A stretch of DNA of 64,000 bases from an uncultured Pelagimonas sp. (GTDB lineage Bacteria > Pseudomonadota > Alphaproteobacteria > Rhodobacterales > Rhodobacteraceae), in contig CANMIH010000003.1 of the NCBI GenBank assembly GCA_947497905.1, forward strand, positions 210,824 to 274,823, given 5' to 3'. Below are positions 1 through 64,000 of this stretch, piece after piece. Position numbers and translations under genes: made by a program. Under the pieces are notes generated by a model. That model did no database searches, was not told the origin of the DNA, and saw only the letters and a list, made by a program, of their open reading frames with translations. Within the stretch, counting starts at the first letter, position 1. Every line of letters begins with the position of its first letter.

Positions 1-3
1 TTG

Positions 4-483
4 TCATGCTGCGGTCTCCACACAGGCCGGACACAGGCCCTCCGCTTCAATAGCCACCCGCTCCACTTTAAATCCCATGTCGGCCGCCGACACGCTCAGG
101 GCATCCGCTGCCGGGCGCGCAGGCGCTTCGGCCACGGTTTCACAGTTGCGACAGATCAGGAAGCAAGGCGCATGGCGTTCGCCGGGATGGGCGCAGGCAA
201 TAAAGGCATTGAGACGCTCGATACGATGGACAAACCCATGTTTGACCAGAAAATCCAACGCCCGATAGGCCACGGGTGGCTGCGAACCATGTCCCGAGGC
301 CCGCAAATGTTCCAGAACCTCATACGCCCCCATGGCCCGGTGCTCCTGCAGCAGGATTTCAAAGGTGCGCCGCCGTGCCGGTGTCAGCTGAATGCCCTGC
401 TCCGAGCATGTGGTTTCGGCCACCTGCAGGGCAGACGCTATACAATGGGTATGGTCATGTTTTTCGAAGCCAATGGGCGACAT
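4..483 (-). CDS. zur: Zur-type zinc-responsive Fur-family repressor
   Basis: Fur-superfamily DNA-binding repressor of 159 residues that, when loaded with zinc, should shut off zinc uptake. Visible features are a histidine-rich N-terminus (HDHTHC, residues 9-14), a winged-helix region (about 30-95, with LTPARRR and PPVAYRALDFLVKHG) and two CxxC pairs (CRNC 111-114 and CPAC 151-154) that form the structural zinc site of the family. I start at 483 because an upstream in-frame extension would cover the operator region and run into znuA. It diverges from znuA across 85 bp containing two Zur-like boxes, so autoregulation together with znuA is inferred. znuC and znuB usually follow zur and would lie left of the window. 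Zur rather than Fur is chosen from the znuA linkage and the Cys pairs. Confidence 0.93.
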   Translation of the reverse strand: MSPIGFEKHDHTHCIASALQVAETTCSEQGIQLTPARRRTFEILLQEHRAMGAYEVLEHLRASGHGSQPPVAYRALDFLVKHGFVHRIERLNAFIACAHPGERHAPCFLICRNCETVAEAPARPAADALSVSAADMGFKVERVAIEAEGLCPACVETAA

Positions 484-508
484 GGGGATCTCCTGCGCTT
501 TGGGGCTT

Positions 509-530
509 GATATGTTATGCTGTAACAGAG
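509..530. promoter_or_regulatory. Zur-box-like inverted repeat 1 (zur/znuA)
   Basis: Imperfect inverted repeat: left half gatatgttat, right half tgtaacagag, sharing the core TGTTA-N4-TAACA. This is the general form of alphaproteobacterial Zur operators. It lies 26 bp upstream of the zur start codon and would overlap the zur promoter. Assignment rests on motif shape and on the flanking zinc genes. Confidence 0.7.
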
Positions 531-540
531 TACAAGCCCG

Positions 541-562
541 CGACGTTATACCATAACACGAG
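541..562. promoter_or_regulatory. Zur-box-like inverted repeat 2 (znuA-proximal)
   Basis: Second inverted repeat of the same design (core cGTTATaccATAACac), centred about 32 bp from the first, roughly three helical turns. It ends a few bases before the znuA start codon, so a bound repressor would block znuA transcription or its earliest leader. Confidence 0.65.
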
Positions 563-568
563 ATCTTC

Positions 569-1639
569 ATGCTGCGCCGCTCTTTGCTTGCCCTGTCCAT
601 CGTTCCCTCGGCCGCATTGGCCGATGTCCCAACTGTCGTAACTGACATTGCCCCCATCCATGGGTTGGTGTCCCAGATCATGGGAGAGCTGGGAGAGCCC
701 ACCATTCTGGTTCCTGCCGGAAGCTCACCCCACAATTATTCGCTCCGCCCCTCGCAAGCCCGCGCGCTCAGCAAGTCGGATCTGGTGGTATGGGTCGGCC
801 CCGCACTGACACCCGGCATCGAGACAAAGCTTGAAACCCTGGCGGCGGATGCACGGCACATCGAACTGCTGGGGCAGCCCGAGTTGCACACCCACGAATT
901 TCGCGATGAAGCCGTCTTTGGTGGCGGGCATGACCACCATGAGGACGAGCACGAAGGTGAAGCCCACGATGATCACGATGAAGATCATGAAGAGGCACAC
1001 CATGATGAAGAGCATCATGACGACGAGGCCCATGAAGATCACGCCGAAGACGCGCATGATGATCATGACGATCACAAGGACGAACACGCCGAGCATGACG
1101 ATCATGGCCATGCCGGTGGTGTAGACCCGCATGTCTGGCTGGACCCGGAAAACGCTCAGGCCACCTTGAAGCTGGTTGCTCAGGCCTTGACCGAGTTGAA
1201 CCCGGAAAACGCCGCAACTTACCAGGCCAATCTGGACGCCGCGCTCACAGATCTTGAAGCCGCCCAGATTGACGTGTTTGCGTTGCTTGAACCGGTAAAA
1301 GGCCAACCGCTGGCTGTTTATCACGACGCCTATCAGTATTTTGAAGAGGCCTTTGGCCTGAATGTGGTTGGCGCGATTTCCAACAGTGACGACCTTGCCC
1401 CGGGCCCTCGTCGTCTGGCGGAGCTGAAAGAGCGGTTTGCCGAAAACACACCGGTCTGCATTCTGGCAGAGCCAGCGGCGGATAGCCGCCTTGTTGATGT
1501 GGTTGCCGAAGCTGCCAGCGACGGGCTGCGCGAAGTTGAGATCGACCCTCTGGGCGCGCATCTCGACGAAGGCTCTACGTTTTACCCAGCCCTTCTGCGC
1601 GATATGGCGACACGTGTTGCTGCTTGCGTAAAAGGCTAA
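569..1639 (+). CDS. znuA: Zinc ABC transporter periplasmic binding protein ZnuA
   Basis: Periplasmic zinc-binding component of the ZnuABC importer, 356 residues. Residues 1-18 are a signal peptide ending ALA-D. The mature protein has the cluster A-I fold, with ligand histidines visible in SSPHNYSLRPSQ (His55), DPHVWLDPENA (His188) and VYHDAYQYF. Residues about 121-181 form a long flexible loop made almost wholly of His, Asp and Glu, the zinc-gathering loop typical of ZnuA; here it is long and composed of degenerate HDD/EHDD units. It diverges from zur and is expected to be induced in zinc starvation. The gene ends just before a GC-rich hairpin that separates it from the convergent pxp operon. 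Confidence 0.96.
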   Translation: MLRRSLLALSIVPSAALADVPTVVTDIAPIHGLVSQIMGELGEPTILVPAGSSPHNYSLRPSQARALSKSDLVVWVGPALTPGIETKLETLAADARHIELLGQPELHTHEFRDEAVFGGGHDHHEDEHEGEAHDDHDEDHEEAHHDEEHHDDEAHEDHAEDAHDDHDDHKDEHAEHDDHGHAGGVDPHVWLDPENAQATLKLVAQALTELNPENAATYQANLDAALTDLEAAQIDVFALLEPVKGQPLAVYHDAYQYFEEAFGLNVVGAISNSDDLAPGPRRLAELKERFAENTPVCILAEPAADSRLVDVVAEAASDGLREVEIDPLGAHLDEGSTFYPALLRDMATRVAACVKG

Positions 1640-1646
1640 CCTCGGA

Positions 1647-1667
1647 GGGCGGGGTCTGGCCCCGCCC
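1647..1667. terminator. GC-rich hairpin between convergent znuA and pxpA
   Basis: Perfect 8-bp stem GGGCGGGG / CCCCGCCC with a 5-base loop, 8 bp after the znuA stop and 11 bp before the pxpA stop. It could serve as a bidirectional terminator, although no T-tract follows. The same GGCGGGG palindrome recurs at 6109-6127, so it may be a dispersed repeat. Confidence 0.55.
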
Positions 1668-1677
1668 GACACGCCTG

Positions 1678-2451
1678 TCAGACGGCACCACGCCGTCCAT
1701 CAAAGGCTTTGACCTCAATGCCAGCCTCTTCCAACTTGGCCCGGACTGCGCGCGCAATCTGCAGCGCTGTTGCGCCATCTCCATGCAGACAGATTGTGTC
1801 GATTGCCGCCGGGATGGGGTCACCCGTTTCGGGCAGGATGGCTCCGGCCTGAACCATCTTCACAATGCGCGTGGCAGCATAGTCGGGATCGTGGATCACC
1901 GCACCGGGTAGGCTGCGATCAACCAAAGTGGCATCGGCGTTATAGGCCCGATCCGCAAAGATCTCACCGGCCCAGCGACAGTCCATCTGCTCCACAACAC
2001 GCTGCTGCGCGGTGCCCGCTAGAACCATAATGATGATATCGGGGTCCACCTCAAGCGCTGCCTCATAGCAGGCCCGGGCCATCGCTTCGTTTTCTGAGGT
2101 CATATTGGACAAGGCACCATGCAGCTTCATGTGCCGCACCTCGGCCCCTTTTGCCCGCGCCACACCAATTGACGCCGCCAATTGATATTGCACGAGGTTT
2201 CGTAGGCTGGCTTCAGACAATTGCAGGCGACGACGGCCAAAGCCCTGAAGATCAGCAAACCCGGGGTGGCACCCGATGCCAACGCCGTTGGTGTGTGCGG
2301 TTTGGATGGTTGCGGCCATCACATCAGGATCGCCCGCATGAAACCCACAGGCGATATTGGCCGAGGTGATCACTTCGAGCAGCTCAGTATCCTGACCCAT
2401 TTTCCACGGACCAAAGCTTTCGCCCATATCGGCGTTCAGATCGACTCTCAT
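1678..2451 (-). CDS. pxpA: 5-oxoprolinase subunit A (LamB/YcsF family)
   Basis: Subunit of the ATP-dependent PxpABC 5-oxoprolinase, which opens 5-oxo-L-proline (pyroglutamate) to L-glutamate. At 257 residues it has the usual family length. The LamB/YcsF signature is clear: VDLNADMGESFG at the N-terminus, SANIACGFHAGDP, GCHPGFADLQGFGRR, and RHMKLHGALSNM. It is the last gene of a three-gene operon; its ATG overlaps the pxpC stop by 4 bases (ATGA), implying translational coupling. Older annotations call this a lactam utilisation protein. Confidence 0.95.
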   Translation of the reverse strand: MRVDLNADMGESFGPWKMGQDTELLEVITSANIACGFHAGDPDVMAATIQTAHTNGVGIGCHPGFADLQGFGRRRLQLSEASLRNLVQYQLAASIGVARAKGAEVRHMKLHGALSNMTSENEAMARACYEAALEVDPDIIIMVLAGTAQQRVVEQMDCRWAGEIFADRAYNADATLVDRSLPGAVIHDPDYAATRIVKMVQAGAILPETGDPIPAAIDTICLHGDGATALQIARAVRAKLEEAGIEVKAFDGRRGAV

Positions 2452-3455
2452 GACAGCTCCTCTCCGGCGGTGACGCCGCTGATCAATGTGTAAGACAATA
2501 GGTTGGTAATATCTGCCGGGTCACGCACCAGTGGCTGCGCCGCGCGGGACAGCCCGGCCAGATGTTTGCGATAGCCCATCTCCGCCCCCAGCGCTTCTTG
2601 CCGATCGACAAAGCGAAACCGCAGTTTAGCCCCCGGTGGACACTGTGCGACCTTGGGCATATCCGCCGGGATCACCGTCCCAATACGAGGGTAGCCTCCG
2701 GTCGTCTGGCACTCTGCCATCAGGATGTAAGGCGCACCATCACCGGGTATCTGAATGTCACCCGGAGTAATGATCTCAGACAAAATCTTTTGTCCAACTT
2801 TCAGGCCAAACCCTTCGCCCTCCGGCATCAGGCGAATGCCCATGCGGTTGCCGCGCGTATCGCGCGTTAGCGTGCTGGCTTCAAACCGAGCCCGCTCCTC
2901 TTGCGAATAGAGATCCGTCTGGAGACTTGGCAGGACCCGAAGGGTGCCTCCGTCCCAGCGCGATTGAGGTGTCAGGGTCAGGCCCGTTTCATCACCCTTG
3001 TCGTCTGAGAGTGTGAGTTCATCCCCCGCGGCGAGCGCACGCCCCAGACCCGCGGTCAGATGGGCCCCCTGCCCACCCAGAACCGGATCGGTCGCCAGTC
3101 CGCCGCCGAGCGTGAGATAGCCGTAAACGCCTTTTGACGCCCCTCCGATGTCCAGCACGGATCCCGCAGGCATCAAATGTGAGGCGTTCCATACCAAAGG
3201 CACGCCATCCAGACTGGCCCGCATCGGCGCGCCGGTCAGCGCAATGCGACAGGGCTCTACCACGCTGAACCGACCACCGAACCCGGCCATTTCGATGGCC
3301 GCGCCAACTGGTTGCCGCAACAAAGCCGCCCCCTCTGCGAGCGCCAGACGATCTGCGGCGCCACCGCGCGACAACCCCAAGGCGATGTAGCCGGTGCGCC
3401 CCTTATCCTGAACTGTGACCCCCGGTCCGGCCTGCTGAATGATCAGACGATTCAT
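2448..3455 (-). CDS. pxpC: 5-oxoprolinase subunit C (KipA/YbgK family)
   Basis: Subunit C of the PxpABC 5-oxoprolinase, 335 residues, related to the carboxyltransferase domain of urea amidolyase. Visible signatures are GPGVTVQDKGRTGYIALGLSRGGAAD near the N-terminus, SRGNRMGIRL in the middle (here TRGNRMGIRL) and ILMAECQTTGGYPRIGTV towards the C-terminus. It overlaps pxpB upstream and pxpA downstream by 4 bases each. Databases may label it a biotin-dependent carboxyltransferase, but the three-gene context argues for 5-oxoproline breakdown. Confidence 0.94.
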   Translation of the reverse strand: MNRLIIQQAGPGVTVQDKGRTGYIALGLSRGGAADRLALAEGAALLRQPVGAAIEMAGFGGRFSVVEPCRIALTGAPMRASLDGVPLVWNASHLMPAGSVLDIGGASKGVYGYLTLGGGLATDPVLGGQGAHLTAGLGRALAAGDELTLSDDKGDETGLTLTPQSRWDGGTLRVLPSLQTDLYSQEERARFEASTLTRDTRGNRMGIRLMPEGEGFGLKVGQKILSEIITPGDIQIPGDGAPYILMAECQTTGGYPRIGTVIPADMPKVAQCPPGAKLRFRFVDRQEALGAEMGYRKHLAGLSRAAQPLVRDPADITNLLSYTLISGVTAGEELS

Positions 3456-4192
3456 ACCAATGCCTCCCGCGTGATCCCGGCATCCGGGGCCTGTTCGATT
3501 TGCTCAAAGGCCTCACGGGTAACGGAAGGAAATTCAACTTCATCGCCGGGGCGCAGCAAAAAAGGCGCATCGCGGTCGATGTCGAACAGTTTGGCCGCCG
3601 TCTGACCAATATGCCGCCACCCCGTTGGTGCAGTTACCGAAAACAAAACAAACTGACGAATGGCCACAACCAACGCGCCCTGCGGAACCTGCGGTGTCAG
3701 AGCTGTTTGACGCGGAATATCCCAGGCCTCGGGCAAAGTGCCAAGGTAGGGCTGCCCCGGCGCAAATCCGAGGGCCGTTACACGCACCCGCGCCTGCGAC
3801 AGCGAAGCAACCGCCTCCTCCGCCGTTAAACCGGCCACCTGCGCAGCCTCTTCAAATTGCGGTGCAAGATCAGTGCCATATACCGTTGGAATTCGCAGCA
3901 GTTTTCGCCCGTCTGGCAAATCGGCGGCATACCAGTCGCGCTCAGACAAAAGCCCCGTCAACTGCATCTCAAGGTCATCATGTGACAGATAGAGCGGGTC
4001 AAACCGCAGATAGGTCGACACAAGCGAGGTCGAGCATTCTTCAACCCCATCCCATCCCGACGCCTCTACAGCAGCCCGAAACGCCAAGGCCGCACGGTTG
4101 GCCGCCTCGTCCAACTGGTCGCCAAATCGCACCAGAAGACCATCCAAACCAACGGAATCGATACGGGGAAAAGTAAGAGTTGTCTGCGCCAT
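3452..4192 (-). CDS. pxpB: 5-oxoprolinase subunit B (KipI/YbgJ family)
   Basis: First gene of the pxp operon, 246 residues. The C-terminal part carries the KipI/allophanate-hydrolase subunit 1 signature (GFAPGQPYLGTLPE, then PQGALVVAIRQFVLFSVTAPTGWRHIGQT). In the enzyme it partners PxpC, while PxpA holds the oxoproline-opening activity; Bacillus KipI also inhibits a sporulation kinase, a role not expected here. The B-C-A gene order with ATGA overlaps supports a single co-translated complex. An independent promoter is likely in the 79 bp before yacG. Confidence 0.94.
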   Translation of the reverse strand: MAQTTLTFPRIDSVGLDGLLVRFGDQLDEAANRAALAFRAAVEASGWDGVEECSTSLVSTYLRFDPLYLSHDDLEMQLTGLLSERDWYAADLPDGRKLLRIPTVYGTDLAPQFEEAAQVAGLTAEEAVASLSQARVRVTALGFAPGQPYLGTLPEAWDIPRQTALTPQVPQGALVVAIRQFVLFSVTAPTGWRHIGQTAAKLFDIDRDAPFLLRPGDEVEFPSVTREAFEQIEQAPDAGITREALV

Positions 4193-4271
4193 GATCCTGT
4201 CCTTATGCCCGGCACAGGATCATGATGGCGCGCCCCTGTCCAGAGGGGCATCGCCTGATTTTTGTCACCCA

Positions 4272-4454
4272 TTAGTGAGGCTTGTGCGCTCCGGCCTCAA
4301 TGGCATCAATCGCCGCTTCAATGTCATCAGGATCGGTTGAGGGCACCGCATAAGACCCTGTCATCCATTTCGCGAGGTCGACATCGGCGCAGCGTTTGGA
4401 ACAGAAGGGACGAAACGCCTGATCGGTTTTTCTCTCACAGATCGGACAGGCCAT
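4272..4454 (-). CDS. yacG: DNA gyrase inhibitor YacG, zinc-binding
   Basis: Sixty-residue zinc-ribbon protein with the full metal site CPIC (residues 3-6) and CSKRC (18-22), followed by the conserved RCADVDLAKWMTGSYAVP. YacG binds GyrB and inhibits gyrase in E. coli. It starts 1 bp after the stop of the RNase E/G gene and is the last member of the infA-maf-RNase-yacG run, an order conserved in alphaproteobacteria. Confidence 0.93.
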   Translation of the reverse strand: MACPICERKTDQAFRPFCSKRCADVDLAKWMTGSYAVPSTDPDDIEAAIDAIEAGAHKPH

Positions 4455-4455
4455 C

Positions 4456-5496
4456 TCAGGACCCTTTCAGCACAAGCTTAAGCGGCACACGATCGCGCTT
4501 GCGCTGGATTTCCATCAAACCAAGCTGGGTCCAGCCGGCCAGAATGGTTTCCGTCTGGTCGCGTTTCAGCGCGGCGCGCAGCACGCCTTCCACCTGTTTG
4601 CGGTCTTTTTTGGGACACGGCGCAGGATCAACAATCACCTGCCCGCCCAAACCACGCAGCCGAAGCTGGCGTGGCAGATCCCGCAGTGCCGCCATGTTCA
4701 CCTTCAACCCAGCAGCGGGCGAGGTGTCATTGCCTGTGTTGATGTCAATCGCCACAAGCGCAGAAGTGGGTTCAATCACCATCGAACCGCTTGCGCCCAA
4801 AGACACCCGAGGGCTCTGCAGGTCATCGATCATCTCGGCGATCCCCAGATGTTCGAAACACCCGGCGTCGGTATCAAGGTCAGCCTCTTCCACCCATTCA
4901 CGCCAGGCCAAAGCATGAGGACCATCGCCCTCAACCAACAGCTCAGGCTCGGCGCCACTGTCGGACAGTACATGCCGCGCCAGATTGGACATCGCCAGGA
5001 CATCCTCCAAAAGCGCCTCTGGATCAGCATCCGCACAGCTCGACCGCAAAATCAGGCCCGAGTTTTCTGGCAGAGGTGCTTCGGCCAGCGCTTCGCGCGC
5101 CACCACCATGATTTCGTCCCGTGCGTCATCATCCTTGATGCGCCGCGAAATATTGATGCCCGGGGCATCCGGCGTGACGATGGCATAGCGGGATTTAAAC
5201 AGCACACGCTGGGTGACCGGAATGGCTTTGCCCGGTTCGGCATAGCCCGTCACCTGCACCAGCAGAGTTTGACCTGGCTTCAACCCTTTGACCTGACGCA
5301 GAAATGCGCTGCCATCGGGGGTTTTCATGAACATGCCGCCCTGCCCTTTGACAGGACGGTCCGCCACAGCGCGATAAATCGATCCCGGACGCGGAAGATC
5401 CGCTTCGATCAGCAGATCCTCAAGCTTGCCATCCACCAGCAGAGCTGCGGCTTCGCGACCTTCATAGTGGTCCAGCGCAATGGTGCGTCCCTTCAT
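4456..5496 (-). CDS. Short ribonuclease E/G family protein
   Basis: RNase E/G-like protein of 346 residues, much shorter than RNase G (about 490) or RNase E. The N-terminus shows an S1-like segment ([20 protein letters not shown]). The catalytic-core motifs follow: NISRRI around 130, VAIDINTG around 242, and [15 protein letters not shown] around 272, so the two metal-binding Asp positions of the family are present. The protein ends soon after GLMEIQRKR, and the CPxCxG zinc-link and small domain needed for tetramer formation in RNase E/G are absent. Role is probably RNA processing. It overlaps maf by 4 bases and precedes yacG by 1 base, so it belongs to the infA-maf-yacG unit. Confidence 0.88.
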
Positions 5497-6086
5497 GCCT
5501 GCGGCTCCTTATAAAGTGGGTAGCCTGCTGCGATCAGCAGGTTGGCGGTTTCGGCCAGAGGTAGACCAACAACTGAGGTAAACGATCCGCTGATCCAGGG
5601 AATCAGAGCTCCGGCTGGCCCTTGAATGCCATACCCGCCCGCTTTGCCCCGCCAGTCCCCTGAGTTCAGATAGGCATTCAGCTCTTCGTTGGACAGCATT
5701 TTCATTTTGACCTGTGTCACGACATCACGTTCCCAGATCTTATCGCCTTTGCGCACGGCCACGGCGGTGATCACGCGGTGGCGCCGCCCCGACAGCAAAG
5801 TCAGAAACTTGGCCGCTTCTTTCTCGTCCTGCGGTTTGCCCAGGATACGTCGGCCCAAAGCGACAGTGGTATCCGCGGACAGTACAATCTCATCGTCCGA
5901 GGCCGGAATCGCCAAAGCCTTTTCACGCGCCAAACGCACACAATAAGGACGCGGCAGTTCACCCTTTTGCGGGTCTTCGTTGATATCAGGCGGACGAATG
6001 TCGCTGGCGACCACCCCCAGTTGGGCCAAAAGATCGCGGCGGCGTGGGCTGCCAGACCCAAGGATAAGACGAGGCGTATCGGTCAT
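5493..6086 (-). CDS. maf: Maf-family nucleotide pyrophosphatase
   Basis: House-cleaning nucleotide pyrophosphatase of 197 residues that hydrolyses non-canonical or methylated NTPs. The family signature SxSPRR is present as [12 protein letters not shown] at residues 10-21. [15 protein letters not shown] supplies the metal and catalytic Asp, and [10 protein letters not shown] is the conserved C-terminal motif. The stop overlaps the RNase E/G start (ATGA). Which Maf substrate class it belongs to cannot be read off by eye. Confidence 0.93.
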
Positions 6087-6108
6087 ATCAAGTCCATCTC
6101 AAGAGAAA

Positions 6109-6127
6109 GGCGGGGTAAAACCCCGCC
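6109..6127. repeat. GGCGGGG-TAAAA-CCCCGCC palindrome
   Basis: Perfect 7-bp stem with a 5-base loop between infA and maf, followed on the plus strand by ctacgta. It resembles the palindrome at 1647-1667. It could attenuate or stabilise the infA-maf transcript or be a REP-like dispersed repeat. Confidence 0.5.
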
Positions 6128-6161
6128 CTACGTATCGTGTCGTGCCCAACGAGGCGCGATC

Positions 6162-6380
6162 TTATTTAAAGCGGTAATTGATCCGCCCCTTGGTCAGGTC
6201 ATAGGGGGTCATTTCCACCTGTACGCGGTCGCCTGCCAGAACGCGGATGCGGTTCTTGCGCATCTTGCCTGCCGTATGTGCGATGATCTCATGGCCGTTC
6301 TCAAGCTCGACCCGGAATGTCGCATTTGGCAGGAGTTCCTTGACGACACCAGGAAATTCGAGCGTATCTTCCTTGGCCAT
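6162..6380 (-). CDS. infA: Translation initiation factor IF-1
   Basis: Seventy-two residues forming one S1/OB-fold domain that occupies the ribosomal A site during initiation. The sequence is canonical ([20 protein letters not shown] at the start, GRINYRFK at the end). Upstream spacing to the CN-hydrolase is 85 bp, leaving room for its own promoter, which fits a gene needed at high level. Downstream are maf, RNase E/G and yacG. Confidence 0.98.
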
Positions 6381-6465
6381 GGTCTCTCCTTTAAAAGCCG
6401 CCTTCCCGAAAACAGAAGGCGCGCCAGTATATGGGGGGTTTTTGGCCGTTTATCAACCCTCACAG

Positions 6466-7341
6466 TCAGCGCAAGGGTAAAATGGCCGCAGGTTTTTCTC
6501 GCCCCTCTTGATCCGCCCAATGTCGGCGGTTGAATTGCGCACCAGAGTTCCGCGCGGCCTGAACCATCGACAGGTTCACCTCCGCATAGGTCCATCCCGG
6601 AACGTTCAACTGTCCCAAAGCTATCACACCTGTGTCAGGAAAGCCACGATCAGGCGGACCAAAGACGCCTCCAGCCCCGACATTTTCATCAACAGCCGGT
6701 GACCAATCACAGTCCCCCACCGTCGAGGCCATCACCGTCACACATTGATTTTCCAACGCGCGCGCCATGGCCCCAATCCGCACCCTCCAATACCCTGACA
6801 GAGCATCCGTGCAAGACGGGACCAGAATCAGATCAGCCTCTTCCAGTGCCCGCCCCAACAAAGGAAATTCACTGTCGTAGCAGATCAGAATGCCGATCTT
6901 GCCCAGGGCCGTGTCAAAGATCTGCAAGGGACCATCGCTGACCACATTCCAATCTTCACGCTCGAAGCGGGTCATGATTTGCTTGTCTTGCTCCAACATC
7001 TGGCCAGATGGACCAAAAAAACGTGCCCGATTGCTTGGGCGGTCGGCAACAAACACCGGAGCGGACGCCGCGAGAATATAGACCTGATGCTCCTGCGCCA
7101 GCTTGGCATGCAATTTGTCAGCGGCAGGAATATGTTTGGCAACCGCGTGCAAAGACTGCTCCAGGTCCGCCGCACTCTCGCGCCCTTCTAAGGTCGCCAG
7201 TTCCATGGCTCCGTATTCCGGGAAAACCAGCAGGTCGGCACCCTGGCCAACGGCCTCAGTCACCCAACGGGTGATTTTGTTTTCATAGGCCTGCCAATCG
7301 GGCAGAAAATCCATGTCATAGGCCGCTGTGGCAATTTTCAT
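6466..7341 (-). CDS. Carbon-nitrogen hydrolase (nitrilase superfamily)
   Basis: Nitrilase-superfamily amidase of 291 residues. The Glu-Lys-Cys triad is visible: Glu in LVFPEYGAME, Lys in LEQDKQIMTRFE and Cys in ILICYDSEFPL. I start at 7341 (MKIATAAYDM), which begins directly with the first beta strand of the fold; the in-frame ATG 48 bp upstream would add a tail outside the domain. Substrate is unknown; relatives act on amides, omega-amidates and N-acyl amino acids. It lies 77 bp downstream of the sensor kinase gene on the same strand, possibly in one transcript. Confidence 0.88.
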   Translation of the reverse strand: MKIATAAYDMDFLPDWQAYENKITRWVTEAVGQGADLLVFPEYGAMELATLEGRESAADLEQSLHAVAKHIPAADKLHAKLAQEHQVYILAASAPVFVADRPSNRARFFGPSGQMLEQDKQIMTRFEREDWNVVSDGPLQIFDTALGKIGILICYDSEFPLLGRALEEADLILVPSCTDALSGYWRVRIGAMARALENQCVTVMASTVGDCDWSPAVDENVGAGGVFGPPDRGFPDTGVIALGQLNVPGWTYAEVNLSMVQAARNSGAQFNRRHWADQEGREKPAAILPLR

Positions 7342-7418
7342 TTTATCCGTGTCCAAAATATGTTTCTGCATGCCCCACCGCACCATCACAGGCCTCGTTA
7401 AACAGCCTGTGACTTCGC

Positions 7419-10400
7419 TCAGTCTGACGAAGTCGAAAGTGCCTTCTCAACCGCTGCGACAAGATCAGAGCGTCGTGCCGGTTTCATCAAACGGATGTCC
7501 TCCGGCCGCAACCCATTGCCATGAATTGTCGCCTCGGCTGCATAGCCGGACAGGAAAACAACCGGTAAATCGGTGCGATCTGCACGCAAGGCTTTGGCCA
7601 GATGTGTCCCCTGCAGTTCACCAGGCATCACAATGTCCGTTACCAATAGATCGAAGTTCGCGCCCTTTTTCCAAATCTCATAAGCCATATCACCCGAAGA
7701 GGCCGTCGTGACCTGATACCCCACTTTGGTCAATGTTTCCGTCAGCACATCTAGAACCGCAGGCTCATCTTCAACCACAAGCAAATGTGCGTCGTGACGC
7801 TGAAAACCATTCTGATCCACCACATCATCAACTTCGCTTGGAACAGATGGCACATTCGCTTTGAAGAACAGTTTGATCGAAGTCCCAACCCCAACTTCAG
7901 AGTAGGCACGTACTGCGCCGCCAGACTGTTTCATGAACCCCTGCACCATCGACAACCCAAGCCCAGACCCAGAACCGGTAGGTTTACTTGTAAAGAAGGG
8001 CGCAAAGATCTGAGACATGTTTTCCTTTGGTATGCCTTCACCGGTGTCGCTGACCGCCAGCATGACATAGCGCCCCGGTGGAACAGGTTCACCCTCGGTG
8101 TCGATGTAGTCTGTATCAATCTGACAATGTGAGGTTTCGATCGTCAGCTTGCCCCCGTGGGGCATGGCGTCGCGAGAGTTCAGGATAAGGTTCAGCAAAG
8201 CATTCTGCGCCAACCCCGGATCGATTTCGACCTTTGAGATCTTCTGCCCCAGTGCCAGTTCAATACTGATATTTGCGGGAAGCACACGCTCGGCCCAAGA
8301 TTGCGTCTCCTCAACCAATTGGTTGAGATCGGTGGGCTTTGGCTGCAACCGCGACTTTCGCGCAAAACTCAGCATATTTTTGGTCAGCTCAGCACCTCTG
8401 CGGGTGGCCTTAATTCCCGCTTCAGCAAACCGATTGATTTCTGCGAGTTCGTCCGTTTCCTGGATCAGTTCAAGATTGCCAAGGACCACAGCAAGCAAGT
8501 TGTTGAAGTCATGGGCCACACCACCGGTCAGATTGCCGATGGCCTCCATCTTCTGCGCTTGCTGCAGTTTTTGTTCCAGCTCGACCTGTTCGGTCACATC
8601 CGTCAGCACACCCGTAGACCGTATTACGCGACCTGCATCATCTGCGACTGCGTGGCCCCGCGCCATAAACCAGCGGTATGTCCCATCTTTGGCCTTTATC
8701 CGATATTCGTTTGTAAAGGCAGAGGATGGATCTCTGAGATGATCACGAATCTTCACGTGATGTGCGTGCGCATCGTCGGGATGGATGTATTGCTCAAACG
8801 ATCCGGATTTGATGGCCGTCATATCCTCTTGCGAATACTCAAGCGATTCCGCAAAACCTGGCGAAACATACAGCGTGTCCGAAACCAGATCCCAATCCCA
8901 GATCGTCAGCGTTCGCACAGCCAGCGCGAGCCGTTCCTGGCTTTCGCGCAGCTCCTGATCGCGCTGATATTCTTTGGTGACGTCGCTACCGATCGCAACA
9001 ATTCCACCGCCTTCAAGCTTTTGCTCATGAAGCCGAAGCGCAACGCCATCAGTTCGGGTTATTTCAAACGGTTTGGAGTCAGGGGCATGGCGGCGTTGCA
9101 AACTTTCGGCAATAAATTCTTCTTCGCGTCCAGCAAGACCGGGCAAATGTTCCGCACGAATGCCCGCGCGCAGAAAATCTTCGAACGCTGTCCCGGGTAC
9201 AATATAATCAGGGATATCCGCATTCAGCTCACGGAAGATCCGGTTGCAAATCACCAGTTTGTCGTCAACATCCCAAAGGCTGAACAGCTCATCCAGGTTT
9301 TCAACCGCATTGGCCAGCCGAGCATTTCCTTCCTCGACCTGTGTACGTGATTTCACAAGTTCCGTGGCGTCAGACGCTGTGCCCCGGTACCCTAGAAATC
9401 TGTTTCGCTCATCAAAAATCGGCATACCTGAGGCACGCACCCATTTGATTTCGCCCTGAGTTGCGATCGCATAAAGAAAATCTTTGAAACTTCGCCTGTT
9501 CTCCAGATCCTCATAATGCCTCTGCCATTTTTCGTCGTCCCCCATGGGCAACCGGAAATCACCCCGAGATCGACCCAAAAGCTCTTTTCGTGGCACTCCG
9601 AAAAAATCCTCGATGCCAGAAGAAAACCACGTTGTCCGCAGGGTTTCGTCCATTTCCCAAAACCAGTCGGAGCTGGCGGTTGCAAAATCATGGAAGCGCG
9701 CATTGGAGTATTCGAGCTCTAAGCGTCGCCTGATCAAAACCTGGCTGATCACGACGGCACAAAATGTCAAAAGAAACCCAAGGATCAGGATTGCTTCGTC
9801 TAGCCGCGACGTGACGCCAGAAGCGGGAAGGCCACTTGGAGACACCTCGATCCGCCAGGTACGTGGGCCCACCTTTAGATCTGCCTCCACGACGAACTCA
9901 TCCACCTGTTCGGCCTGCAAGGTGGAGAAAAGCAACGTATCTCCATCGTAAACACGAAAATTCAGAGGACCTGTTTCAACGGTGCCGAGCGCATTTTCAA
10001 TCAAGGCCTTGGTTTTAAACACAACATTTAGAAAACCGGCCAGGTGATCATCGCTCCAAACCGGCAGATAAGCGACGAAACCTCTCCCACCTTGAGCAAG
10101 CGTTATCGGCGGCGTGACTTGCAACTCCTCGGTTTCAATCGCCCGATCCAGCGTTGCTGATGGGAGCGGCAACCCTTTCAGGTTCAACCCCAAGGCCGCT
10201 TCATTGCCTTGCATCGGCGTGACGATTTGAATGATGCCACTGGCGTCTACCCAGTTCAGCGCCTGCAAATCTCCGAATTTCGTATGAAACATCATCGCCT
10301 CCTCAACGAAGGTCTCAAACGAAATCGGCGCATGTTGATCGGTGTGAAGGGCCAAAAGCGAGGCTGCATTCAGACGCGCAGCCACATGCGTTTCAAGCCG

Positions 10401-10559
10401 AGCGGCAAAGTTGGTACTCACAATCGTGGCGTCCAGCAAACGTCGTTCTTCTTGAACCCTACGCTCTGCAAGATAAACAAGCGCCGTCAGACCGATCATG
10501 AGACTGGCCACCGCTACGGGCAGCAAACGCTCAATCCAGGTCGTGCGACGTGTCTTCAT
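7419..10559 (-). CDS. Membrane-bound hybrid histidine kinase, CHASE-like sensor plus three PAS and a receiver
   Basis: Hybrid two-component sensor, 1046 residues. Order: TM helix 11-30; extracytoplasmic sensor about 31-255 resembling a CHASE domain (LNWVDASGIIQIVTP, GRGFVAYLPVW, FLNVVFKTKALIEN); TM helix about 256-276; three PAS domains (about 290-410, 415-530, 545-665); HisKA-type dimerisation domain with phospho-accepting His in GGVAHDFNNLL; HATPase with N-box NLILNSRDAM, DTGEGI and GSGLGLSM; C-terminal receiver with phospho-Asp in LLVTDIVMPG. The start at 10559 has GAGGA five to six bases upstream; a longer in-frame start adds only 13 residues. No partner response regulator is adjacent, so output probably passes through the fused receiver or a distant protein. 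The ligand is unknown. Confidence 0.9.
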   Translation of the reverse strand: MKTRRTTWIERLLPVAVASLMIGLTALVYLAERRVQEERRLLDATIVSTNFAARLETHVAARLNAASLLALHTDQHAPISFETFVEEAMMFHTKFGDLQALNWVDASGIIQIVTPMQGNEAALGLNLKGLPLPSATLDRAIETEELQVTPPITLAQGGRGFVAYLPVWSDDHLAGFLNVVFKTKALIENALGTVETGPLNFRVYDGDTLLFSTLQAEQVDEFVVEADLKVGPRTWRIEVSPSGLPASGVTSRLDEAILILGFLLTFCAVVISQVLIRRRLELEYSNARFHDFATASSDWFWEMDETLRTTWFSSGIEDFFGVPRKELLGRSRGDFRLPMGDDEKWQRHYEDLENRRSFKDFLYAIATQGEIKWVRASGMPIFDERNRFLGYRGTASDATELVKSRTQVEEGNARLANAVENLDELFSLWDVDDKLVICNRIFRELNADIPDYIVPGTAFEDFLRAGIRAEHLPGLAGREEEFIAESLQRRHAPDSKPFEITRTDGVALRLHEQKLEGGGIVAIGSDVTKEYQRDQELRESQERLALAVRTLTIWDWDLVSDTLYVSPGFAESLEYSQEDMTAIKSGSFEQYIHPDDAHAHHVKIRDHLRDPSSAFTNEYRIKAKDGTYRWFMARGHAVADDAGRVIRSTGVLTDVTEQVELEQKLQQAQKMEAIGNLTGGVAHDFNNLLAVVLGNLELIQETDELAEINRFAEAGIKATRRGAELTKNMLSFARKSRLQPKPTDLNQLVEETQSWAERVLPANISIELALGQKISKVEIDPGLAQNALLNLILNSRDAMPHGGKLTIETSHCQIDTDYIDTEGEPVPPGRYVMLAVSDTGEGIPKENMSQIFAPFFTSKPTGSGSGLGLSMVQGFMKQSGGAVRAYSEVGVGTSIKLFFKANVPSVPSEVDDVVDQNGFQRHDAHLLVVEDEPAVLDVLTETLTKVGYQVTTASSGDMAYEIWKKGANFDLLVTDIVMPGELQGTHLAKALRADRTDLPVVFLSGYAAEATIHGNGLRPEDIRLMKPARRSDLVAAVEKALSTSSD

Positions 10560-10842
10560 GTGGTTCCTCAAATGCTTTGTATAGACAGCGTATTTCAACG
10601 ACTGTTGTCACACGACCACTCGGCACCCACTCGCTCTTCCTGAGCGTAACCAATTCTTGCCCAGAATGAAGTCAAAATGTCCAATTTGTCGCACTGTTGC
10701 GCTTCAACCGATGTGCCCTAGCACACATCGACCGACCAATTGCCCAAAATTTGTGCATATGTCTGGAATATGCCCTTCAGAGCAGCGTTCTCATAGCTTT
10801 CCACGAAAATCCACTCTAACCGCCTTCAAAAAATGCGGCTGC

Positions 10843-11427
10843 TCAATCTAGATCGCGGATCCAGAATTGCAGGGGTTTTGCGGTCTCGGAGGCATGACCC
10901 ACGTCTTTCCAGCTAAATTGCGCAACCGCACCTTGCAAAGGCTGATACCCACGTTTCCGCCAGAACGGATCGAGCGGCGCATAGTTTGACGGCCTCAATG
11001 GATGATCCTTAGGGCGCTGTACGCTGCAAAACACCACCTTCTGACGCCCCAACCTGCGCGCGTGCGCCTCGCGCTTATCAAAAAATTGATGCCCAATGCC
11101 GCGGCCACGATATTGGGGAAGCAAGACCGATTCAGCGCAGTAAAAGATCTGGTCCAGCGCAAGATCATGTCCTGCAAAGGCCACCGCAAAATCTTCGGCG
11201 TGATCCTCCAGCGGAGTGCCTGTTGCGGCCCCAACCAATGTCTCACCGTCAAAGGCCCCTACTAGGACAGCATTTTCGCTGTCGCGATAGGTTTGGAGAT
11301 AGGCGCGCTCATAGTCAAACGCGCCATCGTAAAGATAAGGGAACGCCCGAAACACCTCAATTCGAAGCCGCGCAACATCGTCCAATGCCGCCTCCAAAGC
11401 GGCACCAGTCAACACTTCGACGCGCAT
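10843..11427 (-). CDS. GNAT-family N-acetyltransferase
   Basis: Acetyltransferase of 194 residues with the GNAT acetyl-CoA loop visible as LLPQYRGRGIGHQFFDKREAHA. The C-terminal part (PLDPFWRKRGYQPLQG) gives the last strand of the fold. The substrate is unknown. The start at 11427 forms an ATGA overlap with the stop of the SnoaL-like gene; an in-frame start 24 bp earlier is less likely. It ends the UPF0262-phosphatase-SnoaL-GNAT string of overlapping genes. Confidence 0.85.
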   Translation of the reverse strand: MRVEVLTGAALEAALDDVARLRIEVFRAFPYLYDGAFDYERAYLQTYRDSENAVLVGAFDGETLVGAATGTPLEDHAEDFAVAFAGHDLALDQIFYCAESVLLPQYRGRGIGHQFFDKREAHARRLGRQKVVFCSVQRPKDHPLRPSNYAPLDPFWRKRGYQPLQGAVAQFSWKDVGHASETAKPLQFWIRDLD

Positions 11428-11825
11428 CAGGCCGAAACCTGACGTGTCCAATCCGCCAGATTATAGTAGGTCACGACACGGGTGATCGCGCCGTTTTCCA
11501 GTGAAAAGAACGACCCTGCTGGCAGGCGATAGGTCTGGTTCCGTGCCTCCGGCAAACCTTCATCGGTCTGCAGATACGTGCCATTGACGATAAACTCAGC
11601 CGAAGCCCGGGTGCCGTCGTCATTCACAAAGATCACCATATCGGTCAGCGTCTCATCGTAGCTGCGGGTCATATGGTCACAAAACGCACGGAATTTGTCT
11701 TTGCCGATGCGGACCTGACCTTCATTGACATGATGGGCCACGTCATCAGACAGGCACTCGATCATTTCGTCGGTGTTCTTCGCATTGAACGCATCAAAAT
11801 AGCGCTGGATCGTGTCGCGGCTCAT
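11427..11825 (-). CDS. SnoaL/NTF2-like protein
   Basis: Protein of 132 residues with the cone-shaped NTF2/SnoaL fold signature: an N-terminal helix pair (DTIQRYFDAFNAKNTDEMIECLSDD), a GKDKFRAFCDHM segment and C-terminal strands (SFFSLENGAITRVVTYYNLADW). It resembles the ketosteroid-isomerase-related group whose function is unassigned. The start at 11825 gives an ATGA overlap with the upstream phosphatase stop; an alternative ATG lies 12 bp further up. No catalytic activity can be claimed. Confidence 0.82.
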   Translation of the reverse strand: MSRDTIQRYFDAFNAKNTDEMIECLSDDVAHHVNEGQVRIGKDKFRAFCDHMTRSYDETLTDMVIFVNDDGTRASAEFIVNGTYLQTDEGLPEARNQTYRLPAGSFFSLENGAITRVVTYYNLADWTRQVSA

Positions 11826-12268
11826 GTGTTGCCCCATTTCTGCGTCAGCTGAGCGACAATCTGATCGCGGGTCTGACGATAGGATTCAAGTTTCTGGTCT
11901 CGGGTTTCCCCAATACCCGTCGGATCCATGATCGGCCAATATTCCACCGTCAGATGGTAAAACCGCGTCAAATCCAACGCCTTGCGTTGCGAGGCCGGAG
12001 AGAGCGTAACAATCAGATCAAAGCCCGACAGGGCTTCGCCATACTCTTCCATTTCTTCAAAGCTGCGCGAGCGGTGACGCGACAATTCAACGTCAATTTC
12101 CGAACAGACCGAAATTGCAAATCCATCAATCTCGAGATCGTTCACCACCCCGACAGACTGCACATAGGTCTGGGTGCCAAACAGCTTTTTCATAATGCCT
12201 TCGGCCATGGGGGACCGCACCGCATTATGGTCACAACAAAACAGGATCGACTGGGGCAGATCGACCAC
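11822..12268 (-). CDS. Low-molecular-weight protein tyrosine phosphatase / ArsC-like protein
   Basis: Protein of 148 residues with the LMW-phosphatase P-loop C-x5-R near the N-terminus (FCCDHNAVRSPMAEG) and the general-acid region DPTGIGET near the C-terminus, where the family has its DP motif. Such proteins act as tyrosine phosphatases or thioredoxin-type arsenate reductases; the lack of other ars genes makes a phosphatase role more likely. It starts with GTG two bases after the UPF0262 stop. The UPF0262-phosphatase pairing is conserved near infA in alphaproteobacteria. Confidence 0.88.
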   Translation of the reverse strand: MVDLPQSILFCCDHNAVRSPMAEGIMKKLFGTQTYVQSVGVVNDLEIDGFAISVCSEIDVELSRHRSRSFEEMEEYGEALSGFDLIVTLSPASQRKALDLTRFYHLTVEYWPIMDPTGIGETRDQKLESYRQTRDQIVAQLTQKWGNT

Positions 12269-12270
12269 GC

Positions 12271-12750
12271 TCAGCCCCCGAAATGTAGAACGCAGATCAG
12301 CGTGAACAAGCGACGCGACGTGGCATCGTCAATTTCGGCCTTACCTTCGAGACGCTCTTGCAAAATCCGAGCGCCTTCGTTGTGAATGCCACGCCGCGCC
12401 ATGTCGATGGTTTCAATCTGACTGGGTGGCAGGGTCTTCACCGCCTCGAAGTAGCTTTTGCAGATCTGGAAATAGTCTTTTACGACCTGCCGAAAGGGTG
12501 AGAGCGACAGGTGAAATTCTGCGGCCTTATCGTGGGCCGCGGTTTCAAGATCAAACACCAGACGCTTTTCGCGGATCGACAACCCCAGATTATAGGGACC
12601 AGCCGGAACCTCGCGGTCCTCCCGCGCAGGCAGCACAAAGCTGTTGTCCTCCATCAGATCGTACATCGCCACACGGCGTTCCTGTTCAATCTCCGGCGTG
12701 GGCGGCGGAAGATTGGCGTCATCCAATTCAATTTGCGCAATGCGGGTCAT
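12271..12750 (-). CDS. UPF0262 family protein
   Basis: Conserved alphaproteobacterial protein of unknown function, 159 residues from MTRIAQIELDD. Recognisable stretches are AMYDLMEDNSF, GPYNLGLSIREKRLVFD, FHLSLSPFRQVVKDYF and IDMARRGIHNEGA. I use 12750 because it matches the family length of about 160; an in-frame upstream start would add 21 unrelated residues. It sits between hisD and the LMW phosphatase, as in many alphaproteobacteria. The conserved surroundings suggest a housekeeping role, but none is known. Confidence 0.92.
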   Translation of the reverse strand: MTRIAQIELDDANLPPPTPEIEQERRVAMYDLMEDNSFVLPAREDREVPAGPYNLGLSIREKRLVFDLETAAHDKAAEFHLSLSPFRQVVKDYFQICKSYFEAVKTLPPSQIETIDMARRGIHNEGARILQERLEGKAEIDDATSRRLFTLICVLHFGG

Positions 12751-12867
12751 GGGCGCGGTGTCCAGTTCGGCAATGAGTTGCACATTGGTAGAGCGAGAAA
12801 TCCGTTCGGGCAATGCTATTTCGCAGCTGCGGCAAACCGACTACGGTTCGCCACAGGCGCAGGAATG

Positions 12868-14169
12868 TCAGCCATTCAGCTTACGCAATCGCGCGGTCAC
12901 CGAAAGGCCGTGCGCTTCAAGGCTTTCCGAGGTGGCCAGAACTTCCGCTGCCGGACCAATGGCCCGAAGTGCATCCGGGCTCATTTTTGCCAGTGTGGTG
13001 CGTTTGATGAAATCCATCACCGACAGCCCTGAGCTAAACCGGGCTGAACGCGCCGTGGGCAGAACGTGGTTGGGGCCGCCGACGTAATCGCCGATTGCTT
13101 CCGGGGTCCATTGACCCAGGAAAATCGCACCGGCATGGGTGCATTTTTCGGCCAGCGCATCCGGATCGGCGACACAAAGCTCAAGGTGCTCGGGGGCGAT
13201 GCGGTTCGACAGGGCCGCCGCCTCATCGAGATCTTTTACGACAATAACCGCGCCATAGTCGCGCCAGCTTGCGCCCGCAATCTCACGGCGCTCCAAGGTT
13301 TCGAGACGCGCCTCGACCGCCTGAACCACCTTTTGACCAAAGGCTTCGTCGGTGGTGATCAAAAGGGACTGTGCGCTTTCGTCATGTTCCGCCTGACTCA
13401 TCAGATCCAGGGCGATCCAATCGGCATCGTTGTCCCCGTCAGCGATCACGAGGATCTCGGACGGGCCGGCGATCATATCAATGCCCACCTTGCCGAAAAC
13501 GCGCCGTTTTGCCGCCGCGACAAAGGCATTCCCGGGGCCAGTTATTTTATCAACGGCTGGAATGGTTTCAGTGCCATAGGCCAGAGCCGCCACGGCCTGA
13601 GCACCGCCAATGCGATAAATTTCATCCACCCCGGCGATTTTTGCCGCCAGAAGAACCGCTGGGTTGGCAACCCCATCCGGGGTCGGCACAGTGATGGCCA
13701 GCCGCTCGACCCCTGCAACCTTGGCCGGGATCGCGTTCATCAAAACAGATGAGGGATACGAGGCCAAACCACCGGGCACATATAATCCCGCCGCTGAAAC
13801 CGCAGTCCAGCGCCAGCCAAGCTCGGCGCCACTTTCATCGACCCAACGATCATCTTTGGGCATCTGGCGAAGGTGATAGGCGCGAATACGCTCGGCCGCC
13901 AATTCCAAAGCGGCACGCTCTTCATCTGAGACCTTGGCACATTCTGCGTCGATCTCTTCCGCACTAAAGCGCATAGTGTCCGGCGTCAGGTCCATGCGAT
14001 CAAATTTCGAGGTCAACTCAAGCACGGCCGCGTCACCGCGTGACCGGACATCTTGAATAATCCCCGCCACCACATGATCCACATCTGGGCTATCTTCACG
14101 TTTGGCACTCAACAGCGCGGCAAACTCGGTTTCGAAACCATCAGACAGAGTGGACAGAAAAACGGGCAT
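12868..14169 (-). CDS. hisD: Histidinol dehydrogenase
   Basis: Zinc-dependent enzyme of 433 residues catalysing the last two oxidations of histidine biosynthesis, L-histidinol to L-histidine. Signature regions include AGLYVPGGLASYPSSVLMNAIPAKVAGV (around 125), GPGNAFVAAAKRRVFGKVGIDMIAGPSEI (around 225), LMSQAEHDESAQ with the zinc-ligand His, and the C-terminal YVGGPNHVLPT. The ATG at 14169 has a GGAG-type ribosome site. No other his genes are adjacent; hisD in this position is part of the conserved murA-DUF2948-hisD-UPF0262 order. Confidence 0.97.
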   Translation of the reverse strand: MPVFLSTLSDGFETEFAALLSAKREDSPDVDHVVAGIIQDVRSRGDAAVLELTSKFDRMDLTPDTMRFSAEEIDAECAKVSDEERAALELAAERIRAYHLRQMPKDDRWVDESGAELGWRWTAVSAAGLYVPGGLASYPSSVLMNAIPAKVAGVERLAITVPTPDGVANPAVLLAAKIAGVDEIYRIGGAQAVAALAYGTETIPAVDKITGPGNAFVAAAKRRVFGKVGIDMIAGPSEILVIADGDNDADWIALDLMSQAEHDESAQSLLITTDEAFGQKVVQAVEARLETLERREIAGASWRDYGAVIVVKDLDEAAALSNRIAPEHLELCVADPDALAEKCTHAGAIFLGQWTPEAIGDYVGGPNHVLPTARSARFSSGLSVMDFIKRTTLAKMSPDALRAIGPAAEVLATSESLEAHGLSVTARLRKLNG

Positions 14170-14230
14170 AGGGGGCTCCTCGTGTTTGGCCCTGCTTAAA
14201 CTGCCCCTGCCCCAGCCTCAAGCCAGCGCA

Positions 14231-14740
14231 TCACCCATCCAGACGTTTCAGCATAAGCAGATCGTCGCGGGGCACACCGTTTATAAGAACCGAACGCGGG
14301 CGGCGGCCAAATTGCTCAAACCCCACAGAGCGATATAAATCGTACGCCCGCGTGTTGGTCTCATCCACACAAAGCTCGACCTGAAGCAAACCGTCATTCT
14401 GGGCCGCCTCCAGAACTACCTCCAAAAGTTTGCGAGCCACCTCCCGCCCCTGCGCTTCGGGCAAAACATACAGGGGGCCGAAATCACCTGTATGACGCAA
14501 CCGTTCAAGCCCGGCGCGTTTCAGACTGGCAAGGCCAACCATGCGCCCCGCATCAAAAGCCCCCCAGTGCTGACCCGCCAAAAGCCCCCCCAATAGCTGA
14601 GCATCCGTCACGCCCAGCGCCTCTATCTCGGTTAGCAAAAAAGCCTCAGGAAAGCGGCGCAACCCATCCAACCAAAGGGCGCGATAGGCATGAAGATCAT
14701 CCGCGTTCAATTTACGAATTTCAGTCAAAGGAACAGGCAC
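14231..14740 (-). CDS. GNAT-family N-acetyltransferase
   Basis: Acetyltransferase of up to 169 residues. The GNAT core is visible as FGPLYVLPEAQGREVARKLLEVVLEAAQ (acetyl-CoA loop) and VDETNTRAYDLYRSVGFEQFG (last strand and helix). Substrate unknown. The given GTG start has its purine-rich site too close; a TTG at 14728 (reading MTEIRKLNADD) with AAAGG ten bases upstream may be the real start. It separates hisD from the genes to its right, in a block where DUF2948 and hisD are more often neighbours. Confidence 0.8.
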   Translation of the reverse strand: MPVPLTEIRKLNADDLHAYRALWLDGLRRFPEAFLLTEIEALGVTDAQLLGGLLAGQHWGAFDAGRMVGLASLKRAGLERLRHTGDFGPLYVLPEAQGREVARKLLEVVLEAAQNDGLLQVELCVDETNTRAYDLYRSVGFEQFGRRPRSVLINGVPRDDLLMLKRLDG

Positions 14741-14773
14741 CTTTCCGCGTTCATCGCGGAAACTCTGTCTGAT

Positions 14774-15268
14774 TTAGGCGGCGTTCTCAACCAGATAACT
14801 GAGCCCCGGCCCCCACAGGACGGTATCTTGTGCAGAACGACAGGCGCGTATGGCTTCAAGACGCTTTTGCTGCATCAGCCGCACAATGCGCTCAGGATCC
14901 CCAAGACCAATTGCATTGGAGAACCACCTGGCGACTTCTTCCTGATGCATGGAATGAAACAGCTGTCCTTCGTGACGCAACTCAGCGGCTTCTGCCAAAG
15001 CTGTGTACATCCGCATCATGCCGTAAGACCCAAGGCTCCCGACATGAACAGCAATCGGGTAAGTGCCTTTGTCTTCGCCGGTCTGAACACCTTGATTGAT
15101 GTGTCGGCGAAACTCTGCAAGCGAGGACTCAGTCAATTCAACGTCAGAAATATCCTGAATGACAGGACGGGCCAGACTCGCAACGGTTGCACCCGCATCG
15201 AGAAGTCGCGCACGACATTCTTTCATGATTTCGAGATCAAACTCACCATGAGTGTAGAGATAATACAT
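14774..15268 (-). CDS. Uncharacterised protein with STAS/SpoIIAA-like pattern
   Basis: Protein of 164 residues starting MYYLYTHGEFDLE. I do not recognise it by name. Residues 1-100 follow the layout of SpoIIAA-like STAS domains: a hydrophobic first strand and GEF, a helix (MKECRARLLDAG), then YPIAVHVGSLGSYGMMRMYTALAE, which recalls the family pattern of strand, G-x-x-RM and helix, and a region ending near EEVARWFSNAIGL. The remaining ~40 residues contain no clear motif. A GTG start at 15301 would add 11 residues. Function is unknown; STAS-like folds often bind small ligands or partner proteins. Confidence 0.6.
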   Translation of the reverse strand: MYYLYTHGEFDLEIMKECRARLLDAGATVASLARPVIQDISDVELTESSLAEFRRHINQGVQTGEDKGTYPIAVHVGSLGSYGMMRMYTALAEAAELRHEGQLFHSMHQEEVARWFSNAIGLGDPERIVRLMQQKRLEAIRACRSAQDTVLWGPGLSYLVENAA

Positions 15269-15502
15269 CCCCAGCTCATCGATGTAGTCACAAAAAATCA
15301 CGCCACCGCTCCAACCTAGTTACACGTCCTCGTTACGCGAACCAGAAGTTATCACAGTTTTGTAACGGCCCCAAATCTGGGAACGGCGGCCACGTCGACG
15401 GGACGATCGGCGCACAAAATGCAAAATCGACGCCACGTGAACTATAAGATTAGTTCAACATACCCAATTCTACGGATGTGAATTCGGCCGAATCACTGCG
15501 CT

Positions 15503-15979
15503 TCACTCGGGATGTGATGGCGCCTTGCCTGATGGGGCCAGATAGGGCCGGGTGACATCCTTTAGGCGCAGCTCAAGCGTTTCGACTGATGCCCGCAATG
15601 CGCCGTCCCCGGCAAATGTCAAAAGGACATGTCCTGCGCCGTCTTCGGTTTCATCAAAAGCAATCGACAAAAGCGACAGCACTGTTTCGCTATCTCGTTC
15701 AATGCCCTGGCTGGCCACATTCTGCACGTTTTCGACAGACAACACCGACTGGACACGTTCCAAGGGACGCCCCGAGCGGTCTGCCGCCTCTTGATCTTCC
15801 CAGCGCACGCGGTTGACCAGAAGCCCCAACCGTTTGTGGCGCTTCTGAAAGGCGATCTCGTTTGCGGGTAAAACGGCGTCTTGAACCAGAGAAGAGATCA
15901 CCTGAATGTCCTCGACATCCATAGCGCCTAGGTTCAGCGGGCGTTCCCCACCATCTTCGAAACGTGCGTCTTCGGTCAT
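15503..15979 (-). CDS. DUF2948 family protein
   Basis: Conserved alphaproteobacterial protein of 158 residues, recognised by [24 protein letters not shown] near the N-terminus, [12 protein letters not shown] in the middle and the acidic beta-rich C-terminal half ([15 protein letters not shown]). Its start overlaps the murA stop by 4 bases (ATGA). Function is unknown; the murA-DUF2948-hisD order is conserved. About 200 bp without a gene separate it from the STAS-like gene. Confidence 0.9.
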
Positions 15980-17247
15980 TCGCCTTTGATCCGTTCGATT
16001 GTTGCCCCAACATTGCGCAGTTTGCGCACAACATGTTCATAGCCACGGTCCAAGTGATAAACCCGGCTCACCCGTGTTTCACCTTCTGCGGCCAATCCCG
16101 CCAGGATCAACGAGACCGACGCCCGCAGGTCCGTCGCCATGACAGGCGCCCCACGCAGCTTTTCCACACCCGTTACGGTGGCGGTTCCACCCGACACATC
16201 AATCTGCGCGCCCATGCGCATCAGCTCGGGCGCATGCATAAAGCGGTTCTCAAAGATTTTCTCTTCAAGCACCGAGGTGCCCTCAGCGGTGCATAGCAGC
16301 GCCATCATCTGCGCTTGCAGGTCGGTCGGGAACCCTGGGAACGGCTCGGTTGTGACATCCACAGCAGAAATCCGACCGTTTTTGCGCGCAACCTTCAGGC
16401 CTTTTTCGGTTTCCTCAACCGAGATCCCCGCCGCATCCAGCTTTTCACAGAAAGCGGCCAGCAAATCGATTTTCCCGCCAAGACAGGTCACTTCACCACC
16501 ACAAAACGCCGGTGCCAGCATATAGGTCCCTAGCTCGATACGGTCGGTGACAACGCGATGGGTCGCTCCGCCAAGACGATCAACACCTTGAATGGTGATG
16601 GTCGACGTGCCCTCGCCCTCGATCTGCGCACCCATCTTCTGCAGGCACTGCGCCAGATCAACGATCTCTGGCTCGCGCGCCGCGTTTTTGATCACGGTTG
16701 TACCTTTGGCCAGAACCGCCGCGAGCAGGGCATTCTCAGTTGCGCCCACCGACACAAACGGAAACTCGATCACACCGCCGCGCAATCCACCCGCAGGCGC
16801 CTTGGCATGCACATACCCGTCACGCAGATCCATCTCCGCGCCCAGCGCTTCCATGGCCTTCAAATGCAGATCGACAGGACGGGCCCCAATTGCGCAGCCA
16901 CCGGGCAGCGACACTTCTGCATAGCCAAAGCGCGCCAGAAGCGGCCCCAGAACAAGGATCGAGGCGCGCATTTTGCGTACAATGTCATATTCGGCCCGCT
17001 GATGTGGGATGTTATGCGACGACATCGCAAGAACCTGCCCCTCCTGCATGCCCGTCACTTCTGCCCCCAGCGATTGCAGAAGCGTGGTCATCGTGCGGAT
17101 ATCGGACAGACGCGGCGCATTGGTCAGCGTCAGCGGCTCTTCGCTCAAAAGCGTGGCCGGCATCAGCGTCAGGCAGGCATTCTTTGCACCAGCAATCGGA
17201 ATTTCACCGTTCAGCGGGCCGTTGCCCGTCACCAAAATCGAATCCAT
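15976..17247 (-). CDS. murA: UDP-N-acetylglucosamine 1-carboxyvinyltransferase
   Basis: First committed enzyme of peptidoglycan synthesis, transferring enolpyruvate from PEP to UDP-GlcNAc, cytoplasmic, 423 residues. The EPSP-synthase-like inside-out barrel is recognisable from [24 protein letters not shown] at the start, [24 protein letters not shown] around residue 115, and [18 protein letters not shown] around 303. The active-site Cys loop normally precedes IGARP; here it reads [10 protein letters not shown], with Cys, so fosfomycin sensitivity is expected. It follows a 53-residue basic protein by 5 bp. Confidence 0.97.
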
Positions 17248-17252
17248 GCCTG

Positions 17253-17414
17253 TCAGTCCTTGCTCTCGTTATCCTGCCCGGAAATGTCTTTTTCCAACGC
17301 CCGCGCGCGGGTTTGCGCCTTGCGGCGGGCCAAATTGGCCTTCAACGCGGATTTCAACCGGTCTTCACGGCCGGCATCTTTGCGGGGCTTTTTTGTGGGC
17401 GATCCTTTTTCCAT
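17253..17414 (-). CDS. Small basic protein upstream of murA
   Basis: Fifty-three residues, starting [16 protein letters not shown] and ending [12 protein letters not shown]. It is rich in Lys and Arg, predicted helical in the middle ([17 protein letters not shown]), with no membrane segment or cysteine. The stop lies 5 bp before the murA ATG, so the two are probably co-transcribed. I recall similar tiny basic proteins upstream of murA in other Rhodobacteraceae, but no function is known to me. The helix could contact nucleic acid, but this is a guess from charge alone. Confidence 0.7.
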
Positions 17415-17524
17415 ACCCCATGCTTTATCGCAGCCACTTTCATCGGTCCAGTGGGCGCACCGCGTTCACAAAGGGGGAGTTTCAAAAGAAAGCTCACCGG
17501 ACAGAAAAAAATCAAAAAAAGCAC

Positions 17525-17553
17525 TTGCGCGCACCTGATGCTGGGTCTAGAAG
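17525..17553 (+). promoter_or_regulatory. Promoter of tRNA-Thr
   Basis: TTGCGC at 17525-17530 and TAGAAG at 17548-17553 are separated by 17 bp and end 12 bp before the tRNA. This matches a sigma-70-type stable-RNA promoter in spacing, with moderate -35 and -10 matches. Confidence 0.5.
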
Positions 17554-17565
17554 CCCGCTCACGCT

Positions 17566-17640
<75 letters not shown>

Positions 17641-17888
17641 TGACTTCCCTGTCAGATGTTTTGCATTCCTAGGTCCGGTCGCCGCCAGTAGCGCACGCGC
17701 CTTACGTCGGTCCGACTGCACTAATACTCTCACGCACGAATACAAAGCTTACGAGCGCCGAGACCTGGTCTCGCCCCACGCCATTTCCATTTTGGAAAAG
17801 CATCATAGCCTTTTCTCAGATCCTGCACCCAAGCCAAAACGCGGCTCAGATCGTGTAAATCCTCAACGTAAAGATCACTGAGTGAGGT
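17641..17888. other. Intergenic region between tRNA-Thr and the large repeat-protein gene
   Basis: No supported gene. The base composition looks less GC-rich than the flanks. On the minus strand, codons 17730-17888 run open and in frame straight after the stop of the large gene (see findings), which may be a decayed gene end. Confidence 0.5.
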
Positions 17889-20800
17889 TCAAAACCACTC
17901 GATGGTATAATCGGCATCAACCCCGTGGACAGAAAGATATCTAAAATCGCTCAGCACACCTGAAAACCCCTGACCTTCGTCCACCGAAACAGACTGCGTC
18001 AAGACGCCCGTTTCGTCAAAAAAGCCCAGATTTACATGATCCTGCGCATCGTCTGCGATGCGAATGGTTATGTGCTGCGCCCGATCAAACGCCCTAAAAT
18101 CAAAGAAATCAACATCATCCACACTCACGTGCTCTGCTCTCGCGGTGCCGACGATCGCAGCATCAAGATTTCGCATTTGCAGGGCACCTTCGATGCTATC
18201 GCCCGTTCGATCAAAGTCTTTGACTTCCAGCAGAAGGGAATTTCCAGCATCGGCAATAAAAAGAGTGTTTTCCAGGATGGCGACATCCGCAGGCATGTTC
18301 AGAAGTTCACCAAAGGCATACCCACTTTCTGCACCCATCAGCGTGTGTACTTTGCCCCCCGCATCAACATATCTAACCCTGTGGTTAAATGAATCCGCAA
18401 AGTAGAGTGTTCCATCACCTTCATAGTAGGCCATACCAACCGGCGTATTCAGATAGGCGTCAGTTGCCTGGCCGAGATCTCCCGCAAATGCCCCCTGCCC
18501 TTGGTAGCTCCCCTGAATCTGAACCCCGGCATACGACACGATCCCCGCCTCTGTCGAATACTCAACGATGCGGTTGTTCCAGGAATCTGAGATAAAGATA
18601 CGGCCGGCCTCGGTCTCCAAAACGCGCAATGGCGTATTCAATTTGGCGTTATGGCCTAAGCTTGCTCCCTGAGTGCCATCCCCGGCCAAGATAGAAACGA
18701 TGCCATCCGCATCAATCATCTTGATGGTATGGTTAAAACTGTCAGCGACCAGCAGCCCGCCATCCTTAGTGGCTTGGACGTCGTAGATGGACTGGAATCG
18801 CGCCTCTGTCCGCATCCCCCCTACGCCGCTGTCTCCGCCTTCAATGCTTCCGGCAAACACCTCAGAACTTCCATTCTGGCCGAACTTCAGGATGCGATTG
18901 TTTCCTTCCACCACAAAGATATCACCAGCTGCATTTATCGACATCGCATTCGGGTAGTAGAGCGAAGACGACGGGCCGCCGCCGGAATAGTAGGAGTTCA
19001 CCCCATTTCCAGCAATCACCTCGATCCCGCTATCGGTAAACTCCAAAATGCGGGGTGATTGATTGTCCAGGGCAAAAAGCCTGCCATCGAACACTTCGAG
19101 GTCAACAATCGTATCTGATGAGCCAATCTGGGCGCCATAGTTTCCGATCAAAGTATTATCTGTCAGATCAAAGGCATACACGCGGCCAGCGTCAGAATCG
19201 GTGATCACGAGAGTGGAATCGACAACACTCATGAAGGAAACATTGGCAAACGACGTATTTAGGGCGACAGTTTCCTGGCCCCCTGTATCCGGGTTGATTT
19301 TGAGAACTGTGACATGGTCCCCGACCAGATGATGCCCCGACAAAGGATCGACGACAAGCCCACCGCCAAAGGCCGCGCCCAGTTCGAGGCTGAACACCTG
19401 CTGGCCGGTGCTGGTAAACTTTTGATAATACTTCTTTTGAGCAATCCCATCCTGGATCAGCAGATAGACGAAGTTTTCGTCGATAATTGCGTCGACCACT
19501 GTAACTTCATTGGCAAATGACGATTTATCATAATGCCAGCGGTACCAGCTTCCATCGTCACTTTGGCGAAGAACCTGTGCCCCATCCGTCAGGGTATACC
19601 CGCTGTTAAAATAGTGATCCGTAGTAACAAAGAGATTGCCGCGGTAATCCCGCCCGATATCTTGTACCTCACCAACGCTTATCAGTGCACCGTCTCTGAG
19701 AACCACCTCCCGAGAAGACTGCACCCCCCATAATGTTCTGACGTAACCTGTTTCAAAATTGAGCTCACGTATAAGATTGTTGGCCGAATCTGAAAACAGA
19801 ACTGTGCTCTGCGAATTGGCAAACAACCGCACCGGGGCGTTCAAGGTCACGTCAGATCCGACGCCTTCCTCCCCGGAATACCCCAAAGCCAAACCTCCGG
19901 CGACCCGCGTGGCGCTTCCATCTTGATACACGCGCCAGATGTTTCCACCGAGCGTATTGGTCACAAGGAAAGACCCGTCCGGTAAAAACAAGGCGTCTGA
20001 CGGGTAATTCAGATGCAAATCATCGATCGAAGCAATACGGTCGGGCTGACTCCCCAGAATGTAATCTACTCTGCGATCGTCTGAATGAACTGAAATGTCC
20101 TGCCACCCTGATTGGACGCTTTGAAAGTAATTCAGCGTACTTTGGGTCAACTCAAGCGTTTCGGGCACCGCGAACGCACGCCACGAATACTCGCCTTCAC
20201 CCACATCTATGCTCAGCGTCCCCTTCGTACTCAGGTAGCTTCCAACATTTTTAGTCACACTGTCCCGCAGCTGGACGATGTATTTCTCTGCTCCGTCATA
20301 GAAGAACGAAAAATCCAAGCTGGGATCGGCATCATCAATCGGACCAATTTCGATTGCGGCATTCGTGACAACATCAAGCCAGTCCCTCGGATCAACCACG
20401 TCGTTGCCCGCCAACGAAACAACTTGCCCCGCTTTTGAAATCAGTTCTAGGGATATCAGCGCACCATTTACGTGTGCAGATATGGTGTTCACCCCATCCT
20501 GCAGCGTGAAATTCATCAAACGACCATAGCTATAAAAGGCCTCATTGGCGGTGATCTGCGAGGTTTCCAAGCTGACGTAGAAGGGCGCGCTCACATCTAT
20601 TTTGTCGGAAAGAACAACATTCACCGAGCCATCTGGGCGCTCTTCGATGACAAACCATCCCCCCGCCTCATCGCCATAATTGGCAAGCAACACCGACACT
20701 GGATCACCCGTTTCGGACCTAAGGTGAACACGATACACACCCGCGTCGAGGCCTGACGTCTCAATCCCATCCCTATAGACCCCGGAGGTCACGATATCAC

Positions 20801-22772
20801 CTGCAAGTGTCGCAATCTCATAAAACCCATTGGGTATAACAGATGCCAAAGAGATCGTCTCACTGGGAGAAAACGGAACATCTTCCACAGCAACCACCGC
20901 GCCATTTGCAACCGTTGCTGTGAGCGTAATTTGCCCAGACGCCGCAAACCCCGTTATCGTATTCACACCTTCCGCAAGCGTGAACCGAAGCTGGTGCCCA
21001 TAGCTGTAGTAGCCCGTATTCCCTGCGCCCGTTTCGGTTTCCAGCGCCACATAAAACGGAGAGCTCACGTCGACACTGTCGGAGAGAAAGAAATCAACCG
21101 TGCCATCGGACCGCTGATCAACAAGAAACCAATCGCGGCCTCCGTCGCCTGACGGCGCAAGCAACATGGTGCGCGTTGACGATGAGCCACTGGAAAACTG
21201 AACCTGATAAAGTCCTTCATCCAAACCGGATGTTTCGATGGAGCCGAGGTAGTCGCCAGACTTCACCACCGCACCGTCAAGGGACATCACATTGAAGGTT
21301 TCGAAAGCAAAAGTTGCGGGCAACTGCACTGACTCATTGGCGCCAATCCCGAGGCCCTCAACAGCCACCAATGCACCATTTGCAACCCTCGCCGTGAGCG
21401 AAAATTTCCCAGACGCCGCAAACCCGGTAATCGTATTTACCCCCTCCGCAAGCGTAAAACGGAGCTGGCGTCCATAGCTGTAATAGCCCGTATTCCCTGC
21501 GCCCGTTTCGGTTTCCAGCGCCACATAAAACGGAGAGCTCACGTCGACGCTGTCGGAGAGAAAGAAATCAACCGTCCCATCAGACCGCTGATCAACAAGA
21601 AACCAGCCCTCTCCCCCCTCGCCAGACGGTGAAAGCAACATGGTCTGTGACGAGGCTGTGCCACTGGAAAATTGGACGTGATAAAGGCCGGGTTCCAGAC
21701 CGAATGTCTCGATGAATCCCGAGTAATCACCGGCCTTCACCACCGCACCGTCAAGGGACATCACATTGAAGGTTTCGAAAGCAAAAGTTGCGGGCAACTG
21801 CACTGACTCATTGGCGCCAATCCCGAGGCCCTCAACAGCAACCACCGCGCCATTTGCAACCGTTGCTGTGAGCGTGATTTGCCCTGACGCCGCAAACCCC
21901 GTTATCGTATTCGCACCTTCCGCAAGCGTGAACCGAAGCTGGTGCCCATAGCTGTAGTAGCCGGTATTCCCTGCGCCGGTTTCGGTTTCCAGCGCCACAT
22001 AAAACGGAGAGCTCACGTCGACGCTGTCGGAGAGAAAGAAATCAACCGTGCCATCGGACCGCTGATCAACCAGAAACCAGTCGCGGCTTCCGTCGCCTGA
22101 CGGCGCAAGCAACATGGTGCGAGAGGACGATGAGCCACTGGAAAACTGAACTTGATAAAGCCCTTCATCCAAACCGGATGTTTCGATGGAGCCGAGGTAG
22201 TCGCCAGACTTCGCCACCGCACCGTCAAGAGACATCACATTGAAGGTTTCGAAAGCAAAATTTGCGGGCAACTGCACAGTCTCGTCAGAGCCAAGCGCAA
22301 GATCCTCAACAGCCACCAATACGCCATTTGCAACCCTCGCCGTGAGCGAAAATTGCCCAGACGCCGCAAACCCGGTAATCGTATTTACCCCCTCCGCAAG
22401 CGTGAACCGAAGCTGGTGCCCATAGCTGTAGTAGCCCGTATTCCCTGCGCCGGTTTCGTTTTCCAACGCCACATAAAACGGGGAGCTCACGTCGACGCTG
22501 TCGGAGAGAAAGAAATCAACCGTCCCATCAGACCGCTGATCAACAAGAAACCAGTCCCGTCCTCCGTCGCCAGACGGGGCAAGCAACATGGTGTAGGAGG
22601 AGGTCAATCCATCGGAGAATTGGACCTGGTATAATCCGGCCCCCAACCCAGATGTCTCGATAGATCCTAGATGTTCTCTGGATTTCACCACCGCGCCATT
22701 CGGAGAGGTTATACTGTAGGTCTGGAATTTCGGGTGAACGGTCGGGAAGATACTTTCGGACGCCACAAACAC
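17889..22772 (-). CDS. Large tandem-repeat and NHL-propeller protein, uncharacterised
   Basis: About 1627 residues, not a named family. Residues about 15-645 hold four near-identical units of 158 residues (each with SIETSGLxxGLYQVQF, WFLVDQRSDGTVDFFLSDS, SSPFYVALE, GNTGYYSYG and LRFTLAEGxNTITGFAASG), then a fifth, divergent unit to about 795. All look like beta-sandwich domains. From about 880 to 1510 come NHL-type propeller blades, the last five clear (NAMSINAAGDIFVVEGNNRI, LLVADSFNHTIKMID, IFISDSWNNRIVEYS, LYFADSFNHRVRYVD, LFIADAGNSLLLEV). The final ~100 residues resemble a pre-peptidase C-terminal domain. There is no signal peptide, TM helix or RTX motif. The start is uncertain: GTG at 22772 has AGAGG eight bases upstream, and GTG at 22781 is the longest option. 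An extracellular or surface role is suggested by the domains only. Codon use and GC look lower than in the flanks. Confidence 0.75.
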   Translation of the reverse strand: MFVASESIFPTVHPKFQTYSITSPNGAVVKSREHLGSIETSGLGAGLYQVQFSDGLTSSYTMLLAPSGDGGRDWFLVDQRSDGTVDFFLSDSVDVSSPFYVALENETGAGNTGYYSYGHQLRFTLAEGVNTITGFAASGQFSLTARVANGVLVAVEDLALGSDETVQLPANFAFETFNVMSLDGAVAKSGDYLGSIETSGLDEGLYQVQFSSGSSSSRTMLLAPSGDGSRDWFLVDQRSDGTVDFFLSDSVDVSSPFYVALETETGAGNTGYYSYGHQLRFTLAEGANTITGFAASGQITLTATVANGAVVAVEGLGIGANESVQLPATFAFETFNVMSLDGAVVKAGDYSGFIETFGLEPGLYHVQFSSGTASSQTMLLSPSGEGGEGWFLVDQRSDGTVDFFLSDSVDVSSPFYVALETETGAGNTGYYSYGRQLRFTLAEGVNTITGFAASGKFSLTARVANGALVAVEGLGIGANESVQLPATFAFETFNVMSLDGAVVKSGDYLGSIETSGLDEGLYQVQFSSGSSSTRTMLLAPSGDGGRDWFLVDQRSDGTVDFFLSDSVDVSSPFYVALETETGAGNTGYYSYGHQLRFTLAEGVNTITGFAASGQITLTATVANGAVVAVEDVPFSPSETISLASVIPNGFYEIATLAGDIVTSGVYRDGIETSGLDAGVYRVHLRSETGDPVSVLLANYGDEAGGWFVIEERPDGSVNVVLSDKIDVSAPFYVSLETSQITANEAFYSYGRLMNFTLQDGVNTISAHVNGALISLELISKAGQVVSLAGNDVVDPRDWLDVVTNAAIEIGPIDDADPSLDFSFFYDGAEKYIVQLRDSVTKNVGSYLSTKGTLSIDVGEGEYSWRAFAVPETLELTQSTLNYFQSVQSGWQDISVHSDDRRVDYILGSQPDRIASIDDLHLNYPSDALFLPDGSFLVTNTLGGNIWRVYQDGSATRVAGGLALGYSGEEGVGSDVTLNAPVRLFANSQSTVLFSDSANNLIRELNFETGYVRTLWGVQSSREVVLRDGALISVGEVQDIGRDYRGNLFVTTDHYFNSGYTLTDGAQVLRQSDDGSWYRWHYDKSSFANEVTVVDAIIDENFVYLLIQDGIAQKKYYQKFTSTGQQVFSLELGAAFGGGLVVDPLSGHHLVGDHVTVLKINPDTGGQETVALNTSFANVSFMSVVDSTLVITDSDAGRVYAFDLTDNTLIGNYGAQIGSSDTIVDLEVFDGRLFALDNQSPRILEFTDSGIEVIAGNGVNSYYSGGGPSSSLYYPNAMSINAAGDIFVVEGNNRILKFGQNGSSEVFAGSIEGGDSGVGGMRTEARFQSIYDVQATKDGGLLVADSFNHTIKMIDADGIVSILAGDGTQGASLGHNAKLNTPLRVLETEAGRIFISDSWNNRIVEYSTEAGIVSYAGVQIQGSYQGQGAFAGDLGQATDAYLNTPVGMAYYEGDGTLYFADSFNHRVRYVDAGGKVHTLMGAESGYAFGELLNMPADVAILENTLFIADAGNSLLLEVKDFDRTGDSIEGALQMRNLDAAIVGTARAEHVSVDDVDFFDFRAFDRAQHITIRIADDAQDHVNLGFFDETGVLTQSVSVDEGQGFSGVLSDFRYLSVHGVDADYTIEWF
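20838..22733 (-). repeat. Four tandem 474-bp coding repeats
   Basis: Four consecutive units of exactly 474 bp (158 codons) inside the large gene, approximate limits 22733-22260, 22259-21786, 21785-21312 and 21311-20838. Long identical stretches are shared, for example the segment reading acgtcgacgctgtcggagag on the plus strand in units 1 to 3, with one base changed in unit 4. The fifth unit (20837 to about 20385) aligns only at protein level. High DNA identity points to recent duplication or gene conversion. Confidence 0.9.
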
Positions 22773-23059
22773 AGCGTGCACCTCTAAAATAACCTAAAAC
22801 AATGAAGCTCAATCAATTGCACTCTAAGATTGCTTAGATCTTTGGATTTTTCAACCATGCATATAGATTGGTTTCCTTCGACTCTTAGATACCTGCGCGC
22901 CCCTCATGCAGGTCGAACTCTGGATGTCACCCAACCGCGCGCTAATTCCCCATCTCCGGCCTCCGCAACGCGCTCTTCTGGCAAACGGCCGCATGTCTCG
23001 GACTTGCCAAACTTGCATTTCCCCCACATCCCGGCCTAAGCCTTCGCATCCCAAAGGAA

Positions 23060-24280
23060 ATGATCTCTGTGTTTGCCTACCGCGTCCTTCTCAGTCTCTT
23101 TGCAACCGTAACTTTGTTCAAAGCTGCACGCGCAGGACAGCTCGCTGCGCGAATGGGCCGAGAGACTGCACAGCCCGGCCCGCATATTTGGCTTCACGGC
23201 GCGTCAAATGGGGAACTGACATCTGTGCGCCCGGTGTTGGAACAGGTGATCGCGGACCGGCCGGATCTGAACTGGCTGATCACCACCAATACGACAACAG
23301 CCCAGACCATGGTCGACGGCTGGAACCTGCCTCAGATCAGCACGCGTCTGGCCCCTGTGGATCTAAGCTATGTTCAGTCGCGGATGATGCGGCGCTGGGA
23401 TGTGCGCGCTCATATCGCGCTCGAATCCGAGCTTTGGCCCAATCGGTTTCGCCTGTGCCCCGGCCCTGTAATTCTATTGGGTGCGCGCCTTAGCGAAAGC
23501 ACGGCCCGCGCCTGGTCGAAGCTTGGCGATCTGGCGCAACAGGCCCTCACCCCGGTGGTCTATGCATCCGCTCAAGACAGCGCCTCGCTGGCGCGATTTG
23601 ATGAGCTAGGCCTCTCCAAAGACGCCCAAGGGCCAGTTGTGGACCTCAAGTCGTTCTACAAACCACCTACTGCGACAGGTGACGGGACGGATTTCACCGA
23701 GTTCCCGCGCGGCACAACCTGGCTTGCAGCCTCGACCCATGACGGAGAAGAAGAAATTGTGCTGGCCGCGCATCTCAAGGCGTTAGAAACTCACCCCGAG
23801 TTGAAACTCATCTTGGCCCCGCGTCACCCAAACCGTGGCGATGCGATTGCCGACATGATCGAAACAGCAGGACTTCGCTTTGCACGGCGCAGCGCGGGAG
23901 AGCCGCCCGCCAATACGCAGGTCTATCTGGCCGACACACTGGGCGAGATGCATCTGTGGTACCCGCGCGCCGGGCGGGTCTATGTGGGGGGCGGTTTGAC
24001 CGACCGAGGTGGACACACGCCGTATGAACCCGCAGCCTTTGAGGCCGCGCTGATCTTTGGTGCAGACACAAAAAACTTCCGCGCCTCTTATGACCGCCTG
24101 CGCGCCGCAGATGCGGCCATTGAAGTCACCAATGTTGAAAGCCTAGCTCAGGCGCTTACAGATCTCGAACCTGTTGACGTGCAACGTGAAAAAGGGGCTT
24201 CGGCCAAAGAAGCACTCAAACAGGACGGCGATATCGGCGACCTGATCCAAAGCATCTTAAAACATCTCCCCAAGGTGTAA
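23060..24280 (+). CDS. waaA: 3-deoxy-D-manno-octulosonic acid (Kdo) transferase
   Basis: GT-B-fold glycosyltransferase of 406 residues that adds Kdo to lipid A precursor at the inner face of the cytoplasmic membrane. An N-terminal hydrophobic segment (about 4-20) is the usual membrane anchor. The family motif HGASxGE appears as HGASNGE at 46-52, with Glu52 as the catalytic base, and SELWPNRFR follows near 125. The C-terminal nucleotide-binding half shows LAPRHPNRGD and the VGGG motif (YVGGGLTDRGGHTPYEPAAF). AAAGGA is only 2 bases before this ATG, so a GTG at 23069 is a possible start. Lipopolysaccharide synthesis is therefore expected in this organism. Confidence 0.9.
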   Translation: MISVFAYRVLLSLFATVTLFKAARAGQLAARMGRETAQPGPHIWLHGASNGELTSVRPVLEQVIADRPDLNWLITTNTTTAQTMVDGWNLPQISTRLAPVDLSYVQSRMMRRWDVRAHIALESELWPNRFRLCPGPVILLGARLSESTARAWSKLGDLAQQALTPVVYASAQDSASLARFDELGLSKDAQGPVVDLKSFYKPPTATGDGTDFTEFPRGTTWLAASTHDGEEEIVLAAHLKALETHPELKLILAPRHPNRGDAIADMIETAGLRFARRSAGEPPANTQVYLADTLGEMHLWYPRAGRVYVGGGLTDRGGHTPYEPAAFEAALIFGADTKNFRASYDRLRAADAAIEVTNVESLAQALTDLEPVDVQREKGASAKEALKQDGDIGDLIQSILKHLPKV

Positions 24281-24344
24281 CGAGACTTGCGCGTTCGAGG
24301 GATATGATTATCTTGGTTCGAACCTCATTTGCGGCTGAGCATAG

Positions 24345-24830
24345 ATGATCCACTACACCCTGAAATGTGCCAATGGGCACGCCTTTGACAGCTGGTTCCA
24401 ATCCGCCAGCGCCTTTGACAAGTTGCAGGCCGCTGGACATGTGTCCTGTACCCTGTGCGGGTCATCTGAGGTTGAAAAGGCGTTGATGGCTCCCCGAGTT
24501 CAGATCTCATCGAAGTCGGAGACCGCCAAACAGGAAGCTCCGCTAGAAGAGGCCAAACCAACGGATGGACCAGCGTCACCGCCAGCGCCCTCACTTTCAG
24601 AACCGCGTTCTGACGCCGAAAAGGCCATTGCCGCTCTCAAAGAGCATGTCGAGAAAAACTCGGATTATGTTGGCAGTGATTTTGCGTCAGAAGCCCGTGC
24701 CATGCACACAGGTGACGCGCCTGAGCGCGCCATTTGGGGGGAAACCCGTGGTGATGAGGCCAAACAACTGATCGAGGAGGGCATCCCGGTGGCCCCCCTG
24801 CCCTTCATGCCCACACGCAAAAGCAACTAA
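24345..24830 (+). CDS. DUF1178 family protein
   Basis: Conserved proteobacterial protein of 161 residues. The N-terminal 50 residues are typical (MIHYTLKCANGHAFDSWFQS, then CTLCGSSEVEKALMAPRV) with Cys8 and the CxxC pair at 35-38 suggesting a small zinc site. The middle is Pro/Ala-rich and probably disordered; the C-terminus (HTGDAPERAIWGE, ELIEEGIPVAPLPF-like ending) is also family-typical. Function unknown. It lies 64 bp after waaA on the same strand. Confidence 0.9.
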   Translation: MIHYTLKCANGHAFDSWFQSASAFDKLQAAGHVSCTLCGSSEVEKALMAPRVQISSKSETAKQEAPLEEAKPTDGPASPPAPSLSEPRSDAEKAIAALKEHVEKNSDYVGSDFASEARAMHTGDAPERAIWGETRGDEAKQLIEEGIPVAPLPFMPTRKSN

Positions 24831-24891
24831 ACCATTTTAATAACGCCATTATGGCGCTAACGCTTGGGCAGGCTTCAATTGAGGAGTGCCC

Positions 24892-25542
24892 ATGTCCAAG
24901 ACTTTTTTGATCACCGGCGCCAATCGTGGCATCGGCGCTGCCCTATCTCAGTCCCTGACCGATCGCGGCGACACCGTTTTGCGCACCGCTCGCAGCGGTG
25001 AGGGGTTTTTGCCCTTGGATGTCACCGAAACAGCGTCGCATCAGGCTCTTGCCAACCAACTGGACGGGCAGGTCATCGATACATTGATTTGCAATTCAGG
25101 TGTTTATCTCGATAAGGGATTCGCCCTGGAGGCTGACTATGATGCCGAAGCCTGGGCGCAGACCTATGCGGTGAATGTCACCGGTGTGTTTCTGACGGTG
25201 CAAAACCTTCTTGCCAATCTGCGCCTGTCGTCGTCCCCCAAAGTCGCCATCATCGGTTCGCAGATGGGATCAAGCACACGGGCCTCTGGCACAAGTCTGA
25301 TCTACCGCACCTCCAAAGCCGCGGCGCTTAACCTTGGGTTCAATCTTGCCTCGGCTCTCAAGGACGAAGGTATTGCGGTCGGCATTTACCATCCCGGATG
25401 GGTGCGCACCGATATGGGCGGCGATGACGGGGACATCGACGTCGGCGAAGCGGTCACAGGACTGGTCAAAGAGTTCGATGCGCTCTCGCTTGCCTCAACG
25501 GGGTGTTTTCGCACCTGGGACGGGCGCGATCACCCGATCTAA
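24892..25542 (+). CDS. Short-chain dehydrogenase/reductase
   Basis: Classical SDR of 216 residues. The Rossmann motif TGANRGIG is at residues 8-15, the NSG variant of the NAG motif follows (LICNSGVYLD), and the catalytic YxxxK is in IYRTSKAAALN, with the upstream Ser provided by IIGSQMGSS. Substrate is unknown. The ATG at 24892 is preceded by GAGGAG six bases upstream, so the GTG six bases earlier is rejected. Confidence 0.9.
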   Translation: MSKTFLITGANRGIGAALSQSLTDRGDTVLRTARSGEGFLPLDVTETASHQALANQLDGQVIDTLICNSGVYLDKGFALEADYDAEAWAQTYAVNVTGVFLTVQNLLANLRLSSSPKVAIIGSQMGSSTRASGTSLIYRTSKAAALNLGFNLASALKDEGIAVGIYHPGWVRTDMGGDDGDIDVGEAVTGLVKEFDALSLASTGCFRTWDGRDHPI

Positions 25543-25666
25543 GCAAGCAAGCGCATAAAGCCGCGCACCAAACGCAACAATATTGTGTCACAGGGCAGGC
25601 TGAGTGCTTGCCCTCTTCGCATCAAAGGCCTAAACCGCATCGGACCTTTAACCCCGGGGGATTGTT

Positions 25667-26902
25667 ATGCCCGTCCTGGTGATGAAATTTGGCGGCACAT
25701 CTGTCGCCACGCTCGACCGGATCCGCCGCGCCGCCAAGCGTGTTGGTGTCGAAGTAGCCAAAGGCTACGACGTCATCGTCATCGTTTCAGCTATGTCCGG
25801 CGAAACCAATAAACTTGTTGGCTATGTCAACGAAACCTCGCCGCTGTTCGACGCCCGTGAATACGATGCGATTGTCAGCTCGGGTGAGAATGTAACCGCA
25901 GGCCTGATGGCGCTGACCTTGCAGGAAATGGATGTTCCCGCGCGCAGCTGGCAGGGCTGGCAGGTGCCGGTGAAAACCACCTCGGCCCATGCCTCGGCAC
26001 GGATCGAAGAAATCCCAACCGACAATATCAATGCCAAGTTTGGCGAAGGTATGAAGGTCGCTGTGGTTGCGGGCTTCCAGGGTTTTAGCCCAGAGGGCCG
26101 GATCACCACTTTGGGACGTGGCGGATCAGACACCACAGCCGTGGCCTTTGCCGCCGCCTTTGGCGCAGAGCGCTGTGACATCTATACTGACGTTGATGGT
26201 GTTTACACCACCGACCCGCGCATCTGTGACAAGGCGCGCAAGCTTGATCGCATTTCGTTTGAAGAAATGCTGGAACTGGCCTCACTTGGGGCAAAAGTCT
26301 TGCAGACCCGTTCGGTCGAACTGGCCATGCGGTACAAAGTCAAACTGCGCGTGTTGAGCAGTTTTGAGGAACAGTCTGACGAAGCCGGAACGCTCGTCTG
26401 CGACGAGGAGGACATCATGGAAAGCAATGTCGTGGCCGGTGTGGCCTATTCCCGTGACGAAGCAAAACTGACCCTGGTTTCGGTTGCGGACCGTCCGGGC
26501 ATCGCCGCCGCCATTTTCGTGCCTCTGGCCGAAGCAGGCGTCAATGTCGACATGATCATTCAGAACATTTCTGAAGAAGGTCGCACCGACATGACCTTCT
26601 CCTGCCCCACCGATCAGGTGAAACGTGCAGAGCAGGCCTTGATGGCGCGCAAAGATGCGGGCGACATCAACTTTCATGGGCTGGATGTTGATGAAGGCGT
26701 CGCCAAAGTGTCGATCGTGGGCATCGGCATGCGCAGCCACGCAGGTGTCGCATCGAAAATGTTCCAGGTGCTGGCGGACGAAGGCATCAACATCAAGGTT
26801 ATCACCACCTCCGAGATCAAGGTTTCGGTTCTGGTTGAGCGCAAATACATGGAGCTGGCTGTTCAGGCCTTGCATGATGCCTTTGAGCTCGAAAAAGCCT
26901 GA
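25667..26902 (+). CDS. lysC: Aspartate kinase
   Basis: Monofunctional aspartokinase of 411 residues phosphorylating L-aspartate at the head of the Lys/Thr/Met pathway. KFGGTSVA at residues 7-14 is the signature, and the kinase core extends to about 240 (TTLGRGGSDTTAVAFAAA, YTDVDGVYTTDPR). Two ACT domains follow (about 265-335 and 345-405), the usual site for lysine and threonine feedback. A strong terminator follows 30 bp after the stop. The thrC gene lies 30 kb away. Confidence 0.97.
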   Translation: MPVLVMKFGGTSVATLDRIRRAAKRVGVEVAKGYDVIVIVSAMSGETNKLVGYVNETSPLFDAREYDAIVSSGENVTAGLMALTLQEMDVPARSWQGWQVPVKTTSAHASARIEEIPTDNINAKFGEGMKVAVVAGFQGFSPEGRITTLGRGGSDTTAVAFAAAFGAERCDIYTDVDGVYTTDPRICDKARKLDRISFEEMLELASLGAKVLQTRSVELAMRYKVKLRVLSSFEEQSDEAGTLVCDEEDIMESNVVAGVAYSRDEAKLTLVSVADRPGIAAAIFVPLAEAGVNVDMIIQNISEEGRTDMTFSCPTDQVKRAEQALMARKDAGDINFHGLDVDEGVAKVSIVGIGMRSHAGVASKMFQVLADEGINIKVITTSEIKVSVLVERKYMELAVQALHDAFELEKA

Positions 26903-26931
26903 TCTCTCTGATCCAATAGACAATGCAACAA

Positions 26932-26957
26932 GCCCACCGTCTTGGTGGGCTTTTTTG
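26932..26957 (+). terminator. Rho-independent terminator of lysC
   Basis: Perfect 7-bp stem GCCCACC / GGTGGGC around GTCTT, directly followed by TTTTTTG. Confidence 0.9.
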
Positions 26958-27121
26958 TGGGCCCAGCCTCGCAGAACCCGCGATCTAAGCCCGATGTGTT
27001 CGTAAGGCCTGCGGATTAGGCACCACATGTTTCCCGGTTGCGCTCACAACGCATTCTCGCTTCCCCTTTGCCCCAGAACTCGCCTATAGCTGGTGTGAGG
27101 ACAATCAAAGGGCAGACAGGC

Positions 27122-29362
27122 ATGGGAGAAGGTCTGGAAAGCGAAAGCCGCAAGCTGTTAGGCCGGTTGCGGGACACGATGGCTGAAGAAGCCGCCGGTC
27201 AGGAGCGCTTGGATAAAATCACCCATCTTATGGCGGATTCCATGGGCACCGAAGTGTGCTCGATCTATCTGTTTCGCGATGCGGAAACGCTCGAACTTTG
27301 CGCGACTCAGGGTTTGAACCAAGCGGCGGTACATGAAACCCGCATGAAGATGGGCGAAGGTCTTGTCGGCCGGGTTGCCCGCTACGGCAAGGTGGTGAAC
27401 ACCGCTGACGCCCCCTCCGCCCGAGGTTTCCGCTATATGCCGGAAACGGGCGAAGAGATTTATTCGAGCTTTCTTGGCGTGCCGGTTCAGCGTCTTGGTG
27501 AAAAGCTTGGCGTGCTTGTGGTTCAGTCCAAAGAAAAACGCGAATTCACCCACGACGAAGTCTACGCTCTTGAAGTGGTCGCCATGGTTTTGGCCGAGAT
27601 GACCGAGCTTGGGGTGTTTGTCGGCGAAGGCGCGGCCCTGATGGCGCGGCACACCCAGCCGGTGATGCTGCGCGGTGGCACCGCACAGGAAGGCGCGGCA
27701 ATGGGCCGGGTCTGGCTGCATGAACCTCGGGTGGTTGTAACCAACCTTGTCGCCGATGACCCCGAAGTTGAGGCCAAGCGTCTTGAGGATGCCGTCGATA
27801 CTCTGCGGGTCAGCGTGGACGAAATGCTGGCTGATGCGCCAAACGATTCCGATCACGCACAGGTTCTCGAAGCCTACCGTATGTTCGCCAATTCCAAAGG
27901 CTGGATGCGGCGCATGCAAGAGGACATCACTCGCGGCTTGTCTGCCGAAGCCGCTGTGGAGAAAGAACAATCTCACGCGCGGGCCCGCATGTCACAGGTG
28001 ACCGACGGCTACCTGCGCGAACGTCTGCATGATCTCGATGACCTGTCAAACCGCCTGCTGCGTATCCTCACCGGACAGGGCAATTCTACCGGTTCGGAAA
28101 TGCCGTCGGACCCCATTTTGATTGCACGCAACATCGGTCCTGCCGAATTGCTGGAATATGGCCGCAGTCTGAAGGGGGTTGTGCTTGAGGAAGGGTCTGT
28201 CGGCAGCCATGCGGCCATTGTGGCCCGCGCGCTGGCGATCCCACTGGTGATCCATGCGGAACGCATCACCAATGAAGCCCTGAATGGTGACCAAATTCTG
28301 GTTGATGGAGATCAGGGCATTGTGCACCTGCGGCCTGACGAAACGGTCTCAAACGCCTTTCGTGATAAAATGGCGATGCAGGCCAAGGCGCAGGAACGCT
28401 ATGCTTCGATCCGCGACACTGAATGTGTCTCGCTGGACGGCCATAAAGTCAGCATGCTGATGAACGCGGGGCTTATGGCAGATCTGCCGTCGCTGGACAA
28501 TTCCGGCGCCGAGGGGGTTGGCCTGTTTCGGACGGAGCTTCAGTTCCTCATCCGCAACCAGATGCCCAAACGGACCGAGCTTGCCAATCTCTATGCCCGC
28601 GTCATGGATGCGGCGCACGGCAAACGCGTGGTGTTCCGCACCCTTGATATCGGGTCGGACAAGGTGCTGCCCTATATGAAGCCGCAGGATGAACCGAATC
28701 CCGCGCTTGGCTGGCGCGCCATTCGTGTGGCATTGGACCGCCCCGGTGTGATGCGCATGCAGCTTCAGGCGCTGCTGCGGGCGGCCCAAGGGCGCCCCAT
28801 GACCATCATGTTCCCCTTCATTGCCCAATACGAAGAGTTTCGGCAGGCCAAAGAAGAGGTCAATCGCGTCTGGGCGCGCGAAGAAAAGCTTGGGCATGTC
28901 ATGCCGGAAAGCCTTGAAATTGGTGCGATGCTGGAAACCCCATCGCTTGCCTATGCGTCTAACAAGCTTTTCGAAGAAGTGGCGTTTCTGTCCATCGGCG
29001 GCAACGATCTCAAACAGTTCTTCTTTGCGGCGGATCGGGAAAACGAACGGGTGCGCCGCCGCTATGACACGCTGAATGTATCTTTCCTGACCTTTCTGCA
29101 GGGCATCGTGAAACGGTGTGAGGAATCCAACACCGCGCTCAGCTTTTGTGGCGAAGACGCGGGCCGCCCGATTGAGGCGCTCTGCCTGGCCGCTATTGGC
29201 ATCCGCACGCTCTCAATGCGTCCCGCATCTATTGGCCCGGTCAAAAGCCTGATCATGCGGTACAACCTGGACGAAATCCGCGCTGTTATCGAAGCATCAC
29301 GAGATCGCGGGGACCAAACGGTGCGGGCCTCGGTGATGGATTATCTCCGTCAAAACGGCTGA
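27122..29362 (+). CDS. ptsP: Nitrogen-PTS enzyme I, PEP-protein phosphotransferase PtsP
   Basis: EI-Ntr of 746 residues that passes phosphate from PEP to NPr in the regulatory nitrogen phosphotransfer system. An N-terminal GAF domain (about 15-160, GTEVCSIYLFRDAETLEL and GEGLVGRVARYG) is diagnostic of PtsP versus sugar EI. The swivelling phospho-His domain has GSVGSHAAIVARALAIPLV, and the C-terminal PEP barrel contains GVGLFRTELQFL, RTLDIGSDK, GAMLETPS and SIGGNDLKQFF. The start at 27122 begins right at the GAF domain; an upstream in-frame start would add 28 unrelated residues. NPr and PtsN are not in the window. Linkage to lysC is common in the group. Confidence 0.96.
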   Translation: MGEGLESESRKLLGRLRDTMAEEAAGQERLDKITHLMADSMGTEVCSIYLFRDAETLELCATQGLNQAAVHETRMKMGEGLVGRVARYGKVVNTADAPSARGFRYMPETGEEIYSSFLGVPVQRLGEKLGVLVVQSKEKREFTHDEVYALEVVAMVLAEMTELGVFVGEGAALMARHTQPVMLRGGTAQEGAAMGRVWLHEPRVVVTNLVADDPEVEAKRLEDAVDTLRVSVDEMLADAPNDSDHAQVLEAYRMFANSKGWMRRMQEDITRGLSAEAAVEKEQSHARARMSQVTDGYLRERLHDLDDLSNRLLRILTGQGNSTGSEMPSDPILIARNIGPAELLEYGRSLKGVVLEEGSVGSHAAIVARALAIPLVIHAERITNEALNGDQILVDGDQGIVHLRPDETVSNAFRDKMAMQAKAQERYASIRDTECVSLDGHKVSMLMNAGLMADLPSLDNSGAEGVGLFRTELQFLIRNQMPKRTELANLYARVMDAAHGKRVVFRTLDIGSDKVLPYMKPQDEPNPALGWRAIRVALDRPGVMRMQLQALLRAAQGRPMTIMFPFIAQYEEFRQAKEEVNRVWAREEKLGHVMPESLEIGAMLETPSLAYASNKLFEEVAFLSIGGNDLKQFFFAADRENERVRRRYDTLNVSFLTFLQGIVKRCEESNTALSFCGEDAGRPIEALCLAAIGIRTLSMRPASIGPVKSLIMRYNLDEIRAVIEASRDRGDQTVRASVMDYLRQNG

Positions 29363-29388
29363 TCGATCTTATTGAACAGATCAAAGAC

Positions 29389-29419
29389 CTGAGACCGGCA
29401 TTAATCTTGTTGGTCTCAG
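29389..29419. terminator. Hairpin after ptsP
   Basis: Eight-base stem CTGAGACC / GGTCTCAG with a 15-base AT-rich loop, 26 bp after the ptsP stop. No clear T-tract follows, so termination efficiency is uncertain. Confidence 0.45.
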
Positions 29420-29513
29420 CCCGCTCCTATGTGTAAGAAGCGCCCAAGCTGTCAGGTGGGGTCCGCCGTCTGACCATGCTGCCACCACTCCTTCGGAAAC
29501 GGGACGTCACCTC

Positions 29514-29957
29514 ATGACCACCAACAAACGCATCGTTCTTTCCAGCGACCACGCTGCCATTCCTCTGCGCCAGACGATTGCCAAGCATATCGAAGCCAAA
29601 GGCTGGGAGGTGGTTGATATCGGTCCAACCACGCCAGAAAGCACACATTACCCCAAACATGGTCAAGCCGCCGCCGAGCGTGTGGCCTCAGGTGACTGTG
29701 AGCGTGGGATCATCCTGTGCGGCACGGGTCAGGGTATCATGATGGCCGCCAACAAGGTCAAAGGCATTCGCTGCGGTGTGTGCTCAGACACCTTCAGCGC
29801 CGCGATGATCCGCCAGCACAACAATGCCAACATGCTGTCGATTGGCGCACGGGTAGTGGGCGAAGGGCTCGCGCTTGAGATTGTCGACGCCTATCTGGAT
29901 GCGGAATTCGAAGGCGGGCGTCATGCGACACGCGTGGATATGATCGAAGAAGCCTAA
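29514..29957 (+). CDS. rpiB: Ribose-5-phosphate isomerase B
   Basis: Isomerase of 147 residues that interconverts ribose 5-phosphate and ribulose 5-phosphate. RpiB/LacAB signatures are present: VLSSDHAAIPLRQTI, the catalytic-Cys loop ILCGTGQGIMMAANKV, and the HNNANMLSIGARV motif. It is preceded by a GGACGTCACCTC leader just before the ATG. Substrate preference among sugar phosphates cannot be settled by eye, but the ribose form is the usual one in this group. Confidence 0.94.
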   Translation: MTTNKRIVLSSDHAAIPLRQTIAKHIEAKGWEVVDIGPTTPESTHYPKHGQAAAERVASGDCERGIILCGTGQGIMMAANKVKGIRCGVCSDTFSAAMIRQHNNANMLSIGARVVGEGLALEIVDAYLDAEFEGGRHATRVDMIEEA

Positions 29958-29999
29958 GCGCATTGGGCCGTGATCAATGCGGCCCTGCACAAAATAAAA

Positions 30000-30033
30000 C
30001 ACCCGGTTGCGGATTCTGTCCGGCAACCGGGTG
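30000..30033. terminator. Long perfect hairpin downstream of rpiB
   Basis: Eleven-base stem CACCCGGTTGC / GCAACCGGGTG around a 12-base loop, 43 bp after the rpiB stop. It is a strong transcription barrier or RNA 3' end candidate even though no T-run follows. The rest of the 282-bp gap to the convergent EcsC-like gene shows nothing else I can name. Confidence 0.6.
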
Positions 30034-30239
30034 GTAGTTCATCGACACCAGTCCTGTCCCCTACCATTCTAGCCAGAGACTCAAATCGCGCATTCTACGC
30101 GTATGAAGGTCTGTTTATTACTTGACTGACACTGACGCCGTCTCGGTGGACACGCGTGTCTATTTTCAAGTTCAGACCCAATCGATGTAGAGCGTTTTGC
30201 CCTATATCTAAGGTTTAGGCTGACTATCTAAACAAAGCT

Positions 30240-30998
30240 TTAATTCGTCTCCAGATTTGTCACAAATTTTCTGAAATCTTGCATGACTTGTTCTGCAGGC
30301 ACTCCATTGCGTCGCGCAAGCGCCAGAAGTCCAAAATGCACATGGGCAATCTGCTGGTAGTAGCTTGTGAAGGCATAGTTTACCGCGGCCCCGGCGGCGG
30401 CACCGATCACCGGCACCGCCTGTGCTGCCAGTTTCTGCCCCAGAACAATCGCCAGTCGGGGAGCGACGAAGCTGATCGCACGCTGCACCGTGGCCCCAGT
30501 GAGAGCAAGCCGTGCCGTGATGAAACCAAGATCCGCGTTATCGTCCGTGGTCATGGGGCCCGCCGCAGCAAACACAACCAAACATTCCCGCAACGTCTCG
30601 GCCTCTGTCGTGTCAAACCCATGTTCTGTTGCAACCGCCTGAATGGCGCGCATCAGCACGGTGGTTGTGACAGGGAGTTCAGCGAGCGCCGAGGGCAATC
30701 CGCCCACACCTCCGGCCGCGCCCATCGCTGTCGCAAATGCCGTGTTTAGCCAGGGGCGCTGATCTTTGACAACGCCGCGCGAATGCTGCGCGGTGTGATA
30801 CGCCACCTTCAGCGCGCCATGCGTGGCCTCTTCCAATCCCGTTTTCACGCCATCCGGCAATTTGTTCACCAGCGAATCCGCCTGCCCCCCCAGCAGATTC
30901 AACAATTGGATTCCCGTGTGATTGGCCGCGTGATAGCGATCCGCCAGAGCGGCAAGCTCGGCCGGAAGAGACACCGTGGGTACATTCAGATCGGTCAT
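30240..30998 (-). CDS. EcsC-family protein
   Basis: Protein of 252 residues related to Bacillus EcsC. It is mostly helical, with Gly/Ala-rich hydrophobic segments (AFATAMGAAGGVGGLPSALAELPVTTTVLMRAIQ and AVPVIGAAAGAAVNYAFTSYYQQIAHVHFGLLALAR) that match the family core. The function of EcsC outside the ABC operon of Bacillus is unknown; no ABC genes are adjacent here. The start has AAGGAAAGG upstream. Confidence 0.85.
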   Translation of the reverse strand: MTDLNVPTVSLPAELAALADRYHAANHTGIQLLNLLGGQADSLVNKLPDGVKTGLEEATHGALKVAYHTAQHSRGVVKDQRPWLNTAFATAMGAAGGVGGLPSALAELPVTTTVLMRAIQAVATEHGFDTTEAETLRECLVVFAAAGPMTTDDNADLGFITARLALTGATVQRAISFVAPRLAIVLGQKLAAQAVPVIGAAAGAAVNYAFTSYYQQIAHVHFGLLALARRNGVPAEQVMQDFRKFVTNLETN

Positions 30999-31054
30999 GA
31001 AAAGGCCTTTCCTTAAGAAACACCTATATCACGTGGGTGTGATCCCCGTTCAGA

Positions 31055-31540
31055 TCAAGAGATGCGTTCGACCTCACCCCGGACGCCGTCCCAGGCATGG
31101 TCATATAGATTCAGCGCTAAAATACGGTCTGGGTTAGTCGGCGGCGGCATAAAGACACCGCTGATCTGCTCAAACCCAAACCGGCGGTAATAGGGCGCGT
31201 CACCCACCAAAAGCACTCGGGCATGACCGGCTTCAACCGCACGGGCCAGCGTGTCTCGGATCAAGGCGCCGCCAAGCCCCTCGCCCTGCGCGGTCGGATG
31301 AACGGCCACGGGACCCAGCAACAGAACCGCCGCACCGCCAACCTGAACCGGCCAATAGCGGATTGCACCGCCCATCACACCCATTTCATCGCGGGCCACC
31401 ACACAGAGTTCTGGCACGGGTGGCACATCTTCCCGCAACCGATACGACGACAAGGCGGTCCGACCCGGCGCAAAACAGGTGTCATAGAGGGCTTCCACCT
31501 CCCACCAATCGTCTCCTGTTTCCTGGCCAAGCGTAAACAC
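31055..31540 (-). CDS. GNAT-family N-acetyltransferase
   Basis: Acetyltransferase of 161 residues. The GNAT motif A is LLLGPVAVHPTAQGEGLGGALIRDTLARAV, followed by LLVGDAPYYRRFGFE, typical of the YhbS-like subgroup. I start at GTG 31540 (reading MFTLGQETGDDWWEVEALYD), which has AGGGGAGG seven bases upstream; an in-frame GTG at 31618 would add 26 residues outside the domain. Divergent to the flavin reductase gene across 112 bp. Substrate unknown. Confidence 0.86.
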   Translation of the reverse strand: MFTLGQETGDDWWEVEALYDTCFAPGRTALSSYRLREDVPPVPELCVVARDEMGVMGGAIRYWPVQVGGAAVLLLGPVAVHPTAQGEGLGGALIRDTLARAVEAGHARVLLVGDAPYYRRFGFEQISGVFMPPPTNPDRILALNLYDHAWDGVRGEVERIS

Positions 31541-31652
31541 GGCCGCGCCTCCCCTGAACTCCCAATACCGCGTCCCGAGACTTTCCTCGGTGCATTCCGG
31601 TGCCGCGCGGCGTATCACGTCGCAAAGCGCCCTGCAAACAGGAGTTTCCGCA

Positions 31653-32258
31653 GTGTTTTACCGCCCCGAAGACGGCCACGGCCTTCCCCATAACCCGTTC
31701 AACGCCATTGTCACCCCCCGCCCCATTGGCTGGATTTCGACACGCGGCACAGATGGACAGGACAATCTTGCGCCCTATTCGTTTTTCAACGCGGTGGCCT
31801 ATGTGCCGCCTCAGGTTATGTTTGCCTCAACCTCGGCCAAAAACGACCGGGGCGACACCAAAGACAGCGTCGCTCAGATCCGTGAAACCGGTGTGTTCTG
31901 CGTCAATGTTGTCGAGTACGAAGCCCGTGATGCCATGAATGTCACCTCAGGGGGCTGGGACCGTGAGGTCGATGAGTTTGCCAAAGCAGAAATTACCAAA
32001 GCCGAGTGCAGCGTGATCAACGCCCCACGCGTTGCCAATGCCCCGGCCAGCCTTGAATGCAAACTCAGCCAGATTGTGAAACTGGAAGGCGAGACCAATT
32101 TTCTGGTGCTGGGCGAAGTGGTTGGTGTGCATATGCGCGATGACTGTATCGAGGATGGCAAGTTTGACGTCACCCGCTTTAACCCGCTCAGCCGCCTTGG
32201 CTATCGCGATTATGCCACGGTGCGCGAGCTGTTTAGCCTCAACCGCCCCGGCGAATAG
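31653..32258 (+). CDS. Flavin reductase-like FMN-binding protein
   Basis: Protein of 201 residues of the flavin-reductase/DIM6-NTAB group with the split-barrel FMN fold: NAIVTPRPIGWISTRGTDGQDNLAPYSFFNAVAYVPP is the diagnostic N-terminal stretch, and ETGVFCVNVV follows. Likely an NAD(P)H:FMN oxidoreductase or an FMN-binding partner of an oxygenase. The start is GTG at 31653 with CAGGAG eight bases upstream, in line with other members starting MFYRPEDGHGLP. Confidence 0.9.
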   Translation: MFYRPEDGHGLPHNPFNAIVTPRPIGWISTRGTDGQDNLAPYSFFNAVAYVPPQVMFASTSAKNDRGDTKDSVAQIRETGVFCVNVVEYEARDAMNVTSGGWDREVDEFAKAEITKAECSVINAPRVANAPASLECKLSQIVKLEGETNFLVLGEVVGVHMRDDCIEDGKFDVTRFNPLSRLGYRDYATVRELFSLNRPGE

Positions 32259-32362
32259 ACCTCGGCCAGATGTGGCGTTAGGATAGCATATCGCAATGGA
32301 GGGTATGATGACCAAGCACCTTTGAAATTCTGCACCATTTCAGCATTTCCAAAGGAGGTCTT

Positions 32363-32995
32363 ATGCCCGTCCTACCTGACGCCACACGCGCCTATCCCAT
32401 TACCCTGCCAGATGGATCCGACTACACTGGCACGGTGTTTCTTAACCAAGTGATCACACATCCGCAGTTTGACGTGGGTGAGTTCACCTATGCCTCAGAT
32501 TTCGATCCCCCAACAGACTGGGCCGCGCATCTCGCCCCCTATCTGTTTCCCTTTTCTCAGGAAAAACTGCGTATCGGCAAATTCTGTCAGATTGCCCATG
32601 GGGTACGTTTTATCACCAGCTCGGCCAACCACGCGCAAACCGGGCTAACCTGCTATCCCTTCCCGGTCTTCGATACGGAAACACGCGTGGGATATCAGCC
32701 AGATCAGCGCGACACAGTCATCGGTCATGATGTCTGGATCGGCTACGGGGCGCAGATCCTACCCGGTGCGCAGATTGGGCATGGGGCCATTATCGGGGCA
32801 CATGCCGTGGTGCGAGGAACGGTGCCGCCCTATGGCATCGTCACCGGCAACCCCGGCACGCTCCAGCGAAAGCGCTTTGACGAGGCAACCATTGCTCGGC
32901 TTTTGGAGCTATCGTGGTGGGATTGGCCGTTGGATCGCATTCAGGCTGCGCTTCCCGCCTTGCTAGAGGGCAACTTAAGCAAGGTCGGAAGCTAG
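32363..32995 (+). CDS. CatB-like hexapeptide-repeat O-acetyltransferase
   Basis: Left-handed beta-helix acetyltransferase of 210 residues. The N-terminal part (VGEFTYASDF) and the coil core (KLRIGKFCQIAHGVRFITSSANH, VIGHDVWIGYGAQILPGAQIGHGAIIGAHAVVRGTVPPYGIVTGNPG) match the CatB/Vat xenobiotic acetyltransferase family; the SSANH segment holds the catalytic His position. Such proteins can acetylate chloramphenicol or streptogramins, but chromosomal homologues commonly act on other acceptors, so no resistance is claimed. The gene has a perfect AAAGGAGGT ribosome site at 32351-32359, suggesting strong translation. Confidence 0.9.
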   Translation: MPVLPDATRAYPITLPDGSDYTGTVFLNQVITHPQFDVGEFTYASDFDPPTDWAAHLAPYLFPFSQEKLRIGKFCQIAHGVRFITSSANHAQTGLTCYPFPVFDTETRVGYQPDQRDTVIGHDVWIGYGAQILPGAQIGHGAIIGAHAVVRGTVPPYGIVTGNPGTLQRKRFDEATIARLLELSWWDWPLDRIQAALPALLEGNLSKVGS

Positions 32996-33034
32996 AATTC
33001 TTTTGAACTATCCCAGATAGTACAGGAGCGGTCT

Positions 33035-33055
33035 GAGGGGGCAAACAGCCCCCTC
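33035..33055. terminator. Bidirectional terminator between catB-like gene and sulP
   Basis: Perfect 8-bp stem GAGGGGGC / GCCCCCTC with an AAACA loop, placed between two convergent genes and followed by TCTTAC. Confidence 0.75.
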
Positions 33056-33066
33056 TCTTACAAGGC

Positions 33067-34692
33067 TTAGTGCCCGCCCAGCACCCCGGTGCGCACCCCA
33101 TATTCAACGGCCAGCTGGTAATCCGGGTCGTCATCACTGTCGACCATCAGGTGACCCGCTTTGGTCAGGAGCTTGTGGCAATCCCGGCTCAGGTGGCGCA
33201 GCTGAAGGCTCTTGCCTTCAGCCTCATATTTGCCCGCAACCGCTTCGATGGCTTGCAGCGCAGACTGATCCACAACACGACTGTCAGCGAAGTCCACAAC
33301 AACCTTCTTGGGATCACCCGCTGGATCAAACAGTTCCACAAACCCTTCGGACGAGCCAAAGAACAGCGGGCCTTCGATGCGGTAGATCTTCACACCATCT
33401 TTTTCTTCCGTGGTCGCGTGAATGCGGCGCGCGTTGTTCCAAGCATAGGCCAGAGCCGAAACGATAACGCCAACCACAACCGCAACTGCGAGATCTTCCA
33501 TCACGGTCACAACCGTCACCAGAACGATGACAAAGGCATCTGTCAGGGGCACTTTGCGCATGATGTTGAAGGAGTTCCACGCGAAGGTACCGATCACCAC
33601 CATGAACATCACCCCAACAAGCGCGGCCAATGGGATCAACTCGATCAGGGGCGCGGCAAACAGGATAAAGATCAACAGGAAGATCGCCGCCGCAACACCC
33701 GCGATCCGGGTGCGGGCACCGGATTTGACGTTGATCATCGACTGACCAATCATCGCGCAGCCGCCCATGCCACCGAAGAAACCGGTCAGAATGTTGGAGG
33801 CACCCTGCGCAATACACTCCTGGCTTGCGCCGCCCCGTTTGCCGGTCATATCTCCGACAAGGTTCAGAGTCAGCAGCGATTCAATCAAGCCAATAGCAGC
33901 AAGGATCACCGAATAGGGTAGGATGATTTCCAGCGTTTCCCAGTTGAGCGGCACAGCCGGAATATGGAATGGAGGCAGACCGCCCTGGATCGAGGCCATA
34001 TCGCCCACACGAGGCACATCAAGATTGAGCCCGATCACCAGTGCAGCGACAATCCCGATCCCAGCCAAAGGCGCGGGTACGACACGACTGATACGAGGCA
34101 TCAACCAGATGATTGCCATGGTCAACGCGGTCAGACCCAGCATCAGGTAAAGCGGTCCACCGGTGAGCCATTCGCCCCCCGACATGCCATGGCCGGTGTT
34201 CTCAACAGTACCGGGCACTTTGAACTGCCCCATTTGGGCGAGGAAGATCACAATCGCCAGGCCATTCACAAAGCCAAGCATCACCGGATGCGGCACAAGT
34301 CGAATGAATTTCCCCCACTGCATGATCCCGAAAAAGACCTGCAGGATCCCCATCAGAACAACCGTGGCAAAGAGATATTCAACACCGTGCTGCGCCACCA
34401 AAGCCACCATGACAACGGCCAAAGCACCGGTCGCGCCAGAAATCATTCCGGGACGGCCCCCAATCAGCGCCGTCACCAGACCGACAAGGAACGCAGCGTA
34501 AAGGCCAACCAGAGGATGCACCCCTGCGACAAAGGCAAAGGCCACCGCTTCGGGCACCAGAGCCAAGGCTACGGTGAGACCTGCCAGCAATTCAATTCGC
34601 AGGCGGGACGGTGTCAGCTTTTCGTCCGGCATCAGGCTGAGATCTGTCGCGGCGAGACGCTTGGCGAAACTCGCCAGTAGAGCTCGGGGCAT
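33067..34692 (-). CDS. SulP-family anion permease with STAS domain
   Basis: Inner-membrane anion transporter of 541 residues. About ten or more hydrophobic segments span residues 30-405; the family motif near the first helix pair is LTVALALVPEAVAFAFVAGVHPLVGLYAAF. The C-terminal STAS domain (about 430-520) has VVVDFADSRVVDQSALQAIEAVAGKY. SulP proteins carry sulfate, bicarbonate or dicarboxylates, often with sodium; substrate cannot be read from the sequence. The ATG has AGGAAA upstream. No carbonic anhydrase or cys genes are next to it. Confidence 0.92.
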   Translation of the reverse strand: MPRALLASFAKRLAATDLSLMPDEKLTPSRLRIELLAGLTVALALVPEAVAFAFVAGVHPLVGLYAAFLVGLVTALIGGRPGMISGATGALAVVMVALVAQHGVEYLFATVVLMGILQVFFGIMQWGKFIRLVPHPVMLGFVNGLAIVIFLAQMGQFKVPGTVENTGHGMSGGEWLTGGPLYLMLGLTALTMAIIWLMPRISRVVPAPLAGIGIVAALVIGLNLDVPRVGDMASIQGGLPPFHIPAVPLNWETLEIILPYSVILAAIGLIESLLTLNLVGDMTGKRGGASQECIAQGASNILTGFFGGMGGCAMIGQSMINVKSGARTRIAGVAAAIFLLIFILFAAPLIELIPLAALVGVMFMVVIGTFAWNSFNIMRKVPLTDAFVIVLVTVVTVMEDLAVAVVVGVIVSALAYAWNNARRIHATTEEKDGVKIYRIEGPLFFGSSEGFVELFDPAGDPKKVVVDFADSRVVDQSALQAIEAVAGKYEAEGKSLQLRHLSRDCHKLLTKAGHLMVDSDDDPDYQLAVEYGVRTGVLGGH

Positions 34693-34886
34693 GGAATTTC
34701 CTATCTATATTCGCGCAAACGGCGGGTAGCGTGACTTTGGCACTTTGGCCAGTCCGTCGGGCGCATATCCGCTTTGACCGCGCTGTATAGTGCTTTTTAC
34801 GCCATTTGCACGGGATTTCTGATCACGGGTCGCGGCCGGGTTGGGGCCAAAGCCGACGAAACGTTAGTTGACGAATCTCATCTTGG

Positions 34887-34896
34887 TACCTAGGTA
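34887..34896. promoter_or_regulatory. Palindrome TACCTAGGTA over the promoter of the ribbon-helix-helix gene
   Basis: Perfect 10-bp palindrome immediately overlapping a TATAAT at 34895-34900, just ahead of the start at 34903. A small palindrome over a promoter of a gene encoding a putative ribbon-helix-helix protein would suit autoregulation. The TATAAT lies too close to the ATG for a normal leader, so the true promoter or start codon is uncertain. Confidence 0.35.
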
Positions 34897-34902
34897 TAAT
34901 AC

Positions 34903-35151
34903 ATGGAAAAAATTGAACGCATCCAGACCGGCCTGCGCCTCGAGAAACGCCTGTTGAAGGTTCTGAAAGGTCTGGCCGAACATCTCGACATCTCAACCGC
35001 TGAGCTGATCGAAGCCATGGCGCTGCATGCCTTTGAAGGGAAGACGCCCTTTTCCGAGGATACGCGCGCCAAAATCGACATGTTAAAATCGGTCTACGGG
35101 CTTGATCTGACGGCGGCGGACAGCCACGGAACTCAGGAGGACACGCCATGA
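34903..35151 (+). CDS. Putative ribbon-helix-helix DNA-binding protein
   Basis: Eighty-two residues. The segment RIQTGLRLEKRLLKVLKGLAEHLDISTAELIEAMALHAF has the strand-helix-helix layout of CopG/Arc-type regulators (strand about 6-12, helices about 14-27 and 31-45). A C-terminal tail (about 50-82) has no recognised motif. Its stop overlaps the start of the next gene by 4 bases (ATGA), with AGGAGG inside its 3' end, so the pair is co-translated. I infer a DNA-binding partner or regulator for the second gene. Confidence 0.7.
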   Translation: MEKIERIQTGLRLEKRLLKVLKGLAEHLDISTAELIEAMALHAFEGKTPFSEDTRAKIDMLKSVYGLDLTAADSHGTQEDTP

Positions 35152-35453
35152 CACTGCTATCCGACTTTCTGAACGATACGCTCGACGCCTCAGATTTTTC
35201 ACATCGCGCCCATGTCGAGGTTGGATTTGAGATCCTCAGACGCCATCCAATTCAAGACGCCACCCAGATCTATGTGTCCCATCTCAAGGCTCTGGTGAAA
35301 CGCGCTGGGGCTGAGGACAAATTCAGCCTGCGCACCACTGAAAATGCCATGGCCCTGATCGCAACACGCATGGTGGGCGGAGCACAGGACATTGACGGCT
35401 TCTTTGCCGCGCATCCTGACCTTCTGCACTCCGCCACGTTCAAAACTGCCTAA
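35148..35453 (+). CDS. Small uncharacterised protein paired with the ribbon-helix-helix gene
   Basis: Protein of 101 residues, mostly helical. The N-terminal half (FSHRAHVEVGFEILRRHPIQDA) resembles a broadly distributed family of unknown function in which a His-Arg-x-His stretch is followed by a helix and R-R-x-P; the C-terminal half carries TTENAMALIATRM. No toxin or enzyme signature is seen. It is coupled to the preceding gene by an ATGA overlap. Fifteen bases downstream the convergent DUF2938 gene ends, with only 12 bp between stops. Confidence 0.7.
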   Translation: MTLLSDFLNDTLDASDFSHRAHVEVGFEILRRHPIQDATQIYVSHLKALVKRAGAEDKFSLRTTENAMALIATRMVGGAQDIDGFFAAHPDLLHSATFKTA

Positions 35454-35465
35454 TGCAGACAGCGG

Positions 35466-35957
35466 CTATGACAAGGCGACAACAACCTGAGCCGCAAGAT
35501 ACAGGCCCAGCCCAAAACTCAGGTGTGTGAGACAGCTGCGCCACCTGGTCTGCCAGGGGCGCGGCGTGTTTGCCGCAGCAATCCCAAGCCCCAATCCCGG
35601 CTGCAACGTCAGAAACGGCACAACAACCGTGCAAAGACCAAACCCCAGTGCGACACTCGGGTTGGCGGTGTAGGCCCAACCAGCACCCGCAATCCAGGTC
35701 AACGCAGCGGCGAAGACAATCCCTGTGGCATAATGCACGCCCCAACCCAAAAGCCATTCGCCACCAATCGGAGCAGCCCGCGCAATAGCCTCGTGCCGAA
35801 ACTGTCCGTGTGGCATGTGCCCCAACCAGCGCCCGACGAAACGATAGTCTAACCCCTTCTGCCCCGTCAGCCGGCCCCGTGCAGCGCCAATCACATCCAT
35901 AATCACAGTGGCCATCAAGCCAATCGCCGCCACCTGCACCCAATCCAATTCCGACAC
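35466..35957 (-). CDS. DUF2938 family integral membrane protein
   Basis: Membrane protein of 163 residues with four or five hydrophobic stretches (VAAIGLMATVIMDVIG, GWGVHYATGIVFAAALTWI, VALGFGLCTVVVPFLTLQPGLG, LSFGLGLYLAAQVVVAL). The conserved GQxGLDYRFVGRWLGHMPHGQF loop (here GQKGLDYR) identifies DUF2938. The GTG at 35957 has AAAGGA six bases upstream; ATG starts at 35978 and 36005 are less likely, the latter lying inside the promoter. It diverges from a merR gene across a MerR-type operator and is its probable target. Function unknown. Confidence 0.8.
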   Translation of the reverse strand: MSELDWVQVAAIGLMATVIMDVIGAARGRLTGQKGLDYRFVGRWLGHMPHGQFRHEAIARAAPIGGEWLLGWGVHYATGIVFAAALTWIAGAGWAYTANPSVALGFGLCTVVVPFLTLQPGLGLGIAAANTPRPWQTRWRSCLTHLSFGLGLYLAAQVVVALS

Positions 35958-36004
35958 ATCCGATCCTTTCGCTTGCATATCGTTCGAGGACAGGCATCCT
36001 GCCA

Positions 36005-36027
36005 CTTGAAGTTAGCTTTAGGTCAAG
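36005..36027. promoter_or_regulatory. MerR-type operator/promoter (DUF2938-merR)
   Basis: Dyad CTTGA ... TCAAG with inner AGTTAGCTTTAGG. Read on the minus strand it presents a -35 TTGACC (36026-36021) and a possible -10 CAGGAT (36001-35996) separated by 19 bp, the long spacer that MerR regulators act on. It lies directly before merR, whose ATG is at 36031. Confidence 0.65.
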
Positions 36028-36030
36028 CAC

Positions 36031-36432
36031 ATGTTTCTGGATATTTCCGAGGTCGCCCAACGCAGCGGCATGGCCGCCTCAACCCTGCGCTATTACGAAA
36101 AGCGCGGCTTGATCGAAGCTTTGGCACGAAAGGGGATCCGCAGGCAATTTGAAGCTTCGGTTCTGGACCGGCTCTCGATCATTCGACTGGCGCAAACTGC
36201 TGGGTTTTCCTTAGACGAGATCCAAGAGATGCTGCCTGGGACCGGTCCGATTGATCTGTCACGGGACAAGTTGCGCGGCCGGGCGGATGAGATTGATGCA
36301 CAGATCGCCGAGCTTACCCGCCTGTCCGCTCTGCTGCGGCATATCGCAAAGTGCAGCGCACCGCATCACAGCACCTGCCCGAAGTTTCGCAAGTTGTTGG
36401 ATGACCCTAAGCAAGCAGTTGATGACGCCTGA
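36031..36432 (+). CDS. MerR-family transcriptional regulator
   Basis: Regulator of 133 residues: winged HTH (about 1-70, DISEVAQRSGMAASTLRYYEKRGLIEALARKGIRRQF), a dimerisation coiled coil (about 75-110, LSRDKLRGRADEIDAQIAELTRLSALLRHIAKC) and a short tail with Cys residues in KCSAPHHSTCPKF. The two Cys nine residues apart could sense a metal or redox signal, as in SoxR and metal-type MerR proteins, but no defined CxxC or metal signature is present. It probably controls the divergent DUF2938 gene. Its 3' end overlaps the convergent proline-racemase-like gene by 26 bp. Confidence 0.88.
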   Translation: MFLDISEVAQRSGMAASTLRYYEKRGLIEALARKGIRRQFEASVLDRLSIIRLAQTAGFSLDEIQEMLPGTGPIDLSRDKLRGRADEIDAQIAELTRLSALLRHIAKCSAPHHSTCPKFRKLLDDPKQAVDDA

Positions 36433-37300
36433 CAATACGAGGTTTTGCGCGCACCCAAGCCTCGGCGTCATGGATCACACAGTCAAACGCGCCTCCGGGT
36501 GCCGAAACAGTCAACCAGTGCGATCGATCCCAAACATCGCTTTGGGAAAAGTGCTCCAGCACGGCAAGCGCCCCTGTGCCACCAGCTGAGTGAGCAACCA
36601 GACCATCCGCAGAGACCCAGGCCACATCTACTCCATCAGGCCGCCTTTGACCGACCAACATGACAAGATAGGCATCGGGCACATGGGGCAAATCCAACGT
36701 TGAAAGTGGCATCAGCTGTTGAACCGCCTCCGCAACCGCCTGCCCCACCTGAGAAAGCGCCGCGCGGTCGGTCATTGCGCATCCAAGGTCACCAACCTCA
36801 GCCACAACATAGATCATCCCAGTATCAACAATTGTAAACGTGAGCGTGCGGCCCAGAACCTCAAGTCGACCACCTGCAGCAAGCACGTTGGGGGGCGCGG
36901 ATTTCCAAGACACTTCACCGTCGCGCGTCAACACCGCCGACTGCGGCCCCGCCGCGGTGTCAAACTGCATAGAGCGCTCGGATGATGGTTGCGGGTCCTG
37001 ATCTGCGAGAACAGCTGACGCCGCCATGATCATGGTCCCGGCCACCGGCGCAAACCCGAATTGTGCCGCGACAACCAGGCTCGCTCGGGCCTGTTTTGAA
37101 AACGGGGGATACAACAGGCAGGCATTTACGTCTTGGTGACCGCGGGGCGGCTCCAAAAGAAAACGGCGATAGTCCTCATGATCTGCACGAAGCTGACCCA
37201 ACAAATCGGCCGGGGACTCCACCTGTAGGTCAGGCGCCCCCTGCGTCACCACGCGCAGAACATCTCCGCAAATTTCAACATCGGTCACCAGAGCCTGCAT
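36407..37300 (-). CDS. Proline-racemase-like protein lacking catalytic cysteines
   Basis: Protein of 297 residues from MQALVTDVEICGDVLRVVTQG. The layout follows the proline racemase/hydroxyproline epimerase fold: RRFLLEPPRGHQDVNACLLYPP near 45, DTGMIYVVAEVGDLG near 160, HSAGGTGALAVLEHF near 235. The catalytic Cys positions of racemases (in a GN-x-C segment and in S-x-CGTGT) are replaced here (PVAGTMIMAAS and HSAGGTGALA), so racemisation is unlikely. It may be a dehydratase-like or non-enzymatic member. Alternative starts at 37336 and 37399 exist. It overlaps merR's end by 26 bp. Confidence 0.65.
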   Translation of the reverse strand: MQALVTDVEICGDVLRVVTQGAPDLQVESPADLLGQLRADHEDYRRFLLEPPRGHQDVNACLLYPPFSKQARASLVVAAQFGFAPVAGTMIMAASAVLADQDPQPSSERSMQFDTAAGPQSAVLTRDGEVSWKSAPPNVLAAGGRLEVLGRTLTFTIVDTGMIYVVAEVGDLGCAMTDRAALSQVGQAVAEAVQQLMPLSTLDLPHVPDAYLVMLVGQRRPDGVDVAWVSADGLVAHSAGGTGALAVLEHFSQSDVWDRSHWLTVSAPGGAFDCVIHDAEAWVRAKPRIVRRHQLLA

Positions 37301-37410
37301 CACACATCTTTCTGTTGCTTTGTCGATCCGTCGCATGCCTCGCATCAGCACACTTGTAATAAAGCGACACCCCGGCCAAAAGAGCCTCACAATATGCATG
37401 GGAGCGTAGG

Positions 37411-38286
37411 ATGACTGAAACCATGATTGCCGTCATCGGCGGGTCGGGCATTTATGACATTGATGGGTTGGATGAGGCGACCTGGGTGGATGTCGAAAGC
37501 CCATGGGGCATGCCGTCAGATCAAATCCTCACCGGTCGGCTTGGCGGCGTGAAAATGGCTTTTCTGCCGCGTCACGGGCGCGGCCATGTCCATTCGCCAA
37601 CAACAGTCCCCTATCGCGCCAACATTGATGCGTTGAAGCGTCTGGGGGTAACCGATGTGATCTCGGTTTCGGCCTGTGGCAGCTTCCGCGAGGAATATGC
37701 GCCTGGAGATTTTGTGGTGGTTGATCAGTTCATCGATCGCACCTTTGCCCGTGAAAAGTCCTTCTTCGGGACCGGTTGTGTGGCCCATGTCAGCGTCGCC
37801 CACCCCACCTGTCCACGCCTCAGCCCGGCCTGTTTGACCGCAGCCACAGAGGCGGGCGTGAAAATCCACAACGGTGGAACTTACTTGGCGATGGAAGGCC
37901 CGCAATTCTCGACGCTGGCGGAATCCAAGATGTACCGCGAGCAATGGGGCGCAGACGTGATCGGCATGACCAATATGCCAGAGGCGAAATTGGCCCGCGA
38001 AGCTGAGCTGTGCTACGCCTCAATCGCCATGGTCACGGATTACGACAGCTGGCATCCTGACCACGGGGAAGTGGAAATCAGCGACATCATCAAAACCTTG
38101 ACCGGCAACGCCGAGAAAGGCCGTGCGATGATCCGGGGGTTGCCTGCACAGCTGGGCGCCGAACGTGCACCCTGCCCGCATGGATGTGACCGCGCGCTTG
38201 AATATGCAATTATGACCGCGCCAGAAAAACGGGACGCCGAATTGGTGTCAAAACTGGACGCAGTAGCCGGTCGTATGCTGGCATGA
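37411..38286 (+). CDS. mtnP: S-methyl-5'-thioadenosine phosphorylase
   Basis: Enzyme of 291 residues that phosphorolyses methylthioadenosine to adenine and methylthioribose 1-phosphate. Signatures include the N-terminal VIGGSGIYDIDGL phosphate loop, PRHGRGHVHSPTTVPYRANIDALKRLG, AMEGPQFSTLAESKMYRE, and GMTNMPEAKLAREAELCYA. The adenine released can be salvaged by apt, which lies about 1.2 kb downstream on the same strand, giving a plausible functional pairing. Confidence 0.95.
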   Translation: MTETMIAVIGGSGIYDIDGLDEATWVDVESPWGMPSDQILTGRLGGVKMAFLPRHGRGHVHSPTTVPYRANIDALKRLGVTDVISVSACGSFREEYAPGDFVVVDQFIDRTFAREKSFFGTGCVAHVSVAHPTCPRLSPACLTAATEAGVKIHNGGTYLAMEGPQFSTLAESKMYREQWGADVIGMTNMPEAKLAREAELCYASIAMVTDYDSWHPDHGEVEISDIIKTLTGNAEKGRAMIRGLPAQLGAERAPCPHGCDRALEYAIMTAPEKRDAELVSKLDAVAGRMLA

Positions 38287-38377
38287 GTTTCAGCGCGCGC
38301 ATCTCTGACGTATCGGTGCGCGCGCTGCCTGCCAAAGCCAGTTGACAGAGCCTCGACGAGATGGCTTTGATCCCGCC

Positions 38378-39001
38378 ATGACTTTCGAAACCTGGCTCGC
38401 CTTCTCGGCTGCATCCTTCGCCCTCCTTATCATACCCGGTCCAACAATCCTGTTGGTGCTGTCCTATGCGCTCAGCCGGGGACGCTCTGTCGCCGTGGCC
38501 TCTGCTGCGGGTGTGGCCACGGGGGATTTTATCGCCATGAGCCTGTCACTTGCGGGCCTCGGTGCTTTGGTTGCGACATCGGCGCTCTTGTTCACAATCT
38601 TGAAATGGGTTGGAGCCGTTTATCTGGTCTGGCTCGGGTTCAAAATGATCCGCTCCGCGCGCAGCGATGGGTTGGTGATTCCGGATGCAACGGGCTCAAC
38701 ACGGGGCGTGTTTTGGCACAACGCGGCCGTGACCGCGCTCAATCCAAAAAGCATCGCGTTTTTTATCGCCTTTGTGCCGCAGTTCATCACACCAGAAAGC
38801 GCACTTCTGCCCCAGTTTGCGATCATGATCGCAACCTTTGTCGGATTGGCGGTGCTCAATGCCATGGCCTATGCGCTGGCGGCGGATCGTCTGAGACAGA
38901 TCATCAAACGCCCTTCTGTGCTGACATGGATCACACGGTGCGGTGGCGCAACATTGATCGGCATGGGGATCTTGACCGCGAGCCTGCGCCGCGCCGCCTG
39001 A
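38378..39001 (+). CDS. LysE-family amino-acid exporter
   Basis: Membrane protein of 207 residues with five or six hydrophobic helices. The RhtB/LysE signature is IIPGPTILLVLSYALSRGR near residues 20-40, and GVFWHNAAVTALNPKSIAFFIAFVPQFI is the conserved middle loop. Substrate (amino acid or homoserine lactone type) is unknown. The ATG at 38378 begins the first helix; an upstream in-frame start adds 12 polar residues. Confidence 0.9.
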   Translation: MTFETWLAFSAASFALLIIPGPTILLVLSYALSRGRSVAVASAAGVATGDFIAMSLSLAGLGALVATSALLFTILKWVGAVYLVWLGFKMIRSARSDGLVIPDATGSTRGVFWHNAAVTALNPKSIAFFIAFVPQFITPESALLPQFAIMIATFVGLAVLNAMAYALAADRLRQIIKRPSVLTWITRCGGATLIGMGILTASLRRAA

Positions 39002-39033
39002 TGTAAACAGGCCTGCCTGTCAAAAATGTTGGA

Positions 39034-39207
39034 TCAGCTGTGCTTCTTCAGGAAGTCACGGATAAACAGACGCACCTCCCGAGAGGCTGAGCTATCCAAC
39101 TCTTTGCAAATGCTAATAAAAGCGTCGCGATCCTCGCGATCAAGGCGCAGGACGAGCTGTGCGTCTTTTCCCTTGGGCTTCTTCTTCTTTTTCTCGTCCT
39201 TGCTCAA
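39034..39207 (-). CDS. Putative small ribbon-helix-helix protein with lysine-rich head
   Basis: Fifty-seven residues read from a TTG at 39207 (MSKDEKKKKKPKGKDAQLVL...), ending DFLKKHS. After a Lys run (residues 5-14) comes AQLVLRLDREDRDAFISICKELDSSASREVRLFIRDFL, a strand-helix-helix pattern of CopG/Arc type. GGGG lies six bases upstream of the TTG. A longer ORF from further upstream is rejected because its extra residues are Cys-rich and unlike a domain. Isolated between lysE and apt; function unknown. Confidence 0.55.
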   Translation of the reverse strand: MSKDEKKKKKPKGKDAQLVLRLDREDRDAFISICKELDSSASREVRLFIRDFLKKHS

Positions 39208-39241
39208 GGCACACCCCAGTCTCTTGCACTTACCGCACAAA

Positions 39242-39263
39242 CAACGTATATACAACGCATAGT
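39242..39263. repeat. 11-bp direct repeat upstream of the small RHH gene
   Basis: CAACGTATATA followed directly by CAACGCATAGT, period 11 bp, with the CAACG core exact. The site lies 35-56 bp upstream of the TTG start. Direct repeats of about one helical turn are common operators for RHH proteins, but this one is short. Confidence 0.3.
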
Positions 39264-39489
39264 GATTTAACAGCACACTGCTGTAAAACGAGGTATATGT
39301 GATGCATTTGCACTTTGCAAAGACACTATTCGTGCAGGACCAACTTAACTGGAACCGTCCCCACCTGAATTGGGTTGCCAAAAAGCTCTACGGATTTGGG
39401 CGAAAACGCCATTGATCGGCTTTGGGGCTTGAATGACAGGCCGCGCTCGGACAGTAGAGAGCCGCAATGTCAGCTTAGAGGCCCCAAGC

Positions 39490-40029
39490 ATGGTAGATCA
39501 GACTCAGGTCAAGGATTACATCCGCACAATCGTGGACTTTCCCCATGAAGGCATCCTGTTTCGAGATGTCACCACTCTGTTTGCGGATCCCCGCGGGTTT
39601 CGTATGGCGATTGACCAACTGTTGCATCCCTATGCGGGCGTACGGTTTGACAAAGTCGTCGGACTGGAAGCGCGTGGGTTCATCCTTGGCGGGGCGATTG
39701 CACACCAGCTTTCCGCAGGTTTCGTACCAATCCGCAAAAAGGGCAAACTGCCCGGTGCGGTGATCTCAGAAGAATACAAACTTGAATACGGTGAAGCGAT
39801 TGTCGAAATCCACGACGACGCGATCAAACCCGGTGAAAAGGTTCTGGTTGTTGATGACCTTCTCGCCACAGGCGGGACGGCCGAAGCCGGGATCAAACTG
39901 ATCAACCGCTTGGGCGGCGAAATCATCGGCTGTGCCTTTATCGTCGACCTGCCCGAGCTGGGCGGCCGGAAAAAGCTGGAGGCCATGGGTATGGATGTCC
40001 ATGTGCTCTGCGACTTCGAAGGGCTCTGA
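39490..40029 (+). CDS. apt: Adenine phosphoribosyltransferase
   Basis: Purine-salvage enzyme of 179 residues converting adenine and PRPP to AMP. Key motifs are [14 protein letters not shown] near the N-terminus, [15 protein letters not shown], and the PRPP loop [18 protein letters not shown] at about 120-137. The ATG at 39490 matches the usual family start ([11 protein letters not shown]), and the upstream in-frame extension of 19 residues is not family-like. Followed by a terminator. Confidence 0.96.
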
Positions 40030-40057
40030 TACAGAGCCACGAAGCGTAAGAAAAAAA

Positions 40058-40079
40058 GGAAGCCACTGGGCTTCCTTTT
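40058..40079 (+). terminator. Rho-independent terminator of apt
   Basis: Stem GGAAGCC / GGCTTCC with loop ACTG followed by TTTTG. On the opposite strand an A-tract becomes a T-tract, so it probably also terminates phaZ, which ends just beyond. Confidence 0.85.
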
Positions 40080-40097
40080 GCGTTCTTGGGTGAGATC

Positions 40098-41375
40098 TTA
40101 CTCAGCTGCAGCTTTGGCCTTGCTGCGTTTTTTCGCCTTTGGCTTCGCTGCATTTGAATCGATGAAATCCAAAACCAACGGGCGAATATTGTTGCGCCAG
40201 CTTTTGCCTGCAAAGATCCCATAGTGCCCCGCGCCGGGCTCAACATGGCTTGCCTTTTTCTCATCCGGCAACCCAGTCAACAGATCAAGCGCCGCCACAC
40301 ATTGGCCCGGCGCTGAAATATCGTCTTTGGCCCCCTCCACCGTTTTCACGGCAACCTTGGTGATGGCCGCGATATCCACCTTGTGACCATTGACCACAAA
40401 TTCGTTTTTGGCGATTTCACGGTTTTTGAAGACACGCTCTACGGTCGATAGATAGAATTCGGCAGGCATATCCATAACTGCCAGATATTCATCATAAAAA
40501 CGGTTGTGCGCATCATGATCAGAGGCCTCGCCACGACACACCCGCATGATCTGGTCGCGGAACGCTTTGCCATGACGATCCGCATTCATCGACATAAACG
40601 ACGTCAGCTGAAGCAGGCCCGGATAAACCATCCGCCCCACCCCTTTGTATTTGAACCCGACACGTTGGATCGCGGTCTCTTCCAGCTGCCCCATGGTCAC
40701 GCGGTGGCCAAAATCGGTCACTTCGGTGGGTGCTGCCGCGGGATCAACCGGCCCGCCGATCAGGGTCAGCGTGCGCGGCTGCGCCTCTGGGTCCAGTTCT
40801 GCCAGATAAGCGGTAGCCGCCAGTGTGAGTGGTACAGGCTGGCACACAGCAATCACATGCGTGTCGGGCCCAAGCTCACGCATGAATTCCATCAGATAAA
40901 GGGTATAATCCTCAACGTCGAACTTGCCGGCCGAGACGGGAATATCGCGCGCATTATGCCAATCGGTGACATAGACTTCGCAATTTACGATGAGTGACTT
41001 CACCGTCGAGCGCAGCAAAGTGGCGTAGTGCCCTGACATCGGAGCAACCAGCAAAATCTTACGCGGTTGTTCTTCACGACCCGCAACATTGAAGTGGATC
41101 AGATCTCCAAACGGCTTTTCAACAACGGTTTCCACATGCACCAGATGATCTTTGCCATCATCACAGGTGAAGGTGCGAATGCCCCAATCCGGTTTGACGA
41201 CCATACGCTCAAAGGCCCGCTCGGTCACTTCACCCCAGGCCGCGGTCCATTCCAGCATTGGATTGGGTACCGCTGCAAACATGGGATATGACGCCATGGT
41301 CCGCGCAGTAGCGCCCAACCATTGGTTGGTGTTGCGCATCGTTTCCATCAAATCATACGTCGCCATGTAGCGCAT
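40098..41375 (-). CDS. phaZ: Intracellular polyhydroxyalkanoate depolymerase
   Basis: Depolymerase of 425 residues that mobilises stored polyhydroxybutyrate. The alpha/beta-hydrolase core begins LLVAPMSGHYATLLR and carries the active-site Cys motif VIAVCQPVPLTL used by intracellular PhaZ enzymes in place of a Ser lipase box. Near the C-terminus is GAGHYGIFAGKSWRNNIRPLV with the catalytic His, then a basic Lys/Ala tail (AKPKAKKRSKAKAAAE). The ATG at 41375 has GAGGAG upstream; earlier in-frame starts are rejected. It diverges from phaC across a PhaR-type site. Confidence 0.95.
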   Translation of the reverse strand: MRYMATYDLMETMRNTNQWLGATARTMASYPMFAAVPNPMLEWTAAWGEVTERAFERMVVKPDWGIRTFTCDDGKDHLVHVETVVEKPFGDLIHFNVAGREEQPRKILLVAPMSGHYATLLRSTVKSLIVNCEVYVTDWHNARDIPVSAGKFDVEDYTLYLMEFMRELGPDTHVIAVCQPVPLTLAATAYLAELDPEAQPRTLTLIGGPVDPAAAPTEVTDFGHRVTMGQLEETAIQRVGFKYKGVGRMVYPGLLQLTSFMSMNADRHGKAFRDQIMRVCRGEASDHDAHNRFYDEYLAVMDMPAEFYLSTVERVFKNREIAKNEFVVNGHKVDIAAITKVAVKTVEGAKDDISAPGQCVAALDLLTGLPDEKKASHVEPGAGHYGIFAGKSWRNNIRPLVLDFIDSNAAKPKAKKRSKAKAAAE

Positions 41376-41476
41376 TGGGTACCACTCCTCAAACGTTGTG
41401 GGGATTTGCGCACAGTCCTGCGCAAAGTGCCCCGAGCCAATTCGTCGCTTTGCCGCACAGGCAAGCAAACGTTATG

Positions 41477-41487
41477 CTGCATAGCAG
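41477..41487. promoter_or_regulatory. PhaR-type operator CTGC-ATA-GCAG
   Basis: Exact match to CTGC-N3-GCAG, the sequence bound by PhaR in Paracoccus denitrificans. It lies 25 bp upstream of the phaC start, between phaZ and phaC. Confidence 0.75.
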
Positions 41488-41511
41488 AAAGAGTAGGGGG
41501 AATTGGTTACG

Positions 41512-43314
41512 ATGACAACAAACGACGTTGCCGCAGGCGAAAGCCGCGCCCGTTTGGAAGAAAATATTCAACGAATTGAAGATCTTTCTCAACGTTTGGT
41601 GGCCTCGCTTACAAATCGCAAGCACACACCTCCAGCCCTGAATGGCCCTGAAACGGCGCTTTATGCCAAAGCAGGACAGGCCTATTGGCAGGAAATGGTA
41701 CAGAATCCTGCCAAGCTTATTGAGCATCAGGTGCAATACTGGGGCAAAACCATGCAACATTTTGCCGATGCCCAGCAGGCCTTGGCGCGTGGTCAACTCA
41801 AAGCCCCTGAAAACCCCGGGCGCAAAGACAAACGGTTTGCCAATCCGCTGTGGGACACACATCCCTATTTCAACTTCATCAAGCAACAGTATCTGATCAA
41901 CGCCGACACCGTCCTACAGGCTGTTGAAAACATTGAAGACCTTGATGATCTGGAAAAGCAACGGCTACGATTTTTCGCCGGTCAGATCACCAATATGTTT
42001 TCACCGACCAACTTTCTCGCCACCAATCCCGACGCCTTGGAAAAAGCCATCGCCACCGAGGGCGAAAGTCTTGTTCAGGGTCTTGAGAATCTGGTCAGCG
42101 ATCTGGAAGCCAATAACGGCGAACTGATTGTGCGCCTTGCGGATGAAAGCGCCTTTGAGATTGGCGGCAATATCGCCACGGCCAAAGGGGAGGTTGTGTA
42201 TCGCAACCGGATGATGGAGCTGATCCAATACAGCCCCACAACCGAAACGGTACATGAAACCCCAATTGTGTTGTTCCCCCCTTGGATCAACAAGTTTTAT
42301 ATTCTTGACCTTAAAGAGAAAAATAGCCTGATCCGTTGGATCACTGATCAGGGTTATACGCTTTTTGTGGTCAGCTGGATCAATCCGGATCACAGTCATG
42401 CCGACATCGGACTCGAGGAGTACATCGAAGAAGGCTATCTGACAGCGATGAACATCGCGCGCGAGATTTGCGGCACCAAGCAGGTCAACGCCATCGGATA
42501 TTGCATCGCTGGGACCACGCTTTCTCTCACTCTGGCGCTGTTGAAAAAGCGCGGAGAAAAGCTTGTCAAATCTGCGACGTTCTTTACGGCTCTGACCGAT
42601 TTCTCAGACCAGGGCGAATTTACACCGTTCCTACAGAATGATTTCGTCGACGGCATCGAAGAGGAAATCGATCAAGAAGGCATCCTGCCCTCTTTCATCA
42701 TGGCCCGAACCTTTTCCTTTCTGCGGTCCAACGACCTTATCTATGGTCCGGCCATCAAATCTTACATGATGGGGGAAACGCCGCCTGCCTTTGATCTGCT
42801 CTATTGGAATGGCGATGGCGCAAACCTGCCGGGTAAAATGACCAAACAGTACCTGCGCGGGCTCTGCCAGAGAAATGAGTTCTCGGAAGGCACATTTGAG
42901 ATCCTCGGCGAGACGCTTGGCGTCAAAGATGTTGATGTGCCGGTCATGTCGATCGCGACCGAAACTGATCACATTGCTGCTGCGCGCGATGTGTATCGCG
43001 GTGTGCAGAAAATGGGATCACGGTCCAAGACCTTTGTGCTGGGGCAGTCCGGCCACATTGCCGGGATTGTAAACCCGCCTAGCAAAAACAAATACGGCCA
43101 TTTCACCAACAGCGACCTGAGCGATGACTTTGACAGCTGGCGCTCTGGTGCCGAACATCATGCAGGATCCTGGTGGCCGCTTTGGGAGGCCTGGCTCAAG
43201 AAGCGGTCCGGCAAGAAAGTCCCGGCGCGAACACCCGGTGATTCAAAGTATCCCTCTCTAACCCCTGCCCCAGGCACCTATGTTCGGCTGAAAGCAGCGA
43301 AACAAAATCAATAA
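41512..43314 (+). CDS. phaC: Class I polyhydroxyalkanoate synthase
   Basis: Synthase of 600 residues polymerising (R)-3-hydroxyacyl-CoA, at the granule surface. The lipase-like box with nucleophile Cys is GYCIAGTTLSLTLAL; the PhaC N-terminal domain has PLWDTHPYFNFIKQQYLINA, LLPPWINKFYILDL appears as LFPPWINKFYILDL, and the catalytic His lies in LGQSGHIAGIVNPP. The ATG at 41512 has GGGGGA ten bases upstream; a TTG nine bases earlier is too close to that site. Single long synthase indicates class I, so short-chain PHB is expected. Confidence 0.96.
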   Translation: MTTNDVAAGESRARLEENIQRIEDLSQRLVASLTNRKHTPPALNGPETALYAKAGQAYWQEMVQNPAKLIEHQVQYWGKTMQHFADAQQALARGQLKAPENPGRKDKRFANPLWDTHPYFNFIKQQYLINADTVLQAVENIEDLDDLEKQRLRFFAGQITNMFSPTNFLATNPDALEKAIATEGESLVQGLENLVSDLEANNGELIVRLADESAFEIGGNIATAKGEVVYRNRMMELIQYSPTTETVHETPIVLFPPWINKFYILDLKEKNSLIRWITDQGYTLFVVSWINPDHSHADIGLEEYIEEGYLTAMNIAREICGTKQVNAIGYCIAGTTLSLTLALLKKRGEKLVKSATFFTALTDFSDQGEFTPFLQNDFVDGIEEEIDQEGILPSFIMARTFSFLRSNDLIYGPAIKSYMMGETPPAFDLLYWNGDGANLPGKMTKQYLRGLCQRNEFSEGTFEILGETLGVKDVDVPVMSIATETDHIAAARDVYRGVQKMGSRSKTFVLGQSGHIAGIVNPPSKNKYGHFTNSDLSDDFDSWRSGAEHHAGSWWPLWEAWLKKRSGKKVPARTPGDSKYPSLTPAPGTYVRLKAAKQNQ

Positions 43315-43329
43315 GTTAGATATTTTATG

Positions 43330-43340
43330 CTGCGTCGCAG
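43330..43340. promoter_or_regulatory. PhaR-type operator CTGC-GTC-GCAG, copy 1
   Basis: Exact CTGC-N3-GCAG match 16 bp after the phaC stop and upstream of phaP. Confidence 0.8.
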
Positions 43341-43357
43341 AAATTTCACTTGAAATG

Positions 43358-43368
43358 CTGCGTCGCAG
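43358..43368. promoter_or_regulatory. PhaR-type operator CTGC-GTC-GCAG, copy 2
   Basis: Second identical 11-bp site, 28 bp from copy 1 (start to start) and 70 bp before the phaP ATG. The paired sites suggest cooperative repression of phaP. Confidence 0.8.
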
Positions 43369-43437
43369 CAATCATATTGATATCAACCGAAGGACACCGG
43401 GGCGGGCCCGGTGCCACGGATCAGAGGATTAGTACAA

Positions 43438-43878
43438 ATGGCTCAGACACAAGATTTTACCGCCATGATGAAAGACATGATGGGTGCATTTCCGGTCGAC
43501 ACCAAAGGCATGGAAGACGCATTCAAAACCACCGCCTCGATGAGCGAAAAGCTCACTGCCGTTGCTCTGGAAGCTGCTGAGAAATCGACCGAGCTGTCGT
43601 CGCAGTGGACCAAAGAGACCCTGACCAAGCTGTCGGACATGTCGAAAGCCAAAGCTGAGCCCGCCGATTACGCAAAAGCCATGACCGATTTCGCATCGGC
43701 ACAGGCCGAAGTTGCCGCCGAAAACATGGCGGCCTTCGCCGAAATCGCGAAAAAAGTTCAGATGGACACCGTTGAGCTGATGATGGCTGCCGGTAAAGAC
43801 ATCCAGGAAGACGCGTCGGCCGCTGTGAAAAAGGCAACTGACGACCTGACAGCTGCGGCGAAAAAAGCCGGTGCATAA
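43438..43878 (+). CDS. phaP: Phasin
   Basis: Granule-coating phasin of 146 residues, helical and amphipathic, rich in Ala, Lys, Glu and Met, with no cysteine. The pattern (FTAMMKDMMGAF, heptads through AKAEPADYAKAMTDFASAQAEVAAENM, C-terminal AAKKAGA) is typical. The ATG at 43438 has AGAGGA ten bases upstream. Followed by a strong terminator, so it forms its own unit under two PhaR sites. Normally phaR would follow here. Confidence 0.94.
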   Translation: MAQTQDFTAMMKDMMGAFPVDTKGMEDAFKTTASMSEKLTAVALEAAEKSTELSSQWTKETLTKLSDMSKAKAEPADYAKAMTDFASAQAEVAAENMAAFAEIAKKVQMDTVELMMAAGKDIQEDASAAVKKATDDLTAAAKKAGA

Positions 43879-43940
43879 GATCAGCTTCGGCTGAACCGGA
43901 CTGTTGCGCCCTCTCCTCCCAACTTCGGCGCAATGTCCTA

Positions 43941-43970
43941 GGGCGGGTTCCACTGGAACCCGCCCTTCTT
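43941..43970 (+). terminator. Strong terminator of phaP
   Basis: Perfect 11-bp stem GGGCGGGTTCC / GGAACCCGCCC with loop ACT followed by TTCTTG. Confidence 0.85.
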
Positions 43971-44090
43971 GTTTCCAAAGCTCTGCGGCCCTGCTGAGGT
44001 AAGGAAAGTCTGACCAACAATCCTGCCATTTTGCGCGCTGGCGCGTTTCAGGGTGTACTTAGGGTGTCTTTCATCAGCCCCGAGGGCGCT

Positions 44091-44444
44091 ATGCGACACC
44101 TGATTTCGACCCTGACCCTGATCATCGGCCTGTCCTGTCCCGCTCATGCACAGGACACCCTGCGCTGGTCCGGTCTGGATGCAGACACGCGTGACACCTT
44201 GATGCGGCAGATCGCGGAAAGCGACTTTGACCTACAGGGCATGCGCGCGCTTTCTGTGACCACCGGCACCTGCCCCGCCGAGTGCAGCTTACTCCGCGCG
44301 GCCTGCGCCTGTCCAAAGCTCAGCGACACCTGCCCAGATGCGTCACGCCCCAGCGACAAAGGCGCGCTGTGCCTCTCACCCGTGGAAGGGATATTGCTAA
44401 ATCTTGAGGATGGCAGAACCAGTCCAGCGCTGTCTTTGCCCTGA
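44091..44444 (+). CDS. Small secreted cysteine-rich protein
   Basis: Protein of 117 residues with a signal peptide of about 22 (ending AHA-Q) and a mature domain with eight or so cysteines in clusters (TCPAECSLLRAACACPK, DTCPDA, LCLSP). An upstream in-frame start at 44031 would hide the signal sequence, so 44091 is used; it has GAGGGC upstream. No family recognised. Disulfides in the periplasm are likely. It occupies the place where phaR is expected. Confidence 0.6.
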   Translation: MRHLISTLTLIIGLSCPAHAQDTLRWSGLDADTRDTLMRQIAESDFDLQGMRALSVTTGTCPAECSLLRAACACPKLSDTCPDASRPSDKGALCLSPVEGILLNLEDGRTSPALSLP

Positions 44445-44465
44445 CCCATTTGGCCCAACAAAAAA

Positions 44466-44490
44466 GGCCGCTGCACAAGCAACGGCCCTT
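44466..44490. terminator. Bidirectional terminator (secreted gene and scoB)
   Basis: Stem GGCCGCTGC / GCAACGGCC (one mismatch) followed by CTTTT on the plus strand and preceded by an AAAAAA run that becomes T-run on the minus strand; between two convergent genes. Confidence 0.75.
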
Positions 44491-44513
44491 TTCGAATTTA
44501 AGCGAGCAGAAAA

Positions 44514-45140
44514 TCAGACGATAGTGGCCTGTGTCGAGGCGCGGAATTCCTCTTCGCTGACACCCTCAGCCAGCTCAACAATTTTCAAACCGCCGTCTAC
44601 TACATCCATCACGCCCAGGTTGGTGATGATGCGATCGACAACTTTCTGACCGGTGAGAGGCAGCGTGCATTCTTTGAGAACCTTGCTGTCACCGTGTTTG
44701 TTGGTGTGATCCATAACCACAACCACACGGCCAACACCGGCCACGAGATCCATCGCGCCACCCATACCTTTGACGAGCTTGCCCGGGATCATCCAGTTCG
44801 CGAGATCGCCGTTTTCAGCCACCTCCATCGCGCCAAGGATCGCCATGGCAATCTTGCCGCCGCGGATCATGGCAAAAGACTGGGCACTGTCGAAATAGGC
44901 AGTCTGCGGCAGCTCGGTGATGGTCTGCTTACCTGCGTTGATCAGGTCGGCGTCTTCGTCACCTTCGTAAGGGAACGGGCCCATACCCAGCATGCCGTTT
45001 TCCGACTGCAGCGTCACTTCTACGCCCTCAGGGATGTAGTTCGATACCAGCGTCGGGATGCCGATGCCAAGGTTCACATACCAGCCGTCTTGCAGTTCCT
45101 GTGCGGCGCGGGCCGCCATTTGGTTACGATCCCAAGGCAT
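44514..45140 (-). CDS. scoB: 3-oxoacid CoA-transferase subunit B
   Basis: Beta subunit of succinyl-CoA:acetoacetate CoA-transferase, 208 residues. [14 protein letters not shown] and the catalytic-Glu motif [11 protein letters not shown] are visible, followed by [21 protein letters not shown]. It overlaps the end of scoA by one base (TAATG). Together they activate acetoacetate, a product of 3-hydroxybutyrate oxidation, which links the pair to the PHB genes beside it. Confidence 0.94.
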
Positions 45141-45844
45141 TATGCATCCTCCCGCTTGCGTACAGTGCGCTGTTCAATTCGTTTTTCGTGATCGCCTTTG
45201 ATGATGCGATGCACATAGATCCCGGGCAGATGGATCGCATCGGGGTCAAGCGATCCGGTCGGTACAATCTCTTCCACTTCGACAACGCAAAGCTTGCCAC
45301 AGGTGGCTGCGGGTGCGTTGAAGTTGCGAGCGGTTTTGCGGAACACCAGATTGCCGGTTTCATCGGCTTTCCACGCTTTCACAATGGCCAGATCGGCAAA
45401 GATACCCTCTTCCATGATATAGGTTTCGCCGTTGAACTCTTTGTGGTCTTTGCCTTCGGCAATAACGGTGCCAACACCGGTTTTGGTGTAGAAGCCCGGG
45501 ATCCCTGCCCCACCGGCGCGCATACGTTCGGCGAGCGTGCCCTGCGGGTTGAACTCAAGCTCAAGCTCGCCCGAGAGGTACTGGCGCATAAATTCTGCGT
45601 TCTCGCCCACATAGGACGAGATCATCTTCTTCACCTGCTTGGTCTGCAACAGGATGCCAATGCCGAAATCATCGATACCCGCATTGTTCGAGGCAAAGGT
45701 CAGATCTTTGACACCGCTGTCCTTGATCGCTTGCAACAGCAGTTCGGGAATGCCGCACAGACCAAAGCCGCCCGCTGCGATCAGCATGTTGTCCGTCAGG
45801 ACACCATCCAGCGCCTCGGCGGCTGAGCCGTATACCTTTTTCAT
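45140..45844 (-). CDS. scoA: 3-oxoacid CoA-transferase subunit A
   Basis: Alpha subunit of 234 residues. The CoA-transferase family I signature is [21 protein letters not shown] followed by [31 protein letters not shown] and [16 protein letters not shown] are typical of the SCOT alpha subunit. The ATG has AGAGGAG upstream. First gene of the scoAB unit; the 262-bp upstream region is shared with the divergent ECF sigma gene. Confidence 0.94.
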
Positions 45845-45943
45845 GGAGTCTCTCCTCTGCTCCGGTGGATGGTCTTAGGTTGTGACGACCGGATTCCGAC
45901 CTGTCAACAAGTTCGCCGCAACGCAGCAAAGGCGCTCATCAGA

Positions 45944-46029
45944 TCTACCTTTAGTTGTGCAAAAAACTCAAACACATGAGCACGAAGAAATAGAAGCGTA
46001 CTTCATGTTTGAGCTCTACCTTTGATTGT
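45944..46029. repeat. Direct repeat and inverted repeat between scoA and the ECF sigma gene
   Basis: tctacctttagttgt (45944-45958) and tctacctttgattgt (46015-46029) form a 15-bp direct repeat with two mismatches. Between them, ctcaaacacatga and tcatgtttgag form an inverted repeat with a 2-base bulge. The block may hold operator or promoter sites for either divergent gene; no consensus was recognised. Confidence 0.4.
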
Positions 46030-46106
46030 ATTTCCGAAACTTTCCTCAGACAATGAACCTTTTGCGCTGCCAGAGACACTCTTTCATGACAGTCTTTGAG
46101 GACATC

Positions 46107-46640
46107 ATGATCGACAAAAAACGAGCATATGAAGAGCTATTGGTTGCCCAGACCCGTTTGGGGGATCGAACCGCAGCTGAGGCGCTGGTTGCCCATCGTG
46201 GACCCCGCCTTTTGGTCCATGCGACTCGGTTGCTTGGGAATCGCGACGAGGCATTGGACGCGGTTCAAGAGGCCTGGATCGAGATTTTCAAAGGGCTGAA
46301 GTCGCTTAAAACGGACGCTGCTTTTCCGGCCTGGGCGCTGAGAATCGTCAGTCGGAAATGCGCGCGTTTGATCCGGACCAAGCAACGAGATCGCGCATTA
46401 CCCTTGGAGAATGAGCCTCAGGTGCATGATCCACCTCCGGGCCAATCGCGTGATCTAGCGCGCGCCATTGCCGCGCTCCCCCGTCAACAAGCCGCGGCCA
46501 TCGCTCTGTTCTATCTCGAAGACCTGAGCCTCGCAGAGGTCTCAATCGCACTTGATATCCCCATTGGAACCGTCAAATCCCGCCTGTCTTTGGCGCGGAA
46601 AACTCTAAAATCCACACTGGAAGGAGACAGCCATGTCTGA
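46107..46640 (+). CDS. ECF-type RNA polymerase sigma factor
   Basis: Sigma-70 family protein of 177 residues with region 2 (VAHRGPRLLVHATRLLGNRDEALDAVQEAWIEIFKGL, about 25-62) and region 4 (ALPRQQAAAIALFYLEDLSLAEVSIALDIPIGTVKSRLSLARKTL, about 118-165). The ATG at 46107 has TTTGAGGA five bases upstream; earlier in-frame starts are less likely. Its end overlaps the membrane gene by 8 bases, the usual arrangement of an ECF factor with its partner. Confidence 0.92.
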   Translation: MIDKKRAYEELLVAQTRLGDRTAAEALVAHRGPRLLVHATRLLGNRDEALDAVQEAWIEIFKGLKSLKTDAAFPAWALRIVSRKCARLIRTKQRDRALPLENEPQVHDPPPGQSRDLARAIAALPRQQAAAIALFYLEDLSLAEVSIALDIPIGTVKSRLSLARKTLKSTLEGDSHV

Positions 46641-47007
46641 CCTGTTTGAAAAAGATCTCGACGCTCAAATCAAAGCCGCGCTGAGCGGTCAGGACCAGAT
46701 CATTCTTGAGGCCACACGCGAACTTGGTTGGTTTCAACTGGGCCTGAAACAATTCACCGGCAAACTGGGTTGGGTGGTTTGGGTCATCGTCATGGTGCAA
46801 ATTGCACTGTTTGGAATTGGCGTCTGGTGTGCCGTTCAGTTCTTTGCGGCCACCGAAGCGGTGTTGGCCGTGAAATGGGGCATCAGCGGTGCTGTGATGA
46901 TCCTGGCGGCGCTGCAGCTAAAACTCAGCCTGATGCCGCAAATGCAGGCCGACCGCATCATTCGCGAGGTCAAGCGCCTGCAATTGATGGTGGCGTCGCA
47001 TTCATAA
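46633..47007 (+). CDS. DUF6768-like membrane protein, partner of ECF sigma factor
   Basis: Protein of 124 residues with a cytoplasmic N-terminus (about 1-50), two TM helices (about 50-73 and 79-98) and a short basic end. The N-terminal part (MSDLFEKDLDAQIKAALSG) and coupling to an ECF sigma gene match a family (DUF6768) repeatedly found next to sigma factors. It may anchor or inhibit the sigma factor, but it lacks the CHCC anti-sigma zinc motif, so the mechanism is open. Confidence 0.7.
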   Translation: MSDLFEKDLDAQIKAALSGQDQIILEATRELGWFQLGLKQFTGKLGWVVWVIVMVQIALFGIGVWCAVQFFAATEAVLAVKWGISGAVMILAALQLKLSLMPQMQADRIIREVKRLQLMVASHS

Positions 47008-47017
47008 CGCGACGCCA
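46991..47017. terminator. Hairpin at the end of the DUF6768-like gene
   Basis: Perfect 9-bp stem TGGCGTCGC / GCGACGCCA that includes the stop region of the gene, followed by a second small hairpin (CCCGAG / CTCGGG, 47033-47048) covering the last topA codons. Convergent genes on both sides. Confidence 0.5.
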
Positions 47018-47039
47018 ATTGAAACGGACGCTCCCGAGA

Positions 47040-49787
47040 TCACTCGGGCGCGTCGTCTTTGGATTTTGCCGCTGCCTTTTTCGCCGGGGCTTTCTTGGCC
47101 GCAGTCTTCTTGGCTGGCGCCTTCTTTGCAGTGGTTTTCTTAGCCGCTGCCTTCTTCGCCGGAGCCTTCTTCGCGCCTGTCTTGCCCGCCTTTTCGGCGA
47201 TCAGCTCAAGCGCCTTTTCCATTGAGACATCTTCGGGTTTGATGTCTTTTGGCAGGGTCGCATTGACCTTTTCCCACTTCACATAGGGACCATAGCGCCC
47301 TTCGAAAACGGCAATTTTGCCGCCATCTGGGTGATCGCCCAATTCGCGTAGCGCCTTGGCGGCTGCACCGCGACCCCGACCCCGACCCGGATTGGCACGT
47401 TTTTCCGCAAGCATTTCAACCGCATGATTCATGCCCACTTCAAACATCTCGAGATACTGTTTGAAGTTCACATAGACCGGTTTTTCATCATCCGGCAGCT
47501 TGTGCATCAAATAGGGACCAAAGCGCCCGAGGTTCGCGCTGATCCGCCCACCTTCTGGATGATCCCCCACATGGCGCGGCAGCGACAGCAACTGAAGCGC
47601 CTGCTCAAAGGTGGTTTCTTCCTTGGGCCAGCCGCCATGTCGGGCCTGCGGAAGCGAACTCCGCTTGGGGCGTTTGTTTTCTGGTGTCGCCTCTCCGCGC
47701 TGAACATAGGGGCCATAGCGCCCATCTTTCAGCCAGATCTCGTCTTCACCATCGGTGCCCAAAAGCTTCTCTTCGCCTTCAGCCCCCTCCCCCGCAATCG
47801 GACGCGTGTAGGTACATTCAGGGTAGTTGCCACATCCAACGAACCCACCAGTGCGTGAGGTTTTCAGGTGTAGCTGGCCAGAGCCACATTTGGGGCAGAC
47901 CCGCGGGTCGCTGCCATCTTCGCGCGGCGGATAGAGCTGAGGTGCCAGCACATCATCCAGCACATCCAGAACTTCGGAGATCCGCAGATCTGATGTCTCG
48001 CCAATAGCGGCCGAGAAATCGCGCCAGAAGCCGCCAAGCAGTTCTTTGTAATCGCGATCGCCTGCGCTGACGTCATCAAGCTGTTCTTCTAGCTCTGCCG
48101 TGAACTCATAGCCCACATATTTGCGGAAGAAGTTCAGCAGGAAGATGGTAACGATCCGGCCTTTATCCTCTGGGATCAGACGGTTCTGCTCTTTGCGCAC
48201 ATATTCACGATCCTGGATCGTGGTCACGATGCTGGCGTAGGTCGACGGGCGACCAATGCCCAACTCTTCCATACGTTTCACAAGCGTTGCTTCGGTATAA
48301 CGCGGGGGGGGCTGCGTGAAACTTTGCAGGGCGAGGATCGCGCCATTTTCGGCCAGAACAGCGGCTTTGCTCTTCTGCATGCCACCGGTGGGTTCGATTA
48401 CTTCGCCGACTTTCTCAGCTGCCTTGTCAAAGGCGCCCTGCAGTGCAGCCGCGGCAAAGCCCGCAGTTTCGCCTTTCATCACCTGAGGCAGACGCTTTTC
48501 GTCGTCTTCAACTGGTTCGTCACGACCTTCTTCATAAATTTTGAGAAATCCGTCGAACAGCACAACCTGTCCAGTTGCACGCAGACCGACCTGGCCGTCG
48601 TCGCTGCCGATCTCAACTGTGGTCCGCTCAAGACGGGCGCCCGCCATCTGCGCCGCCAAAGTCCGTTTCCAGATCAGATCATAGATCTTGCGCTGATCAT
48701 CTTCCGAGAGCTTGAGGCTCGAGGCGTCTTTGGTCATATCCGTCGGACGGATACACTCGTGCGCTTCCTGTGCGTTTTTCGCCTTATTCTTATAGATGCG
48801 CGGGCTGTCTGGCACGTATTCCGCGCCATAGCGGTCTGCAATCGCGTCACGGCAGGCACTCACCGCTTCGGGGGCCATATCGATGCCGTCGGTCCGCATA
48901 TAAGTGATGTGACCGGCTTCATAGAGACGCTGCGCGGCGTTCATGGTCTGACGCGCGCCCATACCAAATTTGCGGCTGGCTTCCTGCTGCAGCGTCGAGG
49001 TCATAAACGGCGCCGACGGATTGCGGCTTGCAGGCTTGGCCTCAACATTGGTGATGCTCAGCGCACGGCTGCTGATCGCCTGCACGGCCATTTCGGCCTG
49101 AGTGGCATTCTCCAAGTCGAATTTATCAAGCTTGTTGCCCGCCAGCGTGGTCAGGCGCGCCTCATAGCTCTGCCCTCGTGGCGTGGTCAACTGCGCTTTG
49201 ACGCCCCAATATTCACGCGGATTGAAGGCCTCGATCTCCATCTCACGCTCAACGATCAAGCGCAGACACACCGACTGAACCCGTCCCGCCGAACGTGCGC
49301 CCGGCAGTTTCCGCCACAGAACCGGCGACAGATTAAAGCCCACAAGATAATCCAGCGCCCGGCGCGCCAGATAGGCGTCGACCAGAGGCACATCAATCTC
49401 ACGCGGGTTTTGCATCGCCTCGGTGACGGCTTTTTTGGTGATGGCGTTAAAGGTCACGCGGCTGACATGGGTCGACTTTTTGATCGACCGGCGCTTGGTC
49501 AACGCCTCTTGCAGGTGCCACGAAATCGCCTCGCCTTCGCGATCGGGGTCAGTCGCGAGGATCAGTTCGTCATCGGTTTTCAGAGCTGTCGCAATGGCCG
49601 CAACATGTTTGCGCGAATCGTTTGCGATCTCCCAAGTCATTGCAAAATCGTCATCCGGATCGACAGATCCGTTCTTCGCAGGCAAATCTCGTACATGGCC
49701 GTAAGAGGCCAGAACCGTATAGTTCGAGCCGAGATATTTGTTGATTGTCTTGGCCTTGGCAGGCGATTCCACAACAACGACGGGCAT
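47040..49787 (-). CDS. topA: DNA topoisomerase I
   Basis: Type IA topoisomerase of 915 residues that relaxes negative supercoils. The Toprim domain begins MPVVVVESPAKAKTINKYLG and has ATDPDREGEAISWH; the active-site Tyr is in HITYMRTDGIDMAP. A zinc-ribbon (CPKCGSGQLHLKTSRTGGFVGCGNYPECTY, about 600) and further C-terminal repeat motifs (RFGPYLMH, RYGPYVK) follow. The last ~45 residues are a Lys/Ala/Pro tail of KKAPAKKAAAKK-type repeats, common in alphaproteobacterial TopA and thought to bind DNA non-specifically. Confidence 0.97.
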   Translation of the reverse strand: MPVVVVESPAKAKTINKYLGSNYTVLASYGHVRDLPAKNGSVDPDDDFAMTWEIANDSRKHVAAIATALKTDDELILATDPDREGEAISWHLQEALTKRRSIKKSTHVSRVTFNAITKKAVTEAMQNPREIDVPLVDAYLARRALDYLVGFNLSPVLWRKLPGARSAGRVQSVCLRLIVEREMEIEAFNPREYWGVKAQLTTPRGQSYEARLTTLAGNKLDKFDLENATQAEMAVQAISSRALSITNVEAKPASRNPSAPFMTSTLQQEASRKFGMGARQTMNAAQRLYEAGHITYMRTDGIDMAPEAVSACRDAIADRYGAEYVPDSPRIYKNKAKNAQEAHECIRPTDMTKDASSLKLSEDDQRKIYDLIWKRTLAAQMAGARLERTTVEIGSDDGQVGLRATGQVVLFDGFLKIYEEGRDEPVEDDEKRLPQVMKGETAGFAAAALQGAFDKAAEKVGEVIEPTGGMQKSKAAVLAENGAILALQSFTQPPPRYTEATLVKRMEELGIGRPSTYASIVTTIQDREYVRKEQNRLIPEDKGRIVTIFLLNFFRKYVGYEFTAELEEQLDDVSAGDRDYKELLGGFWRDFSAAIGETSDLRISEVLDVLDDVLAPQLYPPREDGSDPRVCPKCGSGQLHLKTSRTGGFVGCGNYPECTYTRPIAGEGAEGEEKLLGTDGEDEIWLKDGRYGPYVQRGEATPENKRPKRSSLPQARHGGWPKEETTFEQALQLLSLPRHVGDHPEGGRISANLGRFGPYLMHKLPDDEKPVYVNFKQYLEMFEVGMNHAVEMLAEKRANPGRGRGRGAAAKALRELGDHPDGGKIAVFEGRYGPYVKWEKVNATLPKDIKPEDVSMEKALELIAEKAGKTGAKKAPAKKAAAKKTTAKKAPAKKTAAKKAPAKKAAAKSKDDAPE

Positions 49788-49950
49788 CTACTCTGAACCT
49801 CTTGGTGAATTAAATTGGGCCTCTTGATGGCCGCATATGGCGGGGCAGGATGTGGGGCGCAAGGGGGAATTGTCAATGTGAGTGCGTACGCCGCATTGCG
49901 GCATTGCATCAAAATCACGAGATGTTACCGTATATAAAGGAGGAATTTTC

Positions 49951-50376
49951 ATGCGTTTCTTTATACTTGCCCTAACTTTTCTAACTGCCCCGATGGCACA
50001 AGCGTGGGAAGAGCCCGCGCGCGGCACACAACTTCGAAAAGATTTGATGGATGCCATGCGGCCACACGCGACATGGGCGTTTGGCGCCCCTATCAGCTTT
50101 GTGGTCGAAGACCTGCGGGCGGCGCAAGATGTCGGATTCGCCAGTCTGCGTGCCATTCGGCCTAACGGTGGTGAACTGGGCTTCTTTGATCAACGTCCCG
50201 AACTTCAACTTCATGAAGAACCTGACTTTTGGGATGGACCACGGTTTCAAGTGCTCTACCAGCGCTCTGGAAACACCTGGGTTGCAGTACACCACTCTCT
50301 GGCCGCCACCGACGCTTGGTGGAGCGATCCCGCCTTTTGCCCCATCTGGCACCCCGTCTTGCCTGAGACATGCTAA
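49951..50376 (+). CDS. Small secreted protein of unknown function
   Basis: Protein of 141 residues with a cleavable signal peptide (about 1-18, MRFFILALTFLTAPMAQA). The mature part has a beta-rich look (ASLRAIRPNGGELGFFDQRPELQLHEEP, WVAVHHSLAATDAWWSDPAFCPIWHPVLPETC) and two C-terminal cysteines likely to form a disulfide. Not a family I recognise. A perfect AAAGGAGGA lies six to fourteen bases before the ATG, implying efficient translation. Upstream is convergent-free DNA shared with topA's 5' end. Confidence 0.65.
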   Translation: MRFFILALTFLTAPMAQAWEEPARGTQLRKDLMDAMRPHATWAFGAPISFVVEDLRAAQDVGFASLRAIRPNGGELGFFDQRPELQLHEEPDFWDGPRFQVLYQRSGNTWVAVHHSLAATDAWWSDPAFCPIWHPVLPETC

Positions 50377-50393
50377 GGACGTCTCAGCGCAGA

Positions 50394-51581
50394 TCACGAG
50401 ATACGGGCCGAGCCAGCACGCGGGGCCAATGACAGTAATCCACCGGGTTGGCGGTGCACGCGCCCTTCCAGTTCAAGATCAGTCAGTGCCGGCGCCATTT
50501 GCGCCGCACTCGCTCCCAGATCGCGGGTCAACTGATCTTCGGCCACGGGCGACGGCCCAAGGCGATCCAAGATCTGTCGATGCAAATCCGCCGTTTCCCG
50601 CAAACTGCGCGTCTGCGGCACGCCTGCAGGGATAACAGCCTGTGGATTGGCAGGTTCCAAAGGCAATTCAGGCGCGGCTTCTTCGACCGGTGCAAGCGCT
50701 TCGATGATGTCTTCGACATTGCGCACCAACACCGCGCCATCTCGGATCAAAAAGTTACACCCACTGGCCCGTGCATCCATGGGATGCCCAGGTACCGCCA
50801 TCACATCGCGCCCCTGATCCAAGGCTGTGCGCGCCGTGATCAGTGATCCGGATTTGGCCGCAGCTTCGACAACAACAACCGCACGCGCCATGCCGGAGAC
50901 GATGCGATTGCGCACCGGGAAATGCCGGGCCTGAGGCTGCATGCCGATGGGTTGTTCACTTACCAATGCGCCGTCCTGATCCAGAATGTCGCGCGCAAGC
51001 TGTCCGTTTTCAGCGGGGTACATCACATCAACCCCTCCGGCCATCACCGCTACGGTGCCGGTTTTCACGGTTTCGATATGAGCGGCAGTATCCACGCCAC
51101 GCGCAAGTCCAGACACAACGACAAATCCCGCCTCGCCCAGTCCGCGCGACAAAGCCCGCGCCATGCGCGTGCCCAGTGACGAGGCATTTCTGGCTCCGAC
51201 CAGGGCCACCATCGGGCGGCGCAAAACAGCCGTCCCACCCCGCACCCAAAGCAAGGGCGGCGCGTCCGGTAGATGTGACAGCGCGCTGGGGTAGTCGTAA
51301 TCCCCCCAACAGACCAACCGTGCACCACAGGCATGACCCGCCTCGACCTCAGCCTGAGCCACATCCATGGGACAGATACGATACCTGTTCACGCCCGCGT
51401 CTTTCGCGACTTGCGGCAGAGCCTCAAGCGCGGCATCGACATGTTTATGTTCGGAAAGAAGTCGCCAGAAAGTCGAAACACCAACCCGACGTGATCGCAA
51501 GAGACGGAGCCATGACACCCGAAGATCTTCCGTGGTGGGTGGGAGTGGGGGGTGAGTGGAAGAGTAGCTGTTATCGCGCAT
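50394..51581 (-). CDS. dprA: DNA-processing protein DprA
   Basis: DNA-uptake protein of 395 residues that loads RecA on incoming single strands in transformation. The Rossmann-like core shows VALVGARNASSLGTRMARALSRGL, VVSGLARGVDTAAHIE, and PVRNRIVSGMARAVVVVEAAAKSGSLITARTALDQGRDVMAVPG. The C-terminal part has a winged-helix DML1-like region (DRLGPSPVAEDQLTRDLG). The ATG at 51581 is preceded by GGGG six bases upstream; a TTG at 51602 is the longer option. Competence genes elsewhere are unknown. Confidence 0.95.
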   Translation of the reverse strand: MRDNSYSSTHPPLPPTTEDLRVSWLRLLRSRRVGVSTFWRLLSEHKHVDAALEALPQVAKDAGVNRYRICPMDVAQAEVEAGHACGARLVCWGDYDYPSALSHLPDAPPLLWVRGGTAVLRRPMVALVGARNASSLGTRMARALSRGLGEAGFVVVSGLARGVDTAAHIETVKTGTVAVMAGGVDVMYPAENGQLARDILDQDGALVSEQPIGMQPQARHFPVRNRIVSGMARAVVVVEAAAKSGSLITARTALDQGRDVMAVPGHPMDARASGCNFLIRDGAVLVRNVEDIIEALAPVEEAAPELPLEPANPQAVIPAGVPQTRSLRETADLHRQILDRLGPSPVAEDQLTRDLGASAAQMAPALTDLELEGRVHRQPGGLLSLAPRAGSARIS

Positions 51582-51711
51582 CTTGACCCCGTCGTCTTGC
51601 AACTAATTGGTAGCGCGGGGGAGGTTAATTAGAGGTAAATTGAATTGGGTTTTTACGAAGTTTGATTCCAAACTTATGTAATTGCCTGCAATTTTTTGAC
51701 CAATCTTGGCT

Positions 51712-51737
51712 CGGCTGACGCCAGATCACGTCAGCCG
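51712..51737. terminator. Hairpin 3' of tldD
   Basis: Nine-base stem CGGCTGACG / CGTCAGCCG with an 8-base loop, just past the tldD stop on the minus strand. No T-run. Confidence 0.45.
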
Positions 51738-51751
51738 CCCAATTTGCAAGG

Positions 51752-53173
51752 TTATGTGGCAGCGCCACCAACTGTCAAACCACCGATCATAACAGTGGGT
51801 TGGCCCACGCCAACAGGCACCCACTGGCCCTGCTTTCCACAGTTCCCCATGCCCGGATCCAGCGCCATGTCGTTGCCAAGCGCGCGGATCTTTTTCAGCG
51901 CATTGGCCCCTTCTCCGATCAGGGTCGCCCCTTTGACCGGCGCGCCCACTTTGCCGTTTTCAACGCGATATGCTTCGGTGCAGGAAAATACAAACTTGCC
52001 GTTGGTGATATCCACCTGGCCGCCCCCAAAACCAACGGCCCAGATACCATCCTTCAGATCACCGACAATGTCCTTGGGATCTGCGTCTCCCCCCAACATA
52101 TATGTGTTGGTCATGCGCGGCATTGGGATATGAGCATAGCTTTCGCGGCGGCCATTGCCTGTCGGCGCAACGCCCATCAGACGCGCATTCTGACGGTCCT
52201 GCATATAGCCAACCAGTTTGCCATCTTCGATCAACACATTTTTTCCTGATGGCGTGCCTTCGTCATCCACGGAAATTGAACCGCGCCGATCCGGGATAGT
52301 GCCATCATCCAGAACGGTGACCCCTTTCGCGGCCACCTGCTGCCCCATTAGTCCCGCGAAGGCCGAGCTGCCTTTGCGGTTAAAATCGCCTTCCAACCCA
52401 TGACCAATCGCTTCGTGCAGCAAAATACCCGGCCATCCAGACCCAAGCACGATATCCATGACACCCGCCGGAGCCGGAACCGCCTCGAGATTGACCAGAG
52501 CCACGCGCAGCGCCTCTTTGGCTTTTGATTGCCAATCTTGTGGATCTAGCAGCCCATCCAAGCTCACGCGTCCACCACCGCCAGCAGTGCCAGATTCGCG
52601 ACGTCCATCCTGTTCGACAATCACACTGACGTTGACGCGTGTCATAGGACGCACATCTGTGATCAATCCGCCCTCGGGACGCAGAATAGAAATTTCCTGC
52701 AACGAGGCTGCAATGGTTGCGGTGACCTGCACCACACGGCTGTCGAGATCACGCGCGAAAGCATCGATTTCACGCAGGGTCTCAATCTTCACTGGAAACA
52801 GGACACCGCCGATAGGATCACTGTCTGTATATAGACGTTTGTTTGTGCCCGACGGTGGCGGTGCCATCACACCACCACCATCGCCAATCGCAAGACGTGC
52901 GGTCTGCGACGCCCGTTTTAAAGAGGCCTCGTTGATTTCGGTGGCATGGGCATAGCCCGCCACTTCTCCCTTCACGGCGCGCAGGCCAAAGCCTTCGGCG
53001 GCGTCATAGCTTGCGGTTTTGACCCGACCATCATCCAGCACAACCGTTTCTGAGCGGCGGCGTTCCAGAAAAAGCTCACCATCTTCTGCACCTTGCAGTG
53101 TTTCACGCAAAAGCGCCGTTGTGCGGTCAAGATCGAGGTTTGTCTCGAACGGGCGAAAGGGTGCGTCGGTCAT
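51752..53173 (-). CDS. tldD: Metalloprotease TldD
   Basis: Zinc protease of the TldD/PmbA family, 473 residues. The HExxxH metal site lies in LLHEAIGHGLEGDF, preceded by GSGWPGILLHE, and the family repeats (VLIEDGKLVGYMQDRQNARLMGVAPTGNGRRES, MTNTYMLGGD) are clear. TldD with PmbA digests peptide antitoxins and matures ribosomal peptides. It diverges from the oxidase operon, an order common in Rhodobacterales. Confidence 0.95.
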   Translation of the reverse strand: MTDAPFRPFETNLDLDRTTALLRETLQGAEDGELFLERRRSETVVLDDGRVKTASYDAAEGFGLRAVKGEVAGYAHATEINEASLKRASQTARLAIGDGGGVMAPPPSGTNKRLYTDSDPIGGVLFPVKIETLREIDAFARDLDSRVVQVTATIAASLQEISILRPEGGLITDVRPMTRVNVSVIVEQDGRRESGTAGGGGRVSLDGLLDPQDWQSKAKEALRVALVNLEAVPAPAGVMDIVLGSGWPGILLHEAIGHGLEGDFNRKGSSAFAGLMGQQVAAKGVTVLDDGTIPDRRGSISVDDEGTPSGKNVLIEDGKLVGYMQDRQNARLMGVAPTGNGRRESYAHIPMPRMTNTYMLGGDADPKDIVGDLKDGIWAVGFGGGQVDITNGKFVFSCTEAYRVENGKVGAPVKGATLIGEGANALKKIRALGNDMALDPGMGNCGKQGQWVPVGVGQPTVMIGGLTVGGAAT

Positions 53174-53357
53174 CAGGGCCTCAAAAATTGATCCAGATCA
53201 AGAAAAGCGGCGCTTTGCCGCAAGGGGGGTTCTTTATTGGTGCACTAGAATATGATTTTAAGCGACGAGAACGCAATGGGAGGCGAGAGGACAGGTATGG
53301 CCTGTGCTCCCCATCTCCCGTTATATGAGATGAATCACAACCGATCTTGGGTGAGAC

Positions 53358-54233
53358 ATGCAACTGAAGACAACGCTGATGGGCCTCGCGAGCGCCTTTC
53401 TTGCCGCGCCCGCAATGGCGCAAGAACTTGAAATTAAAGGCGCTCCGGTAGATGGTGCCATGGGCTTTCAGCCCGCAGCGACCGAGCTGGCCTCGCGCCT
53501 GCAGGGATTGGACAATCTTCTGTTGGTGATCATCACCGTCATCAGCCTGTTCGTCACCGGTCTGATTGCCTACGTGGTTGTGCGCCACAACCGTCGCGCC
53601 AACCCGAATCCTGCGAGCTTTACCCACCACACCACGCTTGAGATCGCATGGACCATTGTGCCCATCGCGCTGCTGGTGGTTATCGGGTCCTTCTCGCTGC
53701 CGGTTCTGTTCCAGCAGCAGGAAATCCCTGAGGGTGACATCACAATCAAAGTCACCGGTTACCAGTGGTACTGGGGCTATGAATATGTTGGCACCGATCT
53801 GGGCTATGACAGCTACATGATCGGCGCACCGGCCACCGGTGGTGACAACCGTCTTAACGCTGAGGTTGAAGCCCAGCTGGTAGACGCTGGCTTCAGCAAA
53901 GAAGAGTTCCTGCTGGCCACCGACACCTCTGTCATCGTGCCCACCGGCGCAACCGTGGTGATGCAGGTGACCGGCGCTGATGTAATCCACTCGTGGACCA
54001 TCCCTGCCTTTGGTGTGAAACAGGATGCGGTTCCCGGTCGTCTGGCCGAGCTCTGGTTCGAAGCTGAAGAAGAAGGCATCTACTTTGGTCAGTGTTCGGA
54101 ACTGTGCGGCATTGCCCACGCCTATATGCCGATCACGGTTCAGGTGGTTTCGCCCGAAGCCTATGAGGCTTGGCTGGCGCGTTCGGTTGAAGCCGGTGAA
54201 TACACCGACATTCGCGACGTCCTGACCAACTAA
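53358..54233 (+). CDS. ctaC: Cytochrome c oxidase subunit II
   Basis: CuA-bearing subunit of an aa3-type oxidase, 291 residues. A signal peptide (about 1-21, ending AMA-Q), two TM helices (LLLVIITVISLFVTGLIAYVVV and TIVPIALLVVIGSFSLPVLF) and a periplasmic cupredoxin domain are visible. The CuA ligands lie in QCSELCGIAHAYMP with the upstream His in TGADVIHSWTIP. WYWGYEY is the conserved aromatic patch. First gene of the ctaC-ctaB-ctaG-ctaE operon; subunit I is elsewhere. Confidence 0.97.
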   Translation: MQLKTTLMGLASAFLAAPAMAQELEIKGAPVDGAMGFQPAATELASRLQGLDNLLLVIITVISLFVTGLIAYVVVRHNRRANPNPASFTHHTTLEIAWTIVPIALLVVIGSFSLPVLFQQQEIPEGDITIKVTGYQWYWGYEYVGTDLGYDSYMIGAPATGGDNRLNAEVEAQLVDAGFSKEEFLLATDTSVIVPTGATVVMQVTGADVIHSWTIPAFGVKQDAVPGRLAELWFEAEEEGIYFGQCSELCGIAHAYMPITVQVVSPEAYEAWLARSVEAGEYTDIRDVLTN

Positions 54234-54310
54234 GACACAGGGTGGCTGGCCCACCCTCTCTTTGAACGCCGGGGCGGCAACGTCCCGGTTCTTCGACCCA
54301 AGGGGATACC

Positions 54311-55246
54311 ATGAGCGACGCAAGCTTTGACAATCGGCCCATCGAAAACGAGGCCCAGTTTGGTGACTTTTTCGCCCTGCTGAAGCCCCGTGTGATGACC
54401 CTGGTTGTCTTCACAGCGTTTGTTGGCCTGCTGGCCGCACCCGTTTCCGTGCACCCCTTTGTCGGCTTCTGCGCGATTCTGTTTATCGCTCTGGGCGGTG
54501 GCGCCTCGGGCGCGCTGAACATGTGGTACGATGCCGACATTGATGCCGTGATGCGCCGTACAGCCAAGCGCCCCATCCCTGCTGGGCGCGTGACCCGCGA
54601 TGAAGCTTTTGCCTTTGGCCTGACCCTTTCGGTCTTTGCAGTTGTCTTTCTGGGCCTCGCCACAAACTGGTTGGCAGGCGGTCTTCTGGCTTTCACCATC
54701 TTTTTCTACGTGGTGATCTACACCATGTGGCTCAAGCGTTCGACGCCTCAGAACATCGTCATTGGTGGCGCCGCCGGAGCCTTCCCTCCGATGATAGGTT
54801 GGGCAGCGGCTACCGGAACCATTTCGACCGAATCTGTGTTGATGTTCTGCTTGACCTTCCTGTGGACCCCGCCGCATTTCTGGGCTCTGGCTCTGTTCAT
54901 GCGCTCGGACTACGACGATGCCAAGGTTCCGATGCTCACCGTCACCCACGGACGTCGTTCGACCCGTAAACATATCCTCGCTTATACAGTCCTGCTTGCT
55001 GTCTTTGCGATTGCTCTTGGCTTCACTTCAATCGGTGGCCCGGTCTACCTGACAACCGCCGTTATCCTGAACGCTCTGTTTATCAAAGGCGCGTGGGATA
55101 TCACTCGTCGCGACGAAGACATGTCAGAAGCAGATAACTTTGCTGTTGAGCGCAAATTCTTCAAACTGTCGCTGCTGTATCTGTTTGCCAGCTTCGGCGC
55201 GATTCTCGTTGATGCGGTACTGACCCGTATGGGAGTGATGCTATGA
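54311..55246 (+). CDS. ctaB: Heme O synthase (protoheme IX farnesyltransferase)
   Basis: UbiA-family prenyltransferase of 311 residues with about eight or nine TM helices, adding farnesyl to heme B for heme O/A. The Asp-rich motif is [25 protein letters not shown], with a second conserved loop [22 protein letters not shown]...GRRSTRK. Its stop overlaps the next gene by 4 bases (ATGA). Confidence 0.97.
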
Positions 55247-55410
55247 GCCTGAGCAAGCAACACGAACTGCACGAACGCCGCAAAGGCCGCAACATTGGTC
55301 TGGGTTTGACATTGGCCGCCTTCATGGCTCTTGTTTTTGGCCTGACCATCGTCAAAATCGGTCGCGGAGATTTTCAGGTTGATCCGGCGGAGATGTCCAG
55401 TGGCAACTGA
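55243..55410 (+). CDS. Small membrane protein in the oxidase operon (CoxF-like)
   Basis: Fifty-five residues: a basic N-terminus ([17 protein letters not shown]), a single TM helix ([20 protein letters not shown]) and a short tail ending [10 protein letters not shown]. The ATG overlaps the ctaB stop, and its own stop overlaps the ctaG start. Small single-TM genes of this sort sit between ctaB and ctaG in the group and are assumed to be oxidase assembly or subunit IV-like factors. No direct proof of role. Confidence 0.85.
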
Positions 55411-55984
55411 TCCAAAAACCAAAACGGTCTACCAACTTGTATCGGTTGTTGTGACCATGGGTGCTCTGGCTTGGGCAGCTGTGCCCTTCTACGACTGGTT
55501 CTGCAGCGTCACCGGATTTGGCGGCACACCGGGTGTGGCCACGTCAGCCGACTCTGAGATCCTCGACAAGACCATCAAGGTTCGTTTCGACGCCTCGCTC
55601 GAGCGGGACATGCCTTGGGAGTTCAAACCCGAAGTCCCCGAGATGACCCTGCGCATCGGTGAAGAGGGTCTCGCGTTCTATGAGGCCTATAACCCCACCG
55701 ACAAACCGGTGGCCGGTCAGGCAAGCTATAACGTCGCCCCCTATTCGGCGGGTGCGTATTTCTCGAAAATCGAGTGCTTTTGCTTTACCGAGCAGGTGCT
55801 TGAACCCGGTGAACGTGTGATGATGCCGGTGAGTTTCTTTGTGGATCCCGAGATTGTCGATGATCCCGAAGCCAAATTCACCAGCCACATCACGCTTTCT
55901 TACACATTCTATGAGATCGACCTGCCAGAAGCTGAACAGGCCGCTCTTGAACTGAAATCGGACGACGCAACGTCCCTGAACTAA
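55400..55984 (+). CDS. ctaG: Cytochrome c oxidase assembly protein CtaG
   Basis: Copper chaperone for CuB, 194 residues, anchored by one N-terminal TM helix ([33 protein letters not shown]) with a periplasmic Ig-like domain. The copper-binding Cys pair is in [12 protein letters not shown], preceded by TASYNVAPxxAGxYF (here [15 protein letters not shown]). The GTG at 55400 overlaps the small membrane gene by 11 bases; an ORF start at 55379 is less likely. Confidence 0.95.
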
Positions 55985-56003
55985 CGCCAGACGAGGACAG
56001 AAG

Positions 56004-56843
56004 ATGGCACACGCCAAGAATCACGATTATCATATTCTGAGCCCCTCAATGTGGCCCCTGCTGGCCTCATTGTTTGGTTTCCTGATGCTGACCGGCGCCG
56101 TTGTTTGGATGGCTGGTGAAGCAACATTCCTGATGCAAACCGTCACTCTGAGCGGCCCCTGGTTGTTCCTGATTGGCCTTGCGGGCGTACTTTACGTCAT
56201 GTTTGGCTGGTGGGCTGCCACCGTGGAAGAGAACAAAGTTGGCGATCACACGCCGGTTGTTCTGATCGGTCTGCGCTATGGCTTTATCCTGTTTATCATG
56301 TCCGAGGTGATGTTCTTCGCGGCCTGGTTCTGGAGCTTCTTCAAGCACGCCATGTACCCGATGAACACAGAAGGCCTGAGCCCGATGGTGGATGGCGTTT
56401 GGCCACCCGTTGGCATCGAGACATTTGATCCATGGCACCTGCCCCTGATCAACACCCTGATCCTGCTGTGCTCGGGCGCCGCGGCGACATGGGCACACCA
56501 CGCCTTGGTTCATGAGAACAACCGCAAAGACATGGTACAGGGTCTGACCATTGCCATCGTCCTTGGCATGATCTTCACCGTGTTCCAGGCCTATGAATAC
56601 AGCCACGCGGCCTTTGGCTTTGCTGGCAACATCTATGGCGCGAACTTCTTCATGGCGACCGGCTTCCACGGCTTCCACGTTGTTGTTGGCACTATCTTCC
56701 TGTTCATCTGCCTGCTGCGCACCCTGCGCGGTCACTTCACCCCCGAAAACCACCTGGGGTTTGAAGCGGCGGCCTGGTACTGGCACTTTGTTGATGTGGT
56801 TTGGCTGTTCCTGTTCGCAGCTGTCTACATCTGGGGCGGCTAA
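56004..56843 (+). CDS. ctaE: Cytochrome c oxidase subunit III
   Basis: Membrane subunit of 279 residues with seven TM helices. The family residues include [34 protein letters not shown] with the conserved Glu, [43 protein letters not shown] and [15 protein letters not shown]. It is the last gene of the oxidase operon, with a terminator before the SURF1 gene. Confidence 0.97.
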
Positions 56844-56887
56844 ACCCTGCCTTTGAGGTTGAAACCCTCTGCATTGAATGAAAAAAC

Positions 56888-56915
56888 AAGGCGCGCCTCT
56901 ATGGTGCGCCTTTTC
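56888..56915 (+). terminator. Terminator after ctaE
   Basis: Ten-base stem AAGGCGCGCC / GGTGCGCCTT (one G-T pair) followed by TTCTG. It may reduce but not fully stop read-through into the SURF1 gene. Confidence 0.7.
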
Positions 56916-56930
56916 TGTTCAGGAGAGCCC

Positions 56931-57608
56931 GTGAAACGCATCCTTGCCCCGTTGCTGATTGGTCTGATCGGTGCCGCAATCCTTGTGGCGCTAGGGACGT
57001 GGCAACTTCAGCGCCTGACCTGGAAGCGAAGTGTTCTTTCCGAGATTGAAGCAACAATTGGCGGGGCACCGATGCCCCTGCCGCGCCTGATGTCTCCTGC
57101 GGATCAGAAATATATGCCCGTGACATTGGAAGGCACCGTAGAAGACGGCGCACTTTATGTTTTGGTGTCTGTCAAGAAACGCGGTGCGGGTTGGCGGGTG
57201 ATCTCGCCCTTCACAACGAAAGAGGGCCGTCGCGTATTGCTGGACCGGGGCTTTATCAGGACAGACAAAAAATCTGCGCCGCGCATGGCGGGATCTGCGT
57301 CTGTTCAAGGCAACCTGCATTGGCCTGACGATCGCAATCCTTCGACACCAGACAATGACGTGGCTGGCAATATCTGGTTTGCCCGCGATTTGGCTCAGAT
57401 GGCCGAGGTGCTCGATACCGAACCCCTATTGGTCGTAGCGCGCTCGATGTCGCCAGTGGACAGCGGTATGACGCACCTGCCCGTCGACACCGCCGGCATC
57501 CCGAATGACCATCTGCAATATGCCATCACGTGGTTTTCGCTAGCCACAATTTGGATTCTTATGACTGGCGTCTGGATACGACGCCGCACAACCGGCATGG
57601 AAGGCTGA
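56931..57608 (+). CDS. SURF1-family oxidase assembly protein
   Basis: SURF1/Shy1 homologue of 225 residues with TM helices at both ends (about 5-20, APLLIGLIGAAILVALG, and about 200-218, YAITWFSLATIWILMTGVWI) and a periplasmic domain (MPVTLEGTVEDGALYVLV, GWRVISPF, VLLDRGFI). SURF1 helps insert heme A into subunit I. The GTG at 56931 has AGGAGA upstream; the in-frame upstream region would hide the first TM helix. Confidence 0.93.
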   Translation: MKRILAPLLIGLIGAAILVALGTWQLQRLTWKRSVLSEIEATIGGAPMPLPRLMSPADQKYMPVTLEGTVEDGALYVLVSVKKRGAGWRVISPFTTKEGRRVLLDRGFIRTDKKSAPRMAGSASVQGNLHWPDDRNPSTPDNDVAGNIWFARDLAQMAEVLDTEPLLVVARSMSPVDSGMTHLPVDTAGIPNDHLQYAITWFSLATIWILMTGVWIRRRTTGMEG

Positions 57609-57611
57609 GAC

Positions 57612-59000
57612 ATGCGTTACATTTCCACCCGCGGCAAAGCGCCGTCGCTTTCGTTTGAAGAGGCCATGCTGTCGGGGCTGGCACGGGACGGTGGACTATA
57701 CGTCCCCGAAACCATTCCCCAGATGAGCGCGGACGAGATTCGCGCGCTTCAGGGGCTGAGCTATGAAGAGATCGCCTTTCGCGTCATGCGCCCCTATGTG
57801 GGGGACGGGTTCACCGATGAGGTTTTCGCCGACCTGATCGCAAAAGCCTATTCGGGCTTTGGCCACAACGCCCGCGCGCCTATGGTTCAGCTTGCACCAA
57901 ACCACTATCTGCTTGAGCTGTTCCACGGCCCGACCCTTGCCTTCAAAGATTTCGCAATGCAGCTGATTGGTCAGCTGTTCCAAGAGGCTTTGGAGCGCCG
58001 GGGCGAACGCGTCACAATCGTTGGCGCGACATCGGGCGACACAGGATCAGCCGCCATTGAAGCCTTTAAGGGGCTCGACAATGTGGATGTCTTTATCCTG
58101 TATCCGCATGGTCGTGTGTCCGAGGTGCAGCGTCGTCAAATGACCACACCGCAGGAAAGCAACGTGCATGCGCTGGCTCTGGATGGCGACTTTGATGATT
58201 GTCAGGCCCGCCTGAAAGACATGTTCAATGATTTCGAGTTCCGCGATGGCGTGCGTCTTGCGGGTGTAAACTCGATCAACTGGGCGCGTGTTCTCGCGCA
58301 GGTGGTCTACTACTTCTCTTCCGCTGTGTCGCTGGGCGCGCCGGATCGCAAAGTGTCTTTCACCGTGCCAACCGGGAACTTTGGCGACATCTTTGCAGGC
58401 TATATAGCCAAGAAAATGGGGCTGCCGATTGACCGTCTTGTTGTAGCCACCAACCAAAACGACATTCTGCACCGCTGCCTGTCGACCGGGACTTATCAGA
58501 AAGATGGCGTTTCGCCCTCGATCAGCCCCTCGATGGATATTCAGGTCAGCTCGAACTTCGAACGCGCTTTGTTTGATGCCTATGATCGTGACGGCACTGC
58601 AGTCGCACAATTGATGGATGAGCTGAAAGACGGTGGCTTTAACGTCAGTCAAGGAGCGCTTGAGGCGCTGCGCGAACATTTCGACTCCGGCCGTGTATCG
58701 GAAGACGAAACTTTGGCCATGATCACAGAGGCAAACGCCACCATGGGCGAATTGCTCTGCCCGCATTCCGCAATCGGTGTGAAGGTTGCTGAAGACATGC
58801 GCGACCCTTCGGTGCCGATGATCACACTTGCAACAGCCCACCCTGCCAAATTCCCCGATGCGGTGGAAAAAGCCAGCGACATTCGCCCGCCTCTTCCCAA
58901 TCGCATGGCAGATCTATATGAGCGTTCAGAACGTGTGACTCAGGTTCCCAATGACCTGAAGGCACTCCAAGGCCTCATTCAGGAGCGTATCGCCAAGTGA
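57612..59000 (+). CDS. thrC: Threonine synthase
   Basis: PLP-dependent enzyme of 462 residues converting O-phospho-L-homoserine to threonine. The PLP-Lys motif is FHGPTLAFKDFAMQLIGQLF at about 95-114, and the N-terminal MRYISTRGKAPSLSFEEAML is typical of the ThrC2 (yeast-like) class. The end overlaps the M16 peptidase start by 4 bases (GTGA). Confidence 0.97.
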   Translation: MRYISTRGKAPSLSFEEAMLSGLARDGGLYVPETIPQMSADEIRALQGLSYEEIAFRVMRPYVGDGFTDEVFADLIAKAYSGFGHNARAPMVQLAPNHYLLELFHGPTLAFKDFAMQLIGQLFQEALERRGERVTIVGATSGDTGSAAIEAFKGLDNVDVFILYPHGRVSEVQRRQMTTPQESNVHALALDGDFDDCQARLKDMFNDFEFRDGVRLAGVNSINWARVLAQVVYYFSSAVSLGAPDRKVSFTVPTGNFGDIFAGYIAKKMGLPIDRLVVATNQNDILHRCLSTGTYQKDGVSPSISPSMDIQVSSNFERALFDAYDRDGTAVAQLMDELKDGGFNVSQGALEALREHFDSGRVSEDETLAMITEANATMGELLCPHSAIGVKVAEDMRDPSVPMITLATAHPAKFPDAVEKASDIRPPLPNRMADLYERSERVTQVPNDLKALQGLIQERIAK

Positions 59001-60259
59001 CTGTCCAAATTGCCACGCTGTCTAACGGATTCCGCATCGTCACCGAACATATGCCGGGGCTTCAATCTGCCTCACTTGGTATCTGGGTAACGGCCGGAGG
59101 GCGGCATGAACGCCCTGAACAAAATGGCGTGGCACATTTTCTGGAGCATATGGCGTTTAAGGGCACCAAGACCCGCAGCGCGCTTCAGATTGCCGAAGCG
59201 ATCGAAGATGTTGGCGGATATATCAACGCCTACACCTCGCGTGAGGTGACCGCCTATTATGCCCGTGTCCTCAAAGCGGACACGGCGCTTGCGCTGGATG
59301 TGATCTCCGACATCCTGCTGAACCCGGTGTTTGATCCCAAAGAGATTGAGATCGAACGCCATGTGATTTTGCAGGAAATCGGTCAGGCTCTGGATACTCC
59401 TGATGATGTGATTTTTGACTGGCTGCAGGAAAAGGCCTATCCGAACCAGCCTCTGGGTCGCACCATTCTCGGCGAGACCGAGCGCGTGCGCGCCTTTGGT
59501 CGGGACGATCTGGCCCGGTTTGTCGAAGAGCATTACGGCCCGGATCAGATGATCCTGTCGGCCGCCGGGGCTGTGGATCACGATACCATCGTGAAACAGG
59601 CCGAAGCTTTGTTTGGCCATCTGCCTGCCCGTACAGCCACACTGGCCGATGCCGCGACCTTCTTTGGCGGAGAAAGCCGTCAGGTCAAAGATCTTGAGCA
59701 GGCCCATATGGCCCTTGCCTTTCAGGGGCCGGGCTATCGCGATCCGTCGTTCTATACCTCGCAGATCTACACCATTGCTCTGGGTGGCGGGATGTCGTCG
59801 CGGCTGTTCCAGGAAATTCGCGAAAAGCGCGGTCTCTGCTACACCATCTTCGCCCAATCCGGCGCCTATTCGGACACGGGCATGACCATGATCTATGCGG
59901 GCACCAGCGGTGAAGAGGTGGGGGATCTTGCCAATCTCACCATCGACGAGATGAAACGCGCCGCGGAAGATATGTCTGACGCTGAAATCGAACGTGCCCG
60001 CGCCCAGATGAAGGCCGGACTGTTGATGGGTCTCGAAAGCCCTGCGAGCCGTGCCGAGCGTATGGCGCGTATGGTTCAGATCTGGAACAAGGTTCCACCG
60101 ATCGAACAGACCGTTGAACGGATTGACGCCGTCACCCGCGAAGATGTGTTGGCCTTTGCCCAGGATCAGGCAAGCAACGCCGCTCCTGCGCTTGCGCTTT
60201 ATGGCCCGGTTGACCAGGCCCCGGCGCTGGAGGCACTTCAGGCACGTAGGGCTGCGTAA
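58997..60259 (+). CDS. M16-family zinc peptidase (processing-peptidase-like)
   Basis: Protein of 420 residues of the pitrilysin/mitochondrial processing peptidase family. The inverted zinc motif HxxEH is HFLEHMAFKGT at about 49-59 and the distal Glu is in IERHVILQEIGQALDTPDD. The second half (GGGMSSRLFQEIREKRGLCYTIFAQSG) is the family's paired domain. Starts with GTG in the thrC overlap. Conserved next to thrC in the group; the native substrate is unknown. Confidence 0.93.
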   Translation: MTVQIATLSNGFRIVTEHMPGLQSASLGIWVTAGGRHERPEQNGVAHFLEHMAFKGTKTRSALQIAEAIEDVGGYINAYTSREVTAYYARVLKADTALALDVISDILLNPVFDPKEIEIERHVILQEIGQALDTPDDVIFDWLQEKAYPNQPLGRTILGETERVRAFGRDDLARFVEEHYGPDQMILSAAGAVDHDTIVKQAEALFGHLPARTATLADAATFFGGESRQVKDLEQAHMALAFQGPGYRDPSFYTSQIYTIALGGGMSSRLFQEIREKRGLCYTIFAQSGAYSDTGMTMIYAGTSGEEVGDLANLTIDEMKRAAEDMSDAEIERARAQMKAGLLMGLESPASRAERMARMVQIWNKVPPIEQTVERIDAVTREDVLAFAQDQASNAAPALALYGPVDQAPALEALQARRAA

Positions 60260-60846
60260 TGCTGGCCCTGCGTCGCAAGCTAAGGCTCGAAACCGAGCGA
60301 CTGAGCCTGCGTCCGCCGGTGCATTCTGATTTTGCGGCCTGGGCCTCCTTGCGCCTCGAAAGCCGTGCGTTTCTCACCCCGTGGGAACCGCAATGGGCGG
60401 AAGACCATCTCACCCGGCGTGCCTTTACCAATCGTGTGTATTGGGCCGCCCGTGCCGTGTCTGGTGGCACCGCCCTGCCTTTGTTTATGACCCGCCGTGA
60501 GGACAATGCGCTTGTTGGAGCCATTACTCTCGACAATATCCGACGTGGCCCTGCACAGGCCGGGACCTTGGGATATTGGGTTGGCGAACGCTTTGCCCGC
60601 AATGGCTATATGCGCGAGGCCATCGAAGCCGTCGTGCATCATGCCTTTGAAAAACTGAACCTCTCACGTATCGAAGCCGCCTGTTTGCCAGAGAATGCCG
60701 CATCGCGCGCTTTGCTCGAAAGCTCAGGCTTCAAGTACGAAGGTGTTGCGCAAAGCTATCTGCAGATTGAAGGCCGTTGGCGGACACATGTATTATATGC
60801 CGCTCTGCGCGCCGATCGTCGGGGACGCAGCACCGCTGGATTGTGA
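60259..60846 (+). CDS. GNAT-family acetyltransferase (RimJ/RimL-like)
   Basis: Protein of 195 residues. Motif A GTLGYWVGERFARNGYMREAIEAVVHHAFEKLNLSRIEAACLPENAASRALLESSGF is classic for the RimJ/RimL group, which acetylate ribosomal proteins and other substrates. Its ATG overlaps the M16 stop (TAATG). Likely co-transcribed with thrC and the peptidase. Confidence 0.9.
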   Translation: MLALRRKLRLETERLSLRPPVHSDFAAWASLRLESRAFLTPWEPQWAEDHLTRRAFTNRVYWAARAVSGGTALPLFMTRREDNALVGAITLDNIRRGPAQAGTLGYWVGERFARNGYMREAIEAVVHHAFEKLNLSRIEAACLPENAASRALLESSGFKYEGVAQSYLQIEGRWRTHVLYAALRADRRGRSTAGL

Positions 60847-60852
60847 GGACAG

Positions 60853-62265
60853 ATGTCACTGAAGGCCACGGATCAGACATTTATTGACGGGCTGCGTGCG
60901 CACCTCCCCGAAAACACCATCCGAGAGGCCGAAGCACGCCATCTGGAAGAGCCGCGTGGCAAATGGCGCGGCATCTCACGCTGGGTCGCCTTGCCTCGCA
61001 CGGTCGAAGATGTGTCCGCCATCGTTACAGCCTGCCACAAGGCGCGCGTTGGACTTGTCCCCTATGGCGGTGGTACAGGCCTTGTTGGCGGACAGGTGAT
61101 GCCCGATGGCCCGGCCCCTCTGCTGATGTCTCTTGAGCGTATGAATGCCATACGTGCGACCTATGCTGAGGAAAATGTCCTCATCGCCGAGGCTGGCGCA
61201 GTTCTGGCCGAGGTACAAACGGCCGCAGACGCGGCCAACCGCCTGTTTCCTTTATCCCTGGCATCTGAGGGATCGGCGCAGATCGGTGGATTGCTGTCCA
61301 CCAATGCCGGTGGTGTTAATGTCCTGCGATACGGCAATGCCCGCGATCAGGTGTTGGGATTGGAGGCCGTGCTACCGGATGGGCAAATCTGGCACGGTCT
61401 CAAGCGCCTTCGCAAAGACAACACAGGCTATGACCTGCGGCATTTGTTGATGGGGGCCGAAGGCACTTTGGGCGTGATCACCGCAGCGAGCCTGAAATTG
61501 GCCCCTCGTCCCGCACAAACCGGCACTGCCATGTTTGTTGTCCCCTCTCCTGCCGCGGCCCTCTCCTTACTGTCGCTGGCGCGGGATCTTTTGGGAGATG
61601 GGCTAAGCGCCTTTGAGCTCCTGCACCGTACTGGCTATGACTTTCTGTCCGAAACGCTCCCTGAGTTGCGCCAACCTTGGGCGGACGCGCCGGAATGGAG
61701 CATACTAACCGATCTTTCGCTGCCATTGGGACAAGATCCGACCACGGCGTTGGAGACATTATTTGAGAAAGCCTTTGAGGCCGGGTTGGTGTCCGACGGA
61801 TTGGTGGCGCAGTCGGAAACACAGGCGCTTGAATTTTGGAACGTGCGCGAGCATTTCCCCGAAGCCAATCGTAGGATTGGCTCCATCTCAAGTCATGACA
61901 TCTCTGTGCCCTTGAGCCTGATCCCCGACTTCATCGCCGAGGCCCGCGCAAGATTGACCGAACTGGGAAACTGGCGGATCAATTGCTTTGGCCATCTTGG
62001 GGACGGCAATCTGCACTTTAATGTCTTTCCACCCAAGGGCCACAGTCGGGATGAATTTGCATCGCAAAGCGCGGCGATCAAATCCTGTGTGCATGATGTT
62101 GTTCACGTTTATGACGGTTCGATCAGTGCGGAACATGGGATTGGTCGTTTGAAGGCCTCTGATCTAGAGACCTATGGCGACCCGGTGAAGCTGGCGGCGA
62201 TGCGCGCCATCAAACAGGCGCTGGATCCGCATGGCATCATGAACCCCGGCGCGGTGCTGCGCTAG
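60853..62265 (+). CDS. FAD-linked oxidase, D-2-hydroxy acid dehydrogenase type
   Basis: FAD-dependent oxidoreductase of 470 residues. The PP-loop FAD-binding part has GLVPYGGGTGLVGGQVM (about 70-86), LASEGSAQIGGLLSTNAGGVNVLRYGNARDQVLGLEAVLPDG, and C-terminal HLGDGNLHFNV with the metal-binding His site of GlcD/D-lactate/D-2-hydroxyglutarate dehydrogenases. The C-terminal SAEHGIGRLK is also diagnostic. The exact substrate is not settled; D-2-hydroxyglutarate is a candidate because it is produced in serine synthesis. Confidence 0.92.
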   Translation: MSLKATDQTFIDGLRAHLPENTIREAEARHLEEPRGKWRGISRWVALPRTVEDVSAIVTACHKARVGLVPYGGGTGLVGGQVMPDGPAPLLMSLERMNAIRATYAEENVLIAEAGAVLAEVQTAADAANRLFPLSLASEGSAQIGGLLSTNAGGVNVLRYGNARDQVLGLEAVLPDGQIWHGLKRLRKDNTGYDLRHLLMGAEGTLGVITAASLKLAPRPAQTGTAMFVVPSPAAALSLLSLARDLLGDGLSAFELLHRTGYDFLSETLPELRQPWADAPEWSILTDLSLPLGQDPTTALETLFEKAFEAGLVSDGLVAQSETQALEFWNVREHFPEANRRIGSISSHDISVPLSLIPDFIAEARARLTELGNWRINCFGHLGDGNLHFNVFPPKGHSRDEFASQSAAIKSCVHDVVHVYDGSISAEHGIGRLKASDLETYGDPVKLAAMRAIKQALDPHGIMNPGAVLR

Positions 62266-62274
62266 GTCATCGCC

Positions 62275-63120
62275 CTACTGCACCCGGAAGACACACCCAT
62301 CCGAGATAAGCTCGGGTGGTGTCAGACACAGCCCTTTGGCCACCTGAAACGCGGCAAGCACCTTTGGCACATAATCACGGGTTTCGACAAAGGCCGGCAC
62401 GCCGTCGTGTTTTCCGATGGAGTTTTCCCCGGCATTATATCCAGCAAGCATCAAAATCGGATCGCCCTCAAACTTCTCATGCAGGAAGTTCAGAAAGGCC
62501 ACACCACCGCGAATGTTCTGTTGCGCATCCAAAGCGTCTTCGACACCAAAGCGCGCGGCCGTTGCGGGCATAAGCTGCATCAACCCCTGAGCGCCCGCTT
62601 TGCTGACGGCATCCGCCCGTCCGCTTGATTCAACCGCCATAACCGCAAGCGCCAGGGCCGGAGATATGTTAGTCCCCACTGTCTCTATTAATAGGCTCCG
62701 CCCATGCGCTGAGGCGATGTCCTGCAAATGTTGCAGTCTCGGTGCCGCCACGGCCTGCCCCTGCGGTCCATTGGAGAGGGCAATAAGTGCCGCTTCCAGA
62801 CGGCCCGGTCCTGCGTCTTCGATTTTGGGGGAGACGGCCTGCCAGTACCAGCCGTATCGCGCATCTGGGTGCGACGGAGGCGCAGCCTGTCCCGAGGGTT
62901 CAGGCGTCACCGCAGGCGTTGCTTGCGTGGAGGGGGGAGGCAAAACGGCGGGATTGGCACGCGGCGCGATCTGTACAGTAATCCGTGGCCCCTCTCCTGC
63001 CTTTGGCGGTTTGACCCGTTTTGCTGAAAAATCGGGAAAGGCCGACTGCGCCTGACCCGAAACAGGTACTGATAGACAGGTGGCCAAGATCGCCACCAAT
63101 AAGATTCTCTTTTTAGACAC
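62275..63120 (-). CDS. Lytic transglycosylase-domain protein
   Basis: Secreted protein of 281 residues from GTG 63120, with a signal peptide of about 25 (ILLVAILATCLSVPVSGQAQ). A low-complexity linker rich in Pro and Ala (about 25-95) precedes an SLT domain: catalytic Glu in LAVMAVESSGRADAVSKAGAQGLMQLMPATAARFG, followed by LMLAGYNAGENSIGKHDGVPAFVETRDYV. The final residues contain two Cys (LCLTPPE, GCVFRVQ). Cuts peptidoglycan, possibly to let pili or secretion apparatus through. An ATG at 63213 exists but would put the signal peptide inside the protein. Confidence 0.9.
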   Translation of the reverse strand: MSKKRILLVAILATCLSVPVSGQAQSAFPDFSAKRVKPPKAGEGPRITVQIAPRANPAVLPPPSTQATPAVTPEPSGQAAPPSHPDARYGWYWQAVSPKIEDAGPGRLEAALIALSNGPQGQAVAAPRLQHLQDIASAHGRSLLIETVGTNISPALALAVMAVESSGRADAVSKAGAQGLMQLMPATAARFGVEDALDAQQNIRGGVAFLNFLHEKFEGDPILMLAGYNAGENSIGKHDGVPAFVETRDYVPKVLAAFQVAKGLCLTPPELISDGCVFRVQ

Positions 63121-63464
63121 TCTGCTCGATCCCTGTTCCGGGCCTTTTGTCGACAGTGTCTCACAAACAGGCCGTTTTTTCCACAGATGTTGCCAAAGGA
63201 TGAACAGTTCCACGGCATTTGAGAGGTTCAGTTAACCCCGATTTGGCGGAATTTTCGCACAAACCGAATATAATTACTTTATTTTCAACATCTTACATGA
63301 AACACACATTCTCCCTTGTTAAGTTCCAAAATCACTTCATTCCCGACAAAATCTCGCCCCAATGCGGGGGCTATATATCCACATACCGCAGCGGGACAGG
63401 CGAAAGAGAGAGCGCCAGCGACTTCCAAACCGGTGAGAGAAACAGAAGATTACGGAGAGAGACC
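63121..63464. other. Divergent intergenic region between the lytic transglycosylase and pilin genes
   Basis: About 344 bp without a gene. It holds an AT-rich stretch (63240-63340) suitable for promoters and, at 63356-63371, a GCCCC / GGGGC hairpin ahead of the pilin leader. A GGAGAGA ribosome site precedes the pilin start. No recognised operator. Confidence 0.5.
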
Positions 63465-63644
63465 ATGATGAAATTCCTTAGCACCTTCCGCAAAGACGAA
63501 GCTGGCGCAGTAACCGTTGACTGGGTTGTTCTGACCGCCGCCGTTGTTGGCCTGGCTATCGCTGCATACACCGCGATTGAAACCAACTCGAGCGCACTGA
63601 TCACCGCCGCTGGTGGCGCTGTCGCCGCTCAGGACGACTTCTAA
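63465..63644 (+). CDS. Flp-like type IVb pilin, copy 1
   Basis: Fifty-nine residues: a basic leader (MMKFLSTFRKDEAG), a processing site after Gly, then AVTVDWVVLTAAVVGLAIAAYTAI, a hydrophobic pilin helix, and a short polar tail. The usual Flp Glu at +5 is replaced by Asp in AVTVDW. Identical in protein sequence to copy 2. Followed by two small hairpins. Confidence 0.85.
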   Translation: MMKFLSTFRKDEAGAVTVDWVVLTAAVVGLAIAAYTAIETNSSALITAAGGAVAAQDDF

Positions 63645-63651
63645 GTTGATC

Positions 63652-63699
63652 GCGACCTGAGGGTCGCTGGTCCTTGGGCGCGCAGCCTAAATGCGCGCC
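63652..63699 (+). other. Two hairpins in the pilin gene spacer, copy 1
   Basis: GCGACC / GGTCGC (63652-63667) and GGCGCGCA / TGCGCGCC (63677-63699), with a loop of 7. The same pair occurs after copy 2 at 63930-63945 and 63955-63977. They may protect or terminate the pilin transcript. Confidence 0.6.
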
Positions 63700-63742
63700 A
63701 ATCAACCTAAATTTTCGCCCCCAGGGGCACCGGAGAAAACCG

Positions 63743-63922
63743 ATGATGAAATTCCTCAGCACCTTCCGCAAAGACGAAGCTGGCGCAGTAACCGTTGACT
63801 GGGTTGTTCTGACCGCCGCCGTTGTTGGCCTGGCTATCGCTGCTTACACCGCGATCGAAACCAATTCGAGCGCTCTGATCACCGCCGCTGGTGGCGCTGT
63901 CGCCGCTCAGGACGACTTCTAA
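63743..63922 (+). CDS. Flp-like type IVb pilin, copy 2
   Basis: Fifty-nine residues, protein identical to copy 1, with only a few silent base changes. The leader contains GGAGAA upstream of the start. The downstream spacer matches copy 1 to the window end. Co-expression of duplicated major pilin is inferred. Confidence 0.85.
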   Translation: MMKFLSTFRKDEAGAVTVDWVVLTAAVVGLAIAAYTAIETNSSALITAAGGAVAAQDDF

Positions 63923-64000
63923 GTTGATCGCGACCTGAAGGTCGCTGGTCCTTGGGCGCGCAGCCTAAATGCGCGCCAATCAACCTAAATTTTCGCCCCC

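Follow-up and report, generated by a model that had tools for sequence, protein, structure and literature searches.

A cysteine-free five-unit repeat protein with two predicted NHL propellers, located beside a tRNA-Thr gene, is a candidate type I-exported surface protein

The stretch of DNA analysed here, called the window, comprises 64,000 nucleotides from an uncultured Pelagimonas sp. and contains one very large gene of 1627 codons (Table 1), which is solitary at its locus and the sole match of its kind in its own genome of 5.0 Mb. A preliminary description made from the DNA letters had placed a single gene of about this size alone between tRNA-Thr and waaA, and this is confirmed, as the reading frame is open throughout and both flanking genes could be located. 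The GTG start codon has a ribosome-binding-like AGAGG at 22781-22785, 8 nt upstream. A second in-frame GTG lies earlier, at 22781, and overlaps the AGAGG site. The listed start of the relative P0001 falls on the same residue as the GTG at 22772. The family-profile and sequence-similarity searches were run with the upstream GTG, and residue numbers in those searches are therefore higher by three than the numbering used here. Beyond tRNA-Thr follow murA, DUF2948, an unnamed ORF, a GNAT acetyltransferase and hisD, and beyond waaA lies a DUF1178 gene running opposite to the large gene, followed by ORFs that read by eye as SDR and lysC. A scan of 17600-17920 for promoters and terminators found none. 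The waaA of the window has a second, distant match in the genome (G000:C16:64275-64904) with 30% identity over residues 166-373, and shares 26% to 54% identity with the best copies in relatives.

Table 1. Positions of the gene, its parts and its two neighbours in the window.
Feature	Positions	Strand	Residues and remarks
whole gene	17889..22772	minus	1627 codons + stop; open reading frame; GTG start
unit 1	22260..22733	minus	14-171
unit 2	21786..22259	minus	172-329; mosaic of unit 4 and unit 3
unit 3	21312..21785	minus	330-487
unit 4	20838..21311	minus	488-645
unit 5, divergent	20364..20837	minus	646-803
Fn3-like domain	20088..20354	minus	807-895
predicted closing strand	20055..20069	minus	902-906; putative closing role, from aligned ranges
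predicted propeller 1, blades 1-6	19137..19994	minus	927-1212; likely inserted; putative separate ring
predicted propeller 2 body, blades 7-12	18204..19130	minus	1215-1523; from AlphaFold model and structure superposition
C-terminal beta domain	17892..18200	minus	1525-1627
tRNA-Thr (GGT)	17566-17640	plus	beside the 3' end of the gene
waaA (kdotransferase)	23060-24280	plus	neighbour on the other side of the gene

The N-terminal part of the protein consists of five units, just as had been described before: units 1 to 4 are near-identical, each 158 residues long, with a spacing of exactly 474 nt and a protein identity of 76-89%, and unit 5 has diverged, with 35-37% identity to the other four. In all six pairs among units 1 to 4 the dN/dS value is 0.18-0.33, so these units are under purifying selection, and spacing, identity and dN/dS together show that the repeat is not due to chance. 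At the DNA level, five sixths of unit 2 match unit 4 with 94-97% identity, whereas its last sixth shares only 66% with unit 4 and 92% with unit 3. Unless the assembly mixed copies, this mosaic is a mark of duplication by recombination. The closest relative, P0001 (1469 aa), has one unit fewer. The structure model of this repeat arm is poor (pLDDT 66.5, pTM 0.31). Parts of the units are matched by two models of the type A sorting domain of the type IX secretion system (T9SS), namely TIGR04183 with 48.6 bits (cut-off 23) and PF18962 with 39.8 bits (cut-off 27), and the best TIGR04183 stretch comprises residues 491-534 of 1627 (window 21171-21302).

The following part, here called the head, had been described as one NHL-type propeller. 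The NHL assignment stands, since the region is matched above cut-off by TEN_NHL (44.3 bits, cut-off 27.1) and NHL (41.2 bits), but a single propeller does not: an AlphaFold model of residues 800-1627, made with an alignment of 10 sequences (mean pLDDT 82.9, pTM 0.77), predicts 12 blades between residues 927 and 1518, mostly with four strands and with three in the last blade, which probably form two nested propellers. A single 12-bladed ring is rejected on the model, because half of such a ring should not admit the superposition of closed six-bladed structures, and these (the Pizza6 forms and NHLRC2) superpose over 234-302 residues at 2.0-2.3 Å. With VIA-align, NHLRC2 (6g7w) superposes on model positions 416-724 (302 residues, 2.3 Å), which corresponds to blades 7-12. 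The Pizza6 designs align over 234-243 residues that span about 100-721 of the model, whereas the 234 aligned residues of the permutant nv2Pizza6 (6i38) are confined to 420-723. According to the available part of PMC8458387, nv1 and nv2 are "non-Velcro" variants and the regular Pizza is not. The simplest reading of these aligned ranges is that the strand 902-906 apparently closes the last blade of propeller 2; D903, Y904 and L906 of this strand are invariant in the family alignment A1. Judging from where the alignments begin and end on the predicted model, blades 1-6 would then probably be a separate six-bladed propeller nested in the second one, whose closing strand precedes it and whose body follows it.

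About 100 residues follow the propeller, and they are modelled as a small, all-beta domain, with a pLDDT under 50 at 1537-1551. In the Roseovarius protein P0077 its alignment columns are matched by three consecutive copies, so this C-terminal part is a separate domain. The earlier designation "PPC-like" could not be upheld, since the PPC profile (PF04151) matched neither the window protein (E up to 1) nor any of six related proteins or ORFs scanned (E up to 10). The only PF04151 match of the genome is on contig C21, at a contig end (G000:C21:1-17500, L153) which also carries three RTX ORFs and a partial HlyD-type gene below cut-off.

Profile and similarity searches of the window protein found no characterised family over its full length, which agrees with the previous statement that no named family with this domain order was known. 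Of the 76 matches obtained with the window protein as query, six (P0001 to P0006) cover 70-89% of it, against 10-37% for the remaining 70. With the Roseovarius protein as query there were 854 matches, and the 120 listed comprise the protein itself (P0077), P0078 with 78% covered and 118 others covering 17-52%. P0001-P0006 are 32-90% identical to the window protein, and when the head is compared the values for all aligned relatives are 35-92%. In a collection of 84,980 species, two peptide patterns retrieved 116 stretches with 42 loci encoding a relative. Roseovarius sp. ZX-A-9 accounts for two of these loci with its two copies, which share a contig; in the remaining 40 the match is confined to residues 905-1608, with a best-segment identity of up to 35%. 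A contig scan with the single window protein recovered no relative, whereas the alignment-based scan did. Among 394 genomes of the family nine gave any match, the own genome and eight with 54-78 residues only. Among 385 genomes of the class 63 were matched, and apart from the own genome no single match exceeded 227 model positions. Thus, the protein is very rare, as it occurs in the own genome only among the 394 of the family and in two copies in one other named species. One of the Roseovarius copies (L010 9475-12901) is split across two frames within its near-identical units, which reflects a true frameshift or else a mistake in the assembly. The ORFs adjoining the other copy (L011 13851-22095) read by eye as an acyl-AMP ligase, P450-like proteins, a carbamoyltransferase and an MBOAT acyltransferase, and are possibly a small-molecule or glycan cluster.

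Comparing the locus in relatives had been proposed as a check, and the gene is absent from the tRNA-Thr/murA site in all nine relatives examined. All 12 relatives searched have murA, and in each of the nine with a fetched neighbourhood a tRNA-Thr (GGT) lies 0.3-2.5 kb from it. On the other side, waaA-DUF1178-lysC is present in two of three relatives examined, and tRNA-Thr is absent from those stretches. No ORF is shared at E 1e-10 by any two of the nine relatives in the first 7 kb past the tRNA (4 kb for one contig), where ORFs were chosen by length alone, so that real genes may be missed. Past tRNA-Thr in these nine (loci L117-L125), the first ORF of L118 reads as RTX-like and the second of L123 as a DNA cytosine methyltransferase (by eye). 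Since the relatives keep murA beside tRNA-Thr but not the DNA beyond, the gene was probably acquired, and the DNA 3' of tRNA-Thr (window 17641 onward) may be a variable insertion site. The impression that the gene is less GC-rich than its surroundings proved right, with 53.0% compared to 57.3% on average over those 17 ORFs of the window that exceed 350 codons (z -1.9, rank 3 of 18). However, deviating codon usage was found only in part, as the codon index is lowish (z -1.7) but the codon-usage distance is ordinary (z 0.05). Base composition is therefore weak evidence for a foreign origin, and the case for acquisition rests on the patchy distribution. A phage origin was rejected as no phage match was present, and likewise a plasmid origin, since each of the 20 plasmid records matched did so over at most 21% of the query. 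Patchy distribution, the tRNA neighbour, the slightly low GC content and the frame change that splits one Roseovarius copy would also be expected if a mobile element at the tRNA gene had brought in the gene as cargo that is now decaying. We give hardly any credence to this explanation, because the frame of 1627 codons is open, the units are under purifying selection, P0001 has an open frame with 92% identity over the head, and the 3' end of the tRNA occurs in one copy only within the window, which also led to the rejection of an integration at the tRNA.

The window protein and eight relatives contain not a single cysteine in 13,008 residues, whereas the 33 other ORFs of the window have 0.88% cysteine (116 of 13,131 residues). 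By a Poisson estimate that takes no account of composition bias, the window protein by itself would be free of cysteine with a probability of 6e-7. For comparison, 13 cysteines were counted among the 12,564 residues of twelve RTX ORFs, which come from 10 of the 12 fetched stretches; four of these ORFs are free of cysteine, and among the other NHL matches 14 of 187 are without it. In the frame-split Roseovarius copy, four cysteines are present in the upstream ORF, all of them in its last 23 residues, which may be out of frame (by eye). The protein is acidic with a pI of 4.19, the relatives having 4.2-5.3. According to the part of PMC3034196 that is accessible, putative RTX proteins have a pI of 3.2-4.9 in 90% of cases and are on average about 1600 residues long, and S-layer proteins and RTX lipases without cysteine are on record. 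The earlier finding of no signal peptide, transmembrane segment or RTX motif holds as well: hydropathy over 19 residues peaks at 1.37 in the protein as a whole and at 0.43 in residues 1-60, so that it indicates neither a signal peptide nor a transmembrane segment in the window protein, in which GGxGxD occurs 0 times and PF00353 is unmatched. An N-terminal truncation was considered and dismissed, as a leader-like hydrophobic start is absent in all nine members. The last 60 residues of the window protein contain two lysines or arginines (K+R) and no proline, which is seen in none of the 33 other ORFs. In the relatives this composition is uneven, with K+R of 0-7 and 0-4 prolines (4-7 K+R in P0004-P0006 and P0078, four prolines in P0003). 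The protein ends with WF, which deviates from the RTX pattern [FLI][VAI], and three of the nine members (P0004, P0005, P0078) fit it, ending with FA. HlyD-type adaptor genes are present above cut-off at five loci of the genome, with no HlyD match on the gene's own contig C3. The cysteine absence across the family and the C-terminal composition lend support to the preliminary guess of a secreted or surface role. The missing N-terminal signal, the lack of export genes beside the gene and the atypical end residues could on the other hand indicate a scaffold in the cytoplasm or periplasm that does not take the type I secretion route. Yet we consider a scaffold unlikely, as both the lack of cysteine over 13,008 residues and the low pI are unusual for cytoplasmic proteins, and just one of the 33 other window ORFs, of only 158 aa, is cysteine-free.

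Taken together, and with the uneven C-terminal composition among the relatives weighed in, we see an about even chance that this acidic, cysteine-free protein with five units and two predicted NHL propellers, likely nested, is a type I-exported surface or extracellular binding protein of adhesin- or lectin-like nature. The chain would pass unfolded through a channel of the HlyB/HlyD/TolC type, guided by a signal at its C-terminus. The units would then serve as an arm that grows or shrinks through unit duplication and loss, and the twin-propeller head, the best-aligned part across the family, would bind a ligand. Repeat arm and conserved head fit a binding protein; export route, adhesion and ligand binding are inferred, and folds and nesting are model predictions. 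Both Roseovarius copies lie near genes reading by eye as polysaccharide-, lipid- and small-molecule-modifying enzymes. Such neighbours would fit a cell-surface role, but also an extracellular NHL/SMP-30 propeller enzyme (a lactonase, a lyase or a polysaccharide-modifying enzyme) in which the units would bind carbohydrate or act as spacers. The cut-off of the SGL profile (PF08450, 26.3 bits) is barely exceeded in P0002 (27.4) and P0077 (30.1), but the window protein has no match to this profile with E values of up to 1, and an enzyme would not need the repeat arm, so that we regard an enzyme as rather unlikely. Returning to a surface binding protein, it is a tentative proposal, held at slightly less than even confidence, that the protein is the founding member of an undescribed, very rare RTX-less family of type I-exported surface proteins, with a nested twin-propeller head on a length-variable arm of sandwiches resembling T9SS sorting tails. 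If this is true, the architecture would be an adhesin-like one that is prone to mislabelling by an NCBIfam model naming a T9SS sorting-domain protein. It would moreover offer a clean RTX-less substrate for studies of type I export and a natural case of one NHL propeller nested in another, and the cysteine-free rule over nine members would be a simple filter to find more such exported proteins.

Among the titles and abstract openings of the matches listed from the literature on NHL propellers, teneurin-like proteins and type I secretion, this architecture is not described. On the head, the teneurin-like proteins (TLP), SOQ1 and NHLRC2 are tied by Z in structure superposition. The propellers of NHLRC2 and SOQ1 (6g7w, 7djj) align with the head at an identity of 21-24%, but the overall architecture differs. 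The TLPs (9ifo, 9pt5) have a similar NHL propeller by sequence (1e-31) and fold, and their propeller is likewise preceded by an Fn-type domain and sandwich repeats, as far as the available parts of PMC13018210 and PMC6425310 go. The Fn3-like domain before the propellers would be the candidate for an FN-plug as in TLP. However, the window protein has a twin propeller and is, by Pfam, without YD shell, self-cleaving core or toxin domain, as no RHS/YD or nuclease family is among its five Pfam matches at E up to 1. A teneurin-like toxin, whose defining features we take from the accessible portions of the same two papers, is therefore rejected because YD shell and toxin are absent by Pfam. That the protein is a stripped relative of bacterial TLPs, which kept repeat arm, Fn domain and NHL propeller and lost YD shell and toxin, appears very improbable to us. 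The likeness to T9SS substrates is limited to the arm, since the type A sorting domain is a C-terminal tail whereas the matches here are internal, repeated and in the N-terminal half, and a T9SS protein is rejected for this reason; SprA (TIGR04189) is unmatched in the genome and equally so in all 14 control genomes. As TIGR04183 scores well above cut-off on an internal repeat, it could mislead automatic annotation into a T9SS call. With the type I substrates of the RTX class the protein shares size, acidity, cysteine poverty, the lack of an N-terminal signal and the C-terminal composition (PMC3034196, PMC8861453, as far as their available text shows), but it is not an RTX protein proper, as it lacks the GGxGxD repeats and the typical last two residues. 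In BapP of Pseudoalteromonas tunicata, a single five-bladed propeller is located at the N-terminus, a Sec signal is predicted and the Calx-beta/Big_9 repeats have calcium sites (PMC12153261, available part), whereas the window protein has C-terminal NHL propellers (residues 927-1518), probably two, and no signal. Calx-beta and Big_9 are absent among its Pfam matches, on which a relative of BapP is rejected. Still, BapP is, like the protein described here, a large marine bacterial protein that combines a propeller with tandem beta-sandwich repeats and is possibly exported by type I secretion, and the same part of PMC12153261 presents it as an experimentally established biofilm adhesin, which shows that propeller and sandwich repeats can serve in this way.
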